In this document: positions 1-64,000 of the stretch, piece by piece
Numbering within the stretch: position 1 is the stretch's first letter
Layout of the letters: each line of letters opens with the position of its first letter
Assembly (NCBI RefSeq): GCF_017939745.1
Contig: NZ_JAGKQQ010000001.1
Span: 3,348,001 to 3,412,000 of the forward strand
Direction: 5' to 3'
Length of the DNA stretch: 64,000 nucleotides
Source of the DNA: Gemmata palustris
Lineage (GTDB): Bacteria; Planctomycetota; Planctomycetia; Gemmatales; Gemmataceae
Program-made: the position numbers and the translations under genes
The notes under the pieces: model-generated
What the model was told of the DNA's origin: nothing
Seen by the model: only the letters and a program-made list of their open reading frames with translations
Databases searched by the model: none

Positions 1-1
1 G

Positions 2-726
2 GCCGACGGGGCGTACGCCAAGGCCCCGGTACTCAAGCCCCTGCGGGAGCTCGGGGTGACGGTGGTGAGCCGACTGAGGAAGGACTCGGCCCTGTGGTCC
101 GTGCCCGGCCCGCGGGCGCCCCACCAGCGCGGACCGAACCGGACCTATGGGGACCAGCGAATCGAGTTGGCCAAGCGAGCCGGACAGACCCGCGGGTGGG
201 CCACCGGGACGTTCGACTTGTACGGGAAACCGACGGAGAAGAAGTACAAGACGTTCGTGGCCACCTGGCGCCCGGCCGGTGGGGCGATTCGCGTCGTTCT
301 GGTGGACGAGCCCACCGGGTGGGTGGCGTTCTTCTGCACCGACACCGCCCGCGCCGGTGGGCGACATCCTCGGAAGTGTCGCGAGTCGCTTCAGCCTGGA
401 GATCGCGTTCCGCGATCTGAAAAAGTTGTCGGGGCGGGTCAGCAGCAGGTGCGCCTCGTGCGGGCCAACGTCGGGGCGTTCCACGTGTGCCTGTGGGCGC
501 TCACGATGACCGAAGCTTGGGCCTGGAATCGGGATGCCAAGGCGTTGGCCGGGCACCGGGCCGCAAGTCCATGGGACGACGGGGAACGGCGACCGAGTCA
601 CGCGGATAAGCGCGCGCCTGGCGCCGTGAGCTACTGCGGAACGAAATTCAGGCGGTTCTGCGGCCCGGGATCAACGAGGCCGAATTACAAGTCGCCGCCG
701 AACGACTACTCGACTTGGCCGCTTAA
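2..726 (+). pseudogene. DDE transposase remnant (IS701/IS4-like), frameshifted and cut by the window edge
   Basis: The reading frame enters from the left edge (ADGAYAKAP...) and runs to a TAA at about 724-726 after LLDLAA. It can be read only by changing frame: near 350 it moves to a frame containing SLEIAFRDLK, then moves back at about 425 to a frame containing GQQQVRLVRANVGAFH, and changes again near 600. The SLEIAFRDLK...GQQQVR stretch resembles the third catalytic region of DDE transposases in the IS701/IS4 group. The family call is by motif memory only. It differs from the IS present in four full copies elsewhere in the window. At least three frame changes make it non-functional as read, either by decay or by consensus errors. 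Confidence 0.6.
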
Positions 727-751
727 TGGTGATGAAGTTGCGCAAAGAGCA

Positions 752-1082
752 GTTGGGGCGCCGGCGGTACCGAGAGCGGTTCGGGATCGAGACCAGCTAT
801 CGGCAGAAGAACCAGGCCCGCGGGTGGACCACCAGCACCAACCCCGAGTACCGGTTGCTGCTCGAGGGCGTGGCCCTGCTGTTGCGCCCAGGTGTGGGTG
901 TACCTGACGCTCCGGATCGCTCGGGCACGCGGGCTCGCGCCGACCGCCTGGGTCGCCCAGTTCCCGTTGGCCGAGATGCTCGACTGGCTCACGCAACGGA
1001 TCCGCTCACGATACCCACGCACACGATGTATTACCCTGCCACACAATACACTTACAACCAACGCAACGCCTTGAAACTACTG
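752..1082 (+). mobile_element. 3' fragment of the repeated IS (copy A)
   Basis: From GTTGGGGCGCC onward this matches the last third of the transposase in IS copies B-E, including the YRERFGIETSYRQK signature (Y-R-E-K region of IS4-like DDE enzymes). It ends with the same inverted-repeat sequence, CTTGAAACTACTG. The 5' two thirds are missing; the left junction lies against the unrelated transposase remnant. An extra C near 889 breaks the frame relative to copy E. The right flank is GCAA followed by an R1 repeat arm, as for the complete copies. Confidence 0.8.
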
Positions 1083-1175
1083 GCAAGGGGCGGAGGCACT
1101 TCCCCGCTCCGAAAGCACTTCACGCATTAAGCAAAACGGAAGTGTCTCCCGCTCCCTTGCGGTCGCGGCTCGTTA
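1083..1175. repeat. R1 palindrome, IS-proximal arm, loop and distal arm
   Basis: Starts with GCAAGGGGCGGAGGC beside IS copy A and closes with the complementary arm TCCCGCTCCCTTGCGG plus TCGCGGCTCG. R1 has an arm of about 29 nt, a 35-50 nt loop and an inverted arm; several copies lie in this window. Confidence 0.7.
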
Positions 1176-1197
1176 CCAGATGGGATGAGCGTGCGGC

Positions 1198-1988
1198 TCA
1201 GCTCTTGCCCAATAGTAGGTCAACGACCCAGCACCCGCGCACGTGCTCGCGCGGTTCGCGGCAGTGGCTCAGGACGTCTTCGTCGTCGCACCCCGCGTCC
1301 TGGGCGCGTCCGCCAGAATCGGCATCGCACCAAAGTTGCGAGACTCATACATCTGCGCGCAATCGCAATCGCGGTGCTCGTGCGCCAGGATGGGGAGAAG
1401 ATGATCGGGCGAAACGGATTGCCGAAGATGTCGTGCAACCGGGCGGTCTGGCCTACTCGCTCGCCGGCAAGTGCCCGCACGTAACCGGGCAAGCGAATCA
1501 CCTCGGCTTCATCGGCTCGCGCTTGTGCCTCTCCTCTCCAGCCCCTCACAGCGTGCTCGCTTGCGATCCTCTCCAAGACAGGATCGCCGTGAGTTGCGAG
1601 TGCGTCGTAGGCAATTGCGTAGGCGGAATAGTAAGCGGTCCCGACAACACGAAAATCGCGCAAACAGTCGATCGCTCTTACGGCAGATTCCGCAGCGTAG
1701 GATTCCGCTTCTCCTGCGTGAAGAATCATGGCCGCTGATTCGTACACGTCCCCAACGACCTCAGCAAGTACCGCCCGAACCTGCTCGAAAGTGGCTGCCC
1801 CTCAATGTGTCGCTCCACCACGCCAATTGCCTTGCGGCTGTTTTGAGGTAACCGTCGCGGAGCAGGTGCTTCACGCGGCGGCAACAATCAACCGCGAACA
1901 GCCGTAATTTCCGATCGCTTGCTCGCCCCGTTAGGAACTCAAGTAGCGGTTTGGGTTCGCTGCACGTGAGCCATTCCGCTTCGGTCAT
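1198..1988 (-). pseudogene. MTEAEWL-family protein, frameshifted copy 1
   Basis: The N-terminus begins MTEAEWLTCSEPKPLLEFL, followed by a two-cysteine motif (FAVDCCRRV), and matches the intact paralogues at 16202-16876 and 18021-18764. The frame is lost near 1770. A middle section then continues in another frame to HDIFGNPFRP and FSPSWRTSTA. The conserved tail (MPILADA, GCDDEDVLSHC, RGCWVVDLLLGK, stop at 1198) needs further frame changes near 1345 and 1300. The family appears to be Gemmataceae-specific and its function is unknown. The start was chosen at MTEAEWL; an in-frame extension to 2030 overlaps the end of the next gene and is less likely. Confidence 0.65.
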
Positions 1989-2026
1989 CGGGCACTCGAA
2001 TCGCATATCGTCCCATGTATACGCAC

Positions 2027-2716
2027 TCAACTCTTGCCCAACAGCAGGTCAACGACCCAGCACCCGCGCGCGTGCTCACGCGGTGAGCGGCAGTGGCTCA
2101 GAATGTCTTCGTCGTCGCACCCGGCGTCCTGGGCGCGTCCGCCAGGATCGGCATTCGGTCGAAGGCCCGGTCCGTGTAGATGCCGCGTGCCAGGGAGAGT
2201 ACCGTTTCCGTGAGCCACTCGAGCTGAATTTCGAGCGAGCGAAACGGGTTGCCGAATACGTCGCGCACGAGGTCCGCTTGCGCCGCGAGTTCGTCCACGT
2301 ACTCTGGAAGCTGTTCGTCGCCGGGTTCCGGCCCTGAAGCCGGCAGATCGGCCGCGGCATTGACGGCGGCTTGTCGGGCGTAGCCGGCGACCGTGACGAA
2401 CTTTGAAGTGACGTTGGCGGCGGCCAGTTCGATGTGGGTGAGGTAGCCCGACGTGTCAGTAGATTCGGTCCGTGCTTCTTGACAGACCGCGCGTGCCGTG
2501 GAGTGGACGCGGGCCAGGTCCGCGTCGCTCAGTTCGCCGTCCGCGAACGCTTCCGCGGCCGTTACGATTCGGATCGTGATCGGTGGTACGAAGGCGTTCC
2601 ACACGCGCCGGCAGCACGCGCACGCGAACAGGCTGTTTCCGCTTGCTCGCCTTTCCGAAAAGGAAATTCAACATCTCCTGCGGGTCGGTCCCGGTCAGCC
2701 ATTGGTGTTCATCCAT
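2027..2716 (-). pseudogene. MTEAEWL-family protein, frameshifted copy 2
   Basis: The N-terminus reads MDEHQWLTGTDPQEMLNFL. The frame then shifts near 2630 into RVWNAFVPPITIRIVTAAEAFADG and continues through LVRDVFGNPFRS and DRMPILADA. A second shift near 2130 is required to reach the tail GCDDEDILSHCRSP and RGCWVVDLLLGKS, with the stop at 2027-2029. It lies directly upstream of, and in tandem with, copy 1; the last 140 nt of both genes are nearly identical at DNA level. Each copy carries at least two indels. No function can be assigned. Confidence 0.65.
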
Positions 2717-2762
2717 GCCTCCAGAATATATCGCGGGGGCCGGTCCGCTACGGCACTCGGCG

Positions 2763-3379
2763 TCACGCGGGCGGCGGTTCGGGGACGCTCCCTTTTCGGA
2801 GGTAGGTACTCACGCGCCACGTCACGAACCCGACCGCGACCACCGCCAGCACGATCCACGCCGCCTGCCCGAGCCGGTGCTGCATCGCTTCCCAGGCGTG
2901 CCCCGCGAAGTGACCGATGAACGCCATCGCCACCGCCCACACCGCGCGCGGCCGCGTTCGCCGGGAGGAACCGCCCCAGCGCATCCCGGACGCGCCCGCG
3001 GCCGGCCCCGCGATCACGCGCAGGCCCGTAATGAACCGCGCGATGAACACCGTGAGCGCGCGTACTTCGCGAAGTACCGCTCCGCGATCTTCATGCTCGG
3101 GCGTGAGGAACAGGAACCGGCGCCCGGCGTCGAGGCGCTGCGCGCGCGCGACCCGGCGCCCCAGCCAGAAGCCCAAATTGTCGCCCGCGATCGCCGCGCA
3201 GAACGCGACCGCCACCACCGCCCAAATGTGGAGGTGCTGGCCCCGTCCGGGCTGGTCAGGTATCCGGCCGCCAGGAGCGCGGTTTCGCCCGGCACCGGTA
3301 CCCCGGCGTTCTCCAGGAGTACAACGAGGCCGAGTATCCAATACCCGTGACCACGAACTAACGCAACGATGTCTGGCAT
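2763..3379 (-). pseudogene. DedA-family membrane protein, frameshifted
   Basis: The start MPDIVALVRGHGYWILGLVV is followed by the family motif NAGVPVPGET near residue 25, as in DedA/SNARE-associated (VTT-domain) inner-membrane proteins. The rest is split among frames: GDNLGFWLGRRVAR, then AERYFAKYA, then FIARFITGLRVIAGPAAGASGM, ending with a hydrophobic helix (AAWIVLAVVAVGFVTW). The order of motifs is right for one DedA protein of about 205 residues, but at least three frame changes are needed. DedA proteins are undecaprenyl-phosphate or phospholipid flippase candidates; this copy would be inactive as read. Confidence 0.7.
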
Positions 3380-3669
3380 TGCTCTCCTCCGCCGATCCGA
3401 ATGGGCCGAGAGTGGTAAAGGAAACCGCGTGCCAACCAGCGTGGTCGGCAGCGTACCAGGATTTGCGAGGTAAAGGTTACAACTCCTGCGCCCCGTGTCC
3501 CGAATCTTCAAAGTGCGAAAACGCTAGGAATCCTAGCCATTCGCGCTTACCTGGCATCAAATGCGGGCTTTGGCACACCGCGTGCATTTCTCTTTGTCGA
3601 CGAACACAGTCGGGCCGAGTTCCCCGGCCCAACCCACACCTGATCGCACTTCACCCAACCTATCCACGA

Positions 3670-3702
3670 AAGCCGGCGACTTCGGTCGCCGGCTTCCCTT
3701 TT
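3670..3702 (+). terminator. Rho-independent terminator-like hairpin
   Basis: AAGCCGGCGAC, a TTCG tetraloop and GTCGCCGGCTT form a perfect stem, followed by a T-rich CCCTTTTG on the plus strand. No plus-strand gene ends just upstream in intact form. The rest of 3380-3726 shows no other gene. Confidence 0.5.
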
Positions 3703-3726
3703 GTGGACCGAATCCGCACAGAAAAA

Positions 3727-3742
3727 CGAGCCGCGACCGCAA
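3727..3742. repeat. R1 outer arm left of IS copy B
   Basis: CGAGCCGCGACCGCAA is the first half of an R1 arm, interrupted exactly after GCAA by the IS. The other half resumes at 4989. Confidence 0.75.
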
Positions 3743-4988
3743 CAGTAGTTTCAAGTGATTTGGAGTGCCGCATGGGAGTTCCTAAGTTCAAGGTTCTCAG
3801 GCACTTGAACGGGAGCCTCCCATGCGACGTGGTTACTCTACGATCACCCCGGCGGTGGTCCACGCACTGACGCGCCGAACGTTGGAACGGGCCCTGGGTT
3901 GGACCGACTACAAGCGGTCGGTCACGCACCCAGTTGCTCGACCTGGTGCTGTTGATCGCGGGCACCACCCGCACGTTGTTCGCGGTAGTGACCCGGTACT
4001 TCGGGTTCTCCCACGAGACCGCGCGACAGGCGATGCACGCCAACCGGGGTTCCAGGACCAACTCACGGCCCGGTTGGTGGATGCCCTTCACCAGGTGGCG
4101 GGGTTCACGCCGGGACCGGAGGCCGGTGGACGTGTGCCATCGATGTGCATTACGTCCCCTTTATGGGGATCGCAGCACCCGGGGATCATCGGCGGACCCA
4201 AGAAGGCCGGGACCTCGTTCTTCACGCGCACGCCACCGGGGTACTGATTCACAAGCACCGGCGGTACACCGTGGGGCTGATGAGCGTGACGAAAGGAACC
4301 AAGCCGCACCAGCAGGTGCAGACCCTTCTGGACCAGGTGGCGGCCCGCGGGCTCACGGTCCGCGGGGTGGTTCTGGACGCCGGGTTCGACAGCGGGGAGA
4401 CCCTGTTGCTGTTGCAGGAACGGAACCTGAGCTACACGGTCCCGATGCGCAAGAAGGGCACCGGTACCAACCGCCGCAACGCCAGCTACACCCAACCCCA
4501 CGGCACCATCACCACCATGGGTGGGTCACCGAGAAGAGCCGCAAGGCGGTATCGACTCGGGTGCTCGTGTGGCAACGGAAGGGCGAATCGCACGCCCGGG
4601 TGTACGCGTTCCGCGGGTGGGGCGATGCGACCGCCGTGTCGGAGGCGAACCGGGCTCGGTTGGGGCGCCGGCGGTACCGAGAGCGGTTCGGGATCGAGAC
4701 CAGCTATCGGCAGAAGAACCAGGCCCGCGGGTGGACCACCAGCACCAACCCCGAGTACCGGTTGCTGCTCGAGGGCGTGGCCCTGCTGTTGCGCCAGGTG
4801 TGGGTGTACCTGACGCTCCGGATCGCTCGGGCACGCGGGCTCGCGCCGACCGCCTGGGTCGCCCAGTTCCCGTTGGCCGAGATGCTCGACTGGCTCACGC
4901 AACGGATCCGCTCACGATACCCACGCACACGATGTATTACCCTGCCACACAATACACTTACAACCAACGCAACGCCTTGAAACTACTG
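3743..4988 (+). mobile_element. IS copy B (IS4-like, 1246 bp), GCAA target duplication
   Basis: The ends are inverted repeats CAGTAGTTTCAAG and CTTGAAACTACTG. GCAA lies immediately outside both ends (3739-3742 and 4989-4992), consistent with a 4-bp target-site duplication. The target is the arm of an R1 palindrome. It is 12 bp shorter than intact copy E because of small deletions. Confidence 0.88.
3822..4980 (+). pseudogene. IS copy B transposase, frameshifted
   Basis: Begins MRRGYSTITPAVVHALTRR at 3822 and ends TTNATP at 4980, like the 389-residue transposase of copy E. A 2-nt loss in the GGTCACGC repeat near 3925 throws the frame off after SVT. Further indels occur near 4110, 4190, 4225 and 4525. 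The C-terminal third (YRERFGIETSYRQK) is again open. As read it encodes no full transposase. Confidence 0.85.
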
Positions 4989-5076
4989 GCAAGGGGCGGG
5001 AGGCATAACCCTTCTCAACCGAGTGCAACTCGCTGGGAAGGCACATCGCTTCCCGCTCCCTTGCGGTCGCGGCTCG
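4989..5076. repeat. R1 palindrome, part right of IS copy B
   Basis: GCAAGGGGCGGGAGGC, a loop of about 45 nt, then CTTCCCGCTCCCTTGC and GGTCGCGGCTCG. Joined with 3727-3742 it gives a complete palindrome with arms of about 29 nt. Confidence 0.75.
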
Positions 5077-5098
5077 TAGTGCCGTTCTAGAATCCCGA

Positions 5099-5143
5099 AA
5101 ATAACTGAGCACGCCCGAACGCGACCGGGAACTATGGGGTGAA
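5099..5143 (+). promoter_or_regulatory. Leader shared by two paralogous ECF-fusion genes
   Basis: This block, containing GACCGGGAACTATGGGG, is closely matched at 8770-8814 ahead of the second ECF gene, at the same distance from the coding start. Conservation outside coding sequence suggests promoter or operator function, but it could be inherited from the gene duplication. Confidence 0.35.
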
Positions 5144-5159
5144 GGAGGCGGAAGCACAC

Positions 5160-8100
5160 ATGGCCGATGCGCACTCGATCGCTCGACTCGCGACCCTGGC
5201 CCACACCGGGCTCGCGGACCACGCGCTGCTCGCGCGCTTCGCCTCCGAGCGCGACGAGTTCGCGTTCGCCGCACTCGTGGAACGACACGGACCGGTCGTG
5301 CTCGATGTCGCGCGCTCCGTGTTGCGCCACACCCAGGACGCCGAAGACGTGTTCCAGGCGTCGTTCCTGGTGCTCGCGCGCAACGCCAACACGATCCGCA
5401 CGCGCGCCTCGGTCGGGTGCTGGCTCCACGGCGTCGCGCGCCGGCTCGCGCTCCGGGCGCGGCGCGCACGCACGAGGCGGGCACGTTACGAGGCGGTCCC
5501 CCGTGACGCACCGATCCCCGACGACGAACTCACGTGGGCCGAAGTCCGCGCGCTCATCCACGCGGAACTCGCGCGGCTACCCGAAGCACTCCGCGCCCCA
5601 ATACTTCTGTGCCACCTCGAAGGACTCACGCTCGACGAGGCCGCCGCGCGCCTCGAACTCTCGCGGAGCACACTGCGAAGGCACCTGGACCGGGCGCGCG
5701 AAGTTCTGCGCGTGCGCCTCGCGCGGCGCGGACTGGCCGTGGCCGCGATCGCCTTCCCGACATCGATTTCCAACGCGGTTCCGCCGGAGGTCGTTCTCGG
5801 AACGGCCCGGTCCGCGGTTCGGTTCGCCGCCGGGTTCGCGGACCCCACGCGCGCCGTCGAACTCGCTAACGGAGCAATGTCTGCCATGACCGCTGTGCGA
5901 ATGAAACTCGGTCTGCTGCTCGTGGCCACGCTGAGCACTGTTGGGCTCGTCGTCGCGGGTACTCAGATGGGAACCGGCCCACAGAAAGCGGAACTCCCAT
6001 CCGCGCCAGCGCCCACAGCTAAGCCCGAGGAGAAACCACCCGCCAAGTCCATGACCGACGAAGAGAAACTGCAGGGCGCATGGGCGATCACCAACGACGT
6101 CTTCCTACAAGCGGGTGAGAAGTGGACATTCATAAGTGGCCGGCTCGAGAGGCCCGGGGAGAAGAAAGCGCCCAAGCCAGAGGATCAAGTCAACACGTGG
6201 TACAAGCTCGATCCCAAGCAGAATCCCAAAACAATTGACCTCACGTGTCAGGTGGGGACCGATGGTCCGCTCGTGTTCGTCGAGAAAGGTATTTACTCGC
6301 TCGAGGGGAATGAACTGAGGCTCTGTATGGCGGCCGGTGGCGCGGAGCGGCCGAAATTGTTCTCGAAGGATCTGGGGCGCACGTCGCTACTAACCCTCAC
6401 ACGCGAGCCGCCCGCTAAAGCGATCTTCCTGGACCAGCGCGAGGGCAAGCCGCCGATGCGCACCGTGTTCGTGTCCCTGGAGCTGACCAACCCCCGGAAC
6501 GAACCGGTCTGGCTGCTCACCCGGTATTCGGGGGACAAACCGCTCGCGGAGTCAGGGAAGTTCCTCGCGACCGAGGACACCCCGCAGGCGTTCGTCGGGG
6601 ACAGCTATAGGAGCACCAAAGATGGCGGGATGGGCGAGGCCGTTCGCGTGAGTTTCATCGGGGGGTTCCACGCCTTCTATCTCGCTCCCGAAGCGACCGT
6701 TCGCTTCGACCGGTACCCGATCGAGTGCTGGAAAGATGTGGATCAGATCGAAGTCTGGGAAGTGTCCGCACTCCGCGTCAACGGGCGCACGGCCCTCGAT
6801 GAGTGGCTACCTTACCGAACAAAGAGCGACGTAAACGTCCGCGTCCCCGCGGGCACGCCCGCGACCAACCTCGACTGGGACGCGCGAACGGCCAAGTCGC
6901 GTACCGATTACCCGAAGGAGCGCGTCGAGTTCGTGCGCGCCGAACCGATTCGGAAGTGGCTCCTGCCGATCAAGAAGCCCGGTGCAAAGGCCCCCGCGCC
7001 CAAAACGCCGCTCGAGGAGCTTCAAGGTACCTGGGACCCGATCGCCCTTGAAGCCCCGGGGTCGCGGATAACAGGACCGAATTTAAGCCTCTTTTTGCGC
7101 GAGTTGGTAATCGCAAACGACACGTTCCGTCAAGACATGGTATCTGGCGTGCGATTGATGAATATCAGAGTCTATAGCAATACGAGCCCCAAATCTTTCG
7201 ATCTGTTCGCCCCCCCGGACAATTCACCCGACGTTGAGACGGAGAAAAAGAATCTCAAGCCGATCACGTTGGGTATCTACGACCTCACCGGCGACACACT
7301 AACGCTCGCGTTTTCGGGCAATGATGTGCGTCCGACGGGATTCAAGGTAACCGCCGACTCGAAGGCTACCGTTTGTACCTACAGGCGCAGGCCGCCCGCG
7401 AAGTCCGAAAAGGCGCCGGCGGAGTACGTCTCCGCGGAAGCGACACTCTACCTGGGTCGCGACGGCTTGGGGGGCAAACCGGGCGAGGTGATGAAGAAGG
7501 CGATCACGGACGAGGAGACACTCGCCAAGCTCGCGGCCTGCTTCCCGGAGCTGGGGAGCGGGAAGACATCGTCGACGGCCGGGGCGTGGAAGGCCGCAGT
7601 CACCTTCCAGTTCACGAACAGAAAGGGCGAATTAATCAAGGTGTACAGCAACTGGACGGAGTGGAATCAAGGCAAAGGAGATTGGCCGGTGAAGGCCAGT
7701 CTCATGAAGCTCACCGGCGAACTGTTCGAGCAGCCGGTCCTCATCGATCGGGGGACCATCGCGGGCGAGTGGGAGTTCGTGAAAGCCGAGCAGGGCGGCA
7801 AAAAGCAGGAGCCTCCACCCTTCGACCTCGTTGCGACCGGTTCCACGCTCCGATTCGAGACCAACGGGAAATTTTTGACGGAGTCCGAGTGGAAGGTCAA
7901 TTACACGATCGACCCGAGTAAGTCCCCGAAAGAGATCGATTTCGTCTTCTCGCCCCGCCCCACGGGGGCAAAAACCGCTCGGGGCATTTACGCGGTCAAA
8001 GACGACACATTGATGATCTGTTTAGGAGGAGGTCAGAACCGGCCGGCTGACTTCAACGCTCTCCGGGGGCCGGACGACACCTTGTGGGTGCTCAAGCGCA

Positions 8101-8495
8101 AGGGCACCGGACCGGCACCGGCACCCGCGCCCGCTGCAGGCGACCTCGACGGGTTGCGGAAGAAGCTCCGGAGCGGCACGCCCGAGGAGAAACGGCAGGC
8201 GCTGACCACGATCCGCGACCTGCAAGCCATCAGGCTGATCCCGGACGTGATCGAGGCAGTCGCCGACCCGACTGCGCTCCCGCGTGAGGGGGACACGGGG
8301 TGGGGGTTCGTCGGGCACCAGGCGGCCACGGTCATGGTCGAACTGGCCCGCGCGGTGGACGGTACCGACCGGGCGGGCCGTCGGGATTACACTTTCCACG
8401 ACGATCAGTACAAAGGCGGCGAGAAGCTGAAGGAACTCGGGCGCCTGGAGGACGTCCGCAAGAACTGGGCGCGCTGGCACGCCGACCGAAAGTAG
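5160..8495 (+). CDS. ECF sigma factor fused to membrane segment and TIGR03067-type domains
   Basis: 1111 residues from ATG 5160, chosen over an upstream GTG at 5139 because a GGAGG lies at 5144-5148. Residues about 25-100 are sigma region 2 (DEFAFAALVERHGPVV, DAEDVFQASFLVLAR). Residues about 125-190 are region 4 (LPEALRAPILLCHLEGLTLDEAA and a helix-turn-helix). A hydrophobic segment follows at about 249-267 (KLGLLLVATLSTVGLVVAG). The large C-terminal part has three TIGR03067-like modules (LQGAWAITND, LQGTWDPIAL, GEWEFVKAEQ...IDFVFSP...GIYAVKDDTL) and an alpha-helical end. The order suggests a membrane-tethered sigma factor with an exported regulatory half, as known for Gemmata ECF extensions; topology is inferred. 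It is a paralogue of the gene at 8835. Confidence 0.85.
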   Translation: MADAHSIARLATLAHTGLADHALLARFASERDEFAFAALVERHGPVVLDVARSVLRHTQDAEDVFQASFLVLARNANTIRTRASVGCWLHGVARRLALRARRARTRRARYEAVPRDAPIPDDELTWAEVRALIHAELARLPEALRAPILLCHLEGLTLDEAAARLELSRSTLRRHLDRAREVLRVRLARRGLAVAAIAFPTSISNAVPPEVVLGTARSAVRFAAGFADPTRAVELANGAMSAMTAVRMKLGLLLVATLSTVGLVVAGTQMGTGPQKAELPSAPAPTAKPEEKPPAKSMTDEEKLQGAWAITNDVFLQAGEKWTFISGRLERPGEKKAPKPEDQVNTWYKLDPKQNPKTIDLTCQVGTDGPLVFVEKGIYSLEGNELRLCMAAGGAERPKLFSKDLGRTSLLTLTREPPAKAIFLDQREGKPPMRTVFVSLELTNPRNEPVWLLTRYSGDKPLAESGKFLATEDTPQAFVGDSYRSTKDGGMGEAVRVSFIGGFHAFYLAPEATVRFDRYPIECWKDVDQIEVWEVSALRVNGRTALDEWLPYRTKSDVNVRVPAGTPATNLDWDARTAKSRTDYPKERVEFVRAEPIRKWLLPIKKPGAKAPAPKTPLEELQGTWDPIALEAPGSRITGPNLSLFLRELVIANDTFRQDMVSGVRLMNIRVYSNTSPKSFDLFAPPDNSPDVETEKKNLKPITLGIYDLTGDTLTLAFSGNDVRPTGFKVTADSKATVCTYRRRPPAKSEKAPAEYVSAEATLYLGRDGLGGKPGEVMKKAITDEETLAKLAACFPELGSGKTSSTAGAWKAAVTFQFTNRKGELIKVYSNWTEWNQGKGDWPVKASLMKLTGELFEQPVLIDRGTIAGEWEFVKAEQGGKKQEPPPFDLVATGSTLRFETNGKFLTESEWKVNYTIDPSKSPKEIDFVFSPRPTGAKTARGIYAVKDDTLMICLGGGQNRPADFNALRGPDDTLWVLKRKGTGPAPAPAPAAGDLDGLRKKLRSGTPEEKRQALTTIRDLQAIRLIPDVIEAVADPTALPREGDTGWGFVGHQAATVMVELARAVDGTDRAGRRDYTFHDDQYKGGEKLKELGRLEDVRKNWARWHADRK

Positions 8496-8518
8496 GCGCG
8501 GCGCGGCCCGTTTTGATT

Positions 8519-8752
8519 TGGTACCCCGAAGGGGTTGTACATCGGATGGGTTCCCCAGGGTGCGCGGTGCGACCCTGGGCTGGGATGTGTAACCCCTTCG
8601 GGGTATCGGAATTGGTGGTGCGGGCGCGCGGCGCGTGTGGGCGCACCCACCGCCCTGACGGGCGGGGTTCACCGGGCGCGGGCGGTTCGGTTCTTTACCC
8701 CGAAGGGGTTGCACATCTCAGCCCAGGGTCGCACCGCGCACCCTGGGAACCC
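8519..8752. repeat. R2 composite palindromic element, copy 1
   Basis: Contains TACCCCGAAGGGGTTG and its inverse AACCCCTTCGGGGTA around CCCAGGGT/ACCCTGGG inner arms (8521-8606). A GC-rich core (GGGCGCACCCACCGCCCT) follows, then another TACCCCGAAGGGGTTG arm at 8695. The same core and arms recur at 32383-32640. It fills the gap between the two ECF genes. Confidence 0.7.
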
Positions 8753-8769
8753 ACGCGCCAGAATTCCGA

Positions 8770-8814
8770 GAATTGTCCAGCACCCCAGAACCCGACCGGG
8801 GACTATGGGGTGAA
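8770..8814 (+). promoter_or_regulatory. Leader shared by two paralogous ECF-fusion genes, second copy
   Basis: Contains GACCGGGGACTATGGGGTGAA spread over 8794-8814 and matches 5099-5143. It ends about 20 nt before the ATG at 8835. Confidence 0.35.
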
Positions 8815-8834
8815 AGGGGCGCTCGGGAACCATC

Positions 8835-10868
8835 ATGGCGGACATGCACGCAATCGCCCGGCTCGCCGCACTCGCCCACAGCGAACTCGCGGACCACGCG
8901 CTGCTCGCGCGCTTCGCCACCGAGCGCGACGAGTTCGCGTTCGCGGCACTCGTGGAACGACACGGACCGGTCGTACTCGATGTCGCGCGCAGCGTGTTGC
9001 GCCACACCCAGGACGCCGAAGACGTGTTCCAGGCATCGTTCCTGGTGCTCGCGCGAAACGCCAACACGATCCGCACGCGCGCCTCGATCGGGTGCTGGTT
9101 GCACGGCGTCGCGCGGCGAATCGCACTGCGGGCGCTGCGCTCGCGCACGAGGCGGGCGCGCCACGAGGCGGTTCCGCGTGACACGCCCGTGCCCGACGAC
9201 GAACTCACATGGGCCGAAGTCCGCGCGCTCATCCACGCGGAACTCGCGGGGCTCCCCGAAGCACTCCGCGCACCAATACTCCTGTGCCACCTCGAAGGGC
9301 TCACGCTCGACGAGGCCGCCACGCGCCTCGAACTCCCCCGCGGTACGCTGCGCGACCGGCTGGACCGGGGGCGCGAAAGGCTCCGTCAGCGCCTCGCGCG
9401 GCGCGGACTGGCGGCCGCCGCGATTGCTTTTTCGGCGTCCAGTTCCAACGCCACACCGCCATTAATGGTTCTTGTAACAGCCAGGTCCGCGGTTCGGTTC
9501 GCCGCCGGGTTCGCGGAACCCTCGCGCGCCGTCGAACTCGCCAACGGAGCGGTCGCCGCTATGACACCCACGCGATTGAAGTTCGGGCTGCTGTTCGCCG
9601 TCACCTTCGGGGCCGTCGGGCTCGTGGTCGCGGGCATCCGGGACGTCGAAGCGCCGGCCGTGGAGCCGCCCGTGGCAGAAGCCGCGCCGGTGATCGACGA
9701 GCCCGAAGCCGCGGCGCGCGAAGTGGTGCGCGCGGACCTGCCCGTGGCCCCGCCACCGGTCCCCGCGCCGCGCGTCGAGTTCGAGAGCATCACCGTCGTC
9801 ATCATCAAACCGCCCGGGCTGAGCAACGAGCCGGGCGGAACGATCCGCATCTCGTCGGACGGATCGTGCTTGTACGAGGTTCCCGGGCGCGTGCCCCCCG
9901 GGGGCGGTAACCCCTTGCCCGGCGCGCGGCTCGTTCACAAACTTCCGCGCGACCGGCTCCGCGCGCTGAACCAGGTACTGAAGGACACGGAGTGGCTCAA
10001 GGCGGACGCGAAGGAGGTACCGCGCCTGCACGCGGCCGAGTACACGATCACACTCGAGCGCAACACCGGGCGCGTTCCGATCAAGAGAACTCTAAAAATA
10101 ACGGGTGTGTCCGAGGGGTATCGGAATGTATTCCACTTCTTCCAATCGATCGCACACCAGGAGTTCCTGCTCTACCGCCTGGAATGGCTTCTCAACACGA
10201 TGGTGGAAGCGCGCCGCGACCTGGACAATATCATCGGCGGAGAGTTGGGCGAGTCGATCGGCAAGTCGCTGTACGCGATCGATTTAACCCGCTTCGTCCC
10301 GTGGGCCACGCGGACCGTGCGCAACTCGTTCAACAAGCAGGTCGACGAGGTGCGCGTCGCGGTGCGGCTGATCGGGTTGCTGAAGCTGGAAGCGGAGCGC
10401 GAGCACGTGAACGACCTGGCTACGGACCGGGATTCGAGCGTGCGCGCGGCGGTCGCGCTGGCGGTGGGGCGCCTGGGCGGGGAGAAGGCCGTCCCGGTGC
10501 TGCGCAAGATGCTCCGGAGCACGTCCGAAGCGCCCTGGGAACTCATCAAGCTCGGCCCGATCGCGGTCCCGACGATCGTGGACGTGATCCAGAACGGCGG
10601 CGACCCCAGCGACATGGGTTACGAGCACCTGATTCGGGCGTACATCGAGAACTGGAAGGACGTGCCCCAACCGCTCGACGGGAGAATCACGGTGGCAGTG
10701 ATGGCGGGCGCGGTCGCCGCGAAGGAGAAGGCCGTCCGCACGCAGTACCACGAGGAGCTACTGAAACTGATTGCCACGCCCCCGCCGCCCGAAGACCCGA
10801 AACTCGCGCGCGCCCGCGCGGACGTCCTGAACCTCGCGAACGCGGTGGAAGCGTACCGGGCCAAGTGA
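8835..10868 (+). pseudogene. ECF sigma factor fusion, 5' part of a gene interrupted by an IS
   Basis: 677 residues are open. Sigma region 2 (DEFAFAALVERHGPVV, DVFQASFLVLAR) and region 4 (LPEALRAPILLCHLEGLT) are near-identical to the paralogue at 5160. A hydrophobic segment follows (KFGLLFAVTFGAVGLVVAG), then an unassigned domain beginning ITVVIIKPPG, and HEAT-like helices (DSSVRAAVALAVGRLGGEKAVP). It ends ADVLNLANAVEAYRAK followed by TGA 10866-10868, but this stop is supplied by the IS inverted repeat. Beyond the IS at 11751 the frame resumes as TKTGTYPKTLA, which with the preceding residues reads as the start of a type II pseudopilin (GspG-like) module. The sigma part may still be made. Confidence 0.8.
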
Positions 10869-11750
10869 CTGTCCCATAAGGGGTTGTCACGCGGCTTTGT
10901 GATATTGGATTCGGGGTCGGCATATTTGGGTTCGAGTCGGTTGAGCATGAGGTGGATCATGGCCAGTTTGATGAACGCCTCCGCTGACATCACGCTTTCC
11001 TCCCGGTCCTTGGTGAGCCGCCGGCACGTGCCCAGCCACGCGAACGTGCGCTCCACGGTCCACCGGATCGGCAGCTTCACCCACCCCTTCGACCCCTCCG
11101 GGCGCGCACGATGACCAGATCCCACCGGGCGTTGTCCTCGACCCACGCGTAGAGGGCGAAGTTGTGGTACTTGCTGTCCGCGTACATCCGCACCACCTTG
11201 CCGACCGGCTGTCCCTCCAAGCGGGGGAACAGTTCCTGCGCGGCTTGGGCATCGTCCACGCTCGCGGCGGTCACCAGCACGGCCAGCAGCAACCCCAAGG
11301 AATCCACGACGATGTGGCGCTCCGCCCGTCGACGTTCTTGGCGTTGTCCCGGCCCCGCTGCTCGCCGCCGGAGGTCGTGTCCACCGACTGGCTATCGACG
11401 CTCGCCGTGGTGCGCGCGCATACGGCTTCTCCTGGGTGCGGACCTTCTTGCGGAGCAGGTCGTGTATGGTGTCGAGGGTACCGTTGTGACGCCACTCGTC
11501 GAAGTACCGCCAGACCGTGGACTTGGGCGGGAAGTCCTTGGGCAAGTAGCGCCACTGGCACCCGGTGCGCAAGATGTAGAACACGGCATCGACGACATCC
11601 CGCAGGTCGGTCGTGCGGGGCCGACCGCCCGGATAGACCGGGATGTGAGGCTCGATTAACCTCCACTGCTCGTCGCTTACATCGCTCGGGTAGGATTGGG
11701 TTCTCATGAACCATTTTACCCACCCCAACTGCCCTTATGGGACAGTCACT
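10864..11750 (-). mobile_element. IS5-like insertion sequence (887 bp) inside the ECF-fusion gene
   Basis: The ends are a perfect 17-bp inverted repeat: AGTGACTGTCCCATAAG on the left and CTTATGGGACAGTCACT on the right. The internal gene on the minus strand is an IS5-family transposase. The insertion lies in frame between codons of the sigma-factor fusion, and removing it restores VEAYRAK-TGTYPKTL. The target duplication is short or ambiguous (1-3 bp of A/AAG). Confidence 0.85.
10884..11707 (-). pseudogene. IS5-family transposase, multiple frames
   Basis: Starts MRTQSYPSDVSDEQWRLIEP, with the N-terminal DUF4096-type region (GCQWRYLPKDFPPKSTVWRY). It then changes frame to ASVDSQSVDTTSGGEQRG (first catalytic Asp region), again to LGLLLAVLVTAASVDDAQAA and MYADSKYHN (second Asp), and returns to WTVERTFAWLGTCRRL (Glu region). 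IS5-type elements sometimes use one programmed frameshift, but three changes here indicate decay or base-calling errors. Confidence 0.75.
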
Positions 11751-12261
11751 AAGACGGGTACGTACCCGAAGACGTTGGCCGCTGAGGGACGACGGTTCGT
11801 GCGCCCGGTACGACCCTACTCGACCCGTGGCGCGGCGAGTACCTGTACACCCCGAACGGCGAGCGCGCTGGCCACACCCACCCCGACGTCTGGGCGGTAA
11901 CCCCGGACAAGGTGAAGATCGGGAGCTGGGCCGCGGAGCTGTGGGGAGTTGGGTGCTTCAAACTTCGGGGACGGAACGTACACCGCGCCCGAACAGCGGG
12001 CACTGGGAATTCGAGGCGAACATGGTCCGGCTGCACAAGGATGAAGGCGTGTTCTACCGGGCGGTGCGGTACACCCTCGACGTGTCCCGGGAGCCGAAAC
12101 AGATCGACCTCGTGTTCGGCGGTGCGGTCCTCAAGGGTATCTATGAGGTGAAGGGCGACACGCTCCGCGTGGCTTACGCCCAATCGGACAAGGACGTGCG
12201 CCCGACGCATTTCGAGGGCGGCACCGGGGCCGCGCGATTCCTCTTCAAGCGAAAGAAGTAG
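11751..12261 (+). pseudogene. 3' part of the IS-split ECF-fusion gene (pseudopilin-like piece plus TIGR03067-like domain)
   Basis: Begins with AAG codons continuing the 8835 gene (TKTGTYPKTLA). After a frame change near 11800 it reads DPWRGEYLYTPNG...HTHPDVWAVTPD...GSWAAELWG, the C-terminal signature of GspG-type pseudopilin domains. After another local shift near 11960, GHWEFEANMVRLHKD...YTLDVSREPKQIDLVFGG...LKGIYEVKGDTL is a TIGR03067-like module ending FKRKK and TAG 12259-12261. It has no start codon or ribosome-binding site of its own. The frame changes suggest it has drifted since the insertion. Confidence 0.65.
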
Positions 12262-12280
12262 GGTAGCGGGGCGATTGATA

Positions 12281-12297
12281 ACGAGCCGCGACCGCAA
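12281..12297. repeat. R1 outer arm left of IS copy C
   Basis: ACGAGCCGCGACCGCAA, cut after GCAA by the IS; the palindrome resumes at 13550. Confidence 0.7.
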
Positions 12298-13549
12298 CAG
12301 TAGTTTCAAGGCGTTGCGTTGGTTGTAAGTGTATTGTGTGGCAGGGTAATACATCGTGTGCGTGGGTATCGTGAGCGGATCCGTTGCGTGAGCCAGTCGA
12401 GCATCTCGGCCAACGGGAACTGGGCGACCCAGGCGGTCGGCGCGAGCCCGCGTGCCCGAGCGATCCGGAGCGTCAGGTACACCCACACCTGGCGCAACAG
12501 CAGGGCCACGCCCTCGAGCAGCAACCGGTACTCGGGGTTGGTGCTGGTGGTCCACCCGCGGGCCTGGTTCTTCTGCCGATAGCTGGTCTCGATCCCGAAC
12601 CGCTCGGTACCGCCGGCGCCCCAACCGAGCCCGGTTCGCCTCCGACACGGCGGTCGCATCGCCCCACCCGCGGAACGCGTACACCCGGGCGTGCGATTCG
12701 CCTTCCGTTGCCACACGAGCACCCGAGTCGATACCGCCTTGCGGCTCTTCTCGGTGACCCACCCATGGTGGTGATGGTGCCGTGGGGTTGGGTGTAGCTG
12801 GCGTTGCGGCGGTTGGTACCGGTGCCCTTCTTGCGCATCGGGACCGTGTAGCTCAGGTTCCGTTCCTGCAACAGCACAACAGGGTCTCCCCGCTGTCGAA
12901 CCCGGCGTCCAGAACCACCCCGCGGACCGTGAGCCGCGGGCCGCCACCTGGTCCAGAAGGGTCTGCACCTGCTGGTGCGGCTTGGTTCCTTTCGTCACGC
13001 TCATCAGCCCCACGGTGTACCGCCGGTGCTTGTGAATCAGTACCCCGGTGGCGTGCGCGTGAAAGAACGAGGTCCCGGCCTTCTTGGGTCCGCCGATGAT
13101 CCCGGGGTGCTGCGATCCCCATAAAGGGGACGTAATGCACATCGATGGCACACGTCCACCGGCGCCTCCGGTCCCGGCGCGTGAACCCCGCCACCTGGTG
13201 AAGGGCATCCACCAACCGGGCCGTGAGTTGGTCCTGGGAACCCCGGTTGGCGTGCATCGCCTGTCGCGCGGTCTCGTGGGAGAACCCGAAGTACCGGGTC
13301 ACTACCGCGAACAACGTGCGGGTGGTGCCCGCGATCAACAGCACCAGGTCGAGCAACTGGGTGCGCGTGACCGACCGCTTGTAGTCGGTCCAACCCAGGG
13401 CCCGTTCAACGTTCGGCGCGTCAGTGCGTGGACCACCGCCGGGGTGATCGTAGAGTAACCACGTCGCATGGGAGGCTCCCGTTCAAGTGCCTGAGAACCT
13501 TGAACTTAGGAACTCCCATGCGGCACTGCCAAATCACTTGAAACTACTG
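12298..13549 (-). mobile_element. IS copy C (IS4-like, 1252 bp), GCAA target duplication
   Basis: CAGTAGTTTCAAG at the left and CTTGAAACTACTG at the right, with GCAA directly outside both ends (12294-12297 and 13550-13553). Orientation is opposite to copy B. The element again sits inside an R1 palindrome. Confidence 0.88.
12306..13469 (-). pseudogene. IS copy C transposase, frameshifted
   Basis: Same coding plan as copy E (MRRGYSTI to TTNATP), but indels near 13410, 12930, 12890, 12755 and 12605 fragment the frame. Pieces such as YTVGLMSVTKGTKPHQQVQ and TSYRQKNQARGWTTSTNPE are unaltered. The codons between indels are conserved, so the damage is recent or technical. Confidence 0.85.
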
Positions 13550-13596
13550 GCAAGGGAGCGGCTCGTCCGAATTTACTCCCTTGCGGTTGCGGCTCG
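13550..13596. repeat. R1 palindrome, short-loop remainder right of IS copy C
   Basis: GCAAGGGAGCGG, then a shortened loop, then ACTCCCTTGCGG and TTGCGGCTCG. The loop is only about 15 nt here, so this R1 copy is internally deleted. Confidence 0.6.
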
Positions 13597-13610
13597 CTGT
13601 AACGGACCGC

Positions 13611-15419
13611 CTAGCTCCCGCTCCCGCGCTTCGCTTCGAGTTCCTGCCACCGCGTGTACAGCTTCTCGACCACCGCTTGCGCCTCTTCGAGCGCCTTGCA
13701 CGCCGCGGTGAGCGCGACGTGGCTGCTGCCCGCGTTCGCGACCTCTTGTTCGCGCGCCGCGACCGTGCCCTCGGCGGCGAGAATCGCGGCCTCGATCCCG
13801 TCCCACTCCTGCTGCTCCTTGTAGCTCAGCTTCTTCGGCTTCGCGGCCGGCGCGGAAGACTTCTTCGCGGGCGCGACGGGCGCGGGCTTCGCCGCTTCGG
13901 TGGCGCGCTCGTAGGCCGTGAGCCACTGGCCGACGCTCCCGTACTTCGCCGAGTCGCCGAGCCCGTCGAGGCCGATCACCTCGGTACACAGCCGGTCCAT
14001 CAGGTCGCGGTCGTGGGTCACGAGGATCACCGCGCCCGGGAACTCTTCGAGGCTGTCTTCCAGCGCTTCGAGCGACGGGATGTCGAGGTCGTTCGTCGGT
14101 TCGTCGAGCAGGAGCAGGTCCGCGGGTTTGAGCATGAGTTGCGCGATCCGCACGCGCGCCCGCTCGCCCCCGGAGAGCGCGCTCATTTCCACGTCGAGCT
14201 GGTCCGGGCGGAACAGGAACCGCTGCGCCCACCCGCCGACGTGCAGTTGCCGCCCGTTGAAGGTGACCGTGTCGCTGTTCGGGCTGAGGGCCGTGCGAAG
14301 GGGCACCGTCAGGTCGAGCGTGGACCGGCCCTGCTCGAACGTCACGATGCGCAACCCGTCCGCGCGCGTGACGACCCCCTGGTCCGGTTCGATGTCCCCC
14401 GCGAGTGCCTTCAGCAGCGTACTTTTGCCGCTCCCGTTCGGCCCCAGGAGGCCGAGCCGCGTGCCCGGGCTGACGATCAGGTCCAGTCCGCGGAAGAGCG
14501 GGCGCCCGCCGAGCGCTTTGCCGATGCCGGTGGCCGTGAGGAGCTTCTTCGTCTGGCGCCCGGTTCCGGCGAAGTCGATCGCGGCCGTTCCCGCCGCCGC
14601 GGTGCGGTAGTTCAGTTCGGCCAGTTCGTCCCGGCGCGCCGCGGCCTCGCCGATGCGCGAGCGCGACTTCTTCCGCTGGGCGGACTCCTTGCGCCCGAGC
14701 CACTCGGTCTCGCGCCGCACCTGGTTGGCGACCGCGTCGCGCTGGCGCGCCTGGGCCTCGAGGAAGGCGTCGCGCTTTTCGGCGAAGTCGTCGAACGCGC
14801 CGGCCACGCGGAACGCCCCGCCCGGGTACACGCGGCTCACTTCCAGGATCTCGTCGGACACGGCCCGGAGGAACGCGCGGTCGTGGGTGGCGACGAGGTA
14901 CGCGAACGGCGCGGCCCGCAGCAGGCGCTCGAGCCACACCACGCCGGGCAGGTCGAGGTGGTTCGTCGGTTCGTCCATGAGGAGCAGGTCGGGCTCGCGC
15001 ACCAGCTCGCGCGCGAGAGCGAGGCGCTTGCGCCAGCCGCCGGAGAGCGTCTCGGCGCGCACGTCGAAGTCCTCGAACCCGACCTGCGTGAGCGTGATCG
15101 CGGTGCGCGTCTCGCGCTCGTGGTCCTCGAGGTTCTCGCCCGCGAGGGCCGCCATCAGAACGCCGTGCGCGGTCTGCCCCGGCTCGAAGATGTCGTCCTG
15201 CGTGAGGTACCCGACGCGCACGCCCCGGCGCGCGGTCCGCGTCCCGCTATCGGCCGCTTCGATCCCGGCGAGGATTTTGAGGAGCGTCGACTTCCCGGCA
15301 CCGTTGGGACCGATCAGCCCGACGCGCTCGCCCGCCCGGAGCTCGACCGAGAGCCCCTCGAACAGCGGGCGCGGGCCGTAGCTCTTACTCAGCTCTTGCG
15401 CGGACAGCAACAACGACAT
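13611..15419 (-). CDS. uup: ABC-F family ATPase, Uup-like
   Basis: 602 residues with two ATP-binding cassettes and no membrane segments. The first has Walker A GPNGAGKST near residue 40, signature LSGGW and Walker B LLLMDEPTNHLDL. The second has GPNGSGKST near 330, LSGGE and LLLLDEPTNDLDI. The charged inter-domain linker (about 220-290) and a C-terminal Ala/Pro/Lys-rich stretch followed by a coiled coil (KLSYKEQQEWDGIEAAI... to RWQELEAK) are typical of Uup. ABC-F proteins act on ribosomes or, for Uup, on branched DNA and translation; which applies here is not decidable. The structured element 1 lies between this gene and its upstream neighbour. Confidence 0.88.
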   Translation of the reverse strand: MSLLLSAQELSKSYGPRPLFEGLSVELRAGERVGLIGPNGAGKSTLLKILAGIEAADSGTRTARRGVRVGYLTQDDIFEPGQTAHGVLMAALAGENLEDHERETRTAITLTQVGFEDFDVRAETLSGGWRKRLALARELVREPDLLLMDEPTNHLDLPGVVWLERLLRAAPFAYLVATHDRAFLRAVSDEILEVSRVYPGGAFRVAGAFDDFAEKRDAFLEAQARQRDAVANQVRRETEWLGRKESAQRKKSRSRIGEAAARRDELAELNYRTAAAGTAAIDFAGTGRQTKKLLTATGIGKALGGRPLFRGLDLIVSPGTRLGLLGPNGSGKSTLLKALAGDIEPDQGVVTRADGLRIVTFEQGRSTLDLTVPLRTALSPNSDTVTFNGRQLHVGGWAQRFLFRPDQLDVEMSALSGGERARVRIAQLMLKPADLLLLDEPTNDLDIPSLEALEDSLEEFPGAVILVTHDRDLMDRLCTEVIGLDGLGDSAKYGSVGQWLTAYERATEAAKPAPVAPAKKSSAPAAKPKKLSYKEQQEWDGIEAAILAAEGTVAAREQEVANAGSSHVALTAACKALEEAQAVVEKLYTRWQELEAKRGSGS

Positions 15420-15507
15420 AATTCGTTCCGGGGGATCGGGGCGCGAACAATCGGAGTTTTCTTACGGTTCGCGGCCCCTCCACGCAACGAAGTTGTGCCT
15501 CGCCCGT

Positions 15508-15858
15508 GCCGGTCGCAAGTCTCGGTGCTTGCGTTGGTGGTGGGTTCGTGTACGCTGTGTTTCGTTCTCGTGGTCGGTTTAGCTCGGTGCCCTACACCAG
15601 GACGATGTTGCGTCGTCCGAGCACATTCCACCACACCCTGCGCGGGGACCGCTGTTCCAGCACCGCTTTCGGAACTGTTCCTGAACGTTCAGGAGCGGGC
15701 TGGATCATCCCCGCTGATCGTGGTTCCGCTCCTGAACGTTCAGGAACAGTTCCGGCGGTGCCGCGAGCGCTCCGCGCCCCAGGTCGAATAGTAGACGCCA
15801 TGAGAACGCACCACGGGCCGAGGAGCAATCCCCGGCCCGTGGCGTTTTGCATCGGAAG
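15508..15858 (-). ncRNA. Structured-RNA-like dispersed element, copy 1 (unknown class)
   Basis: Aligned with 16920-17319 it shows conserved segments and helices. A terminal GC-rich hairpin lies at 15811-15842. An outer helix pairs 15660-15666 with 15755-15761, enclosing a perfect 28-bp stem (15671-15698 with 15726-15753) and a 27-nt loop containing CTGGATCA. A three-way junction at 15582-15622 contains GGACGA/TCGTCC and GGTG/CACC helices. GCAAG/CTTGC pairs near 15514-15532. Flanks, loop and junction are similar to copy 2; the 28-bp stem is unrelated in sequence. Minus strand is preferred because two copy-1 differences are G-U wobbles there but A-C mismatches on the plus strand. No open frame is conserved. 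Retron-like or mobile-element RNA are possibilities only. Confidence 0.6.
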
Positions 15859-15875
15859 AAGCTGCGAGGTGCCGA

Positions 15876-16133
15876 TCAATCCACGCCCAAATCCTTGATG
15901 AATCGGGTCGAGGGGTAGATGCGCTCGTACTCAACGGCAAAGTAGTCGGCGACGATCCGCCGCACCTTCAGCGCCACCTCCGGGTTGGTTCCGGGCGAGC
16001 AGCGTGCCAGAAACTCCGCGTCTGAGATTGGGGGGAAGCGCTCCTTGAATGCGTCGCTGCTTCGTTTCGCTGCGACGATGGCGCCAACCACAGTGGCGAG
16101 AACGACGGCCGCAAAACACATCTCCGGAATCAT
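15876..16133 (-). CDS. Small membrane-anchored protein with acyl-carrier-like C-terminus
   Basis: 85 residues. One hydrophobic segment at about 4-22 (EMCFAAVVLATVVGAIVAA) is followed by a soluble part. The end (VRRIVADYFAVEYERIYPSTRFIKDLGVD) resembles the first helix and pre-helix-2 loop of acyl carrier proteins, where a DSL motif normally follows with the phosphopantetheine serine; here the protein stops at VD, so the attachment serine is absent. It could be a truncated carrier-like domain or a distinct planctomycete family. The stop is 18 nt from the end of structured element 1. Confidence 0.5.
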   Translation of the reverse strand: MIPEMCFAAVVLATVVGAIVAAKRSSDAFKERFPPISDAEFLARCSPGTNPEVALKVRRIVADYFAVEYERIYPSTRFIKDLGVD

Positions 16134-16201
16134 CGGATCACCTCCCGAATCAGCTCACACGACCGAACCCGACACAGCCTACCGCCGGCGCTCCGCTTCC
16201 G

Positions 16202-16876
16202 CTACTCCTTGCCGAGCACGAGGTCGATGACCCAGCACCCGCGCACGTGCGGCCCGTCGTTGCGGCAGTGATCGAGGACATCGGCGCTATCACACCCTGC
16301 GTCCTGGAGCGCGTCGGCGAGGATCGGCATCGCGCTGAAATCCCGTGATTCGTACATTTGCGCGGCCAACGCGACCGCCGTGGAAATGCGCCACGAAGGG
16401 GAGAACGTCACGGAGCGAAAGGGATTCCCGAAGACGTCGCGCAGAACGTGAGCCTGAAACGCGACTTCCGCACTCGCCCGCGAGAATGCACACTCAGCCC
16501 ATTCCTCGTCAACCGGTTCGTCGTCCGTATTGAGTGCCCGCGCAGCAAATTCCGTGGTGATCGTTATGTTGCCCGTATTGAACGCGGATACGGCCCCGCG
16601 CGCGTAATATTTTCCCGGCGGCGTTTCCCAACGGTGGTTCAGGAGGCGCCCTGCCATCCGCATGAGGTCGTCCTCTTCTTTCCCGCTGGTTCGGCCGTCG
16701 GCGCGCCGTTCCAGTAACGCCAGCATGTGTTCGTAACTATCTGATTCAAGCAAGTGGTATACGCGCAAACAACAAGCGAAACCGAATAGCCTCTTCTTTC
16801 GGATCGTCGTCTTGATTTCGAGAAACTTCGTTAGCGGCGTCGGGTCGTCGCACGCGAGCCATTCCGCTTCGGTCAT
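16202..16876 (-). CDS. MTEAEWL-family protein of unknown function, intact copy 3
   Basis: 224 residues: N-terminal motif MTEAEWLACDDPTPLTKFL, a two-cysteine motif near residue 35 (FGFACCLRVYHLL), a variable middle, then VLRDVFGNPFRSVTFSPSW and the conserved tail (MPILADALQDAGCD, VLDHCRNDGPH, RGCWVIDLVLGKE). No signal peptide or membrane segment is evident. The tail is shared at protein and DNA level with 1198, 2027, 18021 and (tail only, diverged) 57929. The region upstream of the start carries a motif also found ahead of 18764. I know of no assigned function for this abundant Gemmataceae family. Confidence 0.8.
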   Translation of the reverse strand: MTEAEWLACDDPTPLTKFLEIKTTIRKKRLFGFACCLRVYHLLESDSYEHMLALLERRADGRTSGKEEDDLMRMAGRLLNHRWETPPGKYYARGAVSAFNTGNITITTEFAARALNTDDEPVDEEWAECAFSRASAEVAFQAHVLRDVFGNPFRSVTFSPSWRISTAVALAAQMYESRDFSAMPILADALQDAGCDSADVLDHCRNDGPHVRGCWVIDLVLGKE

Positions 16877-16900
16877 TGGTTGCTCTCTTGGGAACGGCTC

Positions 16901-16920
16901 TCAGCATGACCGATTCGGCG
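16901..16920 (-). promoter_or_regulatory. Conserved upstream block of MTEAEWL-family genes
   Basis: CAGCATGACCGATTCGGCG (plus-strand reading) lies 25-45 nt before the start of the 16876 gene. A near-identical block lies at 18788-18807 before the 18764 gene, at similar spacing. This suggests a shared promoter or leader. Confidence 0.4.
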
Positions 16921-17319
16921 CCGGTCGCAAGTCTGGGTGCTTGCGTTGGTGGTGGGTTCGTGTAGGCTGTCACTTTCCCGACCGGCCCTGGCGGTGCATG
17001 CGCTCCGCTGGGCGGGCCGGTCAAAGTTCTCGTGGTCGGTTTAGCTCGGTGCTTTGCACCAGGACGATGTTGCGTCGTCCGAGCGATTGCCACGCCATGC
17101 GTCTCGGGGAACGCTGTTCCAGCACCGCTTTCGCGGCCGCGAACAACTTCGCGACGGCGGACTGGATCAACCTCGCCGGTCGCGGTTCCGCCGTCGCGAA
17201 GTTGTTCGCGGCCGCGGCGGTGCCGTGAGCGTTCCGCGTCCCAGGTTCAGAAGTAGACTTCACGGGAACGCACGCGGGCCGGGGATTGTCCCCCGGCCCG
17301 CAGTGTTTTGCATCGGAAG
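16920..17319 (-). ncRNA. Structured-RNA-like dispersed element, copy 2 (unknown class)
   Basis: Counterpart of 15508-15858. A perfect 29-bp stem pairs 17133-17161 with 17187-17215 around a loop with CTGGATCA, inside outer helix 17122-17128/17217-17223. The three-way junction is 17044-17084 (GGACGA/TCGTCC and GGTGC/GCACC). The terminal GC hairpin is 17274-17301. The 29-bp stem shares no similarity with the 28-bp stem of copy 1, although sequences on both sides are conserved. Copy 2 also has an extra helix absent in copy 1 (GACCGGCCC 16980-16988 with GGGCCGGTC 17014-17022). No conserved open frame was seen. It lies between two minus-strand genes. Confidence 0.6.
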
Positions 17320-17404
17320 TAATCGACTGGAACGCCCTTTGCGCCCGGTCGTCGGGCGGGCCGGCCAAGGATGGGCAGTGGTTCTGTCGGACTGTGTTTT
17401 CCTC

Positions 17405-17932
17405 TTACGAGCGCGTGCGGCGCATGATGTCCCAATTGTGGATACTGATGCCGAGCACCGGCATACGGCCCGGTTGCTCGTCTTCGTGCGCGACGAACGC
17501 GATGCCCGTTGGGGCGTGGGGAGCCAGCTCCCGATTCGGATAGTACATCTCATCGCCGCTGTCATAAAAGAGCGGGAACTCCGACAGAGCCTCTTGAAGA
17601 GGGCTACCGATCCCGATCCGCCCTAACGCCCGCCCGCGGTATCCCTCAAACGCCCAGATACAGAACAAGTCGCCAGCCGCGTTGAAGTCGAAGCGAACTA
17701 CGTCCGCCCCGAAGAATATGACCGTGTTCCCCGACCCCAACGGGAGGGTGTTCCGAACGACCAATACTCCGGTGTTTTGATCGATCGCATCCCTCAAAGG
17801 AAAATCCGACTGGTACTCAATTTGGGTGGCGCCACGGAGTAACTCGCCGCACTCCGCAAGCGGCGTCCCGATTCGCCACCCGGCCGCAAAGAGCCCTGGG
17901 TACAAATCCGCGTCCAAGTCTATTCCTGCCAT
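17405..17932 (-). CDS. Hypothetical protein
   Basis: 175 residues, not recognised. Starts MAGIDLDADLYPGLFAAGW. It has no signal peptide or membrane helix, is moderately acidic and seems beta-rich (VIFFGADVVRFDFNAAGDL, RIGIGSPLQEAL). The motif GIGSPLQEALSEFPLFYD resembles stretches in small cytosolic proteins linked to toxin-immunity loci, but this is too weak to name a family. It ends 85 nt from structured element 2 and lies between MTEAEWL-family genes on the same strand. Confidence 0.65.
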   Translation of the reverse strand: MAGIDLDADLYPGLFAAGWRIGTPLAECGELLRGATQIEYQSDFPLRDAIDQNTGVLVVRNTLPLGSGNTVIFFGADVVRFDFNAAGDLFCIWAFEGYRGRALGRIGIGSPLQEALSEFPLFYDSGDEMYYPNRELAPHAPTGIAFVAHEDEQPGRMPVLGISIHNWDIMRRTRS

Positions 17933-18020
17933 TTCGCGCCACTCTCAACTGCGAACCGCTGGTTTCTGTAAAAGTCCACAACGAATACCGCCTTGTCGAA
18001 CCACCATCATCGTACCCTTG

Positions 18021-18764
18021 CTACTCCTTGCCGAGCGCCAAGTCTACGACCCAGCACCCGCGGACGTGCGGCCCGTCGTTGCGGCAGTGATCGAGGACAT
18101 CGGCGTTGTCACAGCCCGCGTCCTGGATCGCGTCGGCGAGAATCGGCATCACGCTGAAGTCACGTGATTCGTACATCTGTGCGGCGAGTGCAACTGCCGT
18201 GGACGTGCGCCACGAGGGGGAGAAGGGCACGGGGCGGAACGGGTTCCCGAAGATATCGCGGAGTAAGTTGACCATCTCTGCGGCAGGATCGGGATCTGTC
18301 CAACCCATTGGTTCGCCGGAACCACCCCATGCCTCCGCCCAACTGCTCAACATTTCCTCGGTATCTTCTGCACTCAGCCCAGACGACGTTTCGAGAGCGT
18401 GGCCTTCGAGTGCGAGCGCTGCGCTTGCCCAGGTCAGATTGAGTAGGAATAGCTCATCCGCCAGAATCGCAGCGCTCTGATACGCGGCTTCGTCGGCCCG
18501 GCTTTGGATTCGGTTATCCGCGCCCAGCATGTTACCATTGGCTATATCGGCAGCTTCAGTAAGTTCCTCGGCGGTCGCCGCCCCGTCGGCATAGCGCTCG
18601 GCAGCGAGTACCGCGTTCCAGCTTCCATCGTCGCTCATCAGGCGACGGACTCTGTAGCAGCACGCGCACGCGAAGAGTCGACGCTTCCGCTCCGGGCTTC
18701 GGTCGCCGAGCCACCTCAGCATCACTCGCGGGTGAGTACACGCCAACCATTCCGCTTCGGTCAT
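18021..18764 (-). CDS. MTEAEWL-family protein of unknown function, intact copy 4
   Basis: 247 residues. MTEAEWLACTHPRVMLRWL and a cysteine cluster FACACCYRVRRLM form the N-terminus. The middle is Ala/Glu-rich and differs from copy 3. Then come LLRDIFGNPFRPVPFSPSW and the tail MPILADAIQDAGCD, VLDHCRNDGPH, RGCWVVDLALGKE. The last 230 nt are far more similar to copy 3 than the rest of the gene, suggesting a conserved module or gene conversion. Function unknown. Confidence 0.8.
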   Translation of the reverse strand: MTEAEWLACTHPRVMLRWLGDRSPERKRRLFACACCYRVRRLMSDDGSWNAVLAAERYADGAATAEELTEAADIANGNMLGADNRIQSRADEAAYQSAAILADELFLLNLTWASAALALEGHALETSSGLSAEDTEEMLSSWAEAWGGSGEPMGWTDPDPAAEMVNLLRDIFGNPFRPVPFSPSWRTSTAVALAAQMYESRDFSVMPILADAIQDAGCDNADVLDHCRNDGPHVRGCWVVDLALGKE

Positions 18765-18787
18765 TGCTTGCCCTCACGGGAATGCTT

Positions 18788-18807
18788 CCAGCATGACCGA
18801 TTCCGCG
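18788..18807 (-). promoter_or_regulatory. Conserved upstream block of MTEAEWL-family genes, second copy
   Basis: CCAGCATGACCGATTCCGCG lies ahead of the 18764 start and matches 16901-16920. Confidence 0.4.
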
Positions 18808-18928
18808 CCTTACGCCCAGGCGAGTTGCGCGCCCGGAGCGGAAACCCGCGCCACCTAAAAAGGGGCTCGCACCACCCGTTGCGTCGGTTAGAATCGCCGC
18901 ACTCGCTCCTCACCACGGGTACCCCCAC

Positions 18929-20287
18929 ATGCGCGCCCGCTCCTGCCTCGCTGTCGCCATCGCGCTCGTCGTCTCCGCGCTCAGTGCTGCGGCCGATCAA
19001 CCGCCCAAGCCCACGGCGGTGCGGGTCGGGTCCGCGACCGTCGAACTCGAAGCCGATGACGGCATGGTCATTGGCGGGGGGATTCTCCCCTACAAGGTGA
19101 AGGGGCAGGAGGGGAAGCTCCGCGCGGTCGCGACCGTGATCGAGAAGCCCGGCGCGGGCAAGGTGTGCGTCGTCGCGTGCGACGTGCTCATGCTCAACCG
19201 CGACCTGCTCGACCCGGTGACCGAGGAGGTCGCGAAGGCGCTCAAGATCCCCGAAGCGCACGTCCTCATCAACTGCACGCACACGCACCACGCCCCGACC
19301 ACCGTCACCATTCACGGGTACGAGCGCGACGAACTCTTCTGCCGCCGGGTGCAGAAGGCGATCGTGAAGGGGGCCAAAGACGCCGACGCGAAGCTCAGCG
19401 CGGGCGACGCGACGTTCCACTTCCGGCTCGGCGAGGAATCGTCCGTCGGGCAGAACAGCCGGCTGCTCCTGAAGGACAACAGTATCTTCTGGATCGGCCC
19501 GCGCGACGACACGGTGCGCCCGACCGGGCCGTTCGACCCGGAGCTCCCGGTGCTCGCGTTCCGCGGCGCGAACGACAAGCCGCTCGCGGTGCTGTTCAAC
19601 CACTCCACGCACACGATCGGGGTGCGCACGTCCGGGCGCTCGCCGTCGTTCTACGGCCTCGCGGCTCAGGAACTCGAAGCCGAACTCGGCGGCACGTTCC
19701 TGTTCCTGGAGGGCGCGTCCGGCTCCACGCACAACCTCGGGTCCACGGCCACGGAAAACACCCTTCGCATCAAGCAGGCCGTGAAGGACGCACTGGAGAA
19801 GACCGCCCCGCGCCCGGTGGCACGCGTGACCGCGGTGAAGAAGCCGTTCGCGTTCAAGGTGCGCGCGTTCGACGAGGCGAAGGAAGAGGCCGCAGTCTCG
19901 GCGTACTGCAAGGCGCGCGCGGGGAAGCAAGCGGAGGCCTACACCGACGTGTTCCGCGCGCAGCGCAAGGTGCTGGCCCCGAAACAGGGCGAGGAGCGGA
20001 CGACGGTGATTCAAGCAGTGCTGATCGGCGACGTGGCCGTTGTGGGCGTGCCGGCCGAGTTCTTCACGGTGCTGGGCCAGGACATCAAGCGCCGGTCCCC
20101 GTTCCGGTACACGTATGTCGCGGAACTGGCGAACGACTACGTCGGCTACCTGCCGGACAAGAAGGCGTTCGAGTTGGGCGGCTACCAAACGTGGACCGGG
20201 CTCCACAGTTTCGCCGAACGCGACACCGGCGAGCGCATGGTCGACGCCGTGGTGACGATGCTGGAGGAACTGGCGAAGAAGCAGTGA
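18929..20287 (+). CDS. Secreted neutral/alkaline ceramidase-like protein
   Basis: 452 residues with a signal peptide (MRARSCLAVAIALVVSALSAAADQ, cleavage probably after the Ala-rich end near residue 23). The body resembles the N-terminal domain of neutral/alkaline non-lysosomal ceramidases found in many planctomycetes: INCTHTHHAPTTV near residue 115 and LFNHSTHTIGV near 225 supply the histidines expected for the metal site, with YVGYLPDKKAFELGGY later. The usual C-terminal beta-domain is absent, so the substrate may not be ceramide. It is expected to act outside the cytoplasm as a hydrolase. It stands alone, with repeat R3 downstream. Confidence 0.75.
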   Translation: MRARSCLAVAIALVVSALSAAADQPPKPTAVRVGSATVELEADDGMVIGGGILPYKVKGQEGKLRAVATVIEKPGAGKVCVVACDVLMLNRDLLDPVTEEVAKALKIPEAHVLINCTHTHHAPTTVTIHGYERDELFCRRVQKAIVKGAKDADAKLSAGDATFHFRLGEESSVGQNSRLLLKDNSIFWIGPRDDTVRPTGPFDPELPVLAFRGANDKPLAVLFNHSTHTIGVRTSGRSPSFYGLAAQELEAELGGTFLFLEGASGSTHNLGSTATENTLRIKQAVKDALEKTAPRPVARVTAVKKPFAFKVRAFDEAKEEAAVSAYCKARAGKQAEAYTDVFRAQRKVLAPKQGEERTTVIQAVLIGDVAVVGVPAEFFTVLGQDIKRRSPFRYTYVAELANDYVGYLPDKKAFELGGYQTWTGLHSFAERDTGERMVDAVVTMLEELAKKQ

Positions 20288-20322
20288 GGCGGTCGCAGTG
20301 CTTTCTTGTTGTGTGGGTCTTT

Positions 20323-20549
20323 CTTGTAGGGCGGGTCAAGGCTTTGCGCAGGCCCACCATTACCCCCCCCCGGGTACGAACGGAACCCGCTCGCCCCGGA
20401 TGACCCGGCGGGCCAAAGAGCCGATGGTGGCGTTCTTGTAGCCCGTCTTTGACATGCCGGATGATCCGAGGTTTGGGAGCGCGTCGGTTGCGTTCGCGCT
20501 CGCCGGGGGAAATGGTGGGCCTGCGCAGAGCCTTGACCCACCCTACAAG
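20323..20549. repeat. R3 palindromic element (inverted pair)
   Basis: GTAGGGCGGGTCAAGGC with TTTGCGCAGGCCCACCA at 20327-20360 is repeated inverted at 20512-20545. The middle contains CATGCCGGATGATCCGAGG, also found at 30227 and 30325 in R3 copies. It separates two convergent genes. Confidence 0.7.
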
Positions 20550-20560
20550 AACGCCGCACG

Positions 20561-23500
20561 CTACTTCTTCCCCTTCAGGCGCCCGAGCGCGCCCGCGGCA
20601 TCGCGCGTGAGCGTGAGATCGGGTCCACCCGTGGCCAGACGCGCCAGTAACGTCTGCGCCTCGGGGGTGCCGATCCGCTCCAACACTTCCACGGCCCGAA
20701 CCGCGCGCAAGTGCTCTCCCGATAGCTTGGTTTCCTTGACGTTCGTGAGAATCGCGTTGAGGCGCGTGCGCACTTCGGGCACGTCCGATTTCCCGGCCGC
20801 CGCGCGGAGTTGGGTGGCTGCGGTCGGGGCGAGCGCGGTCAGTTCTTTCGACGCGCCCTCTCGTTCCGCGAAGTCGGAACTGCCCAGCTTCCCGATCAAC
20901 GCGGCGACGATTTTGGGGTCCGCGGGCGCCAGTGGTTCGACCCGGTCCGTGATGAACTTGAGCGCCGCGGTCGGGTCCGTGGACAGGTACCGGATCGCCG
21001 CGAACCCCTTCCGGGCGCTCGGGTCCGCCAGGTCCGCCCACGCCGCGTCCGCGTTTTGGGGCGTGGGGGCCGGGGACAGTCGCCCCCCGGTCGCGTCCCA
21101 GATCAGGAGCGTGCGGTCGGTTGCGAACGTACACAGGCGCGTCCCGTCCGGGGAGAACCGCACCCCCCACGGCTTGCCAACGTGTCCCGTGAAACGGAGC
21201 CGCTCCGACCCGGTCGCCACCTCGTACACGCGCACGTCCGCGCCGTGAGTGGCGGCGAGCGTTCGCCCGTCCGGGGAAAATTCCAGCGCCGGCGAGCCCC
21301 GATCACCGGGCTCCTTCGCGACCGGTTCCACCAAAACGCGCAGCTCGCGCCCGGTGCCCGCATCGGCGAGCCCCACGGCTCCGTCTTTATCGGCCAACGC
21401 CAAATAGCGCTCATCGGGAGAGACCGCCACCGCGCCCGACCACTTCTCGGCCAGCCGGAACTCCTCTTTGCCGGTCGCAAAATCGATCACGCGAGCACCG
21501 GGCGCGCCGTCACGCACCAGCACCCGTTTTCCGTCTCGGAAGAACACGAGCCGACTCACGACACCACCAGTGTGCGGAATCGTTCGCACTTCTTTTCGCC
21601 CGATCACGTCCCACACGTGTAGCGCCTTCTGTCCCCCGCTCACCAGGAACTTCCCGTCCGGGGTGAAGGTCAGGGCACGCACCATTCCGTCTTTGGCCAC
21701 GAACGAGTGCAACTCCTTGCCCGTTACCGGCTCCCAGAGCCGGACCGTTCCGTCTTGGCTCCCGGTCGCCAGCAGAGATCCGTCCGGGCTGTACGCGATC
21801 CTCTCGATCCCGGACTTGTGCCCGACGAACTCGAGCACCTTTCGGCCCGTCGTTGCGTCCCACACCCGGGCGACGTTGTCCGTGTACGAAGCGCCGGACA
21901 CCACGCGCGTTCCGTCCCGCGACCACGTCGCGTCGCTGATCGTGTACCGGTGCCCGCCGGTATCATCAACCGGCTTCCCCGTCGCGGCATCCCAGACGCT
22001 CACCCGGCGCCCGTCCGCCGCGAACAGCCGCTTACCGTCTCCCGTGAACGCGGCGTGGAACACCTGGAAATCGTGAACCTGAATGTCCCGGAGTTTCTTC
22101 CGCGTGCCCAAGTCCCAGATCCGGATCGTGGTCGCCTTGGCGCCCCCCGCAAGGGTCTTCCCGTCCGGGGAGAACGCCAGGAATTGACCGAGGCGCTCGG
22201 GCTGATCGGCCAGTTCGGGCAGTTCCTTTCCCGTGTCTACGTCCCACATTCGGACCTTCGTTGTCTTCTGGTCCTCGCGGGCCAGGAGTTTGCCGTCCGG
22301 AGAGAAGCAGACCGCCTCTGTGAATTGCTGCCCGGTCGGTGGAAGTTGGAGCAGCGACTTCGCGGTACCCGCATCCCACACCGACACCGAGCCGTCGGTC
22401 AACCAGTACGCGACGCGCTTCGAGTCCGTTGAGAATTGAATGGGGTTGTGAAAGACCGCTTGCCCGGAGCAGGGGCCGAGATCGGTCCAGCGTTCTTTGT
22501 CGGCGTTCCAGATGCGGAAGGCCGCGAGCCCTTGAGCACCAATGTCCCGCTGAAGAACCGCCACGGTCTTCCCGTCCGGCGCGAGCCCGGCAACGGACAA
22601 CTCACTGATTGGGGGCAGCTTCCGAATCGTCTCCCCCGACACCGGATCGATCAGGCGACTCTCGTTCTGGTCCCGCACGATGGCAACCAACTTCGCGCCG
22701 GCAGAGCTGAGGGTGAACCGAATATGTTGCGGTCCCGGTTTCGTCAACCCGTCCCAGAGCGCGATCGGGCGCCCCGACTCGCCGTCCCAAAGTTTGTACC
22801 CATCACGCCCCCGGGACGCGACCAGCTTCCCGTCCGCGCCGACGATCATGCTCTCGATCGTTTCGCCGTGGTGGAACCGGATCGACCCGAGGCGCGCGAC
22901 CGCGCCGGGCGGGAGCGGGTCGCCGAACACGTCCGTTGTTGGTGTGGGGGCGGCTTTCGCAACGGGTTGCGTCGCGTGCGCGGCCGGCGCGGGAGCGGGC
23001 GGGGCTTCGACCGGTTGGCCGGCCGCCGCCAGAACGAACGCCAGAACCGTAACGGCCGGCGCGAGCAGCACCGCGCGCCACCGGGGGCTCCCCCCCAGAA
23101 GTGCCGCGAGCGCGGGCGGAACACCCGAGCCGGCACTTGCCATTACGACCGCGACCGTGCGCTCCACGAGTGCGGCCGATACCGGCGGCGGGGCGCCGAA
23201 GACGAGCGCGGGCGCGGCCAGCGGGAGGCCGTAGCGCGCGAGGCGCAGGCGGAGCCGATCGCGCCCTCGATCGAGGCGCCCGCGCAGCACCCCGGGTTCG
23301 CACCCGATTCGCCGCGCGGCTTCTTCGTGCGTCAATTCCTGGAGGTAGCACAACACGAGGGGGAGCCGGTAATTCTCCGAGAGGGCTGCGATCTCGGCGT
23401 CGAGCACTTCACGGACTTCCTTCCACGTGAGGTCGTCCGAGGTGGGGGCCGGGACCCGGCGCGCGGATTCGCGCTTGCGGCGCCGGTCCTCGCCGCGGCG

Positions 23501-23809
23501 CGCCCGGTGGGCGATCCGGACGGCCGCGGCGTGTAACCACCCGGCCAGCGCGCCAGGGCGCGTCAATCGGCCGGCGGAGCGCACCAGGAGCAGGAACACG
23601 GCCTGGAACGCATCGTCCGCGGCGGACTCTCCGAGGACGTGCCGACACGTGCGAAGGACGAGCGGTCCGTTGCGCCGGACCAGTTCGGCGAACGCGGCCT
23701 CGTCGCGCTCCACCGCGTAGCGCTGGAGCAACACGGTATCGGCCGGGGCGACTTCGGTGCGCGGAGTGATGTCCCGTGCGAGTTGAATCAAGCGCGCAGA
23801 ACCGGTCAT
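20561..23809 (-). CDS. ECF sigma factor fused to membrane segment and WD40 propeller
   Basis: 1082 residues. Sigma region 2 lies at about 30-105 (DEAAFAELVRRNGPLV, AADDAFQAVFLLLVR). Region 4 lies at about 125-195 (LSENYRLPLVLCYLQELTHEEAARRI). A hydrophobic helix follows near 245-265 (AVLLAPAVTVLAFVLAAAG), then a Pro/Ala linker. A long WD40-type propeller runs at about 300-900 (repeating FSPDGKTLA, VWDAATGK, IWDLGTRK). The final 180 residues are helical, HEAT-like (LIGKLGSSDFAEREGASKELTAL). The start MTGSARLIQLARDI has a GGAGG 11 nt upstream. It belongs to the known Gemmata type of ECF factors with large, presumably extracytoplasmic extensions; ligand and regulon are unknown. Confidence 0.88.
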   Translation of the reverse strand: MTGSARLIQLARDITPRTEVAPADTVLLQRYAVERDEAAFAELVRRNGPLVLRTCRHVLGESAADDAFQAVFLLLVRSAGRLTRPGALAGWLHAAAVRIAHRARRGEDRRRKRESARRVPAPTSDDLTWKEVREVLDAEIAALSENYRLPLVLCYLQELTHEEAARRIGCEPGVLRGRLDRGRDRLRLRLARYGLPLAAPALVFGAPPPVSAALVERTVAVVMASAGSGVPPALAALLGGSPRWRAVLLAPAVTVLAFVLAAAGQPVEAPPAPAPAAHATQPVAKAAPTPTTDVFGDPLPPGAVARLGSIRFHHGETIESMIVGADGKLVASRGRDGYKLWDGESGRPIALWDGLTKPGPQHIRFTLSSAGAKLVAIVRDQNESRLIDPVSGETIRKLPPISELSVAGLAPDGKTVAVLQRDIGAQGLAAFRIWNADKERWTDLGPCSGQAVFHNPIQFSTDSKRVAYWLTDGSVSVWDAGTAKSLLQLPPTGQQFTEAVCFSPDGKLLAREDQKTTKVRMWDVDTGKELPELADQPERLGQFLAFSPDGKTLAGGAKATTIRIWDLGTRKKLRDIQVHDFQVFHAAFTGDGKRLFAADGRRVSVWDAATGKPVDDTGGHRYTISDATWSRDGTRVVSGASYTDNVARVWDATTGRKVLEFVGHKSGIERIAYSPDGSLLATGSQDGTVRLWEPVTGKELHSFVAKDGMVRALTFTPDGKFLVSGGQKALHVWDVIGRKEVRTIPHTGGVVSRLVFFRDGKRVLVRDGAPGARVIDFATGKEEFRLAEKWSGAVAVSPDERYLALADKDGAVGLADAGTGRELRVLVEPVAKEPGDRGSPALEFSPDGRTLAATHGADVRVYEVATGSERLRFTGHVGKPWGVRFSPDGTRLCTFATDRTLLIWDATGGRLSPAPTPQNADAAWADLADPSARKGFAAIRYLSTDPTAALKFITDRVEPLAPADPKIVAALIGKLGSSDFAEREGASKELTALAPTAATQLRAAAGKSDVPEVRTRLNAILTNVKETKLSGEHLRAVRAVEVLERIGTPEAQTLLARLATGGPDLTLTRDAAGALGRLKGKK

Positions 23810-23912
23810 GCAAGTGCCTCCGAGGGTGTTCTACCCGAGAACTCCCCGCCGGCGGGCCGCACAACATGCCCGATTCCAAAAAAGTTCGCGCTTGGGAACC
23901 GCGCTCCGCGGT

Positions 23913-24482
23913 CTACACCGCGAGCCGCGAGCGGAACCGGCGCGCGACCGCGAGGCACCCCATTCCACTCAGCGCGAGCACCATGCCCGGAGGCGCCGGC
24001 GTCGGAGTCACGGTGGACGGCCCGATTTCCCAGTGTCCCGTTCCGCTGCCGATTGCATCCGTCGGGCGGGTGATCGCGAACCACTGCGAGGCACCCGGCG
24101 ACAGTGCCTGGGAATCCAGGAACGTTTGAACGAGCCCCGACTCGCCGATTTGGTCCCCGAGGACCGAGCTGCCGAGCCCGGTCGGTATCCCGGTCAGCGG
24201 GTCCACGGCGAGGTCGGGGAACACCCCGTTCAGCGCATAGACCGTCGTTCCTCCGGCCTGATCCTTGAAGGTGAAGGAGTAGTTCTGAACCTCGGACGTC
24301 GAGAGCGCACCGTCGAGCAGGTCCGCCTGATCGACCTGGAAACTGCCGGTCAGTGACCCGCCGCTATCCGACGAATCCGTCTTGAAGCTGTACGTGATGA
24401 ACCCGGCGCGTGCCGGCGACGCCACGGCAAGAAGGGCGGCCACAGCAGCGCCGGTGGCCCACATGCGAACGGTGCGCGACAT
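23913..24482 (-). CDS. Secreted PEP-CTERM-like anchored protein
   Basis: 189 residues from MSRTVRMWATG; an open extension to 24731 has no suitable start. It has a signal peptide (AAVAALLAVASPARAG), then a beta-rich body (FITYSFKTDSSDSGGSLTGSF) and a C-terminal sorting-like signal: PAPPGMVLALSGMGCLAVARRFRSR, that is a Pro-rich turn, a hydrophobic helix and an Arg cluster, as in PEP-CTERM variants of planctomycetes. It would be exported and processed by an exosortase-type system, none of which is in the window. Function unknown. Confidence 0.75.
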   Translation of the reverse strand: MSRTVRMWATGAAVAALLAVASPARAGFITYSFKTDSSDSGGSLTGSFQVDQADLLDGALSTSEVQNYSFTFKDQAGGTTVYALNGVFPDLAVDPLTGIPTGLGSSVLGDQIGESGLVQTFLDSQALSPGASQWFAITRPTDAIGSGTGHWEIGPSTVTPTPAPPGMVLALSGMGCLAVARRFRSRLAV

Positions 24483-24817
24483 TGGACTCTCCACGAGTGC
24501 GGAATCGGGGCACACAGCGTGAATCCAGAAATCGGCGCGAACCGGCCAAAATCTTCGCGCACCCGGCGCTCGTACCCGGCAGGAGCGAACCCGGACCGGG
24601 TAAGTGGATGCGCAAGCGTGCGTCACCGCGCGGGGCGCAAAAACAGCGCGAAGCCGAGCGCGGCCGCGACCACCGCGCCCATCATCATCCCGTGCGCGGC
24701 TAACATTCGCTAACGTTTCGGGCCGCCCCAATGGGAACCGCGAAACGCCGGTGATTTCGCGGGTACGCGGCTAACATCGGCTCACATCGGCTCACATTTT
24801 CGGGTCGTGCCGGTCCC
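24483..24817. other. Intergenic stretch with short direct repeats
   Basis: No credible gene. Near the right end (24766-24800) GGCTAACATC, CGGCTCACAT and CGGCTCACAT follow one another, and GCTAACATTCGCTAACG lies at 24700. These may be operator-like repeats or noise. Confidence 0.3.
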
Positions 24818-25852
24818 TTATGGGCCGCCGACCGCGCGCGGGCCGTCCCGTGCGGGCGCGGGCATGTACGCGGGCCAGTGGAACCACGAGTAGTATTCGG
24901 CCCCGCTCGTCCGCGCGCCCAGGTAGCCCCGGCGCACCGCCTCGGCCGGGGAGGGCAGCCCGAAGCAGTCGGCCACGATCTCGGCGCAGTTGGCCAGCCC
25001 CACGCCGGTGCCCCCGCGGGTCACGCCCCCGGCGAACAGGTTCGCGAAATCCGCCCCGGCGCGCGCGGCCAGGAACTCCGCCTGGTCGGGCGCGATGGCG
25101 TTCTGCACCACCCACCGGGTGAGCCCCGCCGCGACCGGGAACACCCACAGCGTGACCGCCCCGCCCGCCGCGAACCGGACCGCGTTGTTCACGTAGTTGT
25201 ACACGACGCGGTCGATGCTCGACGTCTCCAGGCACCGGGCCGAGATCGCCCCGGTGAACGCGCACCGGACGCCGACCGAGACCGGGCCGGCCGGCCCCTG
25301 GGTGGCCATCCCGTCCCACTTGTCGGTGAAGTGATCGATGCCGTGGGCCTTGGTCGCCTCGTCCGCGGCGCGCACCGCCGGGTCGATGTCCGGGAGCAGG
25401 TTGCGCATGATCTTGGCGTGGTCCCGGGCCGCGTCCACGCACCGGCGCACGAGGGCGTGGTCGCCGGGCATCATCCCGAGCATTTCGGCCGTGCCGAGGA
25501 ACACGGTGAGCCCGCCTCCGCGGATGTCGTGGATCGCCTTCCGCACGGCCGGGTCGCACGCGCCGGCGGCCTGCGTCGCGGCCCCGAGCTGGCGCGCGGC
25601 GCCCATCAGCCCCTCGTCCCCGACGCGCTGGATGTACGCTTCCAGGGCGGCGAAATCGGGCGCGTGCCGCATCGTGTTCCACAGAAGCGGGAGCCCGTTG
25701 ACGTCCCGGTACACGCGCGCGAGCAGCTCGCGATCGGCGGGCGCGAAGCGCGCGGTAGGCACCTCGTACCCGGCCCCGTCGAACCGCTCGGACCGGTTAC
25801 TCGCGAGGGTAACGGGTGCCAACTCGTAGAGCGCGTGGGGGATGGTGGGCAT
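24818..25852 (-). CDS. Cytosolic histidine-kinase-like protein with degenerate ATP-binding motif
   Basis: 344 residues from MPTIPHALYEL; an extension to 25972 is open but has no better start. HDIRGGGLTVFLG (His 108) matches the phospho-acceptor H-box of a DHp domain. Downstream RVVYNYVNNAVRFA is an N-box of a HATPase_c domain and TRGGTGVGLANCAEIV a G2-like box. The G1 box, normally DxGxG, appears as VVQNAIAPDQAEF, without the aspartate and glycines. There is no sensor, membrane or receiver domain. It may be a phosphotransfer or scaffold protein rather than an active kinase. No response regulator is adjacent. Confidence 0.65.
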   Translation of the reverse strand: MPTIPHALYELAPVTLASNRSERFDGAGYEVPTARFAPADRELLARVYRDVNGLPLLWNTMRHAPDFAALEAYIQRVGDEGLMGAARQLGAATQAAGACDPAVRKAIHDIRGGGLTVFLGTAEMLGMMPGDHALVRRCVDAARDHAKIMRNLLPDIDPAVRAADEATKAHGIDHFTDKWDGMATQGPAGPVSVGVRCAFTGAISARCLETSSIDRVVYNYVNNAVRFAAGGAVTLWVFPVAAGLTRWVVQNAIAPDQAEFLAARAGADFANLFAGGVTRGGTGVGLANCAEIVADCFGLPSPAEAVRRGYLGARTSGAEYYSWFHWPAYMPAPARDGPRAVGGP

Positions 25853-26229
25853 GTGCGGTCTCGGACGGCCGAAAATAGTGGGGAGAGTGGGCGAATAAAG
25901 CATACTACGGGCTCGGCCCCCGCCGCGCGAAACTCCCGGAAATTTTGATGAATCGGCCCCCTCAATACGCAACGCACCGACTCCCCGCCCGATGGGGCCG
26001 CGCGTCGCGCGGTCGAGCGATACTACCCGATGGCAGAAGTGGGCGCGATGTGGGCGGAGGGCACGCTAATTGGCAGTGCCACATCAGGCGTTTGCTGACG
26101 GCCGCTTTCTCGTCACAGCCATCGGTCGGGAGATTCCTGAGTTGGCCTGGCAAGAGCGCGGCTGCGGAGCTACTCTTTACCTCAAAATGGAGTTACAATT
26201 TTTAACCCACTCAAAAAACGGAGGCGAGC
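25853..26229. other. Intergenic region upstream of the TIGR04255-like operon
   Basis: No convincing gene. The last 60 nt are AT-richer than their surroundings (TTACAATTTTTAACCC at about 26192), as expected for a promoter. GGAGG at 26220-26224 is the ribosome-binding site of the next gene. Confidence 0.4.
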
Positions 26230-26997
26230 GTGAAACTAAATAAGCCGCCAATCGTTGAAATGTGGGTGGAGTTCCTTTTTGATCCGAATCCGAGTGAAAG
26301 TGTTGAGCCCAAATTCGAGTTCCTCGGGCAATTCACAAACCAGTACCCGAAGTTGGAAATACTCCACGAAGACACGCTGGAGTTTCAGCAGTTCTCCCCG
26401 AAGCAGCTTCCGAAAGTCGTGGGGCGGAAAGTCGAGATCCGGCACCTGCGCGCGAGTGACGAGAAAGCCACCCGCTGGATTCACGTTACCCACAACCGCC
26501 TCGTGTGTAACTTTCTCAGGTTGGGGGAGGGCTACCCGGGGTTCCGTGCGCTGAGCGAGGACGCGATCGCGAAACTCAAGAGCTACGTCGAGCGCTGCCA
26601 ACCACTCAAGATTCGGCAGGCGGCGATCCACTATGTCGATGTGATCGAGATCCCGTTGCCCGAGAACCGTGCGATCCAGCTCGCCGATTATTTCACCCTC
26701 GGGCTCGATCTGCCGGTGGACCCGTTCGGGGACCAGTTGTCTTACCTCTTGAGAACGGCGGTTCGCCCTGCGGACGGCACGGGGGCACTGGAGATTCAGT
26801 TACAGAGTGAGTCCCTGGCCCCTGACGGTAAGAGGCTTCGCTTTCGGATGGACTGGCACAAGTCCTGCCCCTACGATGGCGAGATCGACCCCGACAGAAT
26901 TCTTGCCGACCTCAAACGAGCACACGAATCGATAATAAGGTGCTTTCGTTCCGCATTCACAGAGACGACTTGGAAATTATTTGATCCAGAAGACTAA
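26230..26997 (+). CDS. TIGR04255-like protein
   Basis: 255 residues from a GTG with GGAGG 5 nt upstream. The opening KPPIVEMWVEFLF is typical of the sporadically distributed TIGR04255 family (about 250 residues, N-terminal PPIVE motif). No membrane or signal segment. Function is unknown; members have patchy distribution. It is first of three genes with gaps of 8 and 29 nt, so co-transcription is likely. Codon use is less GC-extreme than in flanking genes (for example the ATAATAAGG run near 26932), which may indicate transfer. Confidence 0.65.
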   Translation: MKLNKPPIVEMWVEFLFDPNPSESVEPKFEFLGQFTNQYPKLEILHEDTLEFQQFSPKQLPKVVGRKVEIRHLRASDEKATRWIHVTHNRLVCNFLRLGEGYPGFRALSEDAIAKLKSYVERCQPLKIRQAAIHYVDVIEIPLPENRAIQLADYFTLGLDLPVDPFGDQLSYLLRTAVRPADGTGALEIQLQSESLAPDGKRLRFRMDWHKSCPYDGEIDPDRILADLKRAHESIIRCFRSAFTETTWKLFDPED

Positions 26998-27005
26998 GAG
27001 CGATC

Positions 27006-27728
27006 ATGGCCTTCGCAGTTCTGCCGCCGGATTACCAGTTGAGCCGCTCCGAGGTCGTTGCTTTCAGCAGCTACCAAGGGGTGAAATACGGAAGTGGACT
27101 TTCACTTGCGTTCGATGTCACCCGGCGCAAGATGAGCACTATCCGCTGTGGCCAAACCACGTACCGCTTGCGACATCCCGCGCAGGGCTTTTTCGCGCCC
27201 GCACGGTCCAACGGGGCGGGCGGAGAGTTTCTCGTAGAGGGATTCCCGCGCACCATTGTCGGAACCGGAAATAGCCCCGATGAGGCCCACCGTGATTGGG
27301 TCCGGCGGTTCCACGCCACCTTTCAACAGTTGTACGTCATGCGCCCTTTCGAGATGGCGGACGCGGAGCGCCGAGCGTGGGCCGCGATCGAGAATCTGGT
27401 GGACGTTGAGAAGTACCGGGCCGAGCAACCGCTGATTCTGTTGCAGATCGGCGTCGTTCATCGCGCGCGGCCGTACCCCCAGATCGTGGAGTGGGAAGAC
27501 GGCACGAAAGAGCGCGTTTCCCCGGAGCGAATGCCCGGAGAGTTCGCGGCGTACAAAGCGGGTCAGTCTTTTGAGGCGCTGGTCCACCGGAACCCGATCA
27601 CGTACAAGATCGTCCGCGTCGAGTACGTCAAGAGGGTGCTGAAGGGGGCTGTGACACGAGAAGAAACCGAGAAACTGTGGAACTCGACCCGGACGTCGAG
27701 TGATTTTCCCGATACCGACTGGGACTGA
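27006..27728 (+). CDS. Hypothetical protein, middle gene of a three-gene operon
   Basis: 240 residues starting MAFAVLPPDYQLSRSEVVAF, 8 nt after the preceding stop. The centre (IVGTGNSPDEAHRDWVRRFHATFQQLY, about residues 82-108) looks like a small alpha/beta domain of HicB type (G-x-G-x-S-x-x-E-A), though no HicA partner is seen. The C-terminal half has no recognised motif (YPQIVEWEDGTKERV). No signal peptide or transmembrane helix. Its role presumably depends on the neighbours. Confidence 0.65.
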   Translation: MAFAVLPPDYQLSRSEVVAFSSYQGVKYGSGLSLAFDVTRRKMSTIRCGQTTYRLRHPAQGFFAPARSNGAGGEFLVEGFPRTIVGTGNSPDEAHRDWVRRFHATFQQLYVMRPFEMADAERRAWAAIENLVDVEKYRAEQPLILLQIGVVHRARPYPQIVEWEDGTKERVSPERMPGEFAAYKAGQSFEALVHRNPITYKIVRVEYVKRVLKGAVTREETEKLWNSTRTSSDFPDTDWD

Positions 27729-27757
27729 TTCGATCGCCCACCCACGAGTGCGCCCGG

Positions 27758-28792
27758 ATGGAAGTTTACTTCCTCGACGTCGGCCAAGGCACTTGCAACG
27801 TCATTCTGTTGGGGAACCGGAGAGCCATCGTTATCGACACCGGGCGCCGGGCCGCCGAGTTGCAGCGACTGCTCCATCACTTGTCTGTTGATACCCTGGC
27901 TTGTTTGGTCCTCTCGCACTTGGATGCCGATCACGTGGGCGGCGCTCCCGCGATCTTGACGGCCTTCCGGAACCGCATCGAAACAATTTGCTATCCCAAC
28001 GACCACCGGACCGTTACGACACCGGTGTGGCACGCGATCCACTCCGAGATCAGAGGCGGCTACCTCACCGAACAACAACTCGTTCGGCTGGAATGCGAGG
28101 GGGCGCCCAAAACGGTCTGGAGTTCCAGGGGGCGCGTGAGCGCGGAACTGAAGCTGTTCTCCCCCACGTTCGGCCAGAATCAACTCGCCATACGCGCAAG
28201 AGACTCGAACGTGGCGAGCGGCGTGCTGGTACTCAAGGTCGGGAACCACCGGGTCGTGTTTCCCGGTGATTCGAGCCTCGACCAGTGGCACGCGATTCGT
28301 GACCTCCGCGGGTCCGCGCTTCCGTGCGACGCCATCGCCGTTCCTCACCACGCGGGTACGATGTGGCCGAGTCACTGGGACGATGCCACGATCCGGGGCG
28401 AACTGCAGTGGCTCTACACTCATGCCGTGTGCCCCAAACACGCGATCGTTTCGGTCGGGACGAGTAACGACGAGGGGCACCCGCGCAAGGAAGTGATTGA
28501 AGAGTTGCGAGGATCGGGGGCCATAGTCATTTGCACCCAAATTACCAAGCAGTGCTGCAAGTCGACAGAAAAACGCAGGCCCGCACTCATTCCTTTAATT
28601 CTGCCCGGGCGCTCGGCCGTCGTGAAATCTCGGACCACGGCGGGGAACAGTAAAGATGTTGGGTGCGCGGGCACGGTCGTCGCCGACATCACACCCACCG
28701 GCTTCACGATTCGCCGGCTGACGCAGCATCAAAATGCTGTTCAAGTGCTCGCTACTCAGCCGCGATGTTCACCGCTCTGTGTGCCCGTGTGA
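27758..28792 (+). CDS. Metallo-beta-lactamase-fold hydrolase, ComEC-type
   Basis: 344 residues. EVYFLDVGQGTCNVILLG at the N-terminus, DTGRR, then LVLSHLDADHVGG (the H-x-D-x-D-H metal motif of ComEC/Rec2-like MBL domains) near residue 52. VVFPGDSSLDQW and AVPHHAGTMWPS supply later metal ligands, and SVGTSNDEGHPRKEV is characteristic of the family. There is no competence membrane domain, so this is a stand-alone soluble enzyme. Such MBL proteins occur in several conflict and defence operons (for example as Avs1A in type I AVAST), but no STAND NTPase is present. A nuclease or phosphodiesterase activity is plausible. Confidence 0.8.
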   Translation: MEVYFLDVGQGTCNVILLGNRRAIVIDTGRRAAELQRLLHHLSVDTLACLVLSHLDADHVGGAPAILTAFRNRIETICYPNDHRTVTTPVWHAIHSEIRGGYLTEQQLVRLECEGAPKTVWSSRGRVSAELKLFSPTFGQNQLAIRARDSNVASGVLVLKVGNHRVVFPGDSSLDQWHAIRDLRGSALPCDAIAVPHHAGTMWPSHWDDATIRGELQWLYTHAVCPKHAIVSVGTSNDEGHPRKEVIEELRGSGAIVICTQITKQCCKSTEKRRPALIPLILPGRSAVVKSRTTAGNSKDVGCAGTVVADITPTGFTIRRLTQHQNAVQVLATQPRCSPLCVPV

Positions 28793-28846
28793 AATCCGTT
28801 CCTTCCTCACTTCACGCGGGGAGCTTCTCGAACTCGGTTTTGGCGC

Positions 28847-29224
28847 CTACCGGTTCACTTCGCGCGGCATCGGGGCGGTGTGCGCGCCCTCTGGCATCCC
28901 GAACACCTCTCTGAATCGGGCCGCGGCGCGTTCGTTCTGTTCCGACTCGGCGGGTGTCGGCTTTGGCGTCGAAATGCCGATGATGAGGTCCGATGCCGGA
29001 TCGCGCCACATCGTCACGCCGGCGCTCATGTAGAATCTGGTGAGGCCACCCCCCTTGAGAGAGCCGATCATGATGAGGGCGTGAGACTTCGACTTCATCC
29101 CGAGAAGTGCTTCGGCCTCTTCCCACGTCGCGGCCACAAGTACGACGCGGGTACACTCGCCCGCCGGGGCCGCGTGCGTGACGTGCGCTACGGCCACTAA
29201 CATACAAACGAGAATTGCGGACAT
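28847..29224 (-). CDS. Small secreted protein
   Basis: 125 residues with a signal peptide (MSAILVCMLVAVAHVTHAAP). The mature part contains TRVVLVAATWEEAEALLGM and RFYMSAGVTMWRDPASDLIIGI; no domain was recognised. Convergent with the MBL gene. Confidence 0.6.
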   Translation of the reverse strand: MSAILVCMLVAVAHVTHAAPAGECTRVVLVAATWEEAEALLGMKSKSHALIMIGSLKGGGLTRFYMSAGVTMWRDPASDLIIGISTPKPTPAESEQNERAAARFREVFGMPEGAHTAPMPREVNR

Positions 29225-29315
29225 GGCGCCTCACGAACGGAACGGAGCCCCGGCGGAATTACCATCGCGGGCGCTCGATCGTTAGCAGCAATTCCGTTCC
29301 GCATCAAGTTCTGAT

Positions 29316-29397
29316 CTGCCCCTGGGACCGCGGGCACCTTGCCCGCATTCGCTGTGAAAGACGGAAGAGCGGGCAAGATGCCCGCGGCCCCAGGTGA
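29316..29397. repeat. R8 inverted repeat
   Basis: CCTGGGACCGCGGGCACC with TTGCCCGC at the left is mirrored by GCGGGCAA and GATGCCCGCGGCCCCAGG at the right, spaced by about 30 nt. It occupies most of the gap 29225-29402. Confidence 0.6.
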
Positions 29398-29402
29398 AAG
29401 GC

Positions 29403-29897
29403 TCACTTCGCGCGGGGGAGTGCCTCGAACTCGGCCTCGGGGACGAGCTTCGCGGTTTCGGCGTCGGCCATCAGCACGCAGCGCTGGCCCTTCGCGTCCG
29501 GGGTGCTCTCCCAGGCCAACAGGGTGCCCGTCGGGTGCGCCACGGCCCCGAGGTCGACGCCCCACAGGATCACGAACGGCTTGTCGTCGCGGCGCCCGTG
29601 CCACACCGCGGTCAGCTCGCGGAAGTCGGCTTCCGTTGGCGGGGCTTTTACCTGCGCGATGTGGCGCCGGTACGCCCGGCCGATCGATCGCAGTGTTTCC
29701 AGTGTTCCGTCGCTCTGGATCTTGTCGAGCTTCTCGGACCGCTGTGCGCGCTTCTCCTCGAACTCGGCCCGCACGTCTTCGATCGGTCTGTTCAAATCGA
29801 CCCGGTTCCGGTTCGCGCCGCCCGGGACCAAATAGAGGGCAATGACCACCGCGAGGCCGACGCCGGCGAACCACAGGAGTTCACGGACCCAGTTCAT
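29403..29897 (-). CDS. Single-pass membrane protein of unknown function
   Basis: 164 residues with one N-terminal helix (LLWFAGVGLAVVIALYLV, about 7-24), then a charged helical region (IEDVRAEFEEKRAQRSEKLDKI) and a compact C-terminal part (FVILWGVDLGAVAHPTGTLLAWE). The part after the membrane helix probably faces the periplasm. No family recognised. Confidence 0.65.
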   Translation of the reverse strand: MNWVRELLWFAGVGLAVVIALYLVPGGANRNRVDLNRPIEDVRAEFEEKRAQRSEKLDKIQSDGTLETLRSIGRAYRRHIAQVKAPPTEADFRELTAVWHGRRDDKPFVILWGVDLGAVAHPTGTLLAWESTPDAKGQRCVLMADAETAKLVPEAEFEALPRAK

Positions 29898-30034
29898 GGC
29901 GCGCCTCCGGAGAATCGGGCGACCGGTAACGAAGAATTGCGCGGTCGGCGCCGGGGCGCGCGGCCACGAACAGTATTATATCGCGCTCGGGCGATGTTCC
30001 GAGTGACGTGTACGGTCCGGTGGTTCGGGTTTGT

Positions 30035-30390
30035 TTTGTAGGGTGGGTCCAAGCTTTGCGCAGGCCCACCATCTCGCCCGCGAGCACGAATAGGGGCGAC
30101 GCGGCCCGGACCGCCCGGCATGTCAAAGGCGGGTTTGTTTTGTAGGGTGGGTCCAGGCTTTGCGCAGGCCCACCATCTCGCCCGCGAGCACGAACGGGAG
30201 CCGCGCCTCGGATCATCCGGCATGTCAAAGACAGGCTGGTGGGCCTGCGCAGGGCCTGGACCCACCCTACAAAACACCATCTCCCCTGCGAGCGCGAACG
30301 GAATCGACGCGCTCCCAAACCTCGGATCATCCGGCATGTCAAAGACAGGCTGGTGGGCCTGCGCAAAGCCTGGACCCACCCTACAAAACT
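30035..30390. repeat. R3 repeat cluster, four arms
   Basis: GTAGGGTGGGTCCA and GCTTTGCGCAGGCCCACC occur forward at about 30039 and 30143, and inverted at about 30237 and 30352. CGGATCATCCGGCATGTCAA lies between at 30212 and 30324. This fills the gap between the 29897 and 30446 genes. Confidence 0.75.
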
Positions 30391-30445
30391 ACAAAACACC
30401 AAATCCTGTGCATCGCGCGCGAATGGAGGCGAAGTACCGACATGC

Positions 30446-30952
30446 TCACTTCGGGGGGATGAAGCCGCGCGGCACGACTCCCGATTTGTAGACGCGCTCG
30501 AACTCCCGCACCTCGACGCGCTGGCGCGCTTCGAGGTCTGTGGCGCCGAGGCGGAGCGTCGCGACGAGCACGAACTCCCCCTTCGGCAGCGGTTCGCCGG
30601 TGGGGTCGAGCGCGCAGCGCGAGCCGAACACGTCCTTGACGTCTTCCGAGCGGCCCGCCGGCCCGAACGCGACCGTCTTGCGCACCGTTCGCGCTGCGGT
30701 TCCCGTCTCGGGATCGACGAGCGCGAACGTGACGTCCGCTTCGCTCGGGCGCTGGTCGGCCGGCACGTCCAGTACGAGCGCGAGGGTGAGCCCGAGGCAC
30801 GGGTGGAGCGTGGTGTCGTCGATGGCAATGGTCAGCGGCCCCGGGTGCGGGGCGGACTTCAGGAAGCGCGCGAAATTGGTGTGGAGGCAGCCCGGCCCAC
30901 AGGCGGCAACCAGGGCCAGGAGCGCGATCGCGCGCCAACTGCGATGGACCAT
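30446..30952 (-). CDS. Putative lipoprotein
   Basis: 168 residues. Signal sequence with lipobox-like LVAACGPGC (Cys 17 or 22), then a beta-sandwich-like body (LTIAIDDTTLHP, LALVLDVPADQRPSEADVTFALVDPETG, EFVLVATLRLG). No family recognised. Probably anchored in a periplasm-facing membrane. Confidence 0.65.
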   Translation of the reverse strand: MVHRSWRAIALLALVAACGPGCLHTNFARFLKSAPHPGPLTIAIDDTTLHPCLGLTLALVLDVPADQRPSEADVTFALVDPETGTAARTVRKTVAFGPAGRSEDVKDVFGSRCALDPTGEPLPKGEFVLVATLRLGATDLEARQRVEVREFERVYKSGVVPRGFIPPK

Positions 30953-31147
30953 CGCTCGTGCTCCCGGCCGCGGCCGAGTATTTATGGATCAAACCGGAAT
31001 GGGGACCGTATGCCGCCAGGAGCGCGGCGCGACAAGGGGAATTCGGTCCGCGCGGCTCCCGGTGCTGGCGCAGGTTGGGCGACGTGGGTCCACGGGGCGA
31101 ACCGGGCCGGGGGGCGGCCCGCTCGTTCGTGGTCGGCGGTCGGGCGC

Positions 31148-31690
31148 TTACGCGCTGAGGGCTTCGGTTACTTCCTGGTTGATCGACTCGAACAGTGACT
31201 TCAGGTCCACGCCGTTGGCCGAGTCCGTGGGCGGGGGAGGGGGAGGGCCTTGCGGTTGACCGAGCTGGTTGTACGCGCCCACCCCGCGCGGGCGCCCGCC
31301 GCCACCGGATGGCGGCGCGAGCACGGACACGTCGCCCGTTTGGGCGGCCTCTTCAAACTTCGCGGCCAGGTCCGCCAGGCGCGAAGCCGCGCCGCCGGCG
31401 CCCGACGTGCTGCTGGCCGAGTCGGTGCTGTCCGCGCTGTCGGCCGAGGTGGTGTCGCCGATCGCGGCGCGGATCTTCGCCGCGATGTCCGCGGCCACGG
31501 TCTTAAACTTCTCGGGGTCCGAGGACGCGAGTTCCTTGAGTTCCGCGAACAGCTTGCCCGGCCCGGAGATCTCGGCCGAGTCGCCGCTCGGGGCGACACT
31601 GCTCGTGGCGCTGGTGGACGAGGTGCTCGTCTTCTGTTGAACGGACGAGACCGAAAGCGTTGCCGTGCTGAAACCGACCGAACTAATCAT
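31148..31690 (-). CDS. Low-complexity Ser/Thr- and Pro-rich protein
   Basis: 180 residues starting MISSVGFSTATLSVSSVQQ. A Ser/Thr-rich N-terminus leads to a helical segment, GPGKLFAELKELASSDPEKFK (about 43-63), followed by AADIAAKIRAAIGD, then another low-complexity part, a Gly/Pro tract (GPPPPPPTDSANG) and a final helix. No signal peptide. The helical core resembles small proteins seen in various proteobacteria and planctomycetes whose role is unknown. Confidence 0.6.
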   Translation of the reverse strand: MISSVGFSTATLSVSSVQQKTSTSSTSATSSVAPSGDSAEISGPGKLFAELKELASSDPEKFKTVAADIAAKIRAAIGDTTSADSADSTDSASSTSGAGGAASRLADLAAKFEEAAQTGDVSVLAPPSGGGGRPRGVGAYNQLGQPQGPPPPPPTDSANGVDLKSLFESINQEVTEALSA

Positions 31691-31964
31691 GAGCGAGTTC
31701 CTTGATACAGGTGCATGACGCTTGGGTGCGAGTCCCTCCTCTTAAACGCGAGTGCTGCCGCGTAATCGCCCGGAAAAACCAGCGAATTGCAATATTTCGC
31801 GTGGGGCGAAAATGTATGTGCGAGACGAAGAACGGCCGTACAAATTCATGAGAAAATGAGAGCCGGCGTGGGGGTGGTGCGCGCAACTTCGGGCACTCAC
31901 AGTGGCGGGGCACGTTCCGTACAATCGCTTCGGGAACTCTCCCGTAACCGAAAGGACCGCGAAC
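31691..31964. other. Divergent intergenic region
   Basis: Separates two divergently oriented genes and is AT-richer around 31780-31860, so promoters for both are expected here. No RNA gene or repeat seen. Confidence 0.3.
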
Positions 31965-32366
31965 GTGCAGAAGCAGTTTATCAACCCGCCCGCGCTGAAC
32001 CCCGCGAACGGCTACTCCCACGTCGTCACGGCGACCGCCGGGAAGACGATCTACGTTTCGGGTCAGGTGAGCCTGAACGAGCGCGCCGAGGTGGTCGGCA
32101 AGGGCGACCTGCGCGCCCAGACGGAGCACGTGTTCGAGAACCTCAAGTCCGCGCTCGCGGCCGCGGGCGCGACGATCAACGACGTGGTGAAGGTCACGTA
32201 CTTCGTCGTCGATCTGAAGCCCGAACACCTGGGGCACATCCGCGAGGTGCGGAAGAAGTACCTGAACCAGGAGCCGCCGCCGGCGAGCTCGCTGGTCGGC
32301 GTCGCGGCGCTGGCGGTCCCGGACTGGCTGATCGAGATCGAAGTGATAGCTGTCGTCGCCGGGTGA
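31965..32366 (+). CDS. RidA family protein (reactive imine deaminase)
   Basis: 133 residues from GTG 31965, with AAAGGA upstream (an in-frame extension to 31902 is unlikely). Family features: NPPALNPANGYSHVV, IYVSGQVSLN, QTEHVFENLKSALAAAGATINDVVKVTYFV and a C-terminal SSLVGVAALAVPDWLIEIEVIAV. The conserved arginine that normally precedes the substrate contact is not evident near the C-terminus (VAALAVP replaces the usual TRV), so activity may differ from classical RidA. The family hydrolyses enamine/imine intermediates from PLP enzymes in the cytosol. Confidence 0.85.
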   Translation: MQKQFINPPALNPANGYSHVVTATAGKTIYVSGQVSLNERAEVVGKGDLRAQTEHVFENLKSALAAAGATINDVVKVTYFVVDLKPEHLGHIREVRKKYLNQEPPPASSLVGVAALAVPDWLIEIEVIAVVAG

Positions 32367-32382
32367 CGTGGGTGCCTGGGGA

Positions 32383-32640
32383 TGTTGCGACCCCGGGGTG
32401 CGCGATTGGCTCCCAGGGTGCGCCCGCGTTGCGGTCGACCCTGGGCTGGAATGTGTAACCCCTTCGGGGTACCGGCATCGGTTGCGCGGGCGCACGTCGC
32501 TTGTGGGCGCACCCACCGCCCTTGCGGGCGGGGTTCACCGGGCGCGCGTCCCGGTGGTTTGGGTTTCTACCCCGAAGGGGTTGTACATCTCAGCCCAGGG
32601 TCGACCGCAACGCGGGCACACCCTGGGAAACATTCCCCGG
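32383..32640. repeat. R2 composite palindromic element, copy 2
   Basis: CCCAGGGTGCG...GACCCTGGG, TGTAACCCCTTCGGGGTA at 32455, a GC-rich core (GTGGGCGCACCCACCGCCC), then TACCCCGAAGGGGTTGTACA at 32568 and CCCAGGGTCG...CACCCTGGG. Arrangement and core match 8519-8752. Confidence 0.7.
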
Positions 32641-32746
32641 GTCGCAATACCCCGCACCCCCGGAACCCCGAACCTTCCCTCCGAGCGCGTTGTCAGGATG
32701 AGTGCGCATCTCAACGCGCGCCCGCGCCGCTGCTCGGAGTGTACTC

Positions 32747-33346
32747 GTGCCCCCGCAACGCGAGATCCGCGCGGACTTCGACCGCGACACGATCGTCGTC
32801 TATCAGGCCTATTCCCCACAAATCGCCGAACCCGCGCTGGACGCGCAGCGCTTCGTGTCTCCGTTCTCGTTCCACCGCATGACCTGGATCAAGCCCTCGT
32901 TCCTGTGGCTCATGCACCGCAGCAACTGGGGCCAGAAGAGCGGACAGGAGCGCGTCCTCGCGGTGCGCGTCACGCGCGCCGGCTGGGAGCAGGCGCTGTC
33001 GCTGGCGGTACACACGTCCTTCGCGCCGGGCGTGTTCGCGTCGCCCGCCGAGTGGTCCGAACGGTTCGCGGAGGCCCACGTTCACGTGCAGTGGGACCCC
33101 GAGCGCTCGCTGCGCGGGGCCGGTCTGCCGCACTCCAGTATTCAGATCGGCGTGAGTCGGCACTTGATCCGCGCGTTCACCGACGAGTGGATCGTGGGCA
33201 TTGAGGACTACACGCCGCGCGTCCGCAAGATTTACGACTTCCTCCAATCGGGCCACGCGGACCGCGCCAAGCGCCACCTCCCGCCCGAGCGCGTGTACCC
33301 GGTGAACGGCGACGTCGCGCGGCGGTTGCTGATCGGCGACGAGTAG
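32747..33346 (+). CDS. DUF4291 family protein
   Basis: 199 residues from GTG 32747, preceded by GGAG about 8 nt upstream; an alternative GTG at 32702 adds 15 residues. Strong family features: [60 protein letters not shown] and [16 protein letters not shown]4291 proteins are widespread and uncharacterised, with a presumed cytosolic enzymatic role related to ADP-ribosylation-like folds (uncertain). It stands between R2 and an ECF gene. Confidence 0.85.
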
Positions 33347-33519
33347 CCACGCGCTCGCGGCTTCTCGGTTCCGGGAGACCGGGCGAACCGAGCGGGTGAT
33401 GCTCGACGTTCCCGATCCGTCCCGACCCAAGAAATCGGCCACTTCTTGAAACTCGCGCGCACGTTGGCCCCGATCCGGGCAGATACTACTGAATAGTGGT
33501 CCCGCCCGGAGTGCTTCTC

Positions 33520-36027
33520 ATGCTTGCACGCTATGCGTCCGCGCTGACCCGCGCGTCTGTGCCCGCGGAAACCGATACCGAACTCCTTACGAGCTTCGTC
33601 CGGCACCGGGACGAGGCCGCGTTCGCGGCGCTGGTGGAGCGCCACGGGCCGATGGTGATGGGCGCCTGTCGGCGTATCCTCTACGACCCCCACGCGGCCG
33701 AAGATGCGTTCCAGGCCGCGTTCCTGGTTCTCGCGCGAAGGGCCGCGTCGCTCCCGCGAACCGAGGCGCTCGCGGGGTGGCTGTACGGCGTCGCTCGGCG
33801 CGTGGCCCTCAAGACGCGCTCGGCGCCGCCCGAACCGCTCCCGGCTCGCGAAGCCGAAGCCCACGCACGCGACCCGCTGGCCGAACTGTCCGGGCGCGAA
33901 GTGCTGGCGATTCTGGACGAAGAGATTCGGCGCTTACCTTCCGATTACCGCTTGCCCGTCGTGTTGTGTTGCCTGGAGGGGCTGACGCTGGAAGAAGCGG
34001 CCGCGCGGTTGGGGTGCGCCACCGGCGCGCTGCGCGGGCGCCTGGAGCGCGGGCGCGAGCGCTTGCGCACCCGGCTCTCGGCACGCGGACTCGCGCCGGC
34101 CGCAGCGCTGGCACTGGCGGGCGTGTCCCGGATCACGATGGCCTCGACCGTGACACCGGGGCTGCGCGCGATCACTGCGCGGGCCGCACTCAACTTCGCG
34201 TCTCGTAACGGTCCCGTGCCGGACGCGCCGCGCCACATCGCCGAAGGGGTGCTGCGCGCCGCGCTCGCGACCAAGTTCAAGCGCGCCGCGGTCGTGTTGA
34301 TCGCCGTCGCGCTCGCGGTTCCCGTGCTCGCCGGTCCGCGCACGGTGAATCCTCCTGTTCCCGAGGAGAAAATGGCGACGGCACCCCGCACCGGCGAAGA
34401 ACCCAAAGAACAACCCGCGCGAACCACGGTGGCCGGGCGCGTGTTGGCCGTGCCGGGCGGGAAGGGCGTTGCGGGCGTGACGGTAACACTCTGGAGCGGT
34501 GAGGGGTGGGGGCTCGAGCCCTCGCGCTGGACCGCGCGAACGGACGACGCGGGCGCGTACTCTTTTGCCAACGTCCGGCCCGGGGAGCACTACCGCGTAT
34601 GGATCGAGACCCGCCCCAAAAAAGAAGAGGGCGCCTGGAGCGAGTGGGGGCTGGTCCGCTTCAAGGACGGCCCGGGGCGCGCCGAGGACCTCTTTCTCGA
34701 GTTGCCGCAAAGTGTCTCCGGGACGGTCACCGACGCGGCCACCGGGAAGCCCGTACCCGGTGCGAGCATCAACTTCCCCACCGCCGACGGGAACCGCGAC
34801 AGCCTCAATGTGGACGACAACGGGCGGTACCGCCTGTTCGTGGCGCCGCGCAAGATGGACCTCTACTGTAACGGCACGGCCGTCAGGTACAACAAGAGCG
34901 AAGGGCTCCAAAAGGTCGATGCGAGTGCCGGCAAACACGTCACGGGAATCGACTTCGAGATCGCGAGCGCGCCGAAGTTTACGGGGCAGGTTCTGCTGCC
35001 GGACGGCAAGCCGGCCAAGGGGGTAGAGGTGCTCGTTGAGATTCACTGCACACCAATCGTCCCACCGGGTGTCCAAATCTCCGGCGAGGCCCCCGACCAT
35101 TTCGACAAGTACATCTCTCTTACGAGTGATGCCGAGGGGAACTTCGCGGGGTACATGGTGGGGGCGCGCCCCGACAGCAAAGTCGAGGACGTGGATTTGA
35201 TGGCGATCGCGCGCCGGCCGGATCGCACGCTCGCGGGGGTCGCGCGTGTGAAGACCAGCCCCCAGAAGGAGTACCGGGTGGACCCGCTGAAAATCGTGCT
35301 CGCCGAATCCGCGAGCGCGCGGGTGCGCGTCGTGAACCCGGACGGCGAGCCGGTTACCGACGCCACACTGGTGCTCTCACACCACTTGGTGCAGGGCGCC
35401 GATCAGCCCCTTGCCTTCTACTTTGTATCACAGCCTTCCGACCAGTACGGTCCCGTCAAACACACGGGGGCGGGAAAGTACACGATCGCGGGCCTGGTTC
35501 CCGGGCTGACATATTCCCTGGAAGTTCGGGCACCCGGGTATCAACGCGGTATGCACCTCAAGATCTTCGCGCTGAAGCCGGGTGCGGTCCACGAGATCGG
35601 GGAGATTCGACTGGACTGGTGGGGCAAGAAGGCCGTTCCGGGGCTCCTCGAGAAGTTGCAGAGTGACGACCGGTACAAGCGCGAAGAGGCCGCGCGCCAG
35701 TTCGGGGAACTCGGCGAGGACGCCTCCGCTGCGGTGCCCGCGCTGATCGAGGTGCTGAAGCGCGACCCAATCAATTCTGTCCGGTACGACGCCGCGGCCG
35801 CGCTGGGCAAGATCGGCCCAATGGCACGGGCCGCCATCCCGGACCTCATTCGGGCGCTGGAGAAGGACACCGGGGGTGGGGTGCAGCGCGAAGCGGCCAC
35901 GGCCCTCGGGTTGCTCGGCGACCGCACCGCGCTGCCGGCACTCAAGGCCGCGCTGGACAACCCGGACAACGAAGTGAAGCGCGCCGCGGCCGAAGCCATC
36001 AAGCGCCTGGAGCGCCCCGCGAAGTGA
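33520..36027 (+). CDS. ECF sigma factor fused to membrane segment, CarboxypepD_reg-like and HEAT domains
   Basis: 835 residues from ATG 33520 (CGGAG upstream; the GTG at 33496 is less likely). Sigma region 2: DEAAFAALVERHGPMV and AAEDAFQAAFLVLARR (about 30-95). Region 4: LPSDYRLPVVLCCLEGLTLEEAA (about 130-195). Hydrophobic segment KRAAVVLIAVALAVPVLAG near 265. Then peptidase-like regulatory beta-domains: VAGRVLAVPGGKGVAGVTVTL, VSGTVTDAATGKPVPGASI and FTGQVLLPDGKPAKGVEV. The end is HEAT/PBS-lyase repeats (AVPALIEVLKRDP, AIPDLIRALEKD, ALPALKAALDNPD). A membrane-anchored sigma factor with an extracytoplasmic sensing part is the likely reading. Confidence 0.87.
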   Translation: MLARYASALTRASVPAETDTELLTSFVRHRDEAAFAALVERHGPMVMGACRRILYDPHAAEDAFQAAFLVLARRAASLPRTEALAGWLYGVARRVALKTRSAPPEPLPAREAEAHARDPLAELSGREVLAILDEEIRRLPSDYRLPVVLCCLEGLTLEEAAARLGCATGALRGRLERGRERLRTRLSARGLAPAAALALAGVSRITMASTVTPGLRAITARAALNFASRNGPVPDAPRHIAEGVLRAALATKFKRAAVVLIAVALAVPVLAGPRTVNPPVPEEKMATAPRTGEEPKEQPARTTVAGRVLAVPGGKGVAGVTVTLWSGEGWGLEPSRWTARTDDAGAYSFANVRPGEHYRVWIETRPKKEEGAWSEWGLVRFKDGPGRAEDLFLELPQSVSGTVTDAATGKPVPGASINFPTADGNRDSLNVDDNGRYRLFVAPRKMDLYCNGTAVRYNKSEGLQKVDASAGKHVTGIDFEIASAPKFTGQVLLPDGKPAKGVEVLVEIHCTPIVPPGVQISGEAPDHFDKYISLTSDAEGNFAGYMVGARPDSKVEDVDLMAIARRPDRTLAGVARVKTSPQKEYRVDPLKIVLAESASARVRVVNPDGEPVTDATLVLSHHLVQGADQPLAFYFVSQPSDQYGPVKHTGAGKYTIAGLVPGLTYSLEVRAPGYQRGMHLKIFALKPGAVHEIGEIRLDWWGKKAVPGLLEKLQSDDRYKREEAARQFGELGEDASAAVPALIEVLKRDPINSVRYDAAAALGKIGPMARAAIPDLIRALEKDTGGGVQREAATALGLLGDRTALPALKAALDNPDNEVKRAAAEAIKRLERPAK

Positions 36028-36080
36028 GGCTCGCATGGAGCGCCGAGCCGACGAATTCGTGATTGTGGTTGCGAGCGGAA

Positions 36081-36109
36081 CGAGCCGCGACCGCAAGGGA
36101 GCGGGAGGC
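36081..36109. repeat. R1 half-copy (single arm)
   Basis: CGAGCCGCGACCGCAAG followed by GGAGCGGGAGGC; no inverted partner nearby. Confidence 0.65.
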
Positions 36110-36155
36110 GCTTCCGGGGTCGTTTAATGTGTGATGTGGTCAGGGAACAGTGCGC

Positions 36156-36214
36156 CCCACCCGCTCGTTAACACGCGCGGTTCGCCCGAGTCTTTTGGCG
36201 AACCGCGCGTGCTA
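36156..36214. repeat. R6 hairpin repeat
   Basis: CACGCGCGGTTCGCC and GGCGAACCGCGCGTG form a 15-bp stem. Related hairpins lie at 36776-36842 and 47193-47263. Confidence 0.6.
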
Positions 36215-36249
36215 AGCAATATGGATTTGCCTGTGAAACGGGAGCTCAT

Positions 36250-36618
36250 TTACGACCGGGGTTCCCAAAGCTCGAACCGGTTGCCCTCGGGGTCGGTCGC
36301 CCAACCGAACCGGCCGTAGTCGTAGTCCTCGACCCGTTCCTCGACGTTCGCCCCGGCGGTCCGGAGTTGCCCCAGCGTGGCATCGAGGTTCTTCACCCGG
36401 TAGTTGACCATGAACGTGGCCGGCCCGGGACCGAAGTACGCGGTGTCCGCGGGGAACACGGACCAGACGGTCATCTCACCGGGGCGGCTCGAGGTCATCA
36501 CGCCGTGCGTCTGTCCGGTCTCGACGGACACGCCGAGGTGTTCGCGGTACCACTCCGCCAGCGCCTTCGGATCGCGCGCTTTGATGAACACGCCGCCGAT
36601 ACCCAGTACCCGCTCCAT
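36250..36618 (-). CDS. VOC superfamily (glyoxalase/bleomycin-resistance-like) protein
   Basis: 122 residues: GIGGVFIKARDPKALAEWYREHLGV, FMVNYRVKNLDATLGQLRTAGANVEE and GRFGWATDPEGNRFELWEP form the paired beta-alpha-beta-beta-beta repeats of the VOC fold. The terminal Glu in FELWEP is the usual metal ligand, but the N-terminal His is replaced (GVFIK). Substrate unknown. Confidence 0.85.
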   Translation of the reverse strand: MERVLGIGGVFIKARDPKALAEWYREHLGVSVETGQTHGVMTSSRPGEMTVWSVFPADTAYFGPGPATFMVNYRVKNLDATLGQLRTAGANVEERVEDYDYGRFGWATDPEGNRFELWEPRS

Positions 36619-36775
36619 GTGTCACCCCTTCCCGGCCTTACTCTCGGAAACGACGCCGCTCGCCCCGTATGTTGCAGCAATCGTTTTTTGATGAGGAAGG
36701 CTAAGCAGGAACGGCCGAAAAATCGAGGTCAGTAGGTGCGGGTTCAGGGCCGTTTAGTTCTCGCAATTGCGGAAC

Positions 36776-36842
36776 TCCACCCGCTCGCTGACACGCGCGG
36801 TTCGCCAAGAGACCCGGGCGAACTGCGGTGTTAACGAGCAAG
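36776..36842. repeat. R6 hairpin repeat, degenerate
   Basis: CACCCGCTCGCTGACACGCG with CGGTTCGCC, then GGGCGAACTGCGGTG. Imperfect stem. Confidence 0.5.
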
Positions 36843-36888
36843 TGGAGCGATAAACCGACGTGCTTTGTGATCGTGGTCGCGTGCGAAA

Positions 36889-36983
36889 CGAGCCGCGACC
36901 GCAAGGGAGCGGGAGGCTTCCTGTGCTAAATCGCGACCACGAGGCACTTGTTGCGCTTCCCGCTCCCTTGCGGTCGCGGCTCG
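36889..36983. repeat. R1 palindrome, complete copy without IS
   Basis: The left arm CGAGCCGCGACCGCAAGG... (36889-36917), a loop with AATCGCGACCACGAGG, and the right arm ending CCCTTGCGGTCGCGGCTCG (36983). It gives the uninterrupted form of the IS target. The loop recurs inverted at 38306-38345. Confidence 0.8.
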
Positions 36984-37024
36984 TTTCGCCAGGGTGAATT
37001 CGAGAAGCCAACGTACCCGGGAAG

Positions 37025-37041
37025 TGCCTCCCGCCCCTTGC
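37025..37041. repeat. R1 inner arm left of IS copy D
   Basis: TGCCTCCCGCCCCTTGC ends at the IS boundary with TTGC, the reverse complement of the GCAA seen at the other IS end. Confidence 0.65.
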
Positions 37042-38296
37042 CAGTAGTTTCAAGTGATTTGGCAGTGCCGCATGGGAGTTCCTAAGTTCAAGGTTCTCAG
37101 GCACTTGAACGGGAGCCTCCCATGCGACGTGGTTACTCTACGATCACCCCGGCGGTGGTCCACGCACTGACGCGCCGAACGTTGGAACGGGCCCTGGGTT
37201 GGACCGACTACAAGCGGTCGGTCACGCACGCACCCAGTTGCTCGACCTGGTGCTGTTGATCGCGGGCACCACCCGCACGTTGTTCGCGGTAGTGACCCGG
37301 TACTTCGGGTTCTCCCACGAGACCGCGCGACAGGCGATGCACGCCAACCGGGGTTCCAGGACCAACTCACGGCCCGGTTGGTGGATGCCCTTCACCAGGT
37401 GGCGGGGTTCACGCCGGGACCGGAGGCGCCGGTGGACGTGTGCCATCGATGTGCATTACGTCCCCTTTATGGGGATCGCAGCACCCGGGGATCATCGGCG
37501 GACCCAAGAAGGCCGGGACCTCGTTCTTTCACGCGCACGCCACCGGGGTACTGATTCACAAGCACCGGCGGTACACCGTGGGGCTGATGAGCGTGACGAA
37601 AGGAACCAAGCCGCACCAGCAGGTGCAGACCCTTCTGGACCAGGTGGCGGCCCGCGGGCTCACGGTCCGCGGGGTGGTTCTGGACGCCGGGTTCGACAGC
37701 GGGGAGACCCTGTTGCTGTTGCAGGAACGGAACCTGAGCTACACGGTCCCGATGCGCAAGAAGGGCACCGGTACCAACCGCCGCAACGCCAGCTACACCC
37801 AACCCCACGGCACCATCACCACCATGGGTGGGTCACCGAGAAGAGCCGCAAGGCGGTATCGACTCGGGTGCTCGTGTGGCAACGGAAGGGCGAATCGCAC
37901 GCCCGGGTGTACGCGTTCCGCGGGTGGGGCGATGGACCGCCGTGTCGGAGGCGAACCGGGCTCGGTTGGGGCGCCGGCGGTACCGAGAGCGGTTCGGGAT
38001 CGAGACCAGCTATCGGCAGAAGAACCAGGCCCGCGGGTGGACCACCAGCACCAACCCCGAGTACCGGTTGCTGCTCGAGGGCGTGGCCCTGCTGTTGCGC
38101 GCCAGGTGTGGGTGTACCTGACGCTCCGGATCGCTCGGGCACGCGGGCTCGCGCCGACCGCCTGGGTCGCCCAGTTCCCGTTGGCCGAGATGCTCGACTG
38201 GCTCACGCAACGGATCCGCTCACGATACCCACGCACACGATGTATTACCCTGCCACACAATACACTTACAACCAACGCAACGCCTTGAAACTACTG
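37042..38296 (+). mobile_element. IS copy D (IS4-like, 1255 bp), inverted R1 flanks
   Basis: Terminal repeats CAGTAGTTTCAAG and CTTGAAACTACTG. The outside tetramers are TTGC (37038-37041) and GCAA (38297-38300), an inverted rather than direct pair. The flanking R1 arms are likewise inverted, so no simple target duplication is present. Confidence 0.87.
37122..38288 (+). pseudogene. IS copy D transposase, frameshifted
   Basis: MRRGYSTITPAVVHALTRR at the start and TTNATP at the end match copy E. Insertion of two bases in the GTCACGC repeat near 37226, and indels near 37375, 37470, 37830, 37935 and 38100, disrupt the frame. Confidence 0.85.
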
Positions 38297-38376
38297 GCAA
38301 GGGGCGGGAAGCGCAACAAGTGCCTCGTGGTCGCGATTTAACACGGGAAGCCTCCGCCCCTTGCAGTCGCGGCTCG
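38297..38376. repeat. R1 palindrome right of IS copy D
   Basis: GCAAGGGGCGGGAAGC, a loop containing CCTCGTGGTCGCGATTTAAC (inverse of the 36889 loop), then GCCTCCGCCCCTTGCAG and TCGCGGCTCG. Confidence 0.7.
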
Positions 38377-38493
38377 TCCGAACGGCGGCTCGTTCGGTCG
38401 CTACTGATCTCGAAGCGAAACTAACTGTGTGGCGGAATGCGGTCGCGGCATAAAGAATTTCGCGATTGGCACGGCGACTGCATAATCATTGGT

Positions 38494-38561
38494 GGGCGGG
38501 ATGACTAACGTGGATTGAATGGGCGACGATCCACGGCGGTTCATCCCGCCCGTTTTCTTTT
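38494..38561 (+). terminator. Strong Rho-independent terminator-like hairpin
   Basis: GGGCGGGATGA pairs with TCATCCCGCCC (38541-38551), with an inner GTGGAT/ATCCAC stem, followed by GTTTTCTTTT. No coding gene ends before it; a weak promoter-like pair, TTCGCG then CATAAT at 16-nt spacing (about 38459-38486), lies just upstream. The rest of 38377-38735 shows no credible gene. Confidence 0.6.
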
Positions 38562-38735
38562 CCAGCCTGGTTTGCTCACTTCTTGACCGTCGTGTCCATT
38601 TCTTGGTCAATTCCACGTCTCTTGCGTCTCTTTTTACTCGGTTAGGCTCGTCTAACACCCCTTCGATATTTCTGAATTGCGCAGTTCGGTTCCCACACTA
38701 GGAAGAGCACTTCTCAACTGTCGGATTATGCTACA

Positions 38736-39270
38736 TTAGTCTCTCGAACGAAGCCAAGGTGTGGATAAGTACCGGTCCCACGAATCCGCCAAAATCGCTA
38801 CCACCGGCCCCCGCACGTCCGCCCGCGCCGCGACCCGAAGGGCCGCGACAACGGCCGTCCCCGACGACCCGCCCACGAGCAGCCCTTCCTCGCAAATCAA
38901 GCGTTTCGCCATCGCGAACGACTCCTCGTCGCTCACCCGTTCGGCCCCGTCTATAACGCGAAGATCGAGCACCGCGGGCGGCTCACTGCCGCCGATCCCT
39001 TCAACTTTGTAATTCGCGTCATGGTCCGGCTGATTGGGATCGACGAGGTGCGCCAAACGGGAACCGATAGGGTCGGCTAAGATGACTTTGCGCCCGAGGC
39101 GTGAGTTTTGAGATACCGCCCGACACCCGTGATCGTTCCCCGGTACCGACCCCGCAGACGAGCGCACCCAGCTGCGCACCCAACTGCGCAACGATCTCTG
39201 GTCCGGTGGTCTGTTCGTGTACGCGCGTTCGCCGAACTGCCAAACTGGTCAGTTAGGAACCACCGTCCCC
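38736..39270 (-). pseudogene. PLP-dependent cysteine synthase / cystathionine beta-synthase-like, C-terminal remnant
   Basis: The open part reads KVILADPIGSRLAHLVDP, NYKVEGIGGSEPP, VSDEESFAMAKRLICEEGLLVGGSSGTAVVAA, typical of the C-terminal half of OASS/CBS-type enzymes. Upstream, in other frames, TTGPEIVAQLGAQLGALVCGVGTG and GTITGVGRYLKTH supply the adjoining segments, giving at least two frameshifts. The N-terminal half with the PLP lysine is absent: homology begins near DQF at about 39260, exactly where repeat R4 begins. Confidence 0.75.
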
Positions 39271-39273
39271 GGT

Positions 39274-39590
39274 CCACAGGGCTTCCGCCCTGTGCTACGA
39301 ACGCCGGCCCCTCCGGGGCGGAAACGCATTGGCTTGCACTGCCGCGTCGAGAACGAGATGAAAGCGACCGGGCAGCAGATGGTTCTCTGTCTTGGCCCCG
39401 GAGGGGCCGGCGTTCGTAGCACAGGGCGGGAGCCCTGTGGACCAATACCTCAATGCGTTTCCGCCCCGGAGGGGCCGGCGTTCGTAGCACAGGGCGGGAG
39501 CCCTGTGAACCACGTGCGAAGACGCCTAATACCCCAATGCCTTTCCGCCCCGGAGGGGCCGGCGTTCGTAGCACAGGGCGGGAGCCCCAG
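39274..39590. repeat. R4 repeat cluster
   Basis: CCACAGGGCTTCCGCCCTGT and GCTACGAACGCCGGCCCCTC at 39274 recur inverted at about 39396, 39468 and 39548 (GAGGGGCCGGCGTTCGTAGC, ACAGGGCGGGAGCCC). The 39274-39440 part is a palindrome matching 45502-45668. Confidence 0.75.
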
Positions 39591-39664
39591 CGCCCCAACA
39601 CAAAACCCCCGTGGCACCGACCACTCTGGTCGGCGCCACGGGGGTGGCTGGATCGGCGCGGTGC

Positions 39665-42600
39665 CTACTTCGCTTCCGGTGGGGGAGCTTCTTGGGCCGG
39701 CTGGTCTCCTTCGTCCGCGATGGGCTTACCGTTCTCGTGCGGTTCCTCCACGATGGCCTCCGCCATTGGAGGCTCTGCCACCTGTGCTGTCGGTGGGTTC
39801 GCGGCCGGCGCGTGGACCGCATGGGCGCCGTGCCCGCCGTGCGATTCGCCCCCGGCGACGGGCAGTTCTTCGCCCGGGGGCGGTTTCGGCGGGCCGTTCT
39901 TCAACTCGATCAGCCCCTGAATCGCCATGTAGAAGACCGGCACGAAGAACACCGCCAGCACGGTCGAGGTCAACATCCCGCCGAACACCGCGGTGCCCAG
40001 CGACTGCCGGCTCGCGGCCCCGGCCCCGGTCGCGAACACGAGCGGCACCACGCCCAAAATGAACGCGAAGCTCGTCATGATGATCGGCCGGAACCGCATG
40101 CGCGCGGCCTCCAGCGCCGCCTGCCGGACGCTCCGCCCCGCGAACCGCAGCTCGCGGGCGAACTCCACGATGAGGATCGCGTTCTTCGACGCCAGCGCGA
40201 TGATGAGCACCACGCCGATCTGCGTGTAGATGTTGTTGTCCATCGTGCTCACGTTCGGGAAGTGCTGGTCCAACCACGTCCCCTCCCCCTTCGCGATCGC
40301 CGCCTGAGCGCGCACGTAGAACTCGTGCAGCCAGATCCGCGCGTTCACCGCGGCGACCACCCCGAGCAGCCCGAGGGGGACCACCAGGATCACCGCGAAC
40401 GGCAGCAGCCAGCTCTCGTACAGCGCCGCGAGCACCAGGTACACCATGAACACGGCCAGCGCGAACACGATGTACGATTCGGTGATCGGCTTGCCGAACA
40501 GGTTGAACGCCGCCCCGCCGACGCGCTTCTCCTGGTACGAGAGGCCGGTCCACTCGAACCCCATCGTCGGCGGGAGCTCGCGCGTCGCCACCTCTTCCAT
40601 CACCTTGATCGCGTCACTGGAGCTGACGCCCGGGTTCGCCCGGCCCGGGATCTGCGCGGTCGGGTACAGGTTGTAGCGGATGATGGACTGCGGCCCGATG
40701 CGGATCTCGTCCTTCAACAGCGTGCCCAGGGGCACCCGCGGGCGCGGCCCCACGCGCGTCGAGCCGTCCGGGTTCACGCCCCCGTCGCGCCCGGGCACCT
40801 CCAGGCGCTTGATCGCGTTCGTGTCGCCCCGGTACCGGCTGTCCGCCTGGATGCGGAGCTGGTACGTGCGCCCGAACTTGTTGAAGTCGTTCACGTACAC
40901 GGACCCGAGGTTCGCCTGGAGCGTGGCGAACACGTCGTCCATCTTCACGCCCATCTTCTCGGCCTTCTCGCGATCAATGTCGAGATAAATCTGCGGCACG
41001 CCCGCGCGGAACGTGCTCGCGGTCTTCATCGCGTCGATCTCGGGGTTGCGGCCCGCGGCCGTCGCGACGGCGGTCGCGCGCTCCTGGAGCACATCGGTCC
41101 CCACGCCCTCGCGGTCCTCGATCTGGATCTGGAACCCCCCCACGAACCCGAGCCCCTGGATCGAGGGCGGCACGAGCACGAAGATGCGGGCGTCGCGGAA
41201 CCCGCCGAACTCGCGCTGGAGCTTCGCGACCAGGGCCTCTTGCGCCAGGTCCGGGCGCTCCCGGTACTTCCAGTCCTTCCACGCGGCGAACGCGGTCGCA
41301 GAGTTCGGCGCCGCGGTCCCGTCGAGCAGCGAGAACCCGCCCAGCACGAACCAGTTCTCGACGCCCTCCGTCTTGCGGAACACGCCGTTCATCTTGTCCA
41401 CCACCTCGCGCGTCCGGTCGATGGACGCGGCGTCCGGGAGCTGCACCGCGATGATGACGTACCCCTGGTCCTCGTCCGGGAGGAACCCGGCCGGGGTCTT
41501 CTGGTACCACACGCCGGTCCCCACCGCGAGCGCGAGGAACGCCCCGAGCGCGAGCCACCACACCCGGAGCAGGATCTTGATGGACCAGGCGTAGGCCCCC
41601 TCGATCGGCTTGTAGACCGCGTCGAACAGTTTGGAGAACCACCCCTTCTTCGCCACCGGCTTGAGCCACAGCGCGCACTGCGCGGGTTTCAGCGTGAGGG
41701 CGTTCACCGCGCTGATGAGGGCGGTGGCGGCGATGGTGAGCGCGAACTGTTTGTAGAGCTGGCCCGTGATCCCGCCGAGGAACGCGGTCGGGAGGAACAC
41801 GGCCATCAGCACGAGCGTGATGGAGATGACCGGCCCCGTGACCTCGTTCATGGCCTGGATCGTCGCGCTCCGCGGCGCCATGCCCTGTTCGATGTGGTGC
41901 GAGGCGTTCTCCACGATCACGATGGCGTCGTCCACCACGATCCCGATGGCCAGGATCAGCCCGAACAGCGTGAGCAGGTTCACCGAGAACCCGAGCATCA
42001 GCATGAACGCGAACGCGCCGATGATGGTGATGGGCACCGTGGTGGCGGGCACGAGCAGCGCGCGCCAGCTCTGGAGGAACACCAGGATCACGATGAGCAC
42101 CAGCGCGCCGGCCTCGAACAGCGTGATGTACACCTCGTCGATCGCGGCCTCCACGAACTTCGTGGTGTCGAACGGGATGCTGTACTCCATCCCGGGCGGG
42201 AGCGAGGGCTTCACCTTCTCCATCGCGGCCCGCACGCCCTTCGCCACGTCGAGCGCGTTGGACCCGGGGAGCTGGTACACGAGCAGGTTGGCGGACGGGT
42301 ACGCGCTGCGCGACGCGAACGAGTCGTAGGACTGCCCGCCGAGTTCCACGTCCGCAACTTCGCGCAGGTACACGAGCTGCCCGGCCGCCCCGGACTTGAC
42401 GATGATGTTCTTGAACTCGTCCGGGTCGCTCAGGCGCCCGAGCGTGGTGACCGTGTACTGGAACCGCTGGCCCGACGGGTTCGGCGGCTGGCCCACCTGC
42501 CCGGCCGCGACCTGCACGTTCTGGCGCCGCAGCGCCCCGAGCACGTCCTCGGTGGTGAGTTTGCGGGCCGCAAGCTTGTCCGGGTTCAGCCAGACGCGCA

Positions 42601-43426
42601 TCGAGTACGAGCCGACCCCGCGCACGATCACGTCGCCCACCCCGGGCACGCGGCTCAGGTCGTCGCGCAACCGGAGGGTCGCGTAGTTCGAGAGGAACAG
42701 CCCATCGTAGGCGCCGGGCAGCTCGTCCACGCGCCCCACGTCCGAGAGCGGGACGGTCGCGCGCCCGGCCGGGGCCAGGGCGATCTGGCGCAGCTTGTCG
42801 GCCCCCGCGGGGCCGTTGTCGGCGAACTCGTCCGGCGCCACGATCTGGTAGCACAGGGGCTGCTTGTTCGCGTGCGGTTCGGCCCGCGCGCCGGCCGCCG
42901 CGATCGCCGCGAGCGCCTGTTCGAGTGTCACCCCGGTTTCCCGGAGGGCCACGGGGTCGAGCGTCAGGTTGTAGCGGTCCTTGGGCGGCGGCGCGGTCAG
43001 GGAGATCGCCAGAATGATGGCGGACGACTGCTTGCGGACCGTCACGCCCTGTCTGCGCACCTCTTCGGGCAACTGCGGTTCGGCCACGCTCAACCGGTTC
43101 TGCACGAGAACCTGCGCGTCGTCGAGGTTGGTCCCGATCTCGAACGTGATCGTGAGCCCATACGAGCCGTCCGCGGAACTGGTGGAGGACATGTACATCA
43201 TGTTCTCCACGCCGTTGATCTGCTGCTCGATCGGCGAGGCGACCGTGTCGGTCACCACCTTCGCGTTCGCGCCGGGGTAGTTGGCGCTCACCTGCACCGT
43301 GGGCGGGGTGATCGGTGGGTAGCGCTCGACCGGCAACCGCTTCAGCGCCACAAACCCGAACACGAGTGTGAGGACGGCGAGCACGTTGGCGAAAATCGGG
43401 CGATCGATGAAGAAGCGCGAAATCAT
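39665..43426 (-). CDS. RND multidrug efflux permease, HAE-1 family
   Basis: 1253 residues, longer than the usual 1030-1050. N-terminus MISRFFIDRPIFANVLAVLT with the first membrane helix, then VERYPPITPPTVQVSANYPGANA (porter domain). GIVVDDAIVIVENA in TM4 carries the paired aspartates of proton relay. GFLPDEDQGYVI starts the second half, with a second 6-TM bundle ending before residue 1190. The extra tail is His/Ala/Pro/Glu-rich (GGESHGGHGAHAVHAP). It is likely the inner-membrane pump of a tripartite system with the adaptor (43948) and perhaps the porin (45699), all on the same strand. The adaptor-pump gap of 521 bp is filled by R5. Confidence 0.93.
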   Translation of the reverse strand: MISRFFIDRPIFANVLAVLTLVFGFVALKRLPVERYPPITPPTVQVSANYPGANAKVVTDTVASPIEQQINGVENMMYMSSTSSADGSYGLTITFEIGTNLDDAQVLVQNRLSVAEPQLPEEVRRQGVTVRKQSSAIILAISLTAPPPKDRYNLTLDPVALRETGVTLEQALAAIAAAGARAEPHANKQPLCYQIVAPDEFADNGPAGADKLRQIALAPAGRATVPLSDVGRVDELPGAYDGLFLSNYATLRLRDDLSRVPGVGDVIVRGVGSYSMRVWLNPDKLAARKLTTEDVLGALRRQNVQVAAGQVGQPPNPSGQRFQYTVTTLGRLSDPDEFKNIIVKSGAAGQLVYLREVADVELGGQSYDSFASRSAYPSANLLVYQLPGSNALDVAKGVRAAMEKVKPSLPPGMEYSIPFDTTKFVEAAIDEVYITLFEAGALVLIVILVFLQSWRALLVPATTVPITIIGAFAFMLMLGFSVNLLTLFGLILAIGIVVDDAIVIVENASHHIEQGMAPRSATIQAMNEVTGPVISITLVLMAVFLPTAFLGGITGQLYKQFALTIAATALISAVNALTLKPAQCALWLKPVAKKGWFSKLFDAVYKPIEGAYAWSIKILLRVWWLALGAFLALAVGTGVWYQKTPAGFLPDEDQGYVIIAVQLPDAASIDRTREVVDKMNGVFRKTEGVENWFVLGGFSLLDGTAAPNSATAFAAWKDWKYRERPDLAQEALVAKLQREFGGFRDARIFVLVPPSIQGLGFVGGFQIQIEDREGVGTDVLQERATAVATAAGRNPEIDAMKTASTFRAGVPQIYLDIDREKAEKMGVKMDDVFATLQANLGSVYVNDFNKFGRTYQLRIQADSRYRGDTNAIKRLEVPGRDGGVNPDGSTRVGPRPRVPLGTLLKDEIRIGPQSIIRYNLYPTAQIPGRANPGVSSSDAIKVMEEVATRELPPTMGFEWTGLSYQEKRVGGAAFNLFGKPITESYIVFALAVFMVYLVLAALYESWLLPFAVILVVPLGLLGVVAAVNARIWLHEFYVRAQAAIAKGEGTWLDQHFPNVSTMDNNIYTQIGVVLIIALASKNAILIVEFARELRFAGRSVRQAALEAARMRFRPIIMTSFAFILGVVPLVFATGAGAASRQSLGTAVFGGMLTSTVLAVFFVPVFYMAIQGLIELKNGPPKPPPGEELPVAGGESHGGHGAHAVHAPAANPPTAQVAEPPMAEAIVEEPHENGKPIADEGDQPAQEAPPPEAK

Positions 43427-43586
43427 GCGGCGACCGCGTGGGGGTTGGGGCGAGGCGCGAGCCGGTTAAGCTAAGTTCTGCGGGGCGACTGTTCTTACTG
43501 CCTGCGGACCGATGTTGGAACCGCGTGTCACGAAATCAAAACTCAAACGCATCGTTTCAACGCGGGACCACAAGGGTTGAGGCGAG

Positions 43587-43868
43587 GCGGACTCATACCA
43601 AATCGCGTGAAGGAGCCATCTTTCTGTAGCCGGCTCCACACCGCCGGCCGCAACCGTTGGTAGGAGCCGATTTCGTGCTTTGCCCTCTCCCCTTGCGGGA
43701 GAGGGTGGCGAGGCTCGGCGAGCCGGGTGAGGGGTGGCCCCTGTATCGGGAAGCAACCCCTCACCCCGCCGCGAAGCGCGGCGACCCTCTCCCGCAAGGG
43801 GAGAGGGCAAAACCCAAGCACCAGCGTGCCTTTCGTGCTTTGTCCTCTCTCGCAAGGGGAGAGGGCAC
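43587..43868. repeat. R5 repeat cluster between adaptor and pump genes
   Basis: TGCCCTCTCCCCTTGCGGGA...GGGTGAGGGGTGGCCCCTG at 43680 is mirrored by CCCCTCACCCCGCCGCG and TCTCCCGCAAGGGGAGAGGG up to 43817; a third arm lies at 43840-43868. At 43592-43625, ACCAAATCGCGTGAAGGAGC recurs inverted near 51740. The stretch 43427-43947 holds no gene. Confidence 0.75.
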
Positions 43869-43947
43869 AAACAAAACCGCTGGCGCACCCCACGTTTGCA
43901 ATCCGTTGACAGAGTCAGTTCCAGAAAGTCATTCAGGCGATCCGGCA

Positions 43948-45276
43948 CTACTTCTTCGCGCCGTCCGCGGGCGGGTTAAACACCCACTCGTCGGGCACGG
44001 CCGGCGCATCGGGCCGGACCGCGTGCAGGCCGGCGAGAATTACGCGGTCGTCGGGCTTCAGCCCGGCCGTGATCGCGACGACGGACTTGATGTTCTTGCG
44101 CGTCTCCGCGGGCGGCTGGCCCTCTTTCGGGGGCGCGGGCTTCGGGTTCACCGCGACCCAACTCGGCGCGGCCACCCCCGGTTCCGCGGCGGGAACCTTC
44201 CAGAAGTTCGCGCCGACCGTGACGAGCCGCTTCTTGACGATCCCCTCCGCGTTCACCACGAAGACGAACCGCCCCTCCTGACCGCTGAGGAGGCAGTCCT
44301 CGGGGATCACGGGCGTCGGCACCTTGTCGCTCTTCGGCACCCGGATGCGGGCGAACATGCCGGGGTAGAGCAACCGGACGCCGTTCGTGAGGAGCGGGTT
44401 GTCCAGGCGCCCGCGCACGCGGATGGTCCCGGTCGCGGTCTCCACGCGGTTCTCGCGGAAGTCGATGGCCCCTTCGTGCGGGAAGTCCATTTCGTCCCCG
44501 ACCCCGACCTCGAGCCCGATCTGTTGCGTGCTCATGCTCGGGCTCGACGATCTAATGAGCGTCTTCTGGTACGCCAGGAAGTCGGTTTCCGGGGCGTCGT
44601 AGTACACGTACAGTTTGTCCACCTGCACGATGGTCGTGAGAAGCGTGGTGTCGGCCTGAACGAGGTTCCCCTCGTCCACGAGGGTGCGGCTGATGCGCCC
44701 GCCGATCTTAGCCCGGATGTCGGTGTAGCCCAGGAGGATCTCGGCGGAGTGGAGCGCGGCTTTCGCGGCGTCGCGGTTGGCCTCCGCCGCCTTGAGTTCG
44801 GCGATGCGCACGTCGAGCGTGGCCCGCGCCTCCTCTTCCTTGAACTTCGATTCGGTCCCGGTGGCCCCGAGCCGGTTCACGCGCTCCAAATCGGCCCGCG
44901 CTTGAATGATCTGCGCGTCCCAACTCTTGATCTGCGCCTCGCTCTTGAGGAGCTCCGCGGACGCCTTCTTGACGGAGGTCTCGTACTCGAGCTTGTCGAT
45001 TGTGTAGAGCGGGGTGTTGACCGCGACCTCGGCCCCCTCGGTGAACTTGACGTCCTTAAGGAACCCGCGGATCTTGGACCGCACTTCGACGGCCTTGGTG
45101 GTATCGAGGTACCCGTTGTAGACCCAGTAGTCGCGGACGGGCACGACCGCGGGGCGAATGACGGTGACCACGGGCGGGGGGAACTTCGGCGCCTCGGGCT
45201 TCGCGGGCTGGCACCCGGCCAGGGCGCTCGCCGCCGCGAGGAGAACGGCGCTCAGCCCGATTCGGCGGTGGTACAT
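43948..45276 (-). CDS. RND efflux periplasmic adaptor (membrane fusion protein)
   Basis: 442 residues from MYHRRIGLSAVLLAAASALAGCQPAK, a lipoprotein signal with lipobox ALAGC. Family layout: first barrel-sandwich segment (VRDYWVYNGYLDTTKAVEVRSKIRGFLKDV), a coiled-coil hairpin (about 105-185, SKFKEEEARATLDVRIAELKAAEANRDAAK), second lipoyl half (YTDIRAKIGGRISRTLVDEGNLV), a beta-barrel (VETATGTIRVRGRLDNP) and a membrane-proximal C-terminal domain. It links pump 39665 to an outer-membrane channel. The open extension upstream to 45417 lacks a start signal. Confidence 0.92.
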   Translation of the reverse strand: MYHRRIGLSAVLLAAASALAGCQPAKPEAPKFPPPVVTVIRPAVVPVRDYWVYNGYLDTTKAVEVRSKIRGFLKDVKFTEGAEVAVNTPLYTIDKLEYETSVKKASAELLKSEAQIKSWDAQIIQARADLERVNRLGATGTESKFKEEEARATLDVRIAELKAAEANRDAAKAALHSAEILLGYTDIRAKIGGRISRTLVDEGNLVQADTTLLTTIVQVDKLYVYYDAPETDFLAYQKTLIRSSSPSMSTQQIGLEVGVGDEMDFPHEGAIDFRENRVETATGTIRVRGRLDNPLLTNGVRLLYPGMFARIRVPKSDKVPTPVIPEDCLLSGQEGRFVFVVNAEGIVKKRLVTVGANFWKVPAAEPGVAAPSWVAVNPKPAPPKEGQPPAETRKNIKSVVAITAGLKPDDRVILAGLHAVRPDAPAVPDEWVFNPPADGAKK

Positions 45277-45501
45277 GCGTGGTCCCTCGGCGGGAGCGGG
45301 GGTGGGATACAACGGGCGCGCCGGGCGCTGCGCCCAAGTTACCTTTATACTCCCGGCGCGGGGCTTTCTTACGGGCGCGCGAAGATACTGTCCTGTAGTC
45401 CAGCGGACTATGCTCAAGTGCAGCGTTTGAAGGGCAATAATCGAACCGATGCGCGGTCACGCCCGGCGACTGCGCGCTGTGGGCGCGGCCGAGAGATGGG
45501 A

Positions 45502-45668
45502 ACACAGGGCTCCCGCCCTGTGCTACGAACGCCGGCCCCTCCGGGGCGGAAACGCATTGGCCTTCACTGCCATATGAATGAGAGAATGCGACCGGGTGGC
45601 GGATGGTTTGTTGTCTTCGCCCCAGAGGGGCCGGCGTCCGTAGCACAGGGCGGAAGCCCTGTGAACCA
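45502..45668. repeat. R4 palindromic element between porin and adaptor genes
   Basis: ACACAGGGCTCCCGCCCTGT and GCTACGAACGCCGGCCCC forward, mirrored by GGGGCCGGCGTCCGTAGC and ACAGGGCGGAAGCCCTGT. The inner loop matches that at 39334-39400. Confidence 0.75.
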
Positions 45669-45698
45669 GAGGCCCTAACTACAGCCAGACACATGAGT

Positions 45699-47102
45699 TC
45701 AGAAATCATAGCCGACGCGGATGCCGTAGAAGTCGGCGGTGCCTTCCCGACCGGTCTTCGCGGTCTGGAACGCCCGAATGTAGTTCGCTGTAAACCGGGT
45801 GTAGGCGTTCAGGTACCAGTTCAGGCCGACGGTCAGGTCCGTGAGCCGACCGCCGCGGATGCCGCCATTATTAAGGTCGAGGTGCGAGAGGCGCACGGCC
45901 AGTTCCCACGCGCCCGGCCCGCTCCCGAACCCGCGCACGTCCGGGCGCACGAAGTCGCGGAGCGGGACGATGCGCTCGAGGGTGCCCGTGCTCTTGCGGT
46001 ACGGGCGGTGCTCGCCGGTGAGGAACCAGCTCCCCGTCGCGTACCACGACTGGAAGTAGACCGCGCCGCTCTTATTGGTGTCCACGGGCACGAGCACGTA
46101 CTCCGATTGCGCCGAGAGCGGCCCGCGCACGAGCAGCGCTTCCAGGCCCACGAGCTGGTAGAAGCTCGCCGCGATGCGGCCCGTGTCCACGAAGTTCGGA
46201 ACGTTCGGGGTGGCCGACCCGATGCGCATTTCCGGGCGCACCGCGAACTGCACCTGGTCGTTCTTCGTGGCCCGCGCCGAGTACCCGACGCCGAGGTGCA
46301 GCATGTCGCGCCCCGCAGTTTCATCGTCGTACCACGCGAGGAACGTCGCGCGCCCGGTGATCGCGGCGCGAAAATCGTTCCCGCTGTCGTCGCCGAACAC
46401 GTCGCTATCGGTGTGGAACACGCCGAGTGCCCAGGTTCCGCGCTCGGAGGCGAAGGTGTTGTTCGCCATCACGCCGAAGTTGCGCCCCGGCGCGATCGGT
46501 TCCGTCGGGAGCGAGCGCTCCATGAACGTGACGAACCGGTTCTGGCTGTACTGTTCCAGGCTGAACGGCTCGAAATAGTGCCCCACGCGCACGCGGCCGA
46601 GCCCGGGGATGTCGTTGAGGCCGACGTAAACGTCGATGAACGACGGCCGACCGGGGAGCGCGAAGTCCATCGCGAGCCGGTACTCGATGGAGCCGTAGTC
46701 GCCGAACGCCCCGAACCGGGCGCGGCGGAACGCGGTGCCGTCCGGGATGCTGCCCACCGCGGCGCGGTTCGCGGCGTCCTGATCGGACCAGACCGAGTCC
46801 GCCTGGATCTGGAGCATCCAGTTCAGGGTCGGCTTTTTCGCGGCGTCGGCTGCTTTTTGCTTGGACTTCTTGAGTTCGCCCTCGAGGTCCGTGACGCGCT
46901 TCATGAGGTCGGTGAGCGGGTCACTCGGCGCGGCGGGAAGCGGGGGCGGCGGAGCGGCTTCGCCCCCAGCGGGCACGGCGCCGGTCGCGGGCACAACAGA
47001 CGGTAGAGGGGCCGGTGGTTCCTGAGCCGAGCCCGCGCGTGCGGAGAGGGCACACAGCGTCAGCGCCAGGAAACGGAGAGACGGCCCGCGGCGGTGCGGC
47101 AT
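45699..47102 (-). CDS. Outer-membrane porin, OprP/OprO-like (phosphate-selective porin family)
   Basis: 467 residues from MPHRRGPSLRFLALTLCALS with a signal peptide (cleavage near SARAGSAQ). A Pro/Ala linker, then a coiled coil (LMKRVTDLEGELKKSKQKA) as in planctomycete OprP-type porins, then a beta-barrel: FRRARFGAFGDYGSIEYRLAMDF, VRVGHYFEPFSLEQ and FMERSLPTE (eyelet-type loop), ending in aromatic GIRVGYDF. It is first in the porin-adaptor-pump row and may act as outer-membrane partner, though OprP-type porins are usually not efflux channels. Confidence 0.85.
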   Translation of the reverse strand: MPHRRGPSLRFLALTLCALSARAGSAQEPPAPLPSVVPATGAVPAGGEAAPPPPLPAAPSDPLTDLMKRVTDLEGELKKSKQKAADAAKKPTLNWMLQIQADSVWSDQDAANRAAVGSIPDGTAFRRARFGAFGDYGSIEYRLAMDFALPGRPSFIDVYVGLNDIPGLGRVRVGHYFEPFSLEQYSQNRFVTFMERSLPTEPIAPGRNFGVMANNTFASERGTWALGVFHTDSDVFGDDSGNDFRAAITGRATFLAWYDDETAGRDMLHLGVGYSARATKNDQVQFAVRPEMRIGSATPNVPNFVDTGRIAASFYQLVGLEALLVRGPLSAQSEYVLVPVDTNKSGAVYFQSWYATGSWFLTGEHRPYRKSTGTLERIVPLRDFVRPDVRGFGSGPGAWELAVRLSHLDLNNGGIRGGRLTDLTVGLNWYLNAYTRFTANYIRAFQTAKTGREGTADFYGIRVGYDF

Positions 47103-47192
47103 CGGTGGGCATCCGGGAATATCTGTAGATGGACGGCGGGGATTAACGACTGATGAGTTAAGGGTCAATGCGAACTGCGCAAGTGCGGGAAG

Positions 47193-47263
47193 GCCCACCC
47201 GCTCGTTGGCACTCGCGGTTCGCCGGGGCACTTGGCGAACTGCGACGGTTACGATGCGGGTGG
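47193..47263. repeat. R6 hairpin repeat, degenerate
   Basis: CCACCCGCTCGTTGGCACTC, GCGGTTCGCC and GGCGAACTGCGACGG form an imperfect stem ahead of the divergent porin and rhomboid genes. Confidence 0.5.
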
Positions 47264-47365
47264 TGTCTCGCTCGTCACAGAGTGTGAAGCTGTTCGTTCC
47301 CGTTCCGTGTACCGTCTGGTAATGTAAGAGAATACGTCAGAATCGCGGCGCGCGGGGTGCGGCTC

Positions 47366-48268
47366 ATGGGCATTCAGGATCGTGATTATTATCGCGAAGG
47401 CCCCAGCTTTCTGGACCGCGTGAGCCAGCAAGGGGCGACCGTCTGGCTGATCGCGATCACGGTGGGCGTGTTCTTCGGGCAGATCCTGTCCGGGGGGCCG
47501 CGCGGGGGGATCAGCCCGCTCGTGGAGTACGGGGCGTTCGACACACAGGCGATCCTCCGGGGGGAAGTGTGGCGCCTCATCACGTCCGCGTTCCTGCACG
47601 CGGGGCTGTGGCACCTGTTCCTCAACATGCTCGTTCTGCACTGGGCCGGGTCGAGCGTCGAGGCGGTGCGCGGCCCGCGCGAGTTCGTGCTGTTCTACCT
47701 CTTGAGTGCGGTGGGCGCGCACCTGTTCTACCTCGGCGCTCAGTTGGCCGATTTGACCCCGGCGGGCCGGGCCATCGGCGCGAGTGGTGCGGTGACGGCC
47801 ACGCTGGTCCTGTTCGCGTTCCACTTCCCGCACACGCAGGTGCGGCTGTACTTCTTCATCCCGATGCCGGTCTGGTTGATGGTGGTCCTGTTCGTCGGGT
47901 TCGACGCCCTGTCCGCAATGGGCGGGGGCGGGCGGATCGCGTACTTCGCGCACCTGGGCGGTGCGGCATTCGGATTGCTCTACTTCCAGAGCGGGGTGCA
48001 ATTCAGCCACCTGTTCGCGGGAGCCCCCAAGACCCGCGCGCGCCCGCGGCTCCGGGTGATCGTGCCGCCGATCGAGGAGCCGTCCGAGTCGGTCAGCGCC
48101 GCGGTCGAGGCCCCGGCGCCGCGAACGGGCGCGCCCGACGAGCAGCTCGAAGCGAAGCTCGACGCGGTGCTGGAGAAGGTGACCAAGTACGGCCCGGACA
48201 GCCTCACGCCCGACGAGCGGGCGATCTTCTACCGGGCGGGCGAAGTGTACAAGAAGCGCCGGAAGTAG
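47366..48268 (+). CDS. Rhomboid family intramembrane serine protease
   Basis: 300 residues from ATG 47366 (MGIQDRDYYREG); an in-frame GTG nine nt earlier is less likely. Six membrane helices: VWLIAITVGVFFGQIL first; helix 2 region HAGLWHLFLNMLVLHW; the catalytic Ser in GRAIGASGAVTATLVLF; and the catalytic His in YFAHLGGAAFGLLYF. These give the Ser-His dyad of rhomboids. A cytosolic C-terminal tail (about 220-300) is Pro/Glu-rich and ends in a helical LTPDERAIFYRAGEVY motif common to planctomycete rhomboids. Substrates unknown. Confidence 0.92.
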   Translation: MGIQDRDYYREGPSFLDRVSQQGATVWLIAITVGVFFGQILSGGPRGGISPLVEYGAFDTQAILRGEVWRLITSAFLHAGLWHLFLNMLVLHWAGSSVEAVRGPREFVLFYLLSAVGAHLFYLGAQLADLTPAGRAIGASGAVTATLVLFAFHFPHTQVRLYFFIPMPVWLMVVLFVGFDALSAMGGGGRIAYFAHLGGAAFGLLYFQSGVQFSHLFAGAPKTRARPRLRVIVPPIEEPSESVSAAVEAPAPRTGAPDEQLEAKLDAVLEKVTKYGPDSLTPDERAIFYRAGEVYKKRRK

Positions 48269-48358
48269 CGCCGACCCACCCATAAACCGGAGCAAAGTTC
48301 GCCGGCTCGTGAAGAGCGCGAACGGTGCCCGCGTCTAACTTCGGTATCCGAGGAATTC

Positions 48359-48586
48359 ATGCCGCTTTACGAATACACCTGCCAAAAGTGCGCGCACACC
48401 TTTGAAGCGCTCGTGTCCTCGCGCGTCGCGGTCGCGGTGACGTGCCCGAAGTGCGCGAGTTCGGACCTGGACCAACTCATCGGCTTGCCCGCGCCGGGGC
48501 GCGTGACGGAGGGCAGTTCGGCGACGAATTGCCGCGGGGACGGCCCGCCGTGCGGTGCGTCGTGGTGCGGTCGTAAAGGTCCGTAA
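48359..48586 (+). CDS. FmdB-family zinc-ribbon protein
   Basis: 75 residues: MPLYEYTCQKCAHTFEALV with C-x2-C, then VTCPKCASSDLDQLIG with the second C-x2-C, giving a four-Cys zinc ribbon. A Gly/Cys-rich tail follows (NCRGDGPPCGASWCG). Small regulatory family, role unclear. Confidence 0.88.
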   Translation: MPLYEYTCQKCAHTFEALVSSRVAVAVTCPKCASSDLDQLIGLPAPGRVTEGSSATNCRGDGPPCGASWCGRKGP

Positions 48587-48624
48587 TTACGGTGGTATAC
48601 TCCTGAATGTTCCACCGCACGGAC

Positions 48625-48652
48625 TTGTCTTTGGGGCGGTTAGGTGTATAAA
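48625..48652 (+). promoter_or_regulatory. Sigma-70-like promoter upstream of the ArsR gene
   Basis: TTGTCT (48625-48630), a 16-nt spacer and TATAAA (48647-48652) in an AT-rich pocket of an otherwise GC-rich region, 111 nt before the ArsR-type start. Confidence 0.45.
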
Positions 48653-48763
48653 TACAATGATTGAATAACTCTGTTAAGAATCCCGCATGTCCTTACAGGG
48701 TATTCAGTTCCGCCGAGGTGACCGTGCCACTCCCTCCATCAATGTGCTGCAAGGGGCATCACC

Positions 48764-49075
48764 ATGACCGAAAAGAAGCAAGCTGAAGAATGCGCGACCA
48801 TGCTCCAGGCGCTCGCGGAACCGAACCGGATTCGGATCATCGAATGCCTGCGGACCGGGTCGATGAACGTGACGCAACTCGCGAAGGCGCTAGACGTTGA
48901 AATCGTAAACGTGTCACACCACCTCGGCGTCCTGCGGCTCGCAGGTTTGGTGGAAGACATTAAAGATGGTCGGTTCGTTATTTATTCGCTCCACCCGAAA
49001 GTTTTCCACAACGATAGCTCCAAGGCCACCTTCCTCGACCTCGGCTGGTGCCGCGTCGAGATCCCGCACAACTAA
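48764..49075 (+). CDS. ArsR-type winged-helix transcriptional regulator
   Basis: 103 residues. LQALAEPNRIRIIECLRTGSMNVTQLAKALDVEIVNVSHHLGVLRLAGLVEDIKDGRFVIYSL is a full ArsR/SmtB winged helix (about 14-78). The metal-binding ELCVC motif is missing, so it probably senses another signal. A terminator follows at 49098-49130. The targets are not evident; the flanking genes belong to other functions. Confidence 0.88.
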   Translation: MTEKKQAEECATMLQALAEPNRIRIIECLRTGSMNVTQLAKALDVEIVNVSHHLGVLRLAGLVEDIKDGRFVIYSLHPKVFHNDSSKATFLDLGWCRVEIPHN

Positions 49076-49097
49076 GTCGCCCTCCGGCACGATCTCG

Positions 49098-49130
49098 AAC
49101 CCACCCCATTGCGGGTGGGTTTTGTTATTT
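49098..49130 (+). terminator. Rho-independent terminator of the ArsR gene
   Basis: AACCCACC and GGGTGGGTT pair across CCATTGC, followed by TTGTTATTT. It overlaps the 3' end of the convergent gene at 49125. Confidence 0.75.
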
Positions 49131-50051
49131 CCAGCCACCATAAATCGCGGGCGGATACACCTCAACGCGCAGACGCTTCGGCAGCACTTCTAACGAAATC
49201 TCCCTGACCCCCTCGTTCGGCACACACACGAATTCACCATCCGCATGAACACAGAGCGGCGTTTCGCACCGCACCTCAATTCGCCGCGCCCGCCCGAGTC
49301 CGACCAGCCGGTGGTTCTCCGGGAGCCTCCCGCGCGCCATCGCGGGGAGATAGCGGAGCAGGTGCAGGCGCGTGAGGCGCGTCGCGTGCATGTAGTCGAA
49401 CAGGCCGTCGGTCAGGCTCGCGTTCGGGCGCAGTGGGAAGTTCCCTTCGCGCTGGCCATTCAGCACGGAGAGCGCGAGCGTGGGGGTCGTGACTTCGCGC
49501 TCATCGAAGCGGATCGTCATCGTCGGGCGGTCGAAGTGCTTCACCAGAGACTTGAGGAACGCCCAAGCGTAGAGCGGTAAACCCTTTAACCAGCGCGTGC
49601 GCCGGGCTTCGCCGTTCACCATTCCGTTGAAACCGACGCCCAAGTTGCACAGGAAGTAGACCGCGCGGTTCGCCGTCGTGACGCGCCCGACATCGATATC
49701 GAGCACGTCCGTGGCGCCGGTGCGTTCGCGTAGTGCCCACCACCGATTCATGCCGAGCGTGAACGCGAAGTCGTTCGCCGAGCCGACGGGCCACACGCTG
49801 AAGACCGTGTCGCGCCGGTCACTTTGGAGTACGCCGTTGGCGACCTCGTGAGCGGTGCCGTCCCCGCCGGCCGCGACGACCTTCGCGAACCCCTCATTGG
49901 CCGCGTCGCGCGCGAGTTCGGTCGCGTGGCCGGCGCAGGTAGTGGGTCGTAACTCCACACTCGCGGCGAGGGCGGGCGGCAGCGCTTTCAATAAGCGCTC
50001 GGCCCTTCCGCGACCGGCGGCCGGGTTGTAAATCACACAGGTGGCGTGCAT
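49125..50051 (-). CDS. Diacylglycerol/sphingosine-kinase-like lipid kinase family protein
   Basis: 308 residues from MHATCVIYNPAAGRG; an open extension to 50132 is not needed. Hallmarks of the DAGK catalytic family: YNPAAGRGRAERLL near 8-21, VVAAGGDGTAHEVANGV (the GGDGT nucleotide motif, about 58-74), VWPVGSANDFAF, and C-terminal beta-sandwich strands with LTDGLFDYM. It would phosphorylate a membrane lipid (YegS/DgkB-like). It diverges from the GNAT gene with only 21 bp between starts. Confidence 0.88.
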   Translation of the reverse strand: MHATCVIYNPAAGRGRAERLLKALPPALAASVELRPTTCAGHATELARDAANEGFAKVVAAGGDGTAHEVANGVLQSDRRDTVFSVWPVGSANDFAFTLGMNRWWALRERTGATDVLDIDVGRVTTANRAVYFLCNLGVGFNGMVNGEARRTRWLKGLPLYAWAFLKSLVKHFDRPTMTIRFDEREVTTPTLALSVLNGQREGNFPLRPNASLTDGLFDYMHATRLTRLHLLRYLPAMARGRLPENHRLVGLGRARRIEVRCETPLCVHADGEFVCVPNEGVREISLEVLPKRLRVEVYPPAIYGGWK

Positions 50052-50072
50052 CCGGCCTCGCGGGTCGCAGCG

Positions 50073-50510
50073 ATGTTCACACTTCGTCCGATGGGTGAGG
50101 AAGACATACCGGCGGCGCTCGCTCTTTGGCAAGGGCTGCCCGGAATCGGGCTGCGCGACGCGGACAACCCCGCGTCACTGGCGAAGTACCTCCGGCGCAA
50201 CCCGGGGTGCAGCTTCGTCGCTCTCGACGGAGCCGGCGCGCTGATCGGGGTGAGCCTCGCGGGGCACGACGGGCGCCGCGGGTATCTGCACCACGTCGCG
50301 GTTTCACCCCACTGTCGCAAACAGGGGTTGGGCCGCGAACTCGTGGAGCGCTGTGCGGCCGCGCTGAAGGCCGAGGGGATCGAGAAGATCAACTTCTCGG
50401 TGAAGGCGGACAACGCGGCGGGGCTCGCGTTCTGGAATCGGGTCGGCGGGCGCGAACGCACCGACCTCGTTATCGTGTCCCTCATTTTGGGCGACAACCC
50501 GAACGTATGA
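50073..50510 (+). CDS. GNAT family N-acetyltransferase
   Basis: 145 residues from MFTLRPMGEEDIPAALALW. Acetyl-CoA motif A: LHHVAVSPHCRKQGLGRELVERC (Q/R-x-x-G-x-G/A form), then KINFSVKADNAAGLAFWNRVG (motif B). Single compact GNAT domain, substrate unknown; similar small GNATs act on protein or small-molecule amines. The truB gene starts 41 nt downstream. Confidence 0.88.
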   Translation: MFTLRPMGEEDIPAALALWQGLPGIGLRDADNPASLAKYLRRNPGCSFVALDGAGALIGVSLAGHDGRRGYLHHVAVSPHCRKQGLGRELVERCAAALKAEGIEKINFSVKADNAAGLAFWNRVGGRERTDLVIVSLILGDNPNV

Positions 50511-50514
50511 CTTT

Positions 50515-50546
50515 GGGCGAACGGCCGGTGTGAGCCGGCCGGTGGT
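50515..50546 (+). promoter_or_regulatory. R7 hairpin in the truB leader
   Basis: GGGCGAACGGCCGGTGTGAG then CCGGCCGGTGG folds as CGGCCGG/CCGGCCG and ends 5 nt before the truB ATG, in place of a normal ribosome-binding site. R7 copies also occur at 60446-60640. Confidence 0.45.
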
Positions 50547-50551
50547 GGCAC

Positions 50552-51433
50552 ATGAACGGCCTTTTGGTGATCGACAAACCGGGCGGAATGACCTCGCGCG
50601 ACGCGGTCAACCGCGTCCAGCGCTGGTTCCCGCGGAAGACGAAGATCGGGCACACCGGTACGCTCGACCCGCTCGCGACCGGGGTACTCGTGGTGTGCAT
50701 CGGCGCCGCGACGCGGCTCGCGGACTACGTCCAGGCGATGGGGAAGAGCTACTCGGCGCGCGTCCGGCTCGGCGCGACGAGTAACTCCGACGACGCCGAC
50801 GGCGAAGTGACCGAGACCCCGAACGCGCCCGTTCCCACGCGCGCGCAGATCGACGCCGCGCTCGCGGGGTTCATCGGGAACGTGGAGCAAGTTCCGCCGG
50901 CCGTGTCCGCGCTGAAGATCGACGGCGTCCGCGCTCACAAGCTGGAGCGCAAGGGACTGGAACCGAAGCCGAGCGCCCGCGCCGTGTCGATCTACGCGAT
51001 CCGCGTGACGGGCTTCGCGTGGCCGTACCTCGACGTGGAAGTCGATTGCGGGAAGGGGACGTACATTCGCTCCATCGCGCGCGACCTCGGCGCTGCACTC
51101 GGGTGCGGCGGGTTGGTGCAGACGCTCCGGCGCACGCGGGTCGGGCCGTTCCGCGCGGAGCAAGGGGTGAACGTGGACGCGGTCCCGGCGCGAGTGACGC
51201 TGCTCCCGATGATGGACGTGCTCACGGGCATGAAGCAGGTGCGGCTCAACGCGGACGAGGTCGCGCGGCTCCGCTGCGGTCAGTTCATCAGCTTGCCCGC
51301 GGACCGCGTGCCCCCGGAGGGCGAGGAGCTGGCGATTCTCGGCGATCAGGCGGAGCTGGTGGGAATTGGCGTCTTCGAGCGCGGGCTGCTCAAGCCGCAA
51401 GTCGTGTTCGCCGCGGGCGACCGGCCGGCGTGA
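50552..51433 (+). CDS. truB: tRNA pseudouridine-55 synthase TruB
   Basis: 293 residues. GLLVIDKPGGMTSRDAVNRV opens the protein. KIGHTGTLDPLATGVLVVCIG carries the catalytic Asp (GTLDP). YSARVRLGATSNSDDADGEV and CGKGTYIRSIARDLG complete the family signature. It modifies U55 in the T-loop of tRNAs in the cytosol. It may be co-transcribed with the GNAT gene. Confidence 0.95.
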   Translation: MNGLLVIDKPGGMTSRDAVNRVQRWFPRKTKIGHTGTLDPLATGVLVVCIGAATRLADYVQAMGKSYSARVRLGATSNSDDADGEVTETPNAPVPTRAQIDAALAGFIGNVEQVPPAVSALKIDGVRAHKLERKGLEPKPSARAVSIYAIRVTGFAWPYLDVEVDCGKGTYIRSIARDLGAALGCGGLVQTLRRTRVGPFRAEQGVNVDAVPARVTLLPMMDVLTGMKQVRLNADEVARLRCGQFISLPADRVPPEGEELAILGDQAELVGIGVFERGLLKPQVVFAAGDRPA

Positions 51434-51520
51434 GTCCGCCAGGGGTCGCACTCGTGTGGCGCGTCACCCCTGGCTACTATCCGTCATACCCAAGAGCCGG
51501 GCCGCGAGCCAGGGTATTGG

Positions 51521-51740
51521 TTTTGCCCTCTCCCCTTGCGGGAGAGGGTGGTGAGGCTTTGCGAACCGGGTGAGGGGTAACCTCCTGAATGTGGAAGCAC
51601 CCCTCACCCCGCCGCGAAGCGCGGCGCCCCTCTCCCGCAAGGGGAGAGGGCACAGCCCAAAGCGGAATCGGTGCCCACGCTTGCAATTCGTTGGCAGCGG
51701 TCGGCTGCAGAAGGACCACTCTTCCATACGATTTGGTATC
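51521..51740. repeat. R5 repeat element, second locus
   Basis: TTTTGCCCTCTCCCCTTGCG...GGTGAGGGGTAACCTCC mirrored by ACCCCTCACCCCGCCGCG and CTCTCCCGCAAGGGGAGAGG (to 51652). The continuation GGTCGGCTGCAGAAGGACC and CGATTTGGTAT (51699-51740) is the inverse of 43592-43630. It lies between convergent truB and DUF1559 genes. Confidence 0.75.
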
Positions 51741-52704
51741 AGTCGTTCGCGATCACTTCGCCGCCGGCGCGGGTGCAGAGCGCGGCCAGCGTGCGAATCG
51801 ACATGCTCTCGCGCAGGAACCGGACGCTGCCGTCCGCCATCGCCGCGTTCGCGCCGCCCGTGTGGAAGGCGTAGACCTCGAACGAGTTGTTGCAGTTGAT
51901 CGCGCACTCGCCGACCAGCGTGTTGCCGTCCGGCGACGTGCCCTCGACGCCGAACCCCTTCTGGTGGTCCGCCCACACGCCCCCGGTCACGCCCCCGGTG
52001 CCGGTCCCGTCGCCGCCGAACGGCGGTTCGCGGCCCGTCACGCGCTTGCCCTTCACCCAGTATTCGGGGCGGTTCGCGTCCTCGGCGATGAGGATCGTGT
52101 TCGACAGCCCGTCGGTGATTTGCGCGACCGTCGAGCCCTGCGAACTCATCACCCCGCGCCAGACGGTGCCGTAGCTGGCCGGGTCCGGGTAGTTGAGGTA
52201 CGCGAGCAGCGTTTGCGCCACGACCGCCACGTTCGTGTAGTCCCACGCGGCGCCCGAGAACGGCGACCCCGACGTGCCCGGGACCGCCGCCTGCCCGATC
52301 CGCTGGCCGTTCGCGCTCGGGCACAGGAACGTCTTCACGCGACTGTTGCGAGCCACCTCGTTCGCGGAATCGTACCAGTTCGCGGTCATCACATAGATGT
52401 TGCGGACGTTCTCTTGCTCGATGTCCGGGAGGACGAGCGCGGGCCACCCGTGGAACGGCGCGGCGAGTGTGTTGGACGGCGGGTACTTCCCGACGCGGAC
52501 CTCGTAATTCGCGCACGCTAGCGCGATCTGTTTCAAGTTGTTCTGGCAACTCATGCGCGCGGCGGCCTCGCGCACCTTCTGCACCGCGGGGAGGAGCAAG
52601 CCGATGAGGACCGCGATGATCGCGATCACCACCAGCAATTCGATCAGCGTGAACCCGGCGCGCGGGGAACGGGCGCCGGGGGGGAGAGAATGCGGGTCGG
52701 GCAT
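51739..52704 (-). CDS. DUF1559 protein with prepilin-type N-terminus
   Basis: 321 residues. [27 protein letters not shown] (about 18-44) is a type IV prepilin-like cleavage and membrane motif, followed by the planctomycete continuation [19 protein letters not shown]. The C-terminal family motif is the H-x9-DG type ([18 protein letters not shown], about 286-303). Hundreds of such proteins occur per planctomycete genome; they are surface or periplasmic and of unknown function. Confidence 0.92.
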
Positions 52705-52881
52705 TTTGAGAGCAACCTCACGGACGTGGAACCGGGCGAGACCGGCGTTTTAGGGAGGGGCGGTGCGGGCGAACACCGGCGCACTCGAATTGCCCCGATT
52801 CACATTCTAACGTATAACACGTTCACCCCTTTTGCGCAGGACGTGCGCGCGGAAATTGCCCCGATCCCGGAGAGGATAAAC

Positions 52882-54147
<1,266 letters not shown>

Positions 54148-54285
54148 GGGCACCGGCCCTCCAACTCCGTTTGTGAATGGGAACGCCCACCCGCGTGTCA
54201 ACGCGCGGGTGGCGCTAACATCCCTTGACCACATCCACACGTTCAACGACCCGGAAGCACTACTCCAGTTTCCAGCTCTCTGTAA

Positions 54286-54371
54286 CGAACCGCGACCGCA
54301 AGGGAGTGGGAGGCGCTACCGCGATTCACAGCCCGGCGCAACACCGAGAAACCTCGGCCCCGCTCCCTTGC
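54286..54371. repeat. R1 palindrome left of IS copy E
   Basis: CGAACCGCGACCGCAAGGGA and GTGGGAGGCGC, a loop of about 45 nt, then CCCCGCTCCCTTGC up to the IS. The outer half of the second arm is missing because the IS starts after TTGC. Confidence 0.75.
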
Positions 54372-55629
54372 CAGTAGTTTCAAGGCGTTGCGTTGGTTGT
54401 AAGTGTATTGTGTGGCAGGGTAATACATCGTGTGCGTGGGTATCGTGAGCGGATCCGTTGCGTGAGCCAGTCGAGCATCTCGGCCAACGGGAACTGGGCG
54501 ACCCAGGCGGTCGGCGCGAGCCCGCGTGCCCGAGCGATCCGGAGCGTCAGGTACACCCACACCTGGCGCAACAGCAGGGCCACGCCCTCGAGCAGCAACC
54601 GGTACTCGGGGTTGGTGCTGGTGGTCCACCCGCGGGCCTGGTTCTTCTGCCGATAGCTGGTCTCGATCCCGAACCGCTCTCGGTACCGCCGGCGCCCCAA
54701 CCGAGCCCGGTTCGCCTCCGACACGGCGGTCGCATCGCCCCACCCGCGGAACGCGTACACCCGGGCGTGCGATTCGCCCTTCCGTTGCCACACGAGCACC
54801 CGAGTCGATACCGCCTTGCGGCTCTTCTCGGTGACCCACTCCATGGTGGTGATGGTGCCGTGGGGTTGGGTGTAGCTGGCGTTGCGGCGGTTGGTACCGG
54901 TGCCCTTCTTGCGCATCGGGACCGTGTAGCTCAGGTTCCGTTCCTGCAACAGCAACAGGGTCTCCCCGCTGTCGAACCCGGCGTCCAGAACCACCCCGCG
55001 GACCGTGAGCCCGCGGGCCGCCACCTGGTCCAGAAGGGTCTGCACCTGCTGGTGCGGCTTGGTTCCTTTCGTCACGCTCATCAGCCCCACGGTGTACCGC
55101 CGGTGCTTGTGAATCAGTACCCCGGTGGCGTACGCGTGAAAGAACGAGGTCCCGGCCTTCTTGGGTCCGCCGATGATCCCCGGGGTGCTGCGATCCCCAT
55201 AAAAGGGGACGTAATGCACATCGATGGCACACGTCCACCGGCGCCTCCGGTCCCGGCGCGTGAACCCCGCCACCTGGTGAAGGGCATCCACCAACCGGGC
55301 CGTGAGTTGGTCCCGGGAACCCCGGTTGGCGTGCATCGCCTGTCGCGCGGTCTCGTGGGAGAACCCGAAGTACCGGGTCACTACCGCGAACAACGTGCGG
55401 GTGGTGCCCGCGATCAACAGCACCAGGTCGAGCAACTGGGTGCGCGTGACCGACCGCTTGTAGTCGGTCCAACCCAGGGCCCGTTCCAACGTTCGGCGCG
55501 TCAGTGCGTGGACCACCGCCGGGGTGATCGTAGAGTAACCACGTCGCATGGGAGGCTCCCGTTCAAGTGCCTGAGAACCTTGAACTTAGGAACTCCCATG
55601 CGGCACTGCCAAATCACTTGAAACTACTG
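54372..55629 (-). mobile_element. IS copy E (IS4-like, 1258 bp), intact, inverted R1 flanks
   Basis: Terminal repeats CAGTAGTTTCAAG and CTTGAAACTACTG. Flanking tetramers are TTGC (54368-54371) and GCAA (55630-55633). Longest copy and reference for the family. Confidence 0.9.
54380..55549 (-). CDS. IS4-like DDE transposase (intact copy)
   Basis: 389 residues. The N-terminal helical part (TITPAVVHALTRRTLERALG...FGFSHETARQAMHAN) is probably DNA binding. The first catalytic Asp is likely in CAIDVHYVPFYG (about 130) and the second in VVLDAGFDSGETLLLL (about 210). The C-terminal YRERFGIETSYRQKNQ (about 295-310) is the Y-R-E-K signature of IS4-related enzymes with the catalytic Glu. Only this copy in the window is uninterrupted, so it may have mobilised the others. 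The stop lies inside the terminal repeat. Confidence 0.9.
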   Translation of the reverse strand: MRRGYSTITPAVVHALTRRTLERALGWTDYKRSVTRTQLLDLVLLIAGTTRTLFAVVTRYFGFSHETARQAMHANRGSRDQLTARLVDALHQVAGFTRRDRRRRWTCAIDVHYVPFYGDRSTPGIIGGPKKAGTSFFHAYATGVLIHKHRRYTVGLMSVTKGTKPHQQVQTLLDQVAARGLTVRGVVLDAGFDSGETLLLLQERNLSYTVPMRKKGTGTNRRNASYTQPHGTITTMEWVTEKSRKAVSTRVLVWQRKGESHARVYAFRGWGDATAVSEANRARLGRRRYRERFGIETSYRQKNQARGWTTSTNPEYRLLLEGVALLLRQVWVYLTLRIARARGLAPTAWVAQFPLAEMLDWLTQRIRSRYPRTRCITLPHNTLTTNATP

Positions 55630-55707
55630 GCAAGGGAGCGGGAGGCACCCCGTTTATCGTCGCGGTTCAACACACTGGGAGTCCCGCTCCCTTGCGGTCG
55701 CGGCTCG
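55630..55707. repeat. R1 palindrome right of IS copy E
   Basis: GCAAGGGAGCGGGAGGC, a loop, then GTCCCGCTCCCTTGCGG and TCGCGGCTCG. Confidence 0.75.
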
Positions 55708-55787
55708 TCCGACCCGCTACGGCGATCCCGGAACGAGACTAACCCCTACCCTCGGCACGCTTCAGCTCTTTGAGAGCGCCCGAGTCA

Positions 55788-56546
55788 TCACTTCTTCGGG
55801 GTTGGGCGAAGTTTGGCCAGGTCAAACGGCTCACCGACGAGCCCCTTCCAGGTCTTCTTCTGGGTCTCATCGAGGGCCGCCACGACCTTCACCCACGCCT
55901 CCTTGCGGACCTCGTCGATCTTCTCATTGGCGGCAACCACTTTCTCCGGGTCCGGTACCGTGCCGGCGGGGACGAGCCCCCCGAGGCCCGCGTCCTCGCG
56001 AATCTTTCGGCTCTCTTTTCGGACCCCGTCGGCAATGTCCTTGACGGTCTTCTTCTGTTCGTCGCTCAGTTTCAGGGCCGCGCCGATTTCCTTCATGGCC
56101 CCCTTCTGGGACTCGGGATACTCAAAACCCCCGGGGGCCACATCCGGGTCGTTGAAGACCGTGAAGTCTATCGCCTGAATCGCGATCTGTTTGAGCCGCT
56201 TCCGCTGGTCGGCCGTCAGCACGTCATCGACCGCCTTCTTGACCTCCTCGGCCAACTTCGCCTGTTTCTCGCGCATCTCGTCGAATTTGTCCGGGCTGAA
56301 GCCGCCCGCGGCGTTCGGGCCGAATGCGTCGGTGAATTCCTTGTTGAACGCGGCCTGCTTATCGGCGGCGGGCTTGAGCTTCCCCTTTTGCTCGGCGGTC
56401 AGTTTGATCTCGGCCTGGAGTGCGGCATTGGTTGGCAACAGGACGTTCATGTCGTTGCCGAAGGCGATACCGGCTGGCTGGGCCGGAACCGCCGGGACGA
56501 CGCCGGCGAAGAGCGACACCGCCAGAACGCATCGAATCATCCGCAT
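55788..56546 (-). CDS. Secreted helical protein, Spy/LTXXQ-like
   Basis: 252 residues with a signal peptide (MIRCVLAVSLFAGVVPAVPAQ). The mature part is helical with repeated KLTAEQKGKLKPAADKQ, VLTADQRKRLKQIAIQ and LKLSDEQKKTVKDIAD segments, the L-T/S-x-x-Q-x-x-x-L pattern of Spy/CpxP-like periplasmic proteins. Planctomycetes carry many such proteins; function presumed periplasmic and unproven. Confidence 0.75.
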   Translation of the reverse strand: MRMIRCVLAVSLFAGVVPAVPAQPAGIAFGNDMNVLLPTNAALQAEIKLTAEQKGKLKPAADKQAAFNKEFTDAFGPNAAGGFSPDKFDEMREKQAKLAEEVKKAVDDVLTADQRKRLKQIAIQAIDFTVFNDPDVAPGGFEYPESQKGAMKEIGAALKLSDEQKKTVKDIADGVRKESRKIREDAGLGGLVPAGTVPDPEKVVAANEKIDEVRKEAWVKVVAALDETQKKTWKGLVGEPFDLAKLRPTPKK

Positions 56547-56824
56547 GACAGCACCCTGTGGGAAGTTCGGGAACGCAGGCTCCCAACTTTATGCGGAAGT
56601 GAGCGGAAGGGGAACGAAAAAACGAACACCGGTGAATACCACCCCACGACCATGAGGTACTATTGCTCTAACGGGCAGTGGTTTTCTTCGAGCATTCCCC
56701 TTCGGCAGCATCCCGAGCCGAACCTCCGATTCTCGCGGCCGCGTCGCTAACATTTCGGGTCACCGGGAACCGCGCGCCTCCAATTTACACGAATCGTCCG
56801 TATTGAGATCCGTGTAGCGACTGA

Positions 56825-56942
56825 ACGAGCCGCGACCGCAAGGGAGCGGGGCTTCCAGTGCTCAATCGCGACCACGAGATACGTGTCGCGCTTCCGTAGC
56901 GACCCAACGAGCCGCGACCGCAAGAGGGTGGGTGGCACTACC
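56825..56942. repeat. R1-related repeats, degenerate
   Basis: CGAGCCGCGACCGCAAGGGA at 56825 with a loop (AATCGCGACCACGAGATACG) matching the 36889 copy, then a second arm CGAGCCGCGACCGCAAGAGG at 56908. Both arms point the same way. The rest of 56547-56963 has no gene. Confidence 0.6.
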
Positions 56943-56963
56943 ACCGTGTCCAGGTTGAAGCAC

Positions 56964-57536
56964 TTACTTCTGCAGTTCCTTCCCCCTAAACCGGAGCGTC
57001 TCGCCGTACACGCTCACGCTGCCGGGTTTCTCCGAGGCCAACGGGCCGGCTTCCATTGATTCCGTGGGAATGTTCTTTGGGCGCTTGCTCCCACCAAGAG
57101 GGACGTTCCCCACCTCCGAGCCGTCCGCTAACCAGAACACACGCACCGCGTAGGAGTCGGACTCCGGCGGTTTGATGGGCGGGGCGCCCCCAAAATCCTC
57201 GACCTTCCAACTCGCGGACCACACCAGCACGTACAGGCGCTCGGCATCGGCCGTGACGCCAACGATACGGGTCTGGGAGTACGGGGTACGGTTGAGCCCC
57301 ATCGGGATGGGAATGCCGATCGTCGTGCCGGACCTGAAGAGAACCGTCAACTTCCCACTCGGGAGGGCGGTGTGCATGAGGAGCGGAGCGGCGGGCGGGT
57401 ACTCACGGAACAATATTTGTCGGGCGGAATTCGCGAGCGCATGAACGATGAACGCGTCTCCCTTGGTTACGACGACCGGTTGGTCCGCTTTCGGATCGGC
57501 GGCAAGTAGAATGGTGAGCGCGGCGAGTGCGAGCAT
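56964..57536 (-). CDS. Small secreted hypothetical protein
   Basis: 190 residues with a short signal sequence (MLALAALTILLAAD). Beta-rich (GKLTVLFRSGTTIGIPIPM, RIVGVTADAERLYVLVWSAS, SVSVYGETLRFRGKEL). It could form a small propeller-like or beta-sandwich domain; no family recognised. Confidence 0.6.
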   Translation of the reverse strand: MLALAALTILLAADPKADQPVVVTKGDAFIVHALANSARQILFREYPPAAPLLMHTALPSGKLTVLFRSGTTIGIPIPMGLNRTPYSQTRIVGVTADAERLYVLVWSASWKVEDFGGAPPIKPPESDSYAVRVFWLADGSEVGNVPLGGSKRPKNIPTESMEAGPLASEKPGSVSVYGETLRFRGKELQK

Positions 57537-57691
57537 CGGGTCGGCCTCCGGTGGACGGTGAGGCCATGATAACTCTTCGAGGCGCCGACTACGGGAACTG
57601 TTACGCGAGCGTTACTGGCGGTTCGCCTCTCGTGGTTCGCAGCGCCGAGTCGCGGTCGGGACCGGGCGAGGAGCATTCCACCTCCGTGTTC

Positions 57692-57849
57692 GGTACCCCG
57701 AAGGGATTGTACATCCTCAGCCCAGGGTCGCGAGCTCGGCGAGCGCACCCTGGGGAACAAGCGGCACGCTGCGGCATTGCCGTTGAACCATTGTTTCCCA
57801 GGGTGCGCGTTGCGACCCTGGGCTGTGATGTGCAACTCCTTCGGGGTAA
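57692..57849. repeat. R2 palindromic element, copy 3
   Basis: GGTACCCCGAAGGGATTGTA and CAGCCCAGGGTCG, then CACCCTGGGG, mirrored by TCCCAGGGTGCG, CGACCCTGGGCT and CTCCTTCGGGGTA. A simpler arrangement than at 8519 and 32383. It occupies the gap ahead of the 57929 gene. Confidence 0.7.
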
Positions 57850-57928
57850 AATCCAAATCTGAATTGAATGACCGTCGGAGCGGCGGGAACAACAGACTGG
57901 ATGTCATGAAAGGGTTACGAGGTGCGGC

Positions 57929-58771
57929 GTGAGTGATCCGTTTTCGACCGCGATCCGCCGATACATGCCGTGGCCGGAGTACCGGGCACTCAAGGCGAAC
58001 CTGTCTCACGGGAGCCTGATCGAGCGCGCTGACATTTCCCGCGCCGAAATCGACGCGCGCCTAGCGACGTTGCGGAACGCAGAGGAACAATGGGGCTTCG
58101 TGTACCTCGGTGAGCGGCAGTGGCTCGAGCGCCGATTGGAACAGAACAGCGCGATCACGTATGGCGCTTGGGTCGGAGACGTGTTGGAAAATACTGTATT
58201 TTATGGATACTCCTACGAGACAAGTTATTATCGAGGTAAGGACTGGAATGGATACAAAGGCCATACTGATGACCTATCACTGCTTTGGCTGCCTCCTGAA
58301 TTGCCGTTTGATAACACAGAATTTTGGTACGTCAACGCAACCATTGCAGGTGACAAAGCAGGAATTGATAATTATAACTTATGCCATTTATTTGATATTA
58401 TTCATGATTTATCATATTACCTGAATAGATTTTACAATGGCCACAGGGAACACATGTCGTTCGGCGATATACGCGTTCTCGGCGACTATCAGTGGCAAAT
58501 GTGGACAGCCACTGACTATGGCCACGTCCCCTACGATTTTTGCGGTCAGGCCCGGGTGCCGTTTTCTGAAAGTTCGGCGTGGCTAACTCCCAATGTCACC
58601 GCCATCGCCGAAAGTATCGACGCGAACCGCGCGTTCGACCAGATGCCAATTCTGGCCGATGCCCTCGAAGAAGCCGGGTGCGATGACGGCGATGTCCTCG
58701 ATCACTTCCGGCACGAGCGCCGGCACACGCAGCGCTGTTTGATCCTGGACTGGTTGTTAGGCAAGAAATAA
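57929..58771 (+). CDS. Chimeric protein with MTEAEWL-family-type tail and AT-rich centre
   Basis: 280 residues from a GTG start. The N-terminal part (SDPFSTAIRRYMPWPEYRALK) is unlike other family members. The last 55 residues (DQMPILADALEEAGCDDGD, VLDHFRHERRHTQRC, LDWLLGKK) match the tail of the MTEAEWL family, though diverged. The centre (about 58190-58450) is strikingly AT-rich, with TATTTTATGGATAC and TTGATATTATTCATG, and encodes an aromatic, Asn/Tyr-rich segment (FYGYSYETSYYRGKDWNGY). The reading frame stays open throughout. This may be a recently acquired variable centre joined to a conserved tail. Function unknown. Confidence 0.7.
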   Translation: MSDPFSTAIRRYMPWPEYRALKANLSHGSLIERADISRAEIDARLATLRNAEEQWGFVYLGERQWLERRLEQNSAITYGAWVGDVLENTVFYGYSYETSYYRGKDWNGYKGHTDDLSLLWLPPELPFDNTEFWYVNATIAGDKAGIDNYNLCHLFDIIHDLSYYLNRFYNGHREHMSFGDIRVLGDYQWQMWTATDYGHVPYDFCGQARVPFSESSAWLTPNVTAIAESIDANRAFDQMPILADALEEAGCDDGDVLDHFRHERRHTQRCLILDWLLGKK

Positions 58772-58785
58772 ACGCCCCGTGCCCG

Positions 58786-60303
58786 CTACGACCCCGTCCG
58801 GGTGAACAGCGCGAGCGAGCTAATCACCGTCTGCGATACGCCCCACGCGAGCGGCACCCCGACCCACGCCCACCGGAACGCCAGCGTGGGCCAGTCGAAC
58901 GCGACCGGGGCAGTCGCTTCGGATGGGGTGGTCGCGGCTTGCGTTGTGGTGCCCGCTGCGGCCGGCTGAGCGGGCACGACTCGGCGGACGAACAGGTTGC
59001 ACGCGAACCCGACGATGAGCAACCCCGCCATCAGGTACATCGTCAGCGTGTACGCGTCCGCCTTCGGCACGCCGCTGTTGATCTGGTGCTCGCGGATGTA
59101 GTTCACCAGCACCGGACCCGCCACGCCCGCCAGCGACCACGCGGTCAATAGCCGGCCGTGGATCGCGCCGACCTGCGCCGTGCCGAACTGGTCCCGGAGG
59201 TACGCGGGGATCGTCGCGAACCCGCCGCCGTACATGCTGATGACGACCCCGTAACACAGCACGAACAGCGCCACGTTCCCCAGGTGCCCGGTCGTCGGCG
59301 TGAGCGCGTACAGGACCGTGCCGAGCGCGAAGAAGATCGCGTAGGTCGGCTTGCGGCCGAGCGCGTCGGACGTGGACGACCACGCGAACCGCCCGGCCAT
59401 GTTGAAGAGGCTCAGCAGCCCCACGAACCCGGTCGCCGCGGCCTCCAGCACGTGCCCGGGGAACATCTCCTGAATCATCGGCGACGCCTGTTCCAGAACG
59501 CCGATCCCGGCCGTCACGTTCAGGAGCAGCACGGCCCACAGGAGCCAGAACGACCGCGTGCGGATCGCGGCGTTCGGCGTCACGCTCGGGACACTCGAGA
59601 CCGTTTTCTTCACCGCGCCGGGCGGCTTCCAGCCGGGCGCCGGGATGCGCACCGTCAGCGCGCCGAACATCATGAAGGCGAAGTACACGACGCCCATCAC
59701 CAGGAACGTTTCCCGCACGCCCATCGATTCCGGCGTGCGGAAGTGGGCCATCAGCACGCGCGACAGCGGCGCGCCGATCATGGACCCGCCGCCGAACCCC
59801 ATGATCGCCAGCCCGGTCGCCATTCCGGGCCGGTCCGGGAACCACTTGATGAGCGTGGACACGGGCGAGATGTACCCGAGCCCCAGGCCGATCCCGCCGA
59901 GCACGCCGTACCCCAGGTACAGCAGCCAGAGCTGGTGCATCCACACGCCGACCGCGGACACCAGGAACCCGCTGCCGAAACAGACCGCCGACGCGAACAT
60001 CGCCTTGCGCGGCCCGACCCGATCGAGCCACGAGCCGAACAGCGCGGCGGAGAGCCCGAGGAACACGATCGCGATGCTGAACACCCACGCCACGTCCGGC
60101 TGGCTCCAGTCGCCGGGCGCGGGGTCCGTGATCCCGACGAGCTTCGTGAGCGGGAGCTTGAACACGCTGAACGCATAGGCTTCGCCGATGGCGAGGTGGA
60201 TCGCCAGCGCCGCGGGCGGTACGAGCCACCGGTTGAATCCCGGCGGGGCGATGGTGCGCTGGCGGTCGAAGAAGCCTGGTGCGGAAGTGGCCAAAGTGGA
60301 CAT
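58786..60303 (-). CDS. MFS transporter, OFA (oxalate/formate antiporter) family-like
   Basis: 505 residues from MSTLATSAPGFFDRQRTI; the open frame to 60585 is non-coding. Twelve predicted helices: LVPPAALAIHLAIGEAYAFSVF first. The MFS motif A-like GSWLDRVGPRKAMF follows helix 2, and STSDALGRKPTYAIFF is its counterpart in the second half. GYGVLGGIGLGLGYISPVSTLIKWFPDRPGMATGLAIMGFGGG is the OFA-type region. An extra C-terminal membrane segment follows a Thr/Ala-rich linker. Substrate likely a small organic anion, unproven. Confidence 0.88.
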   Translation of the reverse strand: MSTLATSAPGFFDRQRTIAPPGFNRWLVPPAALAIHLAIGEAYAFSVFKLPLTKLVGITDPAPGDWSQPDVAWVFSIAIVFLGLSAALFGSWLDRVGPRKAMFASAVCFGSGFLVSAVGVWMHQLWLLYLGYGVLGGIGLGLGYISPVSTLIKWFPDRPGMATGLAIMGFGGGSMIGAPLSRVLMAHFRTPESMGVRETFLVMGVVYFAFMMFGALTVRIPAPGWKPPGAVKKTVSSVPSVTPNAAIRTRSFWLLWAVLLLNVTAGIGVLEQASPMIQEMFPGHVLEAAATGFVGLLSLFNMAGRFAWSSTSDALGRKPTYAIFFALGTVLYALTPTTGHLGNVALFVLCYGVVISMYGGGFATIPAYLRDQFGTAQVGAIHGRLLTAWSLAGVAGPVLVNYIREHQINSGVPKADAYTLTMYLMAGLLIVGFACNLFVRRVVPAQPAAAGTTTQAATTPSEATAPVAFDWPTLAFRWAWVGVPLAWGVSQTVISSLALFTRTGS

Positions 60304-60445
60304 GGAGTTGTCTCGTTCGCTCGAAGTGCAGGCGCGGACGGGCTTTTGTCGCGTCACACACTGGTCTAGCAAAGGGAGATAGCGAACCCCGTGCCCCTCC
60401 ATTACAAATGTCGTTCGCGAATCTCTGCGTCCCTGCGGCGCTCCC

Positions 60446-60640
60446 GGGCGAACGGCCGGTGTCAGCCGGCCGGTGAGAGCTACACACGGTGCCACCTGCA
60501 CCGTTGCGGGGCGAGCACCGGCAACGATGAGTGATCCGGGGTTGGCGCCGCACCCACCGGCCGGCTGACACCGGCCGTTCGCCAAGTGCCGCGCTCGCGG
60601 GGTGATGCGCCACCGGCGGGCTCACGCCGCGCCGTTCGCC
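60446..60640. repeat. R7 hairpin repeat cluster
   Basis: GGGCGAACGGCCGGTGTCAG and CCGGCCGGTG at 60446, mirrored at 60554 by CACCGGCCGGCTGACACCGG and CCGTTCGCC. A third degenerate arm ends at 60640 (GCGCCGTTCGCC). It occupies the gap before the 60668 gene. Confidence 0.7.
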
Positions 60641-60667
60641 AAATGCCGGCTCGCCCGGCCGTGCGAC

Positions 60668-61039
60668 TTACTTGTCCTTGAGCCGGACGAACGCGCGCTC
60701 CTTGCCCTTCTCGTCGGTGGTGACCATGTCCGTGTCGGTCAGCTTGGTAATGGTGCGGACCGATTTCTGTTCCTGGTCGCCCAGCTTCATCGTCAGGGAG
60801 ATCTTGTTGCCGTCGAGCTTGTAACTGCCCTCGCCCTTGAACTCCATGTCGTTCCGGGTCACGGTGAGTAGGGCCTTGCCGTCCTTCGCGAACTCGAGCA
60901 CGACCTTCGATTCCATCTTGTCCTTCGCCTCCCACTTGCCGACCAGTTTCGCGGTGTCGATCTTCTCGTCCTTCTTGTCTTCTGCCAGCGCCGGGTGGCA
61001 CACCAGCACCGCCAGCGTTCCCATCAGCATCGCGCGCAT
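60668..61039 (-). CDS. Small secreted protein, TIGR03066-like Gemmata paralogous family
   Basis: 123 residues from MRAMLMGTLAVLVCHPALAED (signal peptide). Mature part: KLVGKWEAKDKMESKVVLEFAKDGKALLTV, GEGSYKLDGNKISLTM, MVTTDEKGKERAFVRL. This lipocalin-like pattern (GKWE start, KDGK turn, G-x-Y-x-L-D-G) fits the TIGR03066 family of Gemmata. It lies next to 61099, which is also secreted and on the same strand. Confidence 0.75.
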   Translation of the reverse strand: MRAMLMGTLAVLVCHPALAEDKKDEKIDTAKLVGKWEAKDKMESKVVLEFAKDGKALLTVTRNDMEFKGEGSYKLDGNKISLTMKLGDQEQKSVRTITKLTDTDMVTTDEKGKERAFVRLKDK

Positions 61040-61098
61040 CACGTTCCCTTTCAGAAGGTGTTTCAGTGCCTCGGTCCCCGCTCGTTTTAGGGCGCCGG

Positions 61099-61665
61099 CT
61101 ATTTCTTCTCGTTCACCTGGAAGGATTTTAGCGACCGGTTCACAGTCTCTTTCCCGCCGGCCAGTTTCTGCACGCGCTTCACCTCCCCGACCCCGGCCAC
61201 GTACCACGAGGTGATCCGCCCGCCCTCGTACTCCCACACCACCCGGAGGGCCGTGAACTTCCCGGCCGGCACCTCGATCGGCTCCGGGCCGTACACCGTC
61301 CGCTTGCTCCCGTCCGGGACGTCCCAGGCGTCGCCCGACCGGAGCCCGCTCTTGAGCAGCCACGCGGGCTTACCGTCCGCGCCCTCTCGGGGTTGCCGTA
61401 ACCCTTCGGTCGACACGAGCATCTTCGTGTAATTCACCCCGTTCCCGTCCACCCCGGCGCGCGACACCACCAGATCGTCGCCGACCTTCTCCACCCCGGA
61501 GACCACCACCGCTTCTTCGCCGCCGCCGTGCTTCTCGTAGACCCACTTGGCCCCCGGGGTGATCGGGAAGTAGATCGTCGCCCCCGCGCCCTTCGGCACC
61601 GGGGCCGCGGTGGGACCCGAAAGGGCCGTCACGAGCGCGAAGCACCCGGCGAAGTGAAGTGTCAT
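61099..61665 (-). CDS. Secreted hypothetical protein
   Basis: 188 residues from MTLHFAGCFALVTALSGPTAAP with a signal peptide; the open frame to 61860 overlaps the neighbour and is not used. Body: YFPITPGAKWVYEKHGGGEEAVVVSGVE, DAWDVPDGSKRTVYGPEPIEVPAGKFTALRVVWEYEGGRITSWYVAGVGEVKRV. A pattern common in planctomycete and delta-proteobacterial secreted proteins (start of the G-x-x-W-x-Y type, end of the YxxGVGxVK type). Role unknown. Confidence 0.7.
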   Translation of the reverse strand: MTLHFAGCFALVTALSGPTAAPVPKGAGATIYFPITPGAKWVYEKHGGGEEAVVVSGVEKVGDDLVVSRAGVDGNGVNYTKMLVSTEGLRQPREGADGKPAWLLKSGLRSGDAWDVPDGSKRTVYGPEPIEVPAGKFTALRVVWEYEGGRITSWYVAGVGEVKRVQKLAGGKETVNRSLKSFQVNEKK

Positions 61666-61760
61666 CTCATCTCCCCGAGATTCGATGCCAGAGAGACCGG
61701 GATCAGTGCTGCGCGATTCTACCCCCGCGCCGAACGCGAAGCTACTGGCTCTGTGCCGAG

Positions 61761-62720
61761 CTACTCCCCCGCTGCCACTTCGCCCCCCGCGCGGGTCGCC
61801 AGGGCGCGCCACGCCGCGAGCGGGATGTCGTTGCGCACGAAGCGCACGCTCCCGTCGCACAGCACCACGTTCACGCCGCCCGTGTGGGCGCTGCGGGCCG
61901 CGAGCCGGCCCTTCTGTTGGGTCGCGTTCAGGCAGTCACATCCGGGCGGGTTCGGAGTCTCGGCGTGGTTGTACAGCGTGTTCCCGTAGTTCCCCACGAT
62001 CCACTTCGCCCCGCGCTCCGCGTTCCACGACCCGTTCGCGGGCGCGCACGTCGCCGCGGTCGTGTCGCCCGCGCCGGGAAGCTCCAGCATCACGCGCTGG
62101 ACGTCACTCGTGTTTGATGCGCCCGGCCCGATCGTCCGTTCGGAGAACGCCGCGGTGTTCGAGGTGCCGTCGGCGATGTCCTCCAGGCGCACCGCCGAAC
62201 CCAGGAAGAACACCCCGTCCGCGTTCGCCAGTGCGCCGGAGTTCGCGCCGCTGCTGGCGCTCGCGGCGTAGCTCGTGCCGCCAAAGGGTGACCCCGGCAC
62301 GCGCCCGTCAGAAGGGTCCGCGGGGCACACGAACGTGCGAACCAGCGTCGTGGCCGCGGGGTAGTTGCGCGAGCCGTCGTACACGGTCGCGGGCGGCACC
62401 GTGAACGCCGCAGGCGGTGCGGTGTAGTCGATTAGCCCGCGCAGATTGTCTTGCTCCAGATACGGGAGCAGGTAGGCGTGAGGCGAGAAGATGGCCGGAG
62501 TGGGCGTTCCGCGCCCCGCCGGGAACCGGCCGAGCGCGGAGTGGTGGTTGTGCAGTGCCAGCCCGATCTGCTTCAGGTTGTTCTGGCACGAGAGCCGGGC
62601 CGCGGCCGCGCGCACCTTCTGCACGGCCGGCAGCAGCAGTCCGATCAGCACCCCGATAATGGCGATCACGACCAACAGTTCGATCAGTGTGAACGCCCGG
62701 GGTACGCGCGGGCGCGTCAC
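61761..62720 (-). CDS. DUF1559 protein with prepilin-type N-terminus, translationally coupled
   Basis: 319 residues. [28 protein letters not shown] (about 9-36), then [21 protein letters not shown]-terminal H-x9-DG-type motif [18 protein letters not shown]. Its ATG overlaps the TGA of the upstream sorbosone-dehydrogenase-like gene (ATGA overlap), so both are probably translated from one message. Confidence 0.92.
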
Positions 62721-63994
62721 TTCTTCACCGGGGCGACGCGCCAGATGCGGTCGGTGACGTCATCAGTGACCAGAAGCGCGCCGTCGGGCGCCACGCACAC
62801 GCACACCGGTCGGCCGTACACTTCGTCGTCGTTGGCGATGAACCCGGTGAGGAAGTCTTCGGGGCCGCTCGCCGGCTTGCCGTCCTTGAACGGCACGAAC
62901 GCGACCCGGTACCCCGCGAACTTCGACCGGTTCCACGACCCGCGCTGGCCGATGAACGCCCCGCCCCGGTACTTCTCCGGGAACGCCGCGCCGGTGCAGA
63001 AGCACAGCCCCAGCGATGCGGTGTGAGAGCCGATCGCCAGATCGGGCGCGGTGGCCTTCGCCACGAGGTCCGGGCGCTCGCCCTTGCGCCGCGGGTCTTC
63101 GTTCTTGCCGAAGTACGAGTACGGCCACCCGTAGAACCCGCCGTCCTTCACGGACGTGATGTAATCGGGCACCAGTTCGTCGCCGAGTTCGTCGCGCTCG
63201 TTGACCGCGGTCCACAGCGCCTTGCTGCTCGGCTCCCACGCGGTGCCGACCGGGTTGCGCAGCCCCGCGGCGAACACGCGCAGCCCGGTACCGTCCGGGT
63301 TCACTTCGAGGATGTTGGCGCGCAGCGCCTCTTCCTTCATCCCGTTCTCGCCGACGTTGCTCGCCGACCCGACCGTGACGTACAGCTTCGACCCGTCGGC
63401 ACTGGCCACGATGTTCCGGGTCCAGTGGTTGTTGTACCCGCCGATGGGCAGGTGCAGGATCGGCGTGCCCTTCGCGGTGATCTTCGTGTCGCCGGCCTTG
63501 TAGGGGAAGCGGAGCACGCCGTCGGTATTGGCGACGAAGAGCTGGTCACCGATGAGGGCCATTCCGAACGGCTGGTTGAGGTCGCTCAGGAACGTCTCGC
63601 GCACTTCCGGGGTACCGTCCTTGTCGGCGTCCCGGAGCAGCGTGATGCGGTTCGCGGAACTACCCGTGACGGTCTTCGATTCCTTCAGGCCCGCTTTCAT
63701 TTCGGGCTTCGCGTCCTTCTTCGGGAGCGTGCGCGCTTCGGCCACGAGCACGTCGCCGTTGGGCAGCACGTAGAGCCAGCGCGGGCTATCGAACTTCTCG
63801 GCGAACAGCGTGACCGCGAAGCCCGCAGGGGCAGTGGGCGTCTTCCCGGCGGGCCAGCCGATCACCTTCGGGTGTTTGACGACGGACTTGGTCTCGAACG
63901 GCGGCGGCAGCGCGGGCGGGGCGGGCGGATCGGCGGCGATCACCGGGACAGCGCTGAAGGTCAGCGCGCCGAGCGAGAGGAAAAGTGTGCGCAT
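62717..63994 (-). CDS. Secreted PQQ-/sorbosone-dehydrogenase-like beta-propeller protein
   Basis: 425 residues with a signal peptide ([22 protein letters not shown]). Propeller features: [97 protein letters not shown] and [19 protein letters not shown]. These match the L-sorbosone dehydrogenase / soluble glucose dehydrogenase-like family. The H, R and N/W residues around PQQ can be seen in part, but cofactor use is not certain. Probably periplasmic sugar oxidation. Followed by the coupled DUF1559 gene. Confidence 0.87.
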
Positions 63995-64000
63995 CGTGGT

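Follow-up and report, generated by a model that had tools for sequence, protein, structure and literature searches.

Two retron-like msr-msd RNA genes in the window

The DNA analysed here as a whole, referred to below as the window, is a stretch of 64,000 nt from Gemmata palustris (assembly GCF_017939745.1, contig NZ_JAGKQQ010000001.1, positions 3,348,001–3,412,000). A sequence-only reading of this DNA had described two structured elements with a three-way junction, an outer helix and a common loop, and a check of sequence and fold found all of these parts in their places (Table 1). Both elements are confirmed as real, and sequence comparison places them among the solo members of a retron-like msr-msd RNA gene family. 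The long stems of the two copies are mutually unrelated and each is perfectly paired, as had been read; given at the time as 28 and 29 bp, each proved one base pair longer (copy 1, 29 bp; copy 2, 30 bp). The "added helix" that had been assigned to copy 2 proved to belong to a separate palindromic repeat, which also occurs elsewhere in the genome (three in a row in locus L030, and close to other family copies in L029 and L042).

The two copies matched the family covariance model R1 with E values of 5e-67 and 3e-71, scores that are high by construction. A weak R1 match, covering only the hairpin part, was also seen at 60450–60580 (E 0.0015). As to signs of an insertion element, synteny with two relatives (genomes G008 and G010) ends at 15499–15501, 7 bp before position 15508, and their continuing sequence, i.e. 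the far side of a possible insertion, was not found in the window.

Table 1. Parts of the two RNA genes and adjacent features (window coordinates).
Feature	Position	Strand	Basis
Copy 1, retron-like msr-msd RNA gene	15558..15811	+	extent by covariance model R1
Copy 1 promoter-like site TTGCGT-N16-TACGCT	15529..15556	+	sequence read and family-wide signal count
Copy 1 a1, end-helix strand	15564..15574	+	alignment and covariation, 11/11 pairs changed two-sidedly
Copy 1 predicted priming (branching) G in TTAGC	15582	+	family motif count; motif as in PMC6868368
Copy 1 msr three-way junction with two hairpins	15582..15622	+	alignment and covariation
Copy 1 msd domain, outer helix P5 to P5′	15642..15777	+	alignment and covariation
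Copy 1 hypervariable stem, 5′ arm	15670..15698	+	sequence pairing
Copy 1 apical loop, conserved, 27 nt	15699..15725	+	alignment; column counts in 133 copies with an 86-nt hairpin, where loop length is a consequence of hairpin length
Copy 1 hypervariable stem, 3′ arm	15726..15754	+	sequence pairing
Copy 1 a2, end-helix strand	15797..15807	+	alignment and covariation
Copy 1 terminator-like hairpin and T run	15811..15848	+	sequence read and family-wide signal count
Copy 2, retron-like msr-msd RNA gene	17020..17273	+	extent by covariance model R1
Copy 2 promoter-like site TTGCGT-N16-TAGGCT	16941..16968	+	sequence read and family-wide signal count
Separate GC-rich dispersed palindromic repeat in the promoter–a1 interval of copy 2	16970..17025 (ends approximate)	+	not a family part
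Copy 2 predicted priming G	17044	+	sequence and family motif count
Copy 2 hypervariable stem, 5′ arm	17132..17161	+	pairing; the stem recurs unchanged at a G010 locus unrelated to this one
Copy 2 hypervariable stem, 3′ arm	17187..17216	+	sequence pairing
Copy 2 a2 strand	17259..17269	+	alignment and covariation
Copy 2 terminator-like hairpin and T run	17273..17309	+	by eye

RNA architecture, covariation and transcription signals

From 5′ to 3′, the family layout consists of a promoter-like site, strand a1, the sequence (T/C)AGC, a three-way junction that carries two hairpins (the loop of the second msr hairpin being TGTTGCG), the long outer helix P5, the nearly invariant helix P6 (GCACCGC/GCGGTGC), the hypervariable stem P7, a conserved loop of 27 nt and strand a2. 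In many solo copies, a terminator-like hairpin follows a2.

The structure was assessed in an alignment of 31 copies (A1), which was also the source of R1. It comprised the 32 copies found by a motif search minus L049 (disrupted stem), with L036 re-bounded; three partial copies were left out, and the motif search missed diverged copies. In this alignment 94.0% of 2198 cells were paired, compared with 69.4 ± 0.6% after shuffling and 35–44% in slid controls. Two-sided changes were found in 49 of 71 pairs overall and in 26 of the 27 pairs of P7; P3, P4 and P5 each showed them as well. Helix a1/a2, which had the lowest share of paired cells among the seven helices (74.4%), changed on both sides in all 11 pairs. 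Compensatory changes, on which the earlier structural proposal depended, are present outside the hypervariable stem too. At A1 columns 90 and 223, a P5 mismatch was noticed by eye, mostly G-G or A-A and seemingly changing together.

Counts across the family were made on a set of 146 copies from 18 genomes, for which at least 20 of 27 stem positions had to be paired; half copies were excluded from all counts. This threshold removed 7 of 153 candidates; at least four of these (L023, L039, L049 and L051) do belong to the family but carry an indel or have a stem that is broken. Just inside a1/a2, TAGC or CAGC occurs in 138 of the 146 copies, in agreement with the retron priming-G motif as defined in PMC6868368, and the msr motif GATGTTG in 144. 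The family therefore has the overall plan of a retron RNA, namely complementary 5′ and 3′ ends (a1/a2), a priming site, one to three msr hairpins and a long msd hairpin.

Promoter-like sites were detected in 75 of 146 copies (5.4 in shuffled sequences, none in 133 control stretches). For terminator-like sites the count was 80 among the 133 solo copies (1.2 after shuffling, one in 131 control stretches) and one among the 13 operon-head copies, by eye the one from Zavarzinella. These calls follow simple consensus rules, by which 71 of 146 copies are without a promoter-like site and 53 of 133 without a terminator-like site. Judged from these signals, many of the solo copies appear to be small transcription units in their own right.

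Distribution of the RNA family

A BLAST search with copy 1 returned 38 pieces in its own genome, while copy 2 matched 20 of 59 genomes (its own included), among them 17 of the 19 genomes of the genus. Outside the genus, copy 2 matched G028, G053 and G055 once each, weakly so in G053 and G055 (1e-5 and 3e-4). Among the best 50 candidates, R1 gave 28 matches in the G. palustris genome, and among the best 50 of each genome it gave 7–37 in 17 of the 19 genus genomes, G. palustris included; these counts are possibly low (one genome rose from 33 to 35 when 150 candidates were scored), and the lists include a few weak antisense shadows of strong matches. The covariance model search that had been suggested for finding further copies thus revealed relatives elsewhere in the genome and across the genus. 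R1 matched none of 22 genomes outside the genus, a set without G028, G053 and G055, and gave one to six matches in each of ten tested genomes outside the expanded group.

Matches to Rfam remained below threshold, with none above the curated cut-off. Plasmids searched with copy 1 and phages searched with copy 2 were without a match. Half copies exist in the family, and one copy (L043:3969-5856) is split inside the hairpin by an insert of ∼1.7 kb, which contains a 435-aa frame and further hairpins. An autonomous element with a gene inside its hairpin was considered for this locus and rejected, as the frame is by eye neither a transposase nor a reverse transcriptase (RT) and the insert resembles a later insertion.

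A family RNA heads a type XIII retron operon

The sequence-only reading had noted a likeness to retron msr-msd RNAs and the absence of an RT from the window. Six RVT_1 proteins are encoded in the genome, none at 3348001–3412000. The gene for one of the six (L072) closes an operon located 2.2 Mb from the window, in the order HEAT/ARM (1097 aa), HEAT/ARM (∼2300 aa), SWIM (621 aa) and RT. PADLOC assigned these genes to HEAT-ARM_XIII (1174 and 2103 bits), SWIM_XIII (622) and RT_XIII (528). A family RNA lies at the head of the operon on the same strand, so that, by gene content and RNA model, the genome contains, away from the window, a complete type XIII retron operon that begins with a member of the family. 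The RT carries the motifs NALVH, YADD and VTG, which correspond to the retron RT motifs NAXXH, YXDD and VTG given in PMC6868368. The retron likeness is now backed by this linked operon, by the covarying a1/a2 and by the priming site.

The window copies have no HEAT-ARM, SWIM and RT_XIII genes beside them. Solo copies without RT and effector genes lack the cassette that defines a retron; an RT in the same cassette was found only with the operon-head copy.

A same-strand head RNA was found in all 12 genus genomes whose examined region reaches the operon head, and in four further genomes the contig ends before it. The first gene starts 22–78 nt after the RNA in 11 of 13 listed cases, and nearer to it or overlapping it, by the chosen start, in the other two. 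The two Zavarzinella loci (L173 and L262) have the identical order with the RNA, their genes matching at 56–58% (HEAT/ARM), 71% (SWIM) and 69% (RT). The operon RT co-occurs with the RNA in 16 of the 17 RNA-bearing genus genomes; in the remaining one (G015) it was not found in the one region examined, which has another RT. In the two genus genomes that have no RNA (G012 and G017) the operon RT was not found, and their single RVT_1 match is 29–31% identical to it. No linked family RNA was found within 12 kb of the other retron-like RTs of the G. palustris genome (L070, L071 and L073). Linkage and co-occurrence point to the operon RT as the partner of the family RNAs, and L070, L071 or L073 could be the real one. 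On the second contig, an RT matching PADLOC RT_UG37 (DRT) was also observed (L074, G000:C2:616322).

Queried with the first HEAT/ARM protein, named genomes yielded 56 loci, mostly from Planctomycetes and Myxococcota, with relatives also in a gammaproteobacterium and an Acidobacteriota bin. An R1 match (E below 1e-18) was located 5′ of the first-gene relative in 32 of these 56 loci by hand count, some of the 56 having little or no upstream sequence; at L303 and L313 the RNA lies 1.5–2.5 kb upstream. One operon-head RNA (L306:2138-2455) has a low-complexity stem of AAGGTAAA-like tandem repeats. A BRCT domain suspected by eye in the first HEAT/ARM protein stayed under the Pfam threshold (12.5 bits, cut-off 21.3). 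The predicted structure of the SWIM protein had a mean pLDDT of 45.6.

The hypervariable stem as an exchangeable cassette

The hairpin segment is 86 nt long in 133 of the 146 copies. The stem is perfect over 27 bp in 124 of the copies kept, a share that is somewhat flattered, since the dropped candidates include family copies that are out of register. Among 3942 stem positions, 3909 were Watson–Crick pairs, three were G-U pairs and 30 were mismatched. The scarcity of G-U pairs is not special to P7, P3 and P6 being likewise without them. The 146 copies contain 135 different arms, and two different arms match on average at 10.7 of 29 positions.

The behaviour of the stem was followed in 44 orthologous pairs with homologous flanks on both sides, which are not independent, as many involve one and the same copy. 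The stem was common to both members (28–29 of 29 positions) in 13 pairs, unrelated (at most 16) in 30 and intermediate (21) in one. Selection on pairing and not on sequence, as proposed earlier, is borne out only in part, in that stems are kept base for base in those 13 pairs. The outcome that had been named as contrary to that proposal, insertion of an unrelated palindrome at the same site, occurs in part, as the whole stem is replaced in the 30 pairs, but it does so as a family-wide rule. At L147/L244 an identical stem was retained at an orthologous site while the flanks drifted to 80.7%. No two of the 12 operon-head stems are related (66 pairs; average 11.1 and maximum 21 of 29), not even those of G. 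palustris and G008 or G010, despite RT identities of 96.7 and 91.5%.

Matching stems were also found away from orthologous sites. Among the pairs not classed as orthologous, 23 match at 24 or more of the 29 stem positions, although L036 with L195 and with L211 may be orthologues with short flanks. The P5/P6 flanks of stem-matching pairs are no closer than random (0.794 compared with 0.790 ± 0.058), and the loop is somewhat closer (0.89 compared with 0.78, 10 pairs). The hairpin of copy 2 recurs without a change in a G010 copy whose site is unrelated, and the G008 orthologue of this G010 copy has a different stem in surroundings that are 0.85–0.98 identical by segment. Among 15 chosen pairs compared segment by segment, identity in L010/L064 was 0.85–0.98 outside the hairpin and 0.56 within it, and in L040/L162 it was 0.80–0.92 and 0.48, respectively.

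Several pairs match mainly in the basal half or mainly in the apical half of the stem, which therefore looks modular. In 19 near-identical stem pairs, 50 of 54 differences were base pairs replaced on both arms (hand count; the pairs overlap). Small palindromes are enriched in the arms, with a score of 5.17 compared with 3.55 ± 0.12 after shuffling (65 distinct arms from 72 hairpins). Because the stem is kept at some orthologous loci and replaced whole at others, it is an exchangeable cassette and not a freely drifting paired sequence. At the level of the compared sequences, the msd hairpin of most copies is such a cassette, 86 nt long, self-complementary and rich in palindromes.

Possible function and alternative explanations

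We consider it probable that the window elements belong to a family of retron template RNAs that are dispersed as solo genes, and that an RT acting in trans would make varied DNA hairpins from them, perhaps as anti-phage baits. The constant msr, the varied msd and the single co-occurring RT suggest that a set of msDNAs is made in trans. The one operon-encoded RT would recognise the constant msr of all copies and prime from the G of (T/C)AGC; the products would be msDNAs of roughly 160 nt, a length guessed from the msd domain, differing mainly in the double-stranded stem. The near-absence of G-U pairs in P7 fits, if weakly, a stem that pairs as DNA. With less assurance, we propose that the HEAT/ARM/SWIM proteins may guard the hairpin set, that each stem may be a bait of different sequence for a phage protein that binds, methylates or degrades DNA, and that stem turnover might let the set outpace phages. 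For other retrons, PMC12409349 and PMC13158370 describe the release of a toxin when a phage protein modifies, degrades or binds the msDNA; a varied set of palindromic double-stranded stems would broaden the range that is sensed.

As a possible route of turnover, an msDNA might fold back, complete itself on its own template and then convert another copy via the common P6; fold-back, self-completion and conversion would account for both the perfect pairing and the exchange at P6. A more far-reaching form of the proposal, which we put forward tentatively and with some doubt, is a DNA-based immune repertoire, in which one RT and dozens of solo RNA genes would yield combinatorial stems from two exchangeable palindromic half-modules, renewed by moving whole cassettes between loci.

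Alternatively, the perfection and variety of the stems could be a by-product of DNA metabolism, with template switching at hairpins perfecting imperfect palindromes whose sequence is neutral. The both-arm replacements (50 of 54 differences) speak for this, and the small internal palindromes are an expected remnant of fold-back copying; the hairpin length, which is 86 nt for 133 of the 146 copies, and the identical stems retained at L147/L244 despite the drifted flanks speak against it, and we regard this explanation as unlikely. Somewhat less likely still are selfish satellites, in which the solo copies would be non-autonomous retro-mobile elements that spread by means of the retron RT and the stem would serve only for packaging or priming. 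In keeping with this are the dispersed copies in their dozens, the half copies, the copy split by the 1.7-kb insert and the end of synteny just before copy 1, as is an old retrotransposition proposal for Nannocystis cited in PMC6868368. However, many copies occupy orthologous sites across genomes (the 44 non-independent pairs), and stems swapped between alike flanks (L010/L064 and L040/L162) are not a pattern that movement of whole elements produces. A mobile element, one of the options of the sequence-only reading, is less likely in its purely mobile form.

The other option raised there, a guide RNA, belongs to a class of explanations in which the RNA itself is functional and its double-stranded stem is cut by RNase III into guide or antisense RNAs. 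Long perfect stems do resemble small-RNA precursors, and the best sub-threshold Rfam matches were microRNA precursors, far below the cut-offs. The two window stems, however, had no other match in their own genome at up to three mismatches, nor did their cores have any exact match in viral contigs, so that for these two stems the variable part matches no target in the manner of a CRISPR-like guide. Such a function would also offer no explanation for the landmarks of a retron or for the linked operon, and we hold a function of the RNA itself to be highly improbable. The reading that we prefer remains that of template RNAs for a set of msDNAs.

Comparison with known retron systems

Retrons as a kind, type XIII and duplicated msr-msd sequences in Nannocystis were known already; we take as new the dispersed solo RNA genes in such number and the exchange of cassettes between them, no account of which was found in the open-access papers searched (a set that does not include the 2020 retron classification). 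In the usual view, a retron is a single cassette, with one RNA, one RT and one effector as a unit. In the present family, unlinked template genes with swappable stems (7–37 model matches per genome) stand beside the one operon. If all of these were reverse-transcribed, the cell would contain a collection of DNA hairpins that differ from one another, which would be a new bacterial route to diversify a nucleic-acid sensor.

Ec86 (Eco1) shares with the family a TTAGC priming site, two msr hairpins and a GATGTTG-like motif. One RT of the G. palustris genome (L069) is related to Ec86 at 2e-42. Ec86 differs from the family in being a single cassette. Known msd stems generally contain mismatches or wobbles, according to PMC6868368. 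Perfect, mutually unrelated long stems with a constant CTGAATCGACC-like loop are also found at second type XIII-like RT loci of the genus (L104, L110, L111, L112 and L114), each with one to three such RNAs near the RT; these differ in being seen only near the RT and in having another loop, usually with 27 bp around 17 nt.

A close likeness by genes is to type XIII retrons (PADLOC RT_XIII, HEAT-ARM_XIII and SWIM_XIII), since the operon-head RNA of the family sits in such an operon. That type is named by its genes; in the present case, a single operon goes together with many RNA genes that are not linked to it and whose msd stems are exchangeable.

For Retron-Nex1 (Ne160) of Nannocystis exedens, PMC6868368 describes several apparently duplicated msr/msd repeats with no RT within a kilobase. 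With R1, two tandem family RNAs were found in each of the whole genomes of N. exedens DSM 71 and N. poenicansa (E about 1e-45), and no family RNA was detected at the Nannocystis HEAT-ARM loci. The tandem RNAs of N. exedens DSM 71 are likely the published Ne160, to judge from its description. Two tandem copies in that strain contrast with dozens of dispersed copies here. If our proposal is true, it would likely answer the old question of the repeated msDNA-like sequences in Nannocystis and would be a natural example in which many templates are copied into many DNAs by a single RT.
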